Source of the DNA: Moniliella sp. 'wahieum'
Lineage: Eukaryota; Basidiomycota; Moniliellomycetes; Moniliellales; Moniliellaceae
NCBI GenBank assembly: GCA_003971905.1
Contig: RSEE01000194.1
Span: forward strand, 1 to 27,912
Reading direction: 5' to 3'
DNA: 27,912 bases
Below, piece by piece: positions 1 to 27,912 of this stretch. Positions within the stretch are counted from its first letter, which is position 1, and each line of letters opens with the position of its first letter. Below the pieces are notes generated by a model, which was given only the letters and a program-made list of their open reading frames with translations, was not told the origin of the DNA and did no database searches. A program made the translations under genes and the position numbers.

Positions 1-24
1 CCTAACCCTAACCCTAACCTAACT
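1..24. repeat. Telomere repeat, chromosome left end
   Basis: The window opens with three CCCTAA-type units followed by a shortened CCTAA unit, and then unique sequence. Read outward this is TTAGGG, the repeat of most filamentous and basidiomycete fungi and of animals. Only about 24 bases are present, so the assembly stops just inside the telomere. No subtelomeric repeat family lies between it and the first gene. Confidence 0.9.
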
Positions 25-2667
25 CGTAAGATTCGAACTCCTCGTCTTGTCCCACGCGTAGCGAAGGAGGAAATGCTTCATGGCCTGCATGGAAATCAGC
101 ACGCCCGTCGGGGTCAAAGCGCAATGTTCCCATTGGATCTGGGCATCGTTGTGCATGCAGGAAAAAGGATAGACGCTCGGCTCAATCCACCGCTGGATCA
201 CATGGGGCTCCCCATTGGGAAGGACAGAAAATGGGCGAAAGGGCAAGGTGGTGCATGTGATTTCCTGGGGCTGCCGCGCATGGGTCCAATCCAGCACATT
301 GACCAGCAATATCCCCATTTCGTTATTTCCCTTGCGCACATTTTTAAGCGGAGTAAATGGACCTACGCCCCGGCGCGGCGCCAAAGTGGGGCCGTTGGGT
401 GCAGGCGGGGAATGAGGGATGTCGTAGGCATGGAGATGCAACATGCTTGGAATGACGGCGCGACCATTGCATCCACGAGCGATGCGAGTACCACAAGTCG
501 CTTGGGATGGAGGCGCCCAGCCGGTGGCGTGTGTGGCAATCGAGGATGGCAAGCCAGGCCGGGTGGCGGTGGACACGGCCAGTAAAGGCATGCTTGTAGC
601 CCTTCAGCACACCCAAGTATAGGCCGAAAGGAAAATTCAGTTTCACATGCTCTTTCATAAACTCGGCATCGTCGGCGTCTTCGTCTGCCAACAGGGCTGG
701 ACTGGAAAAACAAAACACGAGCGTTTCGGATTCAGGGTGGACTTCAAATCCAAACACATCCCTAACCGCAAAAGCGTCCTTCACCTGCTCAACGCCGGGG
801 AACGCGCGATTCTTGCCCTACCAAGAACAACAAAGAGAGAAACGAAAAAGAGGAGGGTTAGTCACTTGTCGTCCTGCTTCAGCAACCAGTCCGGAACGCG
901 AAATACATACAGGATTTGCCCTTTTCGGCAGCGGTGGCTGGATCAAATCCACTGTGGGCTGCCAATGAGCATTCGGCTGCGCTGGGAATCGAGATGATAC
1001 TTGGACGGATCAATGAGGAATTCGTTCACCGAGAACAGGATCTTACCTGACTCGGCGTCGTGCGCAACCAAGGTGTTGAATGATCGCTCCCACTTAATTG
1101 TAGGATCTGGTGTTTTGCCGTTCCAATCTAAGTGGGAAAAGAGCATTCGGGGCGAAAGACCAAAAGGCTCAAGGGAGTCAACCGCCTCGCCTGTCGTTAG
1201 ATTAAACATGGAAATGATTGTTTGCCGGGAGGTACATTGGGGTCATCAACGGCCGGGCCACTTGGAAGGGGGGGTAGGCGAAGGAATGTACGTAACCAAG
1301 ACAGATCGTGTAGCCACGCTAAAAAGAGAGACAAAAGTGGGGCCACCATAATCATCCCCATCACCAGGCATTCGAGCACAAGACGTACCAAGCAACCAAG
1401 CGATCATTCCCTACCAGGGCGAATCGGATTCCCAACAACGTTAAATCCGTGTCGCGTATCCCCCCGGGAATGTCCAAGACGGTGGTCTTAAGCGTCGAAG
1501 AGGGAAAGACGGCGTCATCAAAAGACGTGGTGTCGGTCGCAGCATCTGATGCAGCAGGTTCAATTGCAGTCGAAACAGCGAAATCATGCGTAACAGCAGC
1601 AACTGCTTCTTCTCCTTCAGAGTGATCGTCTTTGGTGGTATCGCAGCTCATTTTTGCGATCGTCCTTGACCTATTGTGCTGAACTAGCAAGTCCCAGCCA
1701 CCATGGTGCACAATAACAGATACGTGCGTATTGTTCCCAGGATCATCTGTCGCAAAAGGTCAGAAAGGGGTCCAGTAAAGGCGGGCAGGGATAAAAGTAA
1801 CAATGTGAAGAAGAGCGCCCAAACCAGCAACATACCCCGAAGCCAAACGCTCAGAAACGGTCCCTCATAGACGACATCGCCCCATAAAGCCACCAACCCT
1901 TCGGTGCGTCATAGGTATACAACTTGGTCTCGTGCTCCTTGTCCCAATACACCATCTGATTGTCTTCCAACTCTATCAGATCACTGCAAAAGTTCAACCC
2001 GCCATACTTGCTCTGCGGTTGGACATGCGTGTTGGTCCGTTCCTCCGCCGGACCCCCATCTCGTTCGAGCACAAGAGGGTTGACGAGCGGGTGCAGAACA
2101 AAGGGGTTGGTAGGATTGGTGGTGTCCATCTCGGTATGGGGCGGGGGGGCATCGCCTGTGGCTAGTGCCTCCGTGTCGGGGGCCCCATCATTGCAGGAGG
2201 GCGGAGAGGGATGTGCGGCGGGAGAAGGAGAGGGGCGAGGATGAGGAAGCGGTGTGCCGGACAAGCTCCATCCAAAGGGAGCGTGGAGGAGTTCGTTGGC
2301 AATGACCAACGCTTGCCATGTGCGCGGCACAATGTCCAAGCCGCAGGCATGAGTAGCGTCCTCGAGCGAGAACGGGGGCGACGGGGACGAGGCGGGCAGA
2401 CGTAGCAGCCGGTAGGCGATGCGGCGCCAGAGCGTTTGGTTTTCGTAGAGAGATGCACGTAGTCCTATGTGTGGATTAGACGCGAAAGGGTCAGCAGCCA
2501 GTGGGGCAGGACAGCTGTTGGCAAGAAGAGACAAAAGGGAGGCAGACGTTCACACGACGACACGTACGCTTGCATGTCGCCGCCAGGCGGACCACATCAC
2601 ACGGCTCCAGCAGCTCCGAGGCGGCCACTTGCCAGAAGACCTCGGTGGGCAGAAACTCCAACTTCAT
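19..2667 (-). CDS. F-box domain protein, 3' end fused to the telomere
   Basis: The proposed start is the ATG at 2665-2667. Exon 1 and the beginning of exon 2 give an F-box (about residues 4-45): LEFLPTEVFWQVAA, then a Leu/Cys-rich helix ending in LAATCK, then LRASLYENQTLWRRIAYRLL across a clean GTACGT intron. F-box proteins bind Skp1 and recruit substrates to SCF ubiquitin ligases. The rest has no domain I recognise; it looks beta-rich and acidic in places. Four introns are visible (2465-2567, 1747-1835, 1319-1388, 818-865). The frame changes without a good intron near 1880-1890, at the G7 run near 1268-1274, near 1225 and near 950. The first three could each be a one-base homopolymer miscount. 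The last frame stops with a TAG at 19-21 that is made by the telomere repeat, so the natural C-terminus is probably lost. The F-box call is fairly firm; whether the gene is functional is open. Confidence 0.6.
818..865 (-). other. Probable intron of the F-box gene
   Basis: Candidate donor GTGACTAAC and acceptor TTCTTGGTAG after a T-rich tract; 48 nt. The acceptor is good and the donor weak. The downstream exon begins KNRAFPGVEQVKDAFAVRDV. Confidence 0.45.
1319..1388 (-). other. Spliceosomal intron of the F-box gene
   Basis: Donor GTACGT and acceptor TTTTTAG after a long pyrimidine tract; 70 nt. It joins RLVA to VATRSVLVTYIPSPT in a compatible phase. Confidence 0.7.
1747..1835 (-). other. Spliceosomal intron of the F-box gene
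   Basis: Donor GTATGT, a TTCTGACC branch site and acceptor GCGACAG; 89 nt. The exon before it is read in the YEGPFLSVWLR frame and the one after in the NNTHVSVIVHHGGW frame. The hydrophobic stretch seen in this DNA is intron, not a membrane segment. Confidence 0.7.
2465..2567 (-). other. Spliceosomal intron 1 of the F-box gene
   Basis: Donor GTACGT follows CAAGC, and the acceptor is CATAG before GACTACG. Removing the 103 nt joins an Arg codon split 1/2 and makes the F-box continuous. Confidence 0.75.
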
Positions 2668-5600
2668 CGAATCCGTAAGTGTTTCACACGTGTTGCAAGG
2701 CGGAGGGGTATCAGGACACGAAGGAAGGCGAAGCGAGGACCCGGGGCCCGAGGATAGATATGTGCATTAGATTCCCCCTTGGGGGATGGGGCGGCGGACT
2801 TGGGAGGGGCTTGGCGCAGCCTGAGCGCTTGGGCCTGAGACAGCAGAGGATGCGGAGCTTTGCACAGCAAGCATAGCCAACTGATTTGACACATTTGACA
2901 GCCGGAGGAGATCCGAGATCTGAGATCTGAGATACTATGGAGGACACAGGAGGATTGGGCGCTGTGTAAGTAGCATAGCTTTTTGCCATTTTCTCCACAC
3001 CATTTCACGCCCATTGATAACGTACTGAGTACGAGTGTCATATAGTCATGCATCATGCTGCTCGTACCGAGTACAGCGTCCTGAGTGTGAATATAGGAGG
3101 CGTGGAGCGTGAAGCGTGAAGTATCCTTGGCGCTTGAAGGTCTTGAAGCCTGGGGACTACGTACAGAGGAAATGGTGCAATGCCCGTGAGACATGCTGCA
3201 CTAGGCCTGAGGCCTGCCGCGCCCTGACGATGCGGGGACCGGTGACATCACAGCTCAGATGCTCCGTTCGTGCATCCTGGGCACGGAGCCAGTGACGGGG
3301 ACACAAGCATGTTCCTAGGCAGCCTGCGGCGATGCATCACATACATGTCACACACCACACACTCTGCGCCGCGTCGCATGCCCCGCTGTCCCATTCGCAC
3401 ATGTCGCACAGCCGGCGGTGGGCAGAAGGGCAGACAGGCACTGCGAGGATGCGATGCGGGGTATGCGAGGGTACATGGCACACGTGTACTCAACGTACTC
3501 AGGTGTAGAAGACCAGAGAGCAGGCAGTTGATGGTGTATTGGCTACAGAAGAGAGGCTAGGAGACTATTTGCTAGGTAATATGCAGGCTTTACTACGTAT
3601 ATCGGGGGCGTACCAGCCCAGACTTCGTGCCTCGTGGATTGTGGTAGTGTTGCGCAGTGGTTGCTCAGCCTGAGGGCCTGTTGCTCACATCGAAGTCGAT
3701 CGGACGGGCGGACGCCACACGATCGAGAGAGCACACATGTGCCACAGTGGCCCAAATGATCGATGACCGGATCAGTACCGAACACGTTGAACTCATAAAG
3801 TCAGTACAAGCACGCATCTGGGCGCTGGAGCGACAGCTGTGGCCACTTGGATTGTGTTGCCAGTGACTCTCGACCGCACCATGGGCAGGGGGATTGTTGG
3901 GGGTTGGCCACGTCAATGTGCTGACACAGCCCTGTCGCCTCAGTTGTGGCTGCCTGTGCTCGGATCCTGGCTCGGATCCGACACGCAGAAAAGAAGTCTT
4001 CTTTCTTCTTTCTTGCCTCTGCCGTTCTGTCGCGAGGATGAATGGGTGCGGCAGGAACAACCTGCCGACCGACGAATGCCCACCCTCTTGCCCCGCAGAG
4101 AACGCTCGCCAGTTCTGGCCTTGCCTGCCTTGCCAGTGGACTCGCCTCGCATGCCGAGTGTACGCCTATATATAACAGACCCGAGAGGCCCTGGTACGCT
4201 TCATCGCCTCAATGATCATCCCGCGCGGTCGGGGGAGGGGGAGGAACGGGGGGGGCTGGTTCTGCGCCCAGAAATGGGGCACGACAGGGCACGACCCCCC
4301 AAGCAGTGGTTGAGCCCATTGTTGGGCGTGCGCATCTACCGCCGCCCTCAGGTTCCGCATTCCAACCCGTCCCGAACCCACATGTTATTCTACCTGCCTA
4401 CATACATACCAACCTACGTATCTCTCTCGCCCAACGCCGGCACGGATGCCGAAGGCTTTCCGTGCACCAAGATACAGATCGAGCGGATGGCATGGGATGA
4501 GAAGCGCCCATAGATAGATTTGGAAGGAAGATACTAGCGCTGTTGGGCTGCAACGATCCTTTTCGTACCGGCCCTCACGCTCAAAGTTCAACAAAACTAA
4601 GAAAGCAGAAAGCAGAAAGAAAGTCGGAAGGTCATACCTGAGAGCCCATGAGCCAACTCCAACTGCACTGCCTGAAACGCCAGAGGGAGAAAAGATGCTG
4701 ATGACTCCACGGTGAAAACAAAAGTGGAATGCAACGATACACTGCAAGGACACACTGCACAGCCCTTCCTGCCCCGGGTCGTCGGGATGATACGAGCGCG
4801 GTACTATCGATGCAACAACGAAGATGGTCACCGTGCTGATTCGGAACGGGACGATCCTTTCTGAAGTATATTCTCCTTGAAGACGGTTAATCGTTGATCG
4901 AATCGATTGCATGCAGACCATCTACCACACTGTCTCCTTCGTAGATATCGTGTACTATCCTCCGGTGTGGACCCAAACGGCGTGCACCAGAGGGTCCTGA
5001 CCTATGCTATTACCGGCGCCCCTGGTTTCCTACCTACGCTAGTACCAGTACGTCGCATACACCGAAGAAGCCAGAGCAAAAGTACCTAATACCCAGCAGT
5101 GTACTTGCTGCGTGAATGAGCTGGCAGTGGGACCATCGGTGGAATCCGTGCGTGCATGCGTTGACAGTCGAACCATCCGCGGAGCCCGTATGCCTTGTGC
5201 GGACCTGGTTCCCGTGGGAACGGGAAAGGCATACTATACAGGAAGGGAAGGGCACTTCCCTTCTATGGTCTTTTGTAGACATACGGGCAGCGCTGGGATC
5301 TGAGAAGCTGGGAGAAGGGTTGTCAGCGCCCCCCTCCCGCCCCTGTGTCCGACGCGACGGTCGAGGGGAGGGAGGAGGTCCACGTTTCTCCGTGACACTT
5401 TGGACTCCTTCCTGCGTAGGGAAAAGAGGGATGGAAAGGGAGAGGGAGAGGGAGAGGGAGAGGGAGAGGGAGAGGGGAGAGGGAGAGGGAGAGGAGGGAA
5501 ACAGCTGCTTTTTGGACCATGACCGCAATTGGCTCGCTCTACGTTCCTGATACCTGTGCTCAATCTGATTAGGGCTGGCACCGATGGGTGAAACCGACAC

Positions 5601-6205
5601 GGACACCGACGCCGACAGCCAGGAGGATGCAGCCCACACTCACGCGAACGGGGGGGGAGTGTTGGGCGCGTTCTGACAATGACCTGCACGCAACCAACAG
5701 AGGGAGTGCCGTACTACAACAGTAAGTGCCAGTTACTAGCCAACGCAGTGGTCGCTACAGAGGCTCTCTCTTAAGTTCTTCTTGCCTGGGTATCGCAACC
5801 CCCGCAGACCGGATCGCCTTCACCATCATGTGTATATCTGCTCGGGTATCCCTACGGCACAACTACTTAGACGCATGCCTCTGAATCGATCGATCCGACT
5901 GTGGGAGACATGCTCAGTTCTCAACAGACCGTGGTTTTATCAGCATGGGTTGTCAATTGGTTATGGCATCGTTTCCACCCCCATACGCACGCACTTGACA
6001 TCACCGTAACCGTCACCAGAAAGAAGCAGCATGGTCTACTCACCGACAAAACCCAACCCAACAGTGCTTGTGGACAAACCGCGCATCTAGACACCAACCT
6101 GATGGACCACAGAACAGAGAGGAGAGCAAAGCAGCCCACAGTTGGGCGTGTCAGCGCACCAGGGACAAAGGGAGGGGGGGGGGTAGACGGTAAACCTAAT
6201 TTCTT
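2668..6205. other. Gene-poor subtelomeric interval
   Basis: I find no supported gene in these 3.5 kb. The longest open frames (for example 3839-4513 plus and 4385-4921 minus) have unbiased composition and no motifs I know. Present are short direct repeats of GAGATCT (about 2909-2932), repeated GTACTCAGTACG-like words around 3020-3080 and 3485-3505, a TATATATAA at about 4167-4175, and a GAGAGG microsatellite. Single small exons or an unknown gene cannot be excluded. Confidence 0.5.
5436..5498. repeat. Hexanucleotide microsatellite (GGGAGA)n
   Basis: About ten copies of GGGAGA, interrupted once by an extra G, in an intergenic purine-only stretch. Confidence 0.9.
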
Positions 6206-8060
6206 TCATAGGTCGAGCACGATTTGTCCCACGCCCCTCGAAACGCACGAGAGCATGGAGGTTTTTTTCTTCGCCCCAGAGGGCCACGCCGCGATGCTCG
6301 ACGCGGCCGCGGTACGGCACGACACAGGTCCCGCACGAGCCTGCCTCGCAGAACGACGGCACATCGATCCCGGCTTCGCGCAACGTTTGGAGCAGCGAAC
6401 AGCCCGCTGGTACCTGCAGAGTCTGGTGCCGCTGGGCCAGGTAGGCAGTAAACGGATCGCCGCCCACAGGGGTGGTAAACGACTCAAAGTGGACGTACTG
6501 GTCTGGGATCTGCAGCTGCGCCGCCGTTTCCGATACGCCCTCCATCAAGCGAAGCGGGCCACATACGTACACGTGCGCTGCAGGTGCAGGGCAGTGGCAG
6601 TGGCAGTGGCAGTGGCAGATGTACTTGTACTCTGGTGTGCGGGGGAAGCGCGGCGCAGAATCTGCTTCAAATGCATGGGGCGCCCTTGGGCTTTGGGGTA
6701 GATGGTAAGATGCGGGGCGAGCGGGCGAAGCAAGTGGAGGAAGGGCACGTCGGACTCGGACCGAACGGCAAGGTGCAAATGAAACGGGGAGCTGATTCTG
6801 CAAGCAATGGTGGGCAGCCTGGATGAACGCCGTGATGCCAATCCCGCCCGCGACCATGATCCGCAGGGGGGCGGGGGCAGGAGATGCGTCGGCGTCGGCG
6901 TCGGCGTCGGCTCTCGCACTGGTGGCCTCCAAGCCAAAGGGGAACGTGGTGGAAATCTCACCAACGGGCACAACGTCGCCTTGCTGCACTTGGTGATGAA
7001 AGTAGCTGCTGCCGCCCCTCGACTGATCATCCAGAGCCACACCCAGTTGGAATTCGTGCCGAGTCCCCCGGACGATGGAGTAGACGCGCTCCAACTCACC
7101 GAGCTTGACCTTAACGCTGGATCCAGGCGGAAGTTGTTCCAGTTCCGGTTCCGGGTCCTTCTGCTCTGGCTGCTCGTTCCGCTGCTGATGTTGCTCTTGG
7201 GCTTGCGTCTCCGGCTTGCATCTCCCCCGGGGTGGAAGGGGCAGGTTCGTTGGCTCGAAGGACAAACGAAGTGATTCGGTCAGTTTCGACGTGCTTGCAC
7301 TGGACGCTGTAGGGGGTCCAGGAGGGCAAGGCCATATCTTGTCCGCCGTAGAGACGGCCCTCCATATCTTCGGCCGCGTGGCTGGCAAGACGGTTGGACA
7401 AGATGGTGCGTACCTCTTGTGCCAGGGGCGGGAGGTGGATCAAGGTGGTGAGCGCGTGGGTGTTGCGCAGGTCGGTGTACATGTAGTGCTGTACGGCAGC
7501 GATGGTCCATTGCGGGTAGGGGCGGTGCAGGAGACGGATCGTGTCGCCTGGTTGGACGGGGCCCGGGCGGAGGACACGGGAACAAGCCGGTGCGGCGCTG
7601 GTTTGAGCCTGGAGCGCCATGTCGCGCACGCCGAACCGGTGGTTGAGTTTGAAGCACGGTTGCCGCGGCTGGCTCACCTCCAGCTCGGCCTGGCCCACGG
7701 CAAACCGATCGCCAATGCAAACCGTGTGTTCATCGTACTGCGCCGCGACGAGGTTCTCCCCAAACCCGCGGGCACGAACAGCTGGTTCTCTGGCATCTCC
7801 TCTTTCCATGCCGCGTAGTGCGCGACGCAGTACTGCAGCACGGCCTTGTCCACCCCGCCGTGATCTTCGTACGCCTGCTCGTCGCCCTCCAAGCCGAGCG
7901 GGGTGATCTGGACCGGGTCGGAGCGGATGGCCTTGTGGATGGCCGAACGCAGCGGCAGACGGTTGAACTGCTGCACCTTGCCCGTCCGCACCTCCAGCAC
8001 CTTATCCTCCGGCGCATCTGGTGCGGCCGCAGCAGGAGGCGAGGCAAGGGCAGCAGACAT
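6206..8060 (-). CDS. MOSC domain - flavin/NAD reductase - [2Fe-2S] ferredoxin fusion protein
   Basis: The start is the ATG at 8058-8060. Domains in order: MOSC (about 8020-7600) with GLEGDEQAYEDHGGVDKAVLQY, then FGENLV and QPRQPCFKL, whose Cys is the expected molybdenum-cofactor ligand in this family; a YiiM-type 3-alpha segment (about 7520-7370, YPQWTIAAVQHYMY); an FAD-binding part (ITSFVLRANEP, then RVYSIV); an NAD-binding part (IMVAGGIGIT, HVYVCGP); and a plant-type ferredoxin (CEAGSCGTC, final Cys in SCVSR) ending GQIVLDL. MOSC proteins handle sulfur or hydroxylated substrates through Mo cofactor, and the reductase-ferredoxin half would pass NAD(P)H electrons. That role is inferred. The frame breaks at 7765-7767, somewhere in 7120-7240, near 6786-6789, around the 6589-6617 repeat, and at the T7 run 6262-6268. 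Most are fixed by one homopolymer base; removing one base at T7 restores the fourth cluster Cys. The variable repeat at 6589-6617 lies between the Rossmann strands. No intron is evident. Confidence 0.8.
6589..6617. repeat. Hexanucleotide repeat (GGCAGT)n inside the reductase gene
   Basis: Nearly five copies of GGCAGT lie between the nucleotide-binding motifs of the MOSC-reductase gene. The reading frame changes across it, so copy number or base calling here affects the protein. Confidence 0.85.
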
Positions 8061-8120
8061 GGTGGTGGTGAGGAGGAACGGGGGGGGATGGACCAGGGCT
8101 GGTAGGTCCGAAGTTGGTGG

Positions 8121-8130
8121 TTTATTATAC
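8121..8130 (-). promoter_or_regulatory. Possible TATA box of the MOSC-reductase gene
   Basis: On the minus strand GTATAATAAA lies about 65 bp upstream of the ATG. Placement is right for a TATA element, but there is no other support. Confidence 0.35.
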
Positions 8131-8811
8131 CGCTTGGTTTCTTCCGATTTCGTGCTGGTTCATTTTTTTTACCCAGCCAAGCCAGCTTCGGAGATTGCGA
8201 TGTGCCAGCCCCGAAACGGATCCTAAGTCCGAGGATTACGATTGTGCGCGAGTTGATCATTTCAAACGCAGGTATCTGGGGCCATCGGGGGGTTGCTCCC
8301 TTCGTCGAAACCGTCCAGAAGAGCAGGACTTTGGCGACCAACACTGGCCCTTGCGTCTGTGGCCCTTGCACTACTTGAGTCGCATACGCGAAGCACGCCT
8401 GTCCCACCGGCTGCAGGATCGTCGATCAATATTCAATCTCAATTGCCCAAGCTGCCAGTTCGCAAGAAGGAAAGGGTGCGCGAAACAATAAACCCGACCG
8501 AATTAACACTACTAAACACGGCTTCAATGAGAAGCATCTCTCGCATCATCCTCCGTCAGACCTCAGGCGCCAGGACTATATACGCGCAACCCCTACCTAC
8601 GCGAGCGGGATGGGACGCCGCACGTTGAGCATATGAAGATGAATATTGAACGGCAAGAACAGCATAGTAGTGATTCCATGATCCAAGCAAACTGAGCAAC
8701 CCCGAGCAACAAAAACACGCAAAAGGCGGGAGCACATGAAGAGACAAAACGTTACCACGACTGGATCCCAAATTCAGCAGTGAACCTGAACCCAGTCAGA
8801 CCGTACGGCGG

Positions 8812-8878
8812 AGCCAGCCAAGCCAAGGCCAAGCCAAGCCAAGCCAAGTCGAGCCGAGCCAAGTCGAGCCGAGCCGCA
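8812..8878. repeat. Imperfect pentamer repeat GCCAA/GCCGA
   Basis: About a dozen imperfect pentamer copies (GCCAA, GTCGA, GCCGA) lie directly downstream of the amine oxidase stop codon, so they would fall in its 3' UTR or just past it. Confidence 0.75.
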
Positions 8879-8892
8879 TCGCGCCGATTTTT

Positions 8893-11422
8893 TTAGAGCT
8901 TGGACTTGCAGCAGTGCTGCGTGCCGGCCGAAGCGTTGGCGGGGATGGACTTTTCGTCGCTGGTCGGGCGCACGTCGAGGAGCGGATTCCTAGTGAAGAA
9001 GCCAGTGGGCCGGAGATCAAACATGACCTTGTCCGTGGGCATCACGGGCGCTACACACACACACAGAGTCAGTCAGTCGCAGTCCCCACAACAGGGAAAC
9101 AATGCAAAAAACGAGGTTGGGTGGGGGATGCAGTGGAGGATGGTAGGGGGACGTACCATCTTCTGGCCTGGGGATGTGAGTCAGGCCGACCTGGGCAAAG
9201 ATGACAATGTCGGTATTGCGAACATTGTCATTCCCGTCGCCGACCCAGGCGGTGATCGAGTCGGGGGGCGTGTCGGTGGTTTGGACAACATGTTGCCGGC
9301 TGGGTAGAGCTGGTTTTCTGGTAGGGGAGGGTGAACCAACTGTGCTTGGCAAAGGGTGCGCGACGGGCAACAATCGAGTCGGGAGCGGCCCACAACTTGA
9401 CTTGTGCACCGGGCGCGACAAAGCGGTAGGCGACCGGGTACCCGACGCGTGGTGCTTGTGGTTCTCATTGACGATCGACCAGTACCGTTCCGAATCGTGG
9501 TCCGTGTCGCGCACCGCGTCGCCGGACGTGGCGAGCAAACGCCGTTTAATGTCAAACGCGTTGCCAGCCCAGTTCATCCGGCTGCCCGTCGGGTGCGGCG
9601 AACGCTCAATGTGCGTCTCTACCACACTGTTCTGCGGACCGTCGAGGTGCGGGTCGATGCGCACACTGTCCAGGCGCAAACGAAGGCGGTTAGTCAAACG
9701 GACTTACAAAGGGAACCCATAACCCCGCAGGACACGCATAGGGGAGAAGACGAAAGAACAAGGGTTCGCAAGGGTTACCACGTACCTGAAAATGTGCTGG
9801 TGCAGCTGCGCCTGGATCTGGGGCATGACCTCGATCGCATACGTTGGCTTTTCGCCCGGGGCGAGCAGGTTGAGGTTGAGGATGCCCGTCAGGCCCACCT
9901 CGCAACCAAGGGTGCCGTCCATGTGGAGACGCCAGCCGACCTGAGGAACAAAAGATAAAAAAACGTTAGCACACGTCCAAACTAGGGCAAGGCGGGGAAG
10001 AAGAGGAAAGGAAGATGCCCGTCGGCAACGTACCCGGTACTCGTAGTTGGCCACAGTGTACACGGACGAGATTTCAAGGATGCGTTGGCGCACGGCGGCG
10101 CCCTGGCCGTCGGGGCGGAAGTCGGTGTGTTTCCAGCCGAGGCGCCGTCGAGCTCGTGGATGCAGATGGCATTCTTGATGACCTGCGGGGTTCCGTCGTG
10201 GGCGACAATGAGGCCGTCCATGTACTCGATGCTGCCGAGGCAGTCGCAGCCCAAGTCGAGCGAGTTGGAGACAGTGCCCAGACCATATTCGCCCACGTCA
10301 AAGGCAAACTTTTGTAGTGGGGGAAATCGGGGTGGGCATAGGGCACCACCATCTCGGCCATGCTCACGCGCCAAAAGAGCGGGCGCTCGGTCGGGTTGGC
10401 CTTGGACGCCCCGGGCGCCTCATCGTCCTTGTACGAGATGGCCGAGAGCACAATGCCCTCGCGCGGGTGGAAGGCGACGTGCAACTTCCACTTTTGCCAT
10501 TCCAGCACGTTGCCCGTGCGGGTAAACGACACGCCTTCCGGCTGGACGACCGAGAGCGGCTTGAGGTCCTTGCGGAACTCGATCGGGGTCTTGCCGTCGG
10601 GCGCGGTGGCGCGGTCCGGGTGCCAGTCCGAGTGCAGACGCGGCGGGGCAAAGCGGGGCCGGTTCTGGGACTCGGAAATGTCCCATTCGGGGCCGTCGGG
10701 CGGGGCAGTGGTGCCACGGGAGGTGATGGTGAGCCCGTCGATGCGGAAGGACGGGTAGTCAATGGAGATGACCTTGGCGTCATTGACATCAATCACGGCG
10801 AAAAAGTCCATGGGGTGCGAGTAGTGGTTGTCGTGGTAGTTGTCAAAGCGGGCAAACATCAGGCCCTCCATCAGGCGGCGGCCGGGCCAGCGAATGTCGT
10901 AGCCAATGCACCAGCCGTCGGCAAACATTTCCTCGGGCTTGATGCCGACCTTGGCGGCCTCGGCGCAGCAGCGGGCGTCGTTGCGGACAATCTCCTCGGC
11001 AGAGATGATCTCTCGGGGGTGAGGGCGGGCTGGACATGCTGCGGCAGGAGGACCTCGCTGGCGACCTCGGGGGCCGGGGCCGAGGGCGGGAGGGTGACGA
11101 CGACCTCCCAGGCGCGGGACTCGTAGCGGTCGAGGACGATGACCTCGACCTGGCGCTTGATGGGCTCGGTGGCGGGAGTGAGGGCGCGCCGGGGAAGCGG
11201 ATGGCCTCGATGACGGCGTTCTTGGGGGGCTCCTTGAGGTAGGCGTTGGTGACCTTGACGCCGCGCTTGCCCTGGCTGGCGATGTGCTGGGCGGCGGTTG
11301 GCGGCGAGCTCGATCTCGATGGGGCTGGGCGGGTCGAGCGGGTGGAGGTGGTCCCAGGAGCGGTGGAGGTGGCCGCTGGACGCGGGGGCGGTGACGGTCT
11401 GGGCGGGCGAGGGGGGCGCCAT
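8893..11422 (-). CDS. Copper amine oxidase, peroxisomal (C-terminal SKL)
   Basis: Primary amine oxidases turn amines into aldehyde, ammonia and hydrogen peroxide using copper and topaquinone. Marks of the family are all present: the catalytic-base motif FDVGEYGLGTVSNSL followed by LGCDCLG; NYEY, whose first Tyr becomes topaquinone; the copper ligands HQHIF and, downstream, THIPRPED; and RIDPHLDG. The last residues CKSKL end in SKL, a standard peroxisomal import signal. The start is an ATG in a strong context (CCACCATGG) giving MAPPSPAQTV, followed by HPLDPPSPIEIE as expected near the N-terminus. Three clean introns are visible: 9941-10033, 9666-9785 and 9051-9156. The frame breaks several times in the N-terminal half (near 11290, 11185 and the G5 run 11015-11019), at the T4 run 10310-10313, and near 9300-9440. 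Homologous sequence resumes in the next frame each time, so these look like base-calling errors. The length, about 680-700 residues, suits the family. Confidence 0.88.
9051..9156 (-). other. Intron of the amine oxidase gene
   Basis: Donor GTACGT and acceptor GTGTGTAG, 106 nt. It joins THIPRPED to APVMPTDKV, matching the conserved order around the third copper His. Confidence 0.88.
9666..9785 (-). other. Intron of the amine oxidase gene
   Basis: Donor GTACGT and acceptor GGACAG, 120 nt, with a TTGACTAAC branch site. Removal joins HQHIF to SVRIDPHLDG exactly at the copper-ligand motif. Confidence 0.88.
9941..10033 (-). other. Intron of the amine oxidase gene
   Basis: Donor GTACGT directly after NYEYR, acceptor TTCCTCAG before VGWRLHMDG; 93 nt, phase 0, with GCTAACG as a branch candidate. 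Confidence 0.85.
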
Positions 11423-11490
11423 GGTGGGGGTGGGGTGGGGAGGAGGTGGGGGTGGGGGTGGCGGCCTGGAAGAAGCGGTGGGGGGGGGGG

Positions 11491-11500
11491 GATATATACA
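11491..11500 (-). promoter_or_regulatory. Probable TATA box of the amine oxidase gene
   Basis: TGTATATATC on the minus strand lies about 70 bp upstream of the ATG at 11420-11422, next to a G10 run on the plus strand. Confidence 0.5.
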
Positions 11501-11827
11501 CGCCCAATACTCCGTCGGCGCAGACAGGCCCAGGCTTCTGAGATCTGAAGGCACACTTGTGGGGCGCTGCAGGCGCTGGGCAGCCTTTAGGGCCAGAAGT
11601 TCGCAGATAACACTTCCCCCGATCGACGCTGAGGCACGCTGCCTAGTCTGGGGCAAACCCTCCAACCGGCAGTGTGCCTGGCCAGCCCCCGTTCGGTGCA
11701 ACGGCGCGGACGCAGCGCGGAGCGCGCGGCTATGGCGGTGATCCACACCCATCCCAGCCCGCGTCAGCCACGCAGCGCGCAGCGCATGCACACAGCCCCC
11801 CGCCCGGCGGCTGCGCGCTAGCCGCTG

Positions 11828-11839
11828 GCTGACGTCAGC
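11828..11839. promoter_or_regulatory. Palindrome GCTGACGTCAGC (CRE-type bZIP site)
   Basis: A perfect 12-bp palindrome around TGACGTCA, the classical CRE/ATF bZIP site, about 400 bp upstream of the amine oxidase start. The same 12 bases recur at 14670-14681. Confidence 0.55.
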
Positions 11840-12691
11840 GGCGGCAAGCGCCCGCGCGGCGCCGAGCACCCGCCGGCGGCCGCCGCACGGCGCGCGTGTC
11901 CAGGCGCCGTGCCATGCCGCCGTGCTTCTGCCAGAGTAAGCCCAACCCTACCCGCACCGCCGCACGCGCCGCACGCAACCCTACCCGCAGGCTGGGCACT
12001 GCGCCTGCGTCCCATCCGCCATCCATCCATCAGCGCATCAGCCCATCGACCAGCCCCCATCGCTCACAACCTGATCGCGCAGAGCAGATAGCTGCTGCTT
12101 CTCTTGGCGCCAGCGGCCCGTCTTCGGGCCAACTCTCCGCCACATCTCCGTCCCCACTGCCCCCGCACCACAGTGGGACGACTACGCACATGCTGGCACT
12201 CGCACGTGCATCGCTTTGTGAAACACCTTTTTGCCGCTCGCACCGCCTCGACTGTCCTTCCTTATGCGCACCAGAGCACCAACCGAATACATTCAAGCCA
12301 GTCCTCCCCCCCGCCCCGTCGTTCTTCAGCACCCAGTGTCATAATAGTTTGGCTCATCTCGCTCCCATTTCCAATTTTCGTCTCGAGCGTCTCGCTCCTT
12401 CCACTTCGCACCATGTCCTCTGCTCTTCCTTCTTCCCCACGAACGATTGCTACGCCCTGGGCCTCCTCCGATGCTGAATACCAGCACTATGATGGATAGG
12501 CGGGACGGTACATGATGGGTGCCACGACCGCACATGCAGTGACTGACGTTAAGCATTGAGCTGGCGGAGCTCGCGGTACTAATCGGTTAACGGGGACCGT
12601 ACGAGACGCAGTGGGTCTGGTTAGCGACACAACCACGACGCTGGTGATCGCCTGATCGTTTTGCTCAGCAGCCCAGCACTGCGATTTGGTC

Positions 12692-12726
12692 CCAATCCAA
12701 TCCAATCCAATCCAATCCAATCCAAT
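12692..12726. repeat. Tandem (CCAAT)7 array
   Basis: Seven perfect head-to-tail copies of CCAAT. CCAAT is the binding core of the Hap2/3/5 (NF-Y) complex, but whether an array spaced every 5 bp is bound is unknown. Confidence 0.95.
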
Positions 12727-13131
12727 CTCCAGCTCGAACCCGTGCCAAAGGTGTAGTGTAGTATGGTGGGGACGCAGCCATGCAGGCACGGTAGTCAGAC
12801 GCTTGCTGCTGTCCATGTGTATGTCCATTTCGGCCCTCCCCATCCTCATCCCCATCCCTATTCCCCATTATATCCCGACCCTCAATGTCCATACCAGTTT
12901 CCTGTTCATTCCCCGCCCCGCCCCATTCCCGATCCAATTCCCATTCCCACTCCCATTGCCCGCCCCGGTCCTACTCCCATTCCCCACCCCCTCACTCACT
13001 ACGTTGGTTCGCCTGTTCCCTGGGCGCCATTTCGGCCGTGGTGCTTGGTCGTGAGTCAAGGCGGTGCCCTGGCGCCCTGATGCGCGTCGTGTCGCAGGAC
13101 CGGGAAATTGGCACGGACGAACAATGAGCAG

Positions 13132-13161
13132 GGCACTAGGCACTAGGCACTAGGCACTAGG
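13132..13161. repeat. Heptamer tandem repeat (GGCACTA)4
   Basis: Four perfect copies plus two bases. The proposed RXT3 stop codon (TAG on the minus strand, 13157-13159) is formed by the repeat. Confidence 0.95.
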
Positions 13162-14593
13162 AAGGGTGCGCCTGCGCCGTGCGGTCCAGTACGCACGCCA
13201 GCCGAGCCACTTGCCGCAGCGTGACCGATCCGCCTGCGCGAAGATGGGTGAGCAGCTGCGCAGCCTCCAGCTCCCGCTCTGGCCGTCGGGAAACGGACCG
13301 ACGCACGTCCACGTCCGTTCGCGAGACGACAGCAGCAGTGATGTTGGCGGTGCGGCAGCGCCAGTTCATGCTCACGTTCATGCTCAAGCTCATGGGCAAG
13401 TGCAAGCGGCGTTGGATCCTAGCTTTGCGAGCGTGCGATCCGCGCGCTGCGTACCCAGCCGGGCGGAGTGCGATAGCTTGCACCGCGAGCGAGACGCCGT
13501 CGTGTGTGTTGCCCCAGGATCGCGACCTAAGTCCTGCCCGCACCGAGCCACGGTACGCCACCAGACGCGGTAGCACCCGGACCGTCACACTCAGGTCAGG
13601 GCGGCAGTCCCGTCGGCCCTGCAGCTACCCCCCCGTCCCGCTCACCGTCGAGCGTGGGGTTGAGCGTGGGGGTGAGGGAAGTGTGCCGTGAGGGTGGCAG
13701 GCAGGCCGGCAATCCAGGGGGAGGCGGCTGGAGCCCGGTCCAGCCCGAGTGGATGCACATGGCGAGCACGTCGAGTCGTCAGTGTACACGTCGGTGCCCC
13801 AGATACGGCGTTTCTCGATCCCAGCCAGCGCGAGCCCGCGCGCCGACGGGGGCGGAAGGATGTGTGGTCCTGGTGGTCCTGGTAGTGTGTGGTGGTGTGC
13901 TGGTGGTTGTGCTGGTGGTTGTGCTGGTGGTTGTGCTGGTGGTTGGGGTTGGGGTTGTGGAGGTGCGGGCGGGGGGTCGGGCGCAGCAGGCCGCCCGGTA
14001 CGCGCACCTCGATCGTTGCCTACATGCTTGCGGAGCACGTCGCCGGGCAGGAGCGGGGATCGGTTTGGGTCGTAGCGCACCCAGCCCAGGTGCCGCTGGC
14101 GATCGCGCGGCAGACGACGCACGCTCGCCACACACCGCGTCCGAACGCGCCAGGGGAGAGAGCAGGGCGCGGTCTTGCGTCGGCTGGCGGGGGGGCGACA
14201 AGGCGGGGAGGCGGCGCGGGGTATAAGGGGCGTGGGGGGGAGAGAGGGCCAGGGGGGAGGGTATGCCGCTGGGCGGCTGTGGTTCCGTGGGGGGATGGAT
14301 GTGGGTATGTGTCGGTTGGTCTGCAGGGGGATGGTGGTGGTGGTGGTGGTGGTGGTGGTGGTGGTGGTGATGGTGGGTGTGAAAATGAGGATGCGAATGA
14401 GGATGAGAATGCGGATGCGAATGAGGATGAGAATGCGGATGAGGATGAGGATGGAGGTGCGGGTGAAGGTGCAGATGCGGGTGGGGTGGAGATGGACGAG
14501 GCGGAGGTGGTGGTGGTGCGGGTAGATGGCGGTGGCGGTGTGGAGGTGGCGGTGGCGGTGCTGAGGTGGCGGTGGGGTGGAAGCCGCGGGCAT
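13157..14593 (-). CDS. RXT3: Rxt3-like subunit of the Rpd3L histone deacetylase complex
   Basis: Rxt3 proteins belong to the large Rpd3 deacetylase complex in the nucleus. The conserved core is visible across frames: KRRIWGTDVYTDDS, then DVLAMCIHSGWTGLQ in the next frame (about 13790-13720), then LTVTVRVLPRLVAYRG and LRSRSWGNTHDGVSLAV (about 13590-13490). After this the frame stays open to the TAG at 13157-13159 with a helical tail (RELEAAQLLTHLRAGG). The proposed start is the ATG at 14591-14593, MPAASTPPPPQ, followed by a His/Pro-rich low-complexity region encoded by TGG and ATGAGG repeats. A second conserved-looking block, RHLGWVRYDPNRSPLLPGDVL, precedes a Pro-Gln repeat. At least two frameshifts (near 13765 and 13600-13700) break the gene. 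The family call rests on the TDVYTDDS and NTHDGVSL blocks; exon limits and start are uncertain. Confidence 0.68.
13899..13948. repeat. 12-bp tandem repeat TGGTTGTGCTGG inside RXT3
   Basis: About four copies. On the minus strand it encodes a Pro-Gln or His-Gln/Asn repeat, depending on frame, in a linker of the Rxt3-like protein. Confidence 0.8.
14332..14371. repeat. Trinucleotide repeat (TGG)n
   Basis: About twelve TGG units with one TGA near the end, in the low-complexity N-terminal part of the Rxt3-like gene, followed by ATGAGG/ATGCGA hexamers to about 14455. Confidence 0.9.
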
Positions 14594-14751
14594 GGTGGGC
14601 AGGTTGGGCAACTCACTAAGCAACCCACAGCCGCTCCACTTTAATTTCCCCGCAGCCGCCCCTAACCCTGCTGACGTCAGCCCTGCCCCTTCTTCCCGCA
14701 CGTCGGCCGACCAATCCGAGCCCCACCACCACCACCACCACCACCACCCCC
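14594..14751. promoter_or_regulatory. Divergent RXT3 / SRP68 promoter with CRE-type and CCAAT sites
   Basis: Only 158 bp separate the two proposed start codons, so the genes must share regulatory DNA. It contains GCTGACGTCAGC at 14670-14681, CCAAT at 14711-14715, and an ACC-repeat leader just before the SRP68 ATG. No TATA box is evident. Confidence 0.55.
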
Positions 14752-17290
14752 ATGGACGTCGACTTCAGCACGCCGCCCGCGGCCGGCGTCGCGCTCGCGC
14801 CGCTCGGCGTGCTCGCCGTGCTGAGCGAGGCGCGCGCCGAGCACGGCCTCCGCGCCGCCGACTACACCCGCTACCGCCACTACTGCGCCAAGCGTGCGCA
14901 CCGGCTGCGTGAGCTTGCGCACCTGACCCATGCCGACGCTGCCCACCAGCCCAAGTCCAAGTCCAAGCCCGCCGCCGGAGCGCCGGCCTCGGCCTCGGCC
15001 GCGCGCGGGCGCAAGAAGCTGCCTGCGCGTCCGTCCCGCGCGCAGCAGTCTGTCGCCGCCTCCGACTGGGTGGCAACACGTTTACGCGCGTCGCCGTGTC
15101 GACGTCCGACCTGACCGACCACACGCTGCTGCTGTTCCTGTTTGAGGCGGAGCGGCACTGGGCGCACGCGCAGGCGCTCAAGGCGGAGCAGGCGCAGGGC
15201 CAACCGGTCAGCGCCAAGCAGCTCGCTGCGCGCGCCAAGCGCGCAGTGCAGTGGGCCAAGTACCTGCAAGCTGCGGCCGCCGCGCTGGGCGAGACGGATG
15301 CGCTGGATGCGCGCTCGCAGCTCGAGGTGGGCGCGTACACCAACCTGATCCAGGCGTCGGCGTCGTTGGATGCGGAGCGGTACGCGGCGGCGGTGGCCGA
15401 GTAGCGCGGTGGCGAGGAAGACGCTGAGCTTGCTCGCGGGCCATGCGCCGTCGGCCAAGGACGAAGCGTATGCGCATTCGTTCCTGGACCAAGCCGAGCC
15501 CGGCATGCGCTACGCCGCGTACCAGCTCGAGATCGACGAGGCGGACTTGGACGTGGTGGAAGCGGCGGTGGTGGATGACGCTACGCTGGACAAGCTCCGG
15601 CCGCACTACCACACCCTCGCCCACCGCATCCAAGACGCCGGCGCCGACTCCCGTGGCCCGACCCAAGTCACCTTCCGCGCACACACCATCCCCATCCGCA
15701 ACCCGAGCTGGTCGTTGCGATCCAAACGCTGGACCGGGAGCGCGAGGCGCTGGATGTGGCGCTGGCGCAGGAAAATGAGGACCAGCAAGCGGCCAAGTCC
15801 AAGGCCAAGTCCAAGGCCACGGCCAAGTCTCAAACCGACACCAACCGCCCTGCCCCGGTTGGCATCGCGCGCCACACGCACGCCGAACGCAATGCGCGTC
15901 GCAAGGCGGCGGGAGCGCACCGCTTCCGGGGCGGCGCGACGACGGCGCGTACAGAGCTGGATCCATTTGACCGTGCGCTGGCTGCTGCCGGCGACGCAGA
16001 GACGCTCGCGTCGCAGTTGGTCCAGGACGAAAAAGGCAGCATTGGCGCGGTCGCAGTCGTCGCGCTATGCGGCGGCGACGGCGCCGCTGGCGCAGGCCCA
16101 CGAGTACCTGGCGTTTGTGCTGGGCTGCTGCGTGTGCAGCGCAACGCGCACCTGGCCGCGCGGGTGGAACACAATGCGCATCTGCGCCAACGGCGTGCCG
16201 AAGCGCTGATGGGCCCCAAGCTGCGTCGCGCGCAGCTGGGCAAACGCACGCGGCCCGGCAAGAGCGGCAAGCGCAAGGCGCGTGCTGCGTCGGTCGTGCC
16301 GCACACGCGCCCGACCGCTCGTCGGACCAAGCGGGCCACCTCGAAGCGCGCCAAGAAGCCCAAGCCCTTCCACCGCCGTCCGGCGCGGTCGGGCAGCAAA
16401 AAGGTGCGGCAGACGCGCGGGGCGGAGCGCATGGCGCGTCTGCGCGCCGTGGCGCACGAGCGCGCCGTGCGTCGTCGGTCGCGTGCGCTGCCCGGTGTGA
16501 TCCGGCTGCAGGAGGGCATCGAGAGCTCCTTGGCGGCGCTCTCCAGTCTCGAGCTGGTCGAGGCCGACGCGGACCTGTCGTCGCTGCTGGACGCCAAGCT
16601 GTTCTGTGCCGTGCCACGCTCACCGCCCACTTGGCCGAGGCGTACGCCGCGTCCAAAGCCGAGCCCCAGGCGATCGTGCTGCTGGACTACTCGATGCGCT
16701 TTGTCAAGCAGGCCGGGGGGGCGCTGGCCCAGGGCGTGGAGGAAGAAAATGCACTGCTGCCGCCCGCGTCCACCCTTCCATTCTCGACGCGCGTCTCGCC
16801 CACTTGGAGCACACCAAACGCGTCTACCAGCTCGCTTTGCTCCGCCACCGCACGGGAGGTGGAGCCGAGTGTGGTCACTGGCGCGCTCACCGACTCGCTT
16901 TCGGGCGAAGTGCTGCGCACGACAACGGCGCGCTATGTGACGTTTGATCCCGTCCTCCTCGCCGCTGCCAGTCAAGTTCCGGCGGATGTGCAAGCGCAAG
17001 CCGAGGCGCAAGCCGAGGCCGCAGCCGTGCAAGCGCAAGAGCAGAAGCAAACGTGCTCCGTGCCACTGTCTGGTGCCAAGCCCAAGACGACGCACGCCTT
17101 CCGGCCCCTCGCGGTCTTCTGCGGTGGAGGAGGAGGAGCTGGAGGAAGAGGAGTTTGCCGAAGCGCCGAGGCGGCCGATAGCGGCGATGAGTTTGCCGAA
17201 GCGCATGAGGGCCCCACGTCGCCGGTCGCGTCGCATGCTGCGGCCCAGCCGCAGAAGAAGGGCTGGCTCAGCTCGCTCTGGGGGCGCTGA
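14752..17290 (+). CDS. SRP68: SRP68, signal recognition particle subunit
   Basis: SRP68 pairs with SRP72, binds 7S RNA and helps target ribosomes to the ER. The start ATG at 14752 sits in CCCCCATGG. The N-terminal RNA-binding helical domain is clear: LGVLAVLSEARAEHGLRAAD, then YTRYRHYCAKRAHRLREL (RYR.YC..R..RLR is the family signature), then LTDHTLLLFLFEAERHWAHA and AKRAVQWAKYLQ. A middle block includes QAEPGMRYAAYQLEIDEAD. A basic, low-complexity insertion (about 15780-16480) is rich in Lys, Arg and Ala. The C-terminus has RYVTFDPVLLAAASQVP, PKTTHAFRPLAVF and the ending GWLSSLWGR, which match the SRP68 tail that binds SRP72. Breaks in frame occur near 15068, 15403, 15712, 16050, 16610 and 16960-17130. 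The protein would be about 800 residues, longer than animal SRP68, mainly because of the insertion. No intron is convincing. Confidence 0.85.
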
Positions 17291-17502
17291 GGGTCAGGAC
17301 AGGAATGCAATCTCGTTTCCCTTTGGGCTGCTTTTCTTCTAAGGGATGTACGTGTAGCGAGAAGAAAGGAAAGAATGCAGGAAAGCGTTGGGGTTCTTGG
17401 ACGGCTGCATGTTGTCCCAAACGTAGAAATGAGGCGAGACAAACACGAGTACTCAGTCCATCGGCGCGTGCTCGAATGAGGCACCCGATTGGTGGTGCAC
17501 TG

Positions 17503-18147
17503 TCAGTAGTTTCCAATGACCTCCCTCTGAAGCTCCGCGCCTATTCGTTTCCAAATCGGACGTAGCGCAACTGTGGGAACGGACTGGTATAAGCGTTGTG
17601 GACATAATAATGTGCATGGCAGCCGTGAGCTAATCTGTTCCACAGAGAAAAGACGCGTCCGTACTGAGAACCGTAGGTCCTCAGGCAGTGTTTGATTCAC
17701 TCCGGTCGTTTTGACAGTTGCGGCGGTGGTGGAGTAGGTCGAGTGCCAGAGTACCCGCCCGCATAACATGACGGCCAGGGGGAAGACAGCAGAGAACACA
17801 GATCTTGTGGGCGGGTTCTTCTGGAGTGCCAGGCTCCAGTTTTGGACACGCCTTTTCGCAATGCCGCCGTCAGTTTTGTGGCTGTGCTTCAATCTTCTCG
17901 GCTGTGGGCGTTCCCCGACGTCGACGCGTTTGGCGGCCTGGAGTCTTGCGTTGCGCGATGTTGTGGTGTGCGTCCTTATTGTCGGAGTCCTGGTCCCACC
18001 CCCTCTGGAAAGAGTATAAGGTTGCCTGTATGATGAGCGCCGGCCGTCGATAGGACGAAACCAATGCATTCTCCTCCATGCAGCATGACGGGTCGTTTTC
18101 TTCGCTGAATGTTCCCGAAGGCCAAGTAAAGCGGTCGAAACCCCCAC
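17503..18147 (-). CDS. Unrecognised open reading frame, doubtful gene
   Basis: This frame is open for 214 codons and faces SRP68. It has a hydrophobic stretch (SVFSAVFPLAVMLCG) that could be one membrane segment. Near 17541-17684 a different minus-strand frame looks more protein-like (SQYGRVFSLWNRL, then AHYYVHNAY, ending RYVRFGNE and TAG), which suggests a frameshift or intron inside a real gene. Upstream, a third frame (18147-17980) reads HGGECIGFVLSTAGAHH. I do not recognise any family, and base composition is less GC-rich than in neighbouring genes. Confidence 0.3.
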   Translation of the reverse strand: MGVSTALLGLREHSAKKTTRHAAWRRMHWFRPIDGRRSSYRQPYTLSRGGGTRTPTIRTHTTTSRNARLQAAKRVDVGERPQPRRLKHSHKTDGGIAKRRVQNWSLALQKNPPTRSVFSAVFPLAVMLCGRVLWHSTYSTTAATVKTTGVNQTLPEDLRFSVRTRLFSVEQISSRLPCTLLCPQRLYQSVPTVALRPIWKRIGAELQREVIGNY

Positions 18148-18149
18148 CT

Positions 18150-18178
18150 TTCACTTCTCACTTCTCACTTCTCACTAG
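18150..18178. repeat. Heptamer tandem repeat (TTCTCAC)n
   Basis: About four copies of a TTCTCAC-type heptamer, the same unit length as two other intergenic repeats in this window. Confidence 0.9.
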
Positions 18179-19119
18179 TTCTCATGGAATCCCGAGTCGA
18201 TCGCCAGCTCAACGTCAACATCATTGCCGGATCAGGATCGGCCTAATCCTCCGCATCCGATGGTTTCTTCGGTGCCCATCCTCACCAACCGATCTCGATC
18301 TCTTCCTGCAGTGTGGAGCTGAGTCCACACTCCGACTCGCCCTCCCTCTCTCCCTGACTGTGTCACCGAATGACTAAGCTTGCTCCAATTTCCCATTCTG
18401 CATCCTCAGTGTCTCTCACTCTTTCACTGCAGTAGTTCCTTTTGCTTCTGCTCTCTGCCCGATGCTCTATTTCCTACTCCCACTCGAACGATCTTGCCAT
18501 TTCCCCTGTTTCTGACAGGACCTTCAATGGGGTCTCCCTCAGTGGTTTAGCCCCGACTGTTACTCCCTGCACCCCCCGAAATCTACCATCACCCTCCTTC
18601 AAGCACCCCCACCTAGTCCCGCTAGGAGGGGTAGATGCCCTGCGCCCGACCCACGCCCTGCCAACTAAAAACGAACGCCTGTTGCCAGGCAGGCGGCCGA
18701 GCACCAACGCGAGAACCACTGAACGCAAAATAGATAATCGTACATATCCAGGAGCCAAGGACCAGTCGCCAAAGGTGCACTAGGAAAACACGGCAACACA
18801 AACCACAGGAAAGGGTGGCAGTAGTAGCTGGAAGCGAGTAAGCTGTGAAAAGAGGGGGAAACGGTGGGGGAAACGGCGGGGAAACGGTGGGGGAAAGGGA
18901 GGGGAAAAAGGGAGGGGAAAGGGGAAGGGGGGGGGAGGGGAGGACGGAAGGAAGGGACAGATCAAAAACTCAAAACACGGTCGGTCGTCGCGTCGCCATT
19001 CGCGCGGTATCTATGCGTGTCCCTTGTCCTTGCCACACGTATTAGTGGCGGACGACGAAAGGGGGGTAGGGGGGTGGGGGTGGCATTGGAGAGACGCCCA
19101 GCAGAGGAGCCAAATCCAG

Positions 19120-19201
19120 ATCACCATCACCATCACCATCACCATCACCATCACCATCACCATCACCATCACCATCACCATCACCATCACCATCACCATC
19201 G
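19120..19201. repeat. Hexanucleotide microsatellite (ATCACC)n
   Basis: About thirteen perfect copies. It lies just past the proposed 3' end of SWI1; if translated on the minus strand it would give Asp-Gly or Met-Val repeats. Confidence 0.95.
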
Positions 19202-19249
19202 ACATGGAGATCAACATCTGCGGCCGCGACCCGAGCCGACGCGGAACGA

Positions 19250-22200
19250 TCAGGCCTCAGGGGAGGAGGGCCAAATGCTCGCCATGCAGGACATGGTTCG
19301 TATCCCACCACGCGTCGCCGGGGGGTTTAGCGTGTCGGGCGGGCCGGGCGGCGGCGGGTCAAAGGGCGAGGCCTCACCTTCGTCGGACGAACTCAAATCC
19401 AAGCCAGCAGCGAGAAAGTCGGTGGTGCTAGGACGGGAGCCTGGGCGGGGCATGCCCGCCGCCGCTTCCAACGCCGGGGTCGCAGCACCGACACCGACTC
19501 GTCCCCGCCCGCCTCGGGCTCGAGATCCACCACATCCGCTTCAAAGTCAGGTAATTCATAATCTCAATCTCGCGTGCGGCGTGCGCGGCAGCGGCGCGCG
19601 CGGCGGTCGGGTCGTCGGCCAACGTGGGGGCCGAGGCGCTGCTGCCGCCACTGGAGGCGTTGGGACATTAGGACCGCTGGGACCGCTGGGACCGTTGGGC
19701 CCAGGGGCCCCCGTTGCCCCCCGCGTCCAGCTGGCCCACCAGCGTGCCGAGAAGTGGGCTCCCACGGCGCAGGCGGTTGGTCCTTGGTCTGGCCCAGGCT
19801 GGCCAGGGCAAAGGGGACCATGGCGGCTGGGTCCTTGGGGGAGGGTTGGACGGCTGTCGCAGCGCCGCCTGTGCCGCGCCCACGTCCGGCACGCCACGGA
19901 CGCCTTGATGCCCGACAGGGTGGAGGAGGAGGAAAACGTGGGGGAGGCAGCAGGCGAGCGCCGGGCTGGGCATCGACGAGACCGAGTGGGACGAAGCGTG
20001 TGCTCTGGCACCACGTTTCCCGCTGCCGCGGCCAGCGCATCCCCGCGGCCGCGCTTGCCACGCACCGGCACTCGTCCGGCGCCGACAGCGGCGCGGCCGG
20101 AGGCAGCATCGACGGCCCGGGGTCGAGGTCGAGGCCGAGGTCGATGGCGGCGTGGCGGCGGCCTGGTTACGCCCGCGCTTCGACACGGGCTTGCCCGGCT
20201 CGCCCTCGAGCGACGCCCGCTTCGCGGCCAGGGGCGGCGTGCCGTGCCACTGTCCGCCGCGCTGCTGTGCTGCCTGCGCCTGCGCTTGGGCGTGTGCTTT
20301 GGCCTGTGCCTGTGCTTGGGCTGGTGCCTGGGCCTGCACTTGCGCTTGGGCCTTGCTTGCGCTTGTGCGCGCGCCTGCGCTGCGCGCGGGCTTGCGCTTG
20401 GGCCTGTGCCTGAGCGCCTGCGCCTGCGCGGCCGGCAGCTGCGCCGGAACAGCCTGTCCCGCCGCGTTCGGCGGCTGCGAGGACGCTGGCGGCGGCGCCG
20501 GGGTGGCTGCGACTGCGACGGCGGGAAGCCGAGCGCGGCGCCGACGCTGGTGGTGATGTGCTGGACGTGCTCGGGCGCCTTGGCGCGGACGACCTGGATG
20601 ATGCGGCGGAGCTGGAGCATGCGCGGCTCGAGGTCGCGTAGCGGATGATAAAGATGCCCTGGGGCGCGAGGCGAATCTGTTCGCGCAACAGCAGCAGGAC
20701 TGAGCCAACTGCTTGCTAGCCAGTCCGCGCTGGTCCAGCGCCCACAGTAACGGCTGCAGCGCGCGCGCTAGCATTGTCAGTGCCGCAGCTGGCTCAGCGA
20801 AGCTACCACCTGGATCTTTTCGACTCGGGCATGTCCGAGATGGGTTGGAACGGACGCGCTTCCGCGTCCGCTGCGCCGCCTCTTCCACCATCAACGTCGC
20901 CCGACGTCCTTCCTCCACCATCTCGGGCGTAATCGTCAGTGCCGACGGCGCACCGGGCGCACCCGGTGCAGCCGTCCCGCCGGGTCCAGGCCTCGCTGCC
21001 CCTGGTGCCCCCGGTGCTCCCGGCGCTCCGACGGTGCCAGGCGCGCCATTGAGCGCCAAACCGGGGGCGGGCACAGGCTGGCGCATGGGCTGAGACGACT
21101 GGGACATGGACGGAGCAGGAGCAGGAGGGCGGCGCAAGTCCTTGCGCAAACGGCGAAGACTGAGCCTGCGGGTGGGCCTGGCTGGGCGGCCGCTGCTGGT
21201 TTGGCGGGGGCTGGTGTCGCTGTTGCTGTTGCTGTTGCGGATGCTGTTGCTGTTGCTGTTGCTGTGGTGGCAGATGTTGCTGCTGTTGTGGCGGTTGTGA
21301 TTGGTGTTGCCGTGCTGCTGCTGCTGAGTGTTGGCTGCTGGTTGCTGCTGGTGCTGTTGCTGTTGCTGTGCTGTTGTTGTGCGGCTGCTGCTGCTGAGCC
21401 AAGGCAGTTTGCTGAGCGTTCCTCAGCAAGGCATTGAACTGCTCCGGCGTGATGCTCATCGAAGCCAGCTGCTGGGGCGTGATTTGCGACAAGTTGGCCA
21501 GCTGGGCAAACGGTTGCGAGGCCTGGGTTGGAGGCTGAGGTGTGGCTGTGGTTGTGGCTGTACCTGAGCCGGAGCCGGAGCCTGTACCGACGGCGGAGCA
21601 GGAGCCGGCTCAGAGGCAGGCGGCGCGGCCGGGGAACTGATTCGACCGTCGGCCCACCTGGCCCACCTGGCCAGCTGGCTCTCGCAGCCTGCTGCTGCAG
21701 TCGCGCCGCCTGCAACATCTGGTGCTTTCGCACGACCATCTTCCACGCCTCCTCGAACGGCTTGACGTACTGCGTGTAGAGCTGGAGCAGGGCGGGTGCG
21801 ACGTGGCGCGCGGCGGGCGGGACGGTAGGTGGGCCCGGTGGGCGCGGGACGAGGTCCAAGGCCATCGCTACGCTCGGCCACGCGTCCGCCGCACTCACCG
21901 CATCCGAACCGTTGTACCCGGCCACAGTCTGGTACAGACGGAACAAGTTGACCGGCACATTGTTCACGCGCGGATCTGCCGGCCACGCCGAGCCGCGCTT
22001 GGCCAACAGTTCGGACGTGATGTGCTTGAAACGCTCCTCCGTCAGGCTCTGCCGTGTCGCCTGCAGCGTCGCGGCCATGATCTGCTGTTGCTGCGCCGGC
22101 GTCGGCGCCGGCATGGAGGCGAGCATGCCCTGGGGCGGAGTTCCCTGGCCCAGTGGGCCAGGCGTTTGGCCCTGCGCTTGGGCTGTGCTTGCGCTTGCGC

Positions 22201-22669
22201 CTGAGCCTGCGCTTGCGCCTGGACCTGCGCTTGCGCTTGCCTTGCGCTTGCGCTTGCGCTTGCGCCTGGCGAGCCAGCGTGTGGTACTGCATCACCTGCG
22301 CACGCAACGTCGAGCACATTCATCCGATCTGCGATCAGACGCTCCATCTGGCCGCGCTCCTCATTGGTCTTGGCCTGGTTGAGCTGGTCGCGTTCGCGCG
22401 AAATTTGCTGGTTGAGCTCCATCATGCGCGCATACAGCATGTTGTACTGCTGCATCGCCACCGCCGCCGTATCCGTCATGGCCGGCGACCTGCCCGGTGC
22501 TTGCGACGGCGCAGGCTGCGGCTGCGCCTGCGGTGTCATGTGCCGCGGCCGCGCGGGCTGCGCCTGCGCCTGGGCGAACTGCGAGAGCATAGGAGAGGCC
22601 GTGGGTTGGGACGACTGGGCCTGAGCTTGCGCATGTGCCTGGGCTTGCGCCTGAGCTTGTGCTTGCGCT

Positions 22670-22701
<32 letters not shown>

Positions 22702-23921
22702 GGCTTGAGCCTGGGCTTGGGCTTGGGCTTGGGCTTGGGCCAGCGCCTGTGCCTGCGTTTGCGCCTGCTGAGCATGCCGGCCAACGTCAGTGTCAGTGCG
22801 GCGGGGGAGAAAGACAAGACAGAGACAGAAGGAGGACGTACCGCTCGCTGTAAGTTAGCGCTGTTGGAAAGCCAAGCGGCCAACGGCGTGCTGTTCTGGC
22901 CCAGAGGCAGCGCGGGCGTCTGGCTCGGCGTGGCCTGTTGCTGGGTCGGAGTGCCGAGCTGGCTCGAGAGCGCAGCAAACGGATTGGAGCTCGGGTCGGA
23001 CGACGCGGCGGCCGCGGCGGGGCATTGTTGGGATTGGGATTCGCATTGGGATTCGCATTGGGATTGGCATTGGCACTGGGATGGCCTGGGCCTGGGCCCG
23101 GGGCGGCGGCCGTGCCCGCCCGCTGCGCCAGGAAGGACATGTTGCTCGCGGCGAGGTTGGAGGCGAACGACTGGGCTGGCGCTGCGGCGTGGGCAGCTGG
23201 GCCTGGGCCTGGGCCGGCGCGGGCTGCGGGGTGCGGTGCGCAGCAGGCGAGGGCGACTGGCCGGCGGTTACGGCCTGCGACGCGTGCAGCTGCTGCTGTT
23301 GCTGTTGCTGCTGCTGCGCGGCGGCAGCCCAGGGCGAGCCCAGCATCTGCGCCGGATTGACCGTCGGCGTGGCATGCATCGCGCCCGCACCTGCGCCCGG
23401 AGCAGAAGGCATGCTGGACGCCGTCGGCATCCCGGGCATGCCCATCGTCGCAGCAGGCGTGCCGAGGCCAGGCGCAAAACGCCGCCTGCTGCTGCTGGCG
23501 CTGGCGCAGCTGCTGGAGAAGCAGCTGCTGCTGGTGGGGCGCAAGCTGGGTGCCGGGCGGGAGCCCCATCATGGCGGCAAACAGGGCGGGGTTGGGGAGT
23601 GTCTGCTGTTGCGGTGTTGTGTTGTTGTGTTGTTGTTGTTGCTGTTGTTGTGTTGCTGTTGCAGTTGTTGTTGTTGTTGTTGTGCTGCTGTTGCGTGCTT
23701 GCTGTTGCGCTTGCTGCTGGGCTGGAGCTGGACGAAGGCATGCCGGCCGAGAGACCCGACAGGACCGAGGCAAAGTCGGGTGGGACTGCGGCGGCCGAGG
23801 GCCACTGGCTCGAGGGCGGCTGGTACATGGTTGGGGGGGGGGTGGCGTTGGTGGTGCCGGGGCCAGTGCCCGTGGCGGCAGGCGGGAAGAGGGAGAAGGG
23901 GTAGGCGGGCGGCTGGGCCAT
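19250..23921 (-). CDS. SWI1: SWI1/ARID-domain subunit of the SWI/SNF chromatin remodeller
   Basis: The start ATG (23919-23921) lies in GCCGCCATGG and gives [14 protein letters not shown]. The recognisable domain is an ARID at about 21740-22040: [16 protein letters not shown], then [33 protein letters not shown] and [23 protein letters not shown] domains bind DNA, and Swi1/ARID1 is the ARID subunit of SWI/SNF. Before it are Gln/Asn/Thr runs (23600-23720), a poly-Gln stretch near 23290-23315, Ala-Gln dipeptides (22600-22760), and a coiled-coil-like helix ([20 protein letters not shown], about 22410). After it come a Gln-rich tract (21200-21420), a Pro/Gly-rich linker, conserved-looking helices near 20750 ([20 protein letters not shown]) and 20670-20560 ([29 protein letters not shown]), more Ala-Gln repeats, and an acidic tail ([16 protein letters not shown]). 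One clear intron is at 22768-22841. Frequent frame changes make the C-terminal limit a guess. Confidence 0.7.
21200..21425. repeat. Glutamine-rich CAG/CAA tract in SWI1
   Basis: CTG/TTG runs on the plus strand encode Gln-rich sequence, mixed with Pro, His and Ala, on the minus strand. A smaller poly-Gln stretch is at about 23290-23315. Confidence 0.85.
22600..22760. repeat. Ala-Gln coding repeat (GCCTGA/GCTTGG hexamers)
   Basis: About 25 imperfect hexamers that encode alternating Ala-Gln on the minus strand within SWI1. Related hexamers recur at 22160-22265 and 20270-20410. Confidence 0.85.
22768..22841 (-). other. Intron of SWI1
   Basis: Donor GTACGT, branch CACTGACA, acceptor GCTCAG; 74 nt. 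It sits just before the long Ala-Gln repeat. Confidence 0.75.
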
Positions 23922-24779
23922 GGCGGCACAAAGTGATCAGCGATCACACAGTCTACGGCAGCGCGCTCATGGGCTGGCGCAGGCGGGGGGCAGGGAGGAG
24001 CAGCAGCAGGCAGCCAGGTGCGCGGTAGGGGTGGTGGTGGTGGGGTGGTTGGTGGCGGTGGTGGGGACGGTGGTGGCGGGGAGGCGCGGGCGGTGGCGGG
24101 GACGGCCGTGGCGGTGGTGGAGAGCGCTCTGGCGATGGCGACGGCAACCACCTGGAAGAGACGACGACGCGCCCAAAACGCCGACGAGATGCGGCCGCGC
24201 GGGGAGCTCTGACCGGTGACACCCCGTCACCCATCCCCGTCCCCTCACTCCGTGCCCACACAATACCCCCACCGCGCCAGTGTCCCCGCCTTGTGTCTTA
24301 CGTAACACAGCTCGCAACCCTACCCACCGCCGGCCGCACAAGGCCAGTGTGTGACGCGATGGCCTGCACCCACACAGGCGCCATGCCGTGCAGGGGAGCG
24401 GCCGGCGCGAGGGCGCCCTGGTGCTGCCGCGGGGCGTGTGCCCAGTCACTAGTCACTAGTCACTTGAGCCTGCAGAGGGACGCGTGACGCGTGACCAGTC
24501 CGTCCCCTAACCGCAGCGCTACTCGAGCGGAACAGCGTGTCTGCGTTCCGCCCGGGTGCGCCTGTCGTTTAACGTTTAATTAAACGTGTAACCAACGCTG
24601 TCTGCTGCGACACCTCCACCGAATCCACTACGACACCCCCCAACAACGATGTACGAACAACATCAAACAAACAACAATACAAGCCCTAACCACTACTCGC
24701 AACCAGGGCAAGCGGGCAGAGCTAAGCGCGCCCTCGCTCGCGCCCACGGGCCCATCCAGCTCTGGGTAAAGGTGTGGGT
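23922..24779. other. Intergenic region between SWI1 and the bZIP gene
   Basis: This holds the SWI1 promoter and the bZIP gene 3' region. The first 250 bp are GTGG-rich, followed by CACCCC-like words; there is a heptamer repeat (24443-24467), and the A/T-rich word GTTTAACGTTTAATTAAACG lies near 24568. I see no gene. Confidence 0.5.
24443..24467. repeat. Heptamer tandem repeat (CACTAGT)n
   Basis: Three and a half copies of CAGTCACTAGT-type heptamers in the SWI1 upstream region. Confidence 0.9.
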
Positions 24780-26130
24780 CTAGCGGGGGGTCAGCACACG
24801 CATCCGCACACGCGTCCGCGTCCACGCAGGCAGCCACGGCACCGACGCGTCCCACCCAAGCGGCAACGGCAACGGCAACGGCAACGGCACCGACGCGTCG
24901 CAACCCACCGGCGAGCCAGGCAAGCTCTCGAGCGGCATGAGCCACGTGTCGATCCACGGCTGCGCGTCCGGTCCTGGGCAAGACCAAGTGTGCTGCGACG
25001 AGGGCAGGGAGCCTCCAGTGTCCGTCGTGGTGGCCGGGCATGGTTCCTGCTCCGCGTCCTCCACGTCCAGCATGAGCGCGGCCAACGTCTCGGGCGGAGA
25101 GAGAAGCACGTTGGCGGTGTCGGATGAGGCTGGAGCTGGTGCCGAAGCTGGGGCCGGGACGGGAGGTGGGACCAGAGTCGGGCTAGCGCCGCGGGGAACA
25201 ACGACGCGAGGTCAAGCGGGGTGGGCAAAGTGGTGGCTGAGCAGGACGGCGTCGTGGGCCGCAGCGGCACGGGCGTCGAGGGCGAGGGAAGAGCGCTCGC
25301 AGCGGGAGATCGCCTTCACTGCAGGAAGGCGAGCGCTCAATTCCGACGTCTCGGGCCCGGCCGAAGCAGCGCAGGGCACGTCGCGGTCAGCCTTATCCCG
25401 GTCCGATGCTGGTGGTGCTGGTGCCGATGCCGATGCTGGCGTCGCAGGTGGCGCGGGGGCCGTGCTGGACGCAGCTGACGAGCCGGGGCTGGCCCACACG
25501 CGGGCAAGACGTGCGTGGTGGGATTGGCGAGGGTTAGATGTGGAGGAAAGAGGGGAGGCTGTGGGGCTGGTGCTGGGTCTGGTGGAGACGAGCTTCTCGC
25601 CTTCGGGGGGAGCGGAAGCGGAAGAGCAGCAGCGGGAACGGGGACGGGAACGGTCGGATCGAGGGGTACCGGACCTGGCTGGCCGACGGCAGCGACATAG
25701 GCCGCTACCTGACGCAACGTGTGCCGTGCGTCGTCCGTAGCGTTCGCGCCAAGCAGCACGCCAATCGTGTGGAACCGAGTCTCGTAGTCCTGCAGCTGTG
25801 CCACAGCTCAGCCTGGTCTGCGACAACTGCGCGTGCTGCCGCTCCAGCTGCGACACATAGTTCTTCTTCTTGTCGCGGCTGGCCTGGGCCGACAGGCGGT
25901 TGCGCGCCGGCGCCTCCAAGCGCGCTGCCGGTCCGGCGTAAGCACCTTCGGCCGTTTGCTCCCCGCGGTCAGGGTGGTCTGGGGGGATCGTCGGGGACCA
26001 GAGGCGGAGTGGGCCGCTTGCGTGCCCGGCCGGCTTCGGGGAGGCCGAAGCAGAGGGTGAGAGGAAGAAGCCGAGGCGAGGCCGAAGCCAGCGCAGCAAG
26101 CCCGTCTGTGTCGGTGGCCACCGCGGACAT
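24780..26130 (-). CDS. HAC1/XBP1-like bZIP transcription factor of the unfolded protein response
   Basis: Hac1/XBP1 proteins activate ER-stress genes and are switched on when Ire1 splices their mRNA. The start ATG (26128-26130) gives MSAVATDTDGLAAL. The basic region reads SKRPKVLTPDRQ, then RNRLSAQASRDKKKNYVSQL; the N-R-x-x-A-Q-x-x-R-D-x-K-K order is closer to XBP1/HAC1 than to Gcn4 or Yap. A leucine zipper follows (QLERQHAQLSQ, then AQLQDYETRFHTI in another frame). Later comes PPEGEKLVSTRPS, then a frame that ends at a TGA (25212-25214) after LLSHHFAHPA. Twin Ire1-type hairpins lie about 80-120 bp before that TGA. The frame reached after removing the 19 nt bypasses it with LPTPLDLASLFPAALA. 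One more frame change leads into an acidic end (ETLAALMLDVEDAEQE), stopping at 24780. Frameshifts lie near 25940-26000, 25810 and 25620. The bZIP call is strong; the UPR role rests on the hairpins plus family resemblance. Confidence 0.72.
24862..24892. repeat. Hexanucleotide repeat (GGCAAC)n
   Basis: About five copies near the 3' end of the bZIP gene; on the minus strand they read as a Pro-Leu repeat in the frame ending at 24780. Confidence 0.9.
25293..25313 (-). promoter_or_regulatory. Ire1-type splice-site hairpin, downstream site
   Basis: Loop CCGCTGC (25299-25305) fits CNGCNGN. The stem is CTC/GAG next to the loop, then a two-base bulge (AT), then GCG/CGC. Cleavage is expected between 25303 and 25302. 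It is less stable than the first hairpin and shares three bases with it. Confidence 0.6.
25303..25321 (-). other. Putative 19-nt unconventional (Ire1/tRNA-ligase) intron
   Basis: Bases between the two predicted Ire1 cuts, beginning CAG and ending CCG. The length is not a multiple of three, so removal changes the frame and skips the TGA at 25212-25214. There is no GT-AG border. Given base-calling errors nearby, the true length could be off by one. Confidence 0.6.
25310..25332 (-). promoter_or_regulatory. Ire1-type splice-site hairpin, upstream site
   Basis: On the transcript strand an 8-bp perfect stem (TCGCCTTC with GAAGGCGA) closes a seven-base loop CTGCAGT. The loop fits CNGCNGN, the sequence and size cut by Ire1 in HAC1/XBP1 mRNA. 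Cleavage is expected after the third loop base, between 25322 and 25321. Confidence 0.75.
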
Positions 26131-26149
26131 GGGGGTGGGCGGAGTGACG

Positions 26150-26178
26150 ATGGCGGTGGCGGTGGCGGTGGCGGTGGC
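26150..26178. repeat. Hexanucleotide repeat (GGTGGC)n
   Basis: Nearly five copies just upstream of the bZIP start codon, so it would fall in the mRNA leader or core promoter. Confidence 0.9.
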
Positions 26179-26215
26179 GAGAAAAAAAGAAAAGGGCGGG
26201 GAAAGAGAAAGGCGG

Positions 26216-26224
26216 TGACGTGGC
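26216..26224 (+). promoter_or_regulatory. UPRE-like element TGACGTGGC
   Basis: TGACGTGG is the core bound by XBP1/ATF6 in animals and resembles fungal Hac1 sites. It lies about 86 bp upstream of the bZIP start codon, so it may allow autoregulation. Confidence 0.5.
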
Positions 26225-26309
26225 ACCTGTTTCAGAGGGGGCGCAGCGCAGCGCCAACGTCCCCCGCAGGCCGACGGTCCACACAGCGCCCGTGCCTGGC
26301 TGCTGCCGG

Positions 26310-26319
26310 GCCACGTGGC
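26310..26319. promoter_or_regulatory. Palindrome GCCACGTGGC (E-box/ACGT core)
   Basis: A 10-bp perfect palindrome around CACGTG about 180 bp upstream of the bZIP ATG. It could be bound by a bHLH (Cbf1-like) or an ACGT-core bZIP protein. Confidence 0.45.
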
Positions 26320-27062
26320 ACAACCTAGCCCCTGCTTTCGAGGGGGAGAGCGACGGCGTGAAGGGACACTGCGCCTGTGCTGCGCGGCTGGTGCAGCGGG
26401 GGGGGCACTGTCCCTGTCGGGGGAAGTGCGAGCTGCCCATCCAGCCGCGGCCAGGATAACCGGTAACCCAACAGAGGCTGTCGATGGCCAGCGGAGGCGA
26501 TACTCGACGCGCCCGTTGGATGAGACAGAAGTCTGCGCGAGACGCTGCGCTACCCATTCTCGAGGAGAGGAGGCAAGAGGCGAGAGAGGAGAACGGAGTG
26601 CTGTGCACACTACATACTGTGGTTGGGAGTGCTGGCGTTGGCGTTGTGGCGCAGCGTCACAGAAAAAAAAACGAACCTGGCTGAGCAGATGGCAACATGG
26701 CAACACGCAGGCCAGAAAAGCCAAAGAAGGATCTGTCTAGGACGGTGGGAGTGTGGCATGCGATTAATGATTCCTGCCAGTGTGGCTTCGTCGGGGGCTT
26801 GGCAGAACGGTGGACCCAGCCGTGTGAAACAGCCGATGGGGGAATAGGTTAGTCTGGTCCACGTGATGGACAAGCGGAGGATGCCGAGGATAGGCGAGGG
26901 CGTGCTGAGGGGGGCATGAATGGGAGGAGGCCAAGGCGCACAACACGTGTCTTCGCGTCCATGTGGCGGGGAGGGCGGAGGACATGGGGCGCGAGCAGAA
27001 GAGGGTGTGGACAAGCAACGCATGGCGGGGCAGGAAATACGTAGGGTAGGCCTGGATAATCG

Positions 27063-27082
27063 ATGATGATGATGATGATGAG
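27063..27082. repeat. Trinucleotide repeat (GAT)n
   Basis: Six GAT units followed by GAGGAT words to about 27098, intergenic. Confidence 0.9.
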
Positions 27083-27329
27083 GATGAGGATGATGTCTGA
27101 TGAGGATAATCCTGCGCCTGATAGCAGGCGCTAACAAAAACACTGCCCCCTGCCGCCCTGCGTGGGTGCTCGCAGCCGAGGCCCAGTGTGGGGCAGCGGC
27201 GCTGGGCCTGCACACTGGCGCCGTGCCGCAGGCTACCGCATGGGCCAGCGTCCCATCCATGCCAGCCCAACACAGCACTCTGCGCGTGGGTATTATCCGC
27301 GTCGCCATGGCCATTGGGAGTGTCAATGG

Positions 27330-27362
27330 CATTGTCATCGCCATCGCCATCGCCATCGCCAC
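27330..27362. repeat. Hexanucleotide repeat (CATCGC)n
   Basis: About five copies in the presumed leader of the last gene, followed by CACCACCAT words. Confidence 0.9.
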
Positions 27363-27433
27363 ACACCACCACCATACCATCTCCACCACCACCTTCTCCA
27401 TCACCACACTACTCTCCTCCCCCCCCCCGCGCC

Positions 27434-27912
27434 ATGCCTGGCCACGCGCCCGCGTTCAGCCAAACCACCACCGCCTCCGCCTCCGCCTTCACCCCCTCTG
27501 ACGCCTTCTCCCTCCACAGCCTCAAGCCCGCGCCCGAAGAGCACAGCATGCGCATCCTCGAGCCCCATCTCGTCGTGCTCGACGCTGAGCCGCCCGCCTC
27601 GCGCACCGATCTCGAAAGCGACGATAAGACCCGCCCTGTGCCCTCCAGCCGTGCCGCCAGCTGGCGAGTCCGACCCGACGCGACCGCCCAGTCTCAACTA
27701 CGATGGCGTGCCCGTCGTCTTCCTTTGGCCTGAACAGTGCGTATGCCCCCTCTCGCCCTCCTGCGCCACCGTCCCCCTGCTGACACCCACCGTGCTGGCC
27801 TCCCACAGTCTTGGCCCTGGTCTTTTCAATGCCATCTGCCCAACATTATCTTCTACGTCCTTCTACCATGGGGATACGGACCACATTGCCGTGGCGACAA
27901 CAGCAGTACGCA
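27434..27912 (+). CDS. Unrecognised protein, 5' part only (runs off the window)
   Basis: The ATG at 27434-27436 (CGCGCCATGCC) starts MPGHAPAFSQTTT, then a Ser/Thr-rich segment and MRILEPHLVVLDAEPP. The frame shifts by one near 27640 into GESDPTRPPSLNYDG and VPVVFLWPE. A good intron (27737-27808) then leads to LGPGLFNAICPTLS and STSFYHGDTDHIAVA. The codon use and the intron make a real gene likely, but I do not recognise the family. It is divergent from the bZIP gene. Confidence 0.55.
27737..27808 (+). other. Intron of the last gene
   Basis: Donor GTGCGTATG, branch GCTGACAC, acceptor CTCCCACAG; 72 nt. Removal keeps the frame open to the window end. Confidence 0.75.

What the first reader, a model, noticed from the sequence alone, without database searches (positions are those of the whole stretch)
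25293..25332. Twin Ire1 loops in a bZIP gene: a HAC1/XBP1-type unconventional intron of 19 nt
Seen: two neighbouring minus-strand hairpins with seven-base loops CTGCAGT and CCGCTGC, both fitting CNGCNGN, and the first on a perfect 8-bp stem. Known: Ire1 cuts such loops after the third base in HAC1/XBP1 mRNA. Inferred: cutting both removes 19 nt, changes the frame and skips the TGA at 25212-25214, giving a longer C-terminus with LPTPLDLASLFPAALA. The bZIP basic region upstream is XBP1-like, so sequence, structure and frame logic agree. An intron this short would be close to those of filamentous ascomycetes and far from the 252 nt of yeast HAC1.
Basis: partly seen in the sequence, partly recalled or inferred. 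Interest (0 to 1): 0.88.

Follow-up and report, generated by a model that had tools for sequence, protein, structure and literature searches.

The report
Ire1-type 19-base intron in HAC1 gene
A smut-related fungus very probably switches on its cell-stress master gene by cutting 19 bases out of the messenger RNA at two matching hairpins, the same trick known from yeast and people, here kept in seven gene copies.

Summary
The minus strand at 25338-25291 carries two 7-base CNGCNGN loops; cuts after the third base would remove 25321-25303, 19 nt. It is the only such twin (spacing 15-35) in the window; 0 of 200 shuffles gave one. The block occurs 8 times in the 69.5-Mb source genome, each time beside a HAC1-type bZIP. 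Seven copies keep both loops and 19-nt spacing. Between copies W and C14, all 8 base changes in the structure fall on free loop positions or keep pairing. In the intact copy (C14) removal of 19 nt turns a 280-aa into a 396-aa protein. Downstream substitutions between C14 and C7 sit in third positions of the spliced frame (39 of 59), hardly in those of the unspliced frame (3 of 59). The genome encodes Ire1 and a Trl1-type ligase. Against: the uncut RNA is predicted to fold otherwise, a conventional intron is not excluded, and the window's own copy has broken frames. No RNA evidence. Known mechanism, new member; 19 nt is also known from Candida albicans.

The parts
24780..26130 (-). HAC1-type bZIP gene, window copy (start ATG at 26130 by likeness to copies C117 and C14; reading frame broken in several places)
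   Evidence: the same N-terminus and bZIP are in one frame in C117 and C14
25842..25904 (-). basic region and start of the zipper (RNRLSAQASRDKKKNYVSQLE)
25291..25338 (-). whole conserved block: outer stem, twin Ire1 hairpins
25334..25338 (-). outer stem P1, 5' strand (pairs with 25291-25295)
25310..25332 (-). hairpin 1 (8-bp stem; loop CTGCAGT at 25318-25324; predicted cut 25322|25321)
25303..25321 (-). predicted 19-nt Ire1 intron
25296..25308 (-). hairpin 2 (3-bp stem; loop CCGCTGC at 25299-25305; predicted cut 25303|25302)
25329..25338 (-). 5'-exon arm of a 10-bp exon-exon zipper (pairs with 25291-25300)
25212..25214 (-). TGA that ends the unspliced frame
24780..25109 (-). open frame holding a likely C-terminal segment (ETLAALMLDVEDAEQ...), out of the spliced frame in the assembled window copy

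Best explanation
This is the unconventional intron of a HAC1/XBP1-type gene of a basidiomycete close to Exobasidiomycetes. Under ER stress the Ire1 RNase cuts both CNG|CNGN loops (inferred), a 10-bp pairing between the two exons holds the ends together and expels the 19-nt piece (inferred from predicted pairing), and the Trl1-type ligase joins the exons (inferred from its presence). The frame change replaces a short tail, ending at a stop 71 nt (C14 group) or 107 nt (window group) past the first cut, by a long acidic tail (shown by sequence in copies C14 and C19), turning a weak bZIP into an activator (inferred from HAC1 and XBP1). The window copy is one of eight related copies; its frames are disturbed, probably by assembly indels.
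For: Block at 8 places in 69.5 Mb with up to 3 mismatches, 0 for the reversed pattern; all 8 lie 460-587 nt downstream of a HAC1-like basic region; the bZIP in C4 has no block. 7 of 8 copies keep both loops and 19-nt spacing. All 8 differences between the W and C14 blocks (positions 3-50) are structure-neutral: 4 at loop N positions, 4 in stems keeping pairs, including UA to CG at one pair. Third bases are otherwise free: identical in 30 of 50 same-residue bZIP codons for C117 against C14, 26 of 50 against C7, 32 of 48 against C59. C14: 280 aa unspliced, 396 aa spliced, one frame from ATG. C14 against C7 downstream: 39 of 59 substitutions in third positions of the spliced frame (P 2.7e-7), 3 of 59 in those of the unspliced frame (P 1.8e-7), sites taken as independent. 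Ire1 RNase: E 5.4e-15 to solved Ire1 chains, Pfam 130.7 bits for copy C6. Trl1-type ligase, kinase and phosphodiesterase domains. Exon-exon duplex of 10 bp, -21.2 to -21.9 kcal/mol, in all 5 distinct blocks. A Tilletiaria anomala bZIP protein has SARLPAVEA where the block encodes SARLPA[VA]KA.
Against: No RNA data. A conventional intron is not excluded: in the C14/C19/C7/C40 alignment 59 GT-AG pairs of 40-250 nt span the joint at shared places, and 19 of them have length 1 modulo 3 in all four; the phase test cannot tell these from the 19-nt intron. Covariation is thin: 4 distinct blocks, one pair with changes on both sides, 239 of 500 shuffles do as well. C112 has a C-A mismatch in hairpin 2. 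Hairpin 2 is only 3 bp. The twin-hairpin fold is predicted 5.5-6.0 kcal/mol (10.8 in C112) above the minimum; in W loop 2 is buried (G38/C39 unpaired 0.03 and 0.04) and the lower stem of hairpin 1 hardly forms (0.03). The longer C-terminus is not continuous in the window copy, nor in C117, C112, C7 or C40. C112 against C117 shows no clear phase downstream (12, 8, 7). No Rfam match to such introns.
Confidence: 0.9

Rival explanations
1. A conventional GT-AG intron spanning the block changes the frame, and the hairpin has another role.
For: The phase test fixes only the intron length modulo 3, not its ends; 19 of 59 shared GT-AG pairs spanning the joint in four copies have length 1 modulo 3 in all four. 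I raised this rival from 0.03 to 0.05 after that count.
Against: About a third of random pairs would have that length modulo 3, so 19 of 59 is no excess. The three nearest shared donors read GTCG, GT(CC/TT)GT and GTCC in the rows, unlike the usual fungal GTRNGT (recalled). No GT is shared inside the block between the W and C14 blocks. It would leave the conserved twin loops unexplained. Donor and branch-site scoring was not done.
Confidence: 0.05
2. The hairpins are Ire1 decay (RIDD) sites: Ire1 cuts but the ends are not joined, and the mRNA is destroyed.
For: CNGCAGN hairpins also mark RIDD targets (PMC8674358 and PMC6037481, passages seen).
Against: Two loops at fixed 19-nt spacing, an exon-exon zipper in all 5 distinct blocks, and a selected downstream frame that needs removal of a length of 1 modulo 3.
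Confidence: 0.03
3. The block is alike only because of recent gene conversion or duplication among copies and has no function.
For: Some copies are near-identical; W and C117 are identical over 355 nt around the block.
Against: Between the W and C7/C14 groups blastn aligns only the bZIP and the block, and the changes between the W and C14 blocks avoid every structural position. The C112 mismatch is the one exception among the four blocks.
Confidence: 0.02

Closest known systems
HAC1 of Candida albicans and of Aspergillus fumigatus (19-nt and 20-nt introns; PMC3154848, PMC6222058, passages seen)
   Same: bZIP gene, twin loops, short intron that changes the C-terminus
   Different: Ascomycetes; the block here is GC-rich and its hairpin arms overlap the exon zipper; several copies per genome
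HXL1 of Cryptococcus neoformans (56-nt intron; PMC3154848, passages seen)
   Same: Basidiomycete Ire1-spliced bZIP
   Different: Intron 56 against 19 nt; [quoted passage not shown]
cib1 of Ustilago maydis (PMC10688622, PMC6918084, passages seen; intron of about 65 nt is recalled only)
   Same: Same subphylum as the nearest named relatives; Ire1-spliced bZIP
   Different: Longer intron (recalled); the related Pseudozyma protein P0004 shows no SARLPA stretch by reading
XBP1 of animals (26 nt, CNG|CAGN loops, 7-nt; PMC8674358, passages seen)
   Same: 7-nt loops, cut after the third base, exon zipper (Peschek 2015 as described in PMC6037481)
   Different: Second loop here is CCGCTGC or CAGCAGC; no match to any Rfam model, which by PMC11701678 includes a metazoan one, RF04247

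Membership tests
HAC1/XBP1-type unconventional intron gene | bZIP with HAC1/XBP1-like basic region | tested here: met
   C14 copy: Pfam bZIP_1 36.4 bits, cut-off 27.6. Window copy alone: 25.4 bits, below the cut-off, with its zipper in another frame. Likeness to HAC1/XBP1 rather than other bZIPs is by eye; the weak PDB hits were an unnamed protein, CREB and ATF-2.
HAC1/XBP1-type unconventional intron gene | two 7-nt CNG|CNGN loops on stems at the intron borders | tested here: met
   7 of 8 block copies; in C59 loop 1 reads CACCAGC. As sequence only: predicted folds of the uncut RNA differ.
HAC1/XBP1-type unconventional intron gene | removal changes frame and gives a new, longer C-terminus | tested here: met
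   C14 280 to 396 aa, C19 likewise in its 3' part; substitution phase. Not continuous in W, C117, C112, C7, C40.
HAC1/XBP1-type unconventional intron gene | Ire1 kinase-RNase in the genome | tested here: met
   5 RNase-domain matches in 4 contigs, all over the cut-off, one with an inner stop; kinase piece and RNase piece of the C5 copy; match to solved Ire1 chains.
HAC1/XBP1-type unconventional intron gene | ligase for the exons | tested here: met
   Trl1-type ligase in contigs C10 and C115; C10 with kinase and phosphodiesterase domains; relatives.
HAC1/XBP1-type unconventional intron gene | stress-induced removal of the intron from mRNA | not testable with these tools
   No RNA reads available.
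Rfam RF04247 (metazoan Hac1/Xbp1 intron; PMC11701678, passages seen) | covariance model score | tested here: not met
   No match of the 62-nt block to any of 4227 families at E up to 10, nor of this kind. That RF04247 is among the 4227 was not checked. The gene is not filed under this model.
Orthologue of U. maydis cib1 or C. neoformans HXL1 | orthology by sequence | tested here: inconclusive
   Two protein searches gave one hit each: Pseudozyma hubeiensis P0004 (51% over 25% of the query; only the 8000 candidates sharing most words were scored) and Tilletiaria anomala P0079 (42% over 95% of the bZIP region; 212 candidates). No tree was built.

The most novel reading that the evidence does not exclude
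The 48-nt block is a bistable switch: the uncut RNA already prefers the exon-exon zipper, which in the window group buries loop 2 while loop 1 stays open, so cutting would be ordered (loop 1 first, loop 2 only after remodelling by Ire1 or a ribosome). In one genome a family of four to five HAC1 lineages shares this switch, and one (C59) has lost the base before the first cut and would be uncoupled from Ire1.
Probability: 0.15. Interest if true: 0.6.

Novelty: new member of a known kind. Interest (0 to 1): 0.42.

Why it matters
It extends very short Ire1 introns to a lineage near Exobasidiomycetes, whereas introns known to me from other basidiomycetes are longer (56 nt in Cryptococcus, passages seen; about 65 nt in Ustilago, recalled). 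Eight related copies in one genome give natural variants of the same RNA switch, including one broken cut site, and the zipper and hairpins overlap in so little sequence that it bears on the minimal RNA needed. Gene finders are likely to annotate only the unspliced form, as may be the case for the Tilletiaria protein P0079 (inference).

Tried and rejected
Rfam at gathering score and by E-value gave nothing useful (one weak match, WLE3, E 0.42). RNAalifold was not run; I named the structure and counted pairs, and the covariation alone is not significant. A covariance model was built but could not be run on the genome. Folding the uncut RNA does not return the textbook twin hairpins; I count this against a simple picture. 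The W/C117/C112 group was tested for substitution phase and was uninformative (27 substitutions downstream). W against C117: blastn gives 3 mismatches and 38 gap openings (52 gap columns) in 2407 columns, MAFFT 25 substitutions and 28 indels in 2405; the two disagree, probably because neighbouring opposite indels can be aligned as substitutions. Either way indels are at least as frequent as substitutions, which I read as assembly error rather than decay, without proof. The bZIP in C4 served as a negative control and lacks the block. Conventional GT-AG introns were enumerated and are not excluded. Hooks and Griffiths-Jones 2011 (PMC3225973) is not held; Peschek 2015 was not requested and is known here only through PMC6037481.

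Full report
WHAT IS THERE. On the minus strand, positions 25338-25291 can be read as an outer 5-bp stem, an 8-bp hairpin with loop CTGCAGT (25324-25318) and a 3-bp hairpin with loop CCGCTGC (25305-25299). Cuts after the third loop base would remove 25321-25303, 19 nt. In a scan of both strands this is the only such twin at a spacing of 15-35 nt in the window, and 0 of 200 dinucleotide shuffles of the minus strand held one; single CNGCNGN loops on 8-bp stems averaged 0.02 per shuffle.

COPIES IN THE SOURCE GENOME. The window is the whole of contig C194 in a 69.5-Mb assembly of 223 contigs. A protein search with the window's open frame found 14 matches in nine contigs. A 28-base pattern of the outer stem and hairpin 1, with up to 3 mismatches, found 8 places: C7, C14, C19, C40, C112, C117, C194 without mismatch and C59 with one; the reversed pattern found 0. 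All 8 lie 460-587 nt downstream of a HAC1-like basic region. The ninth bZIP, in C4, has no block. By DNA similarity the copies fall into W and C117 (97.7%), C112 (87% to W), C7 and C40 (95%), C14 and C19 (94%), and C59. I read this as four to five lineages, some present as two haplotypes or homeologues; that is inference.

CONSERVATION OF THE STRUCTURE. Between W and the C7/C14 groups blastn aligns only the bZIP and the block; the block aligns without a gap. The loops read CTGCAGT and CCGCTGC in 3 copies and CAGCAGC and CAGCAGC in 4; the spacing is 19 nt in all 7. Of 8 base differences between the W and C14 blocks (positions 3-50), 4 are at N positions of the loops and 4 in stems, where they turn UA into UG, CG into UG, and UA into CG by two changes. 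In C112 one hairpin-2 pair is C-A. With only 4 distinct blocks the covariation count is not significant by itself (239 of 500 shuffles do as well). Third bases agree in only 30 of 50 same-residue codons of the bZIP between C117 and C14, 26 of 50 with C7 and 32 of 48 with C59, so the sameness of the block seems to go beyond protein constraint (inference). C59 keeps hairpin 1's stem and the spacing, but its loop 1 is CACCAGC, without the G before the cut.

FRAME LOGIC. Contig C14 holds an unbroken frame from ATG through the bZIP to the block: 280 aa if unspliced, 396 aa after removal of the 19 nt. The new tail includes KEEKEDKMEDVFEPSPMADELLFFDGLPEAEWGLDPWL, acidic and hydrophobic as expected for an activation domain (inference). 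C19 has the same tail but for its last residues; its own zipper is frame-shifted. C7 and C40 have it in pieces. Substitutions between C14 and C7 downstream of the block fall 39, 17 and 3 by phase; the 39 are third positions of the spliced frame (P 2.7e-7) and the 3 are third positions of the unspliced frame (P 1.8e-7), if sites are independent. C14 against C40 gives 35, 18, 5; C19 against C7 gives 36, 21, 7; C112 against C117 gives 12, 8, 7, which says nothing. Upstream, C14 against C7 gives 91 of 173 in the same phase. So selection has kept a frame that exists only if a length of 1 modulo 3 is removed. The test fixes the length modulo 3, not the ends: of 59 GT-AG pairs (40-250 nt) that span the joint at shared places in C14, C19, C7 and C40, 19 have length 1 modulo 3 in all four. 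A conventional intron is thus not excluded by sequence; the three nearest donors are poor by the recalled fungal consensus.

THE WINDOW COPY. Here the basic region and the stretch around the loops share one frame, ending at TGA 25214-25212. The zipper lies in a second frame, and the presumed start ATG at 26130 in a third. In C117 start, basic region and zipper are in one frame. W and C117 differ by 38 gap openings and 3 mismatches by blastn, or 28 indels and 25 substitutions by MAFFT, but are identical from 25534 to 25180, 355 nt with the block inside. After splicing, the window frame gives ASALP...LPTPLDLASLFPAALA and then runs on to 24791 in what looks like non-coding sequence, while a segment common to W, C117 and C112 (ETLAALMLD...) lies in another frame in all three. 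I put this down to small assembly indels, as an intact copy of the other group exists, but real decay of this group, or a further intron, is not excluded.

MACHINERY. The RNase domain of Ire1 is found at 5 places in 4 contigs, all over the Pfam cut-off; the piece from C5 matches solved Ire1 chains (best 2rio, E 5.4e-15; that 2rio is the yeast protein is recalled), with the stretch SYDPHKVQDLLRAMRNKAHHYQDMS aligned to the active-site region (residue roles recalled). Ligase, kinase and phosphodiesterase domains of a Trl1-type tRNA ligase are present. Of 74 ligase relatives the two best are unnamed (65 and 63% identity); the first named ones are Meira, Malassezia and Exobasidium, with Violaceomyces and Ustilago further down beside many other basidiomycetes (candidates capped at 8000). 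The best bZIP hit in the region search is Tilletiaria anomala, an Exobasidiomycete. The source is therefore probably a Ustilaginomycotina fungus near Exobasidiomycetes (inference). The Tilletiaria protein P0079 reads SESSARLPAVEAFTQQRAL where the block here encodes SARLPA[VA]KA, which suggests the block is older than this genome (its DNA was not seen).

MECHANISM. After both cuts, the exon ends of all 5 distinct blocks can form a 10-bp duplex of -21.2 to -21.9 kcal/mol, while the intron alone hardly folds (-0.1 to -1.6). This is the arrangement described for XBP1 as a conformational RNA rearrangement or zipper (Peschek 2015, as described in PMC6037481, section 8 and passages read; the original not read). 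In the uncut RNA the same stem is predicted to form already. In W it hides loop 2 (cut bases unpaired 0.03 and 0.04) and leaves loop 1 open (0.97); in C7 and C14 the values are 0.45 and 0.71 for loop 2 and 0.64 for loop 1. The twin-hairpin fold lies 5.5-6.0 kcal/mol above the minimum in W, C7 and C14 and 10.8 in C112. Either the prediction misses protein and kinetic effects, or cutting is ordered. The remembered human XBP1 stretch, folded the same way, returns its hairpin 2 but not its hairpin 1.

WHAT IS KNOWN. Loops CNG|CAGN of 7 nt in XBP1 and a 26-nt intron (PMC8674358, passages); 19 nt in C. albicans and 20 nt in A. fumigatus, 56 nt in C. neoformans HXL1 (PMC3154848, passages); 19-22 nt in some Candida species (PMC6222058, passages); splicing of cib1 in U. 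maydis (PMC10688622, passages). Rfam 15 is said to hold a model of this intron found in Metazoa (PMC11701678, passages); no Rfam family matches the block. I found no paper on this intron in Exobasidiomycetes in the listed rows (20 of 38; 20 of 30; 10 of 12; 10 of 163; 2 of 2; Ustilaginomycotina, unfolded protein response, Ire1) returned 0 papers. The library holds open-licence papers only.

VERDICT. By sequence, frame and machinery very probably a real Ire1-type intron; a new member of a known kind. The splicing event itself, and its exact ends, remain to be shown.

Noticed in passing
G000 contig C59, 411593-411620 (+), locus L017: Eighth copy of the block with one change in loop 1 (CACCAGC), removing the G before the predicted first cut; no acidic tail was recognised downstream by eye. 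A natural loss-of-site variant, a decaying copy or a sequence error.
   Followed up: partly
window 25692-25686 (-): A further CNGCNGN loop (CTGCCGT) on a 4-bp stem about 370 nt upstream of the twin, also in C117 and C112 but not seen in the C7, C14, C19 and C40 copies.
   Followed up: no
G000 contig C4, locus L018: A related bZIP (RNRASAQASRDKKKAF), by eye closer to the Tilletiaria protein in its basic region, without the twin-loop block.
   Followed up: partly
window 1000-3000: This stretch has a 93% copy over its whole length in C112 and further partial matches of 68-89% in C112 and in contigs C86, C24, C12, C202, C126, C25, C133: a duplicated or repeated family.
   Followed up: no
window 6087-7388 (-), 10074-11507 (-), 20936-22126 (-): Open frames with Pfam matches to a 2Fe-2S domain (part), copper amine oxidase (two domains, the enzyme domain in part) and a nearly full-length ARID domain.
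   Followed up: no
G000 contigs C6, C5, C80, C27: Ire1-like genes are also present in several copies; pieces read in C6, C5 and C80 lie in several frames (introns and breaks not told apart), in line with a duplicated genome.
   Followed up: partly
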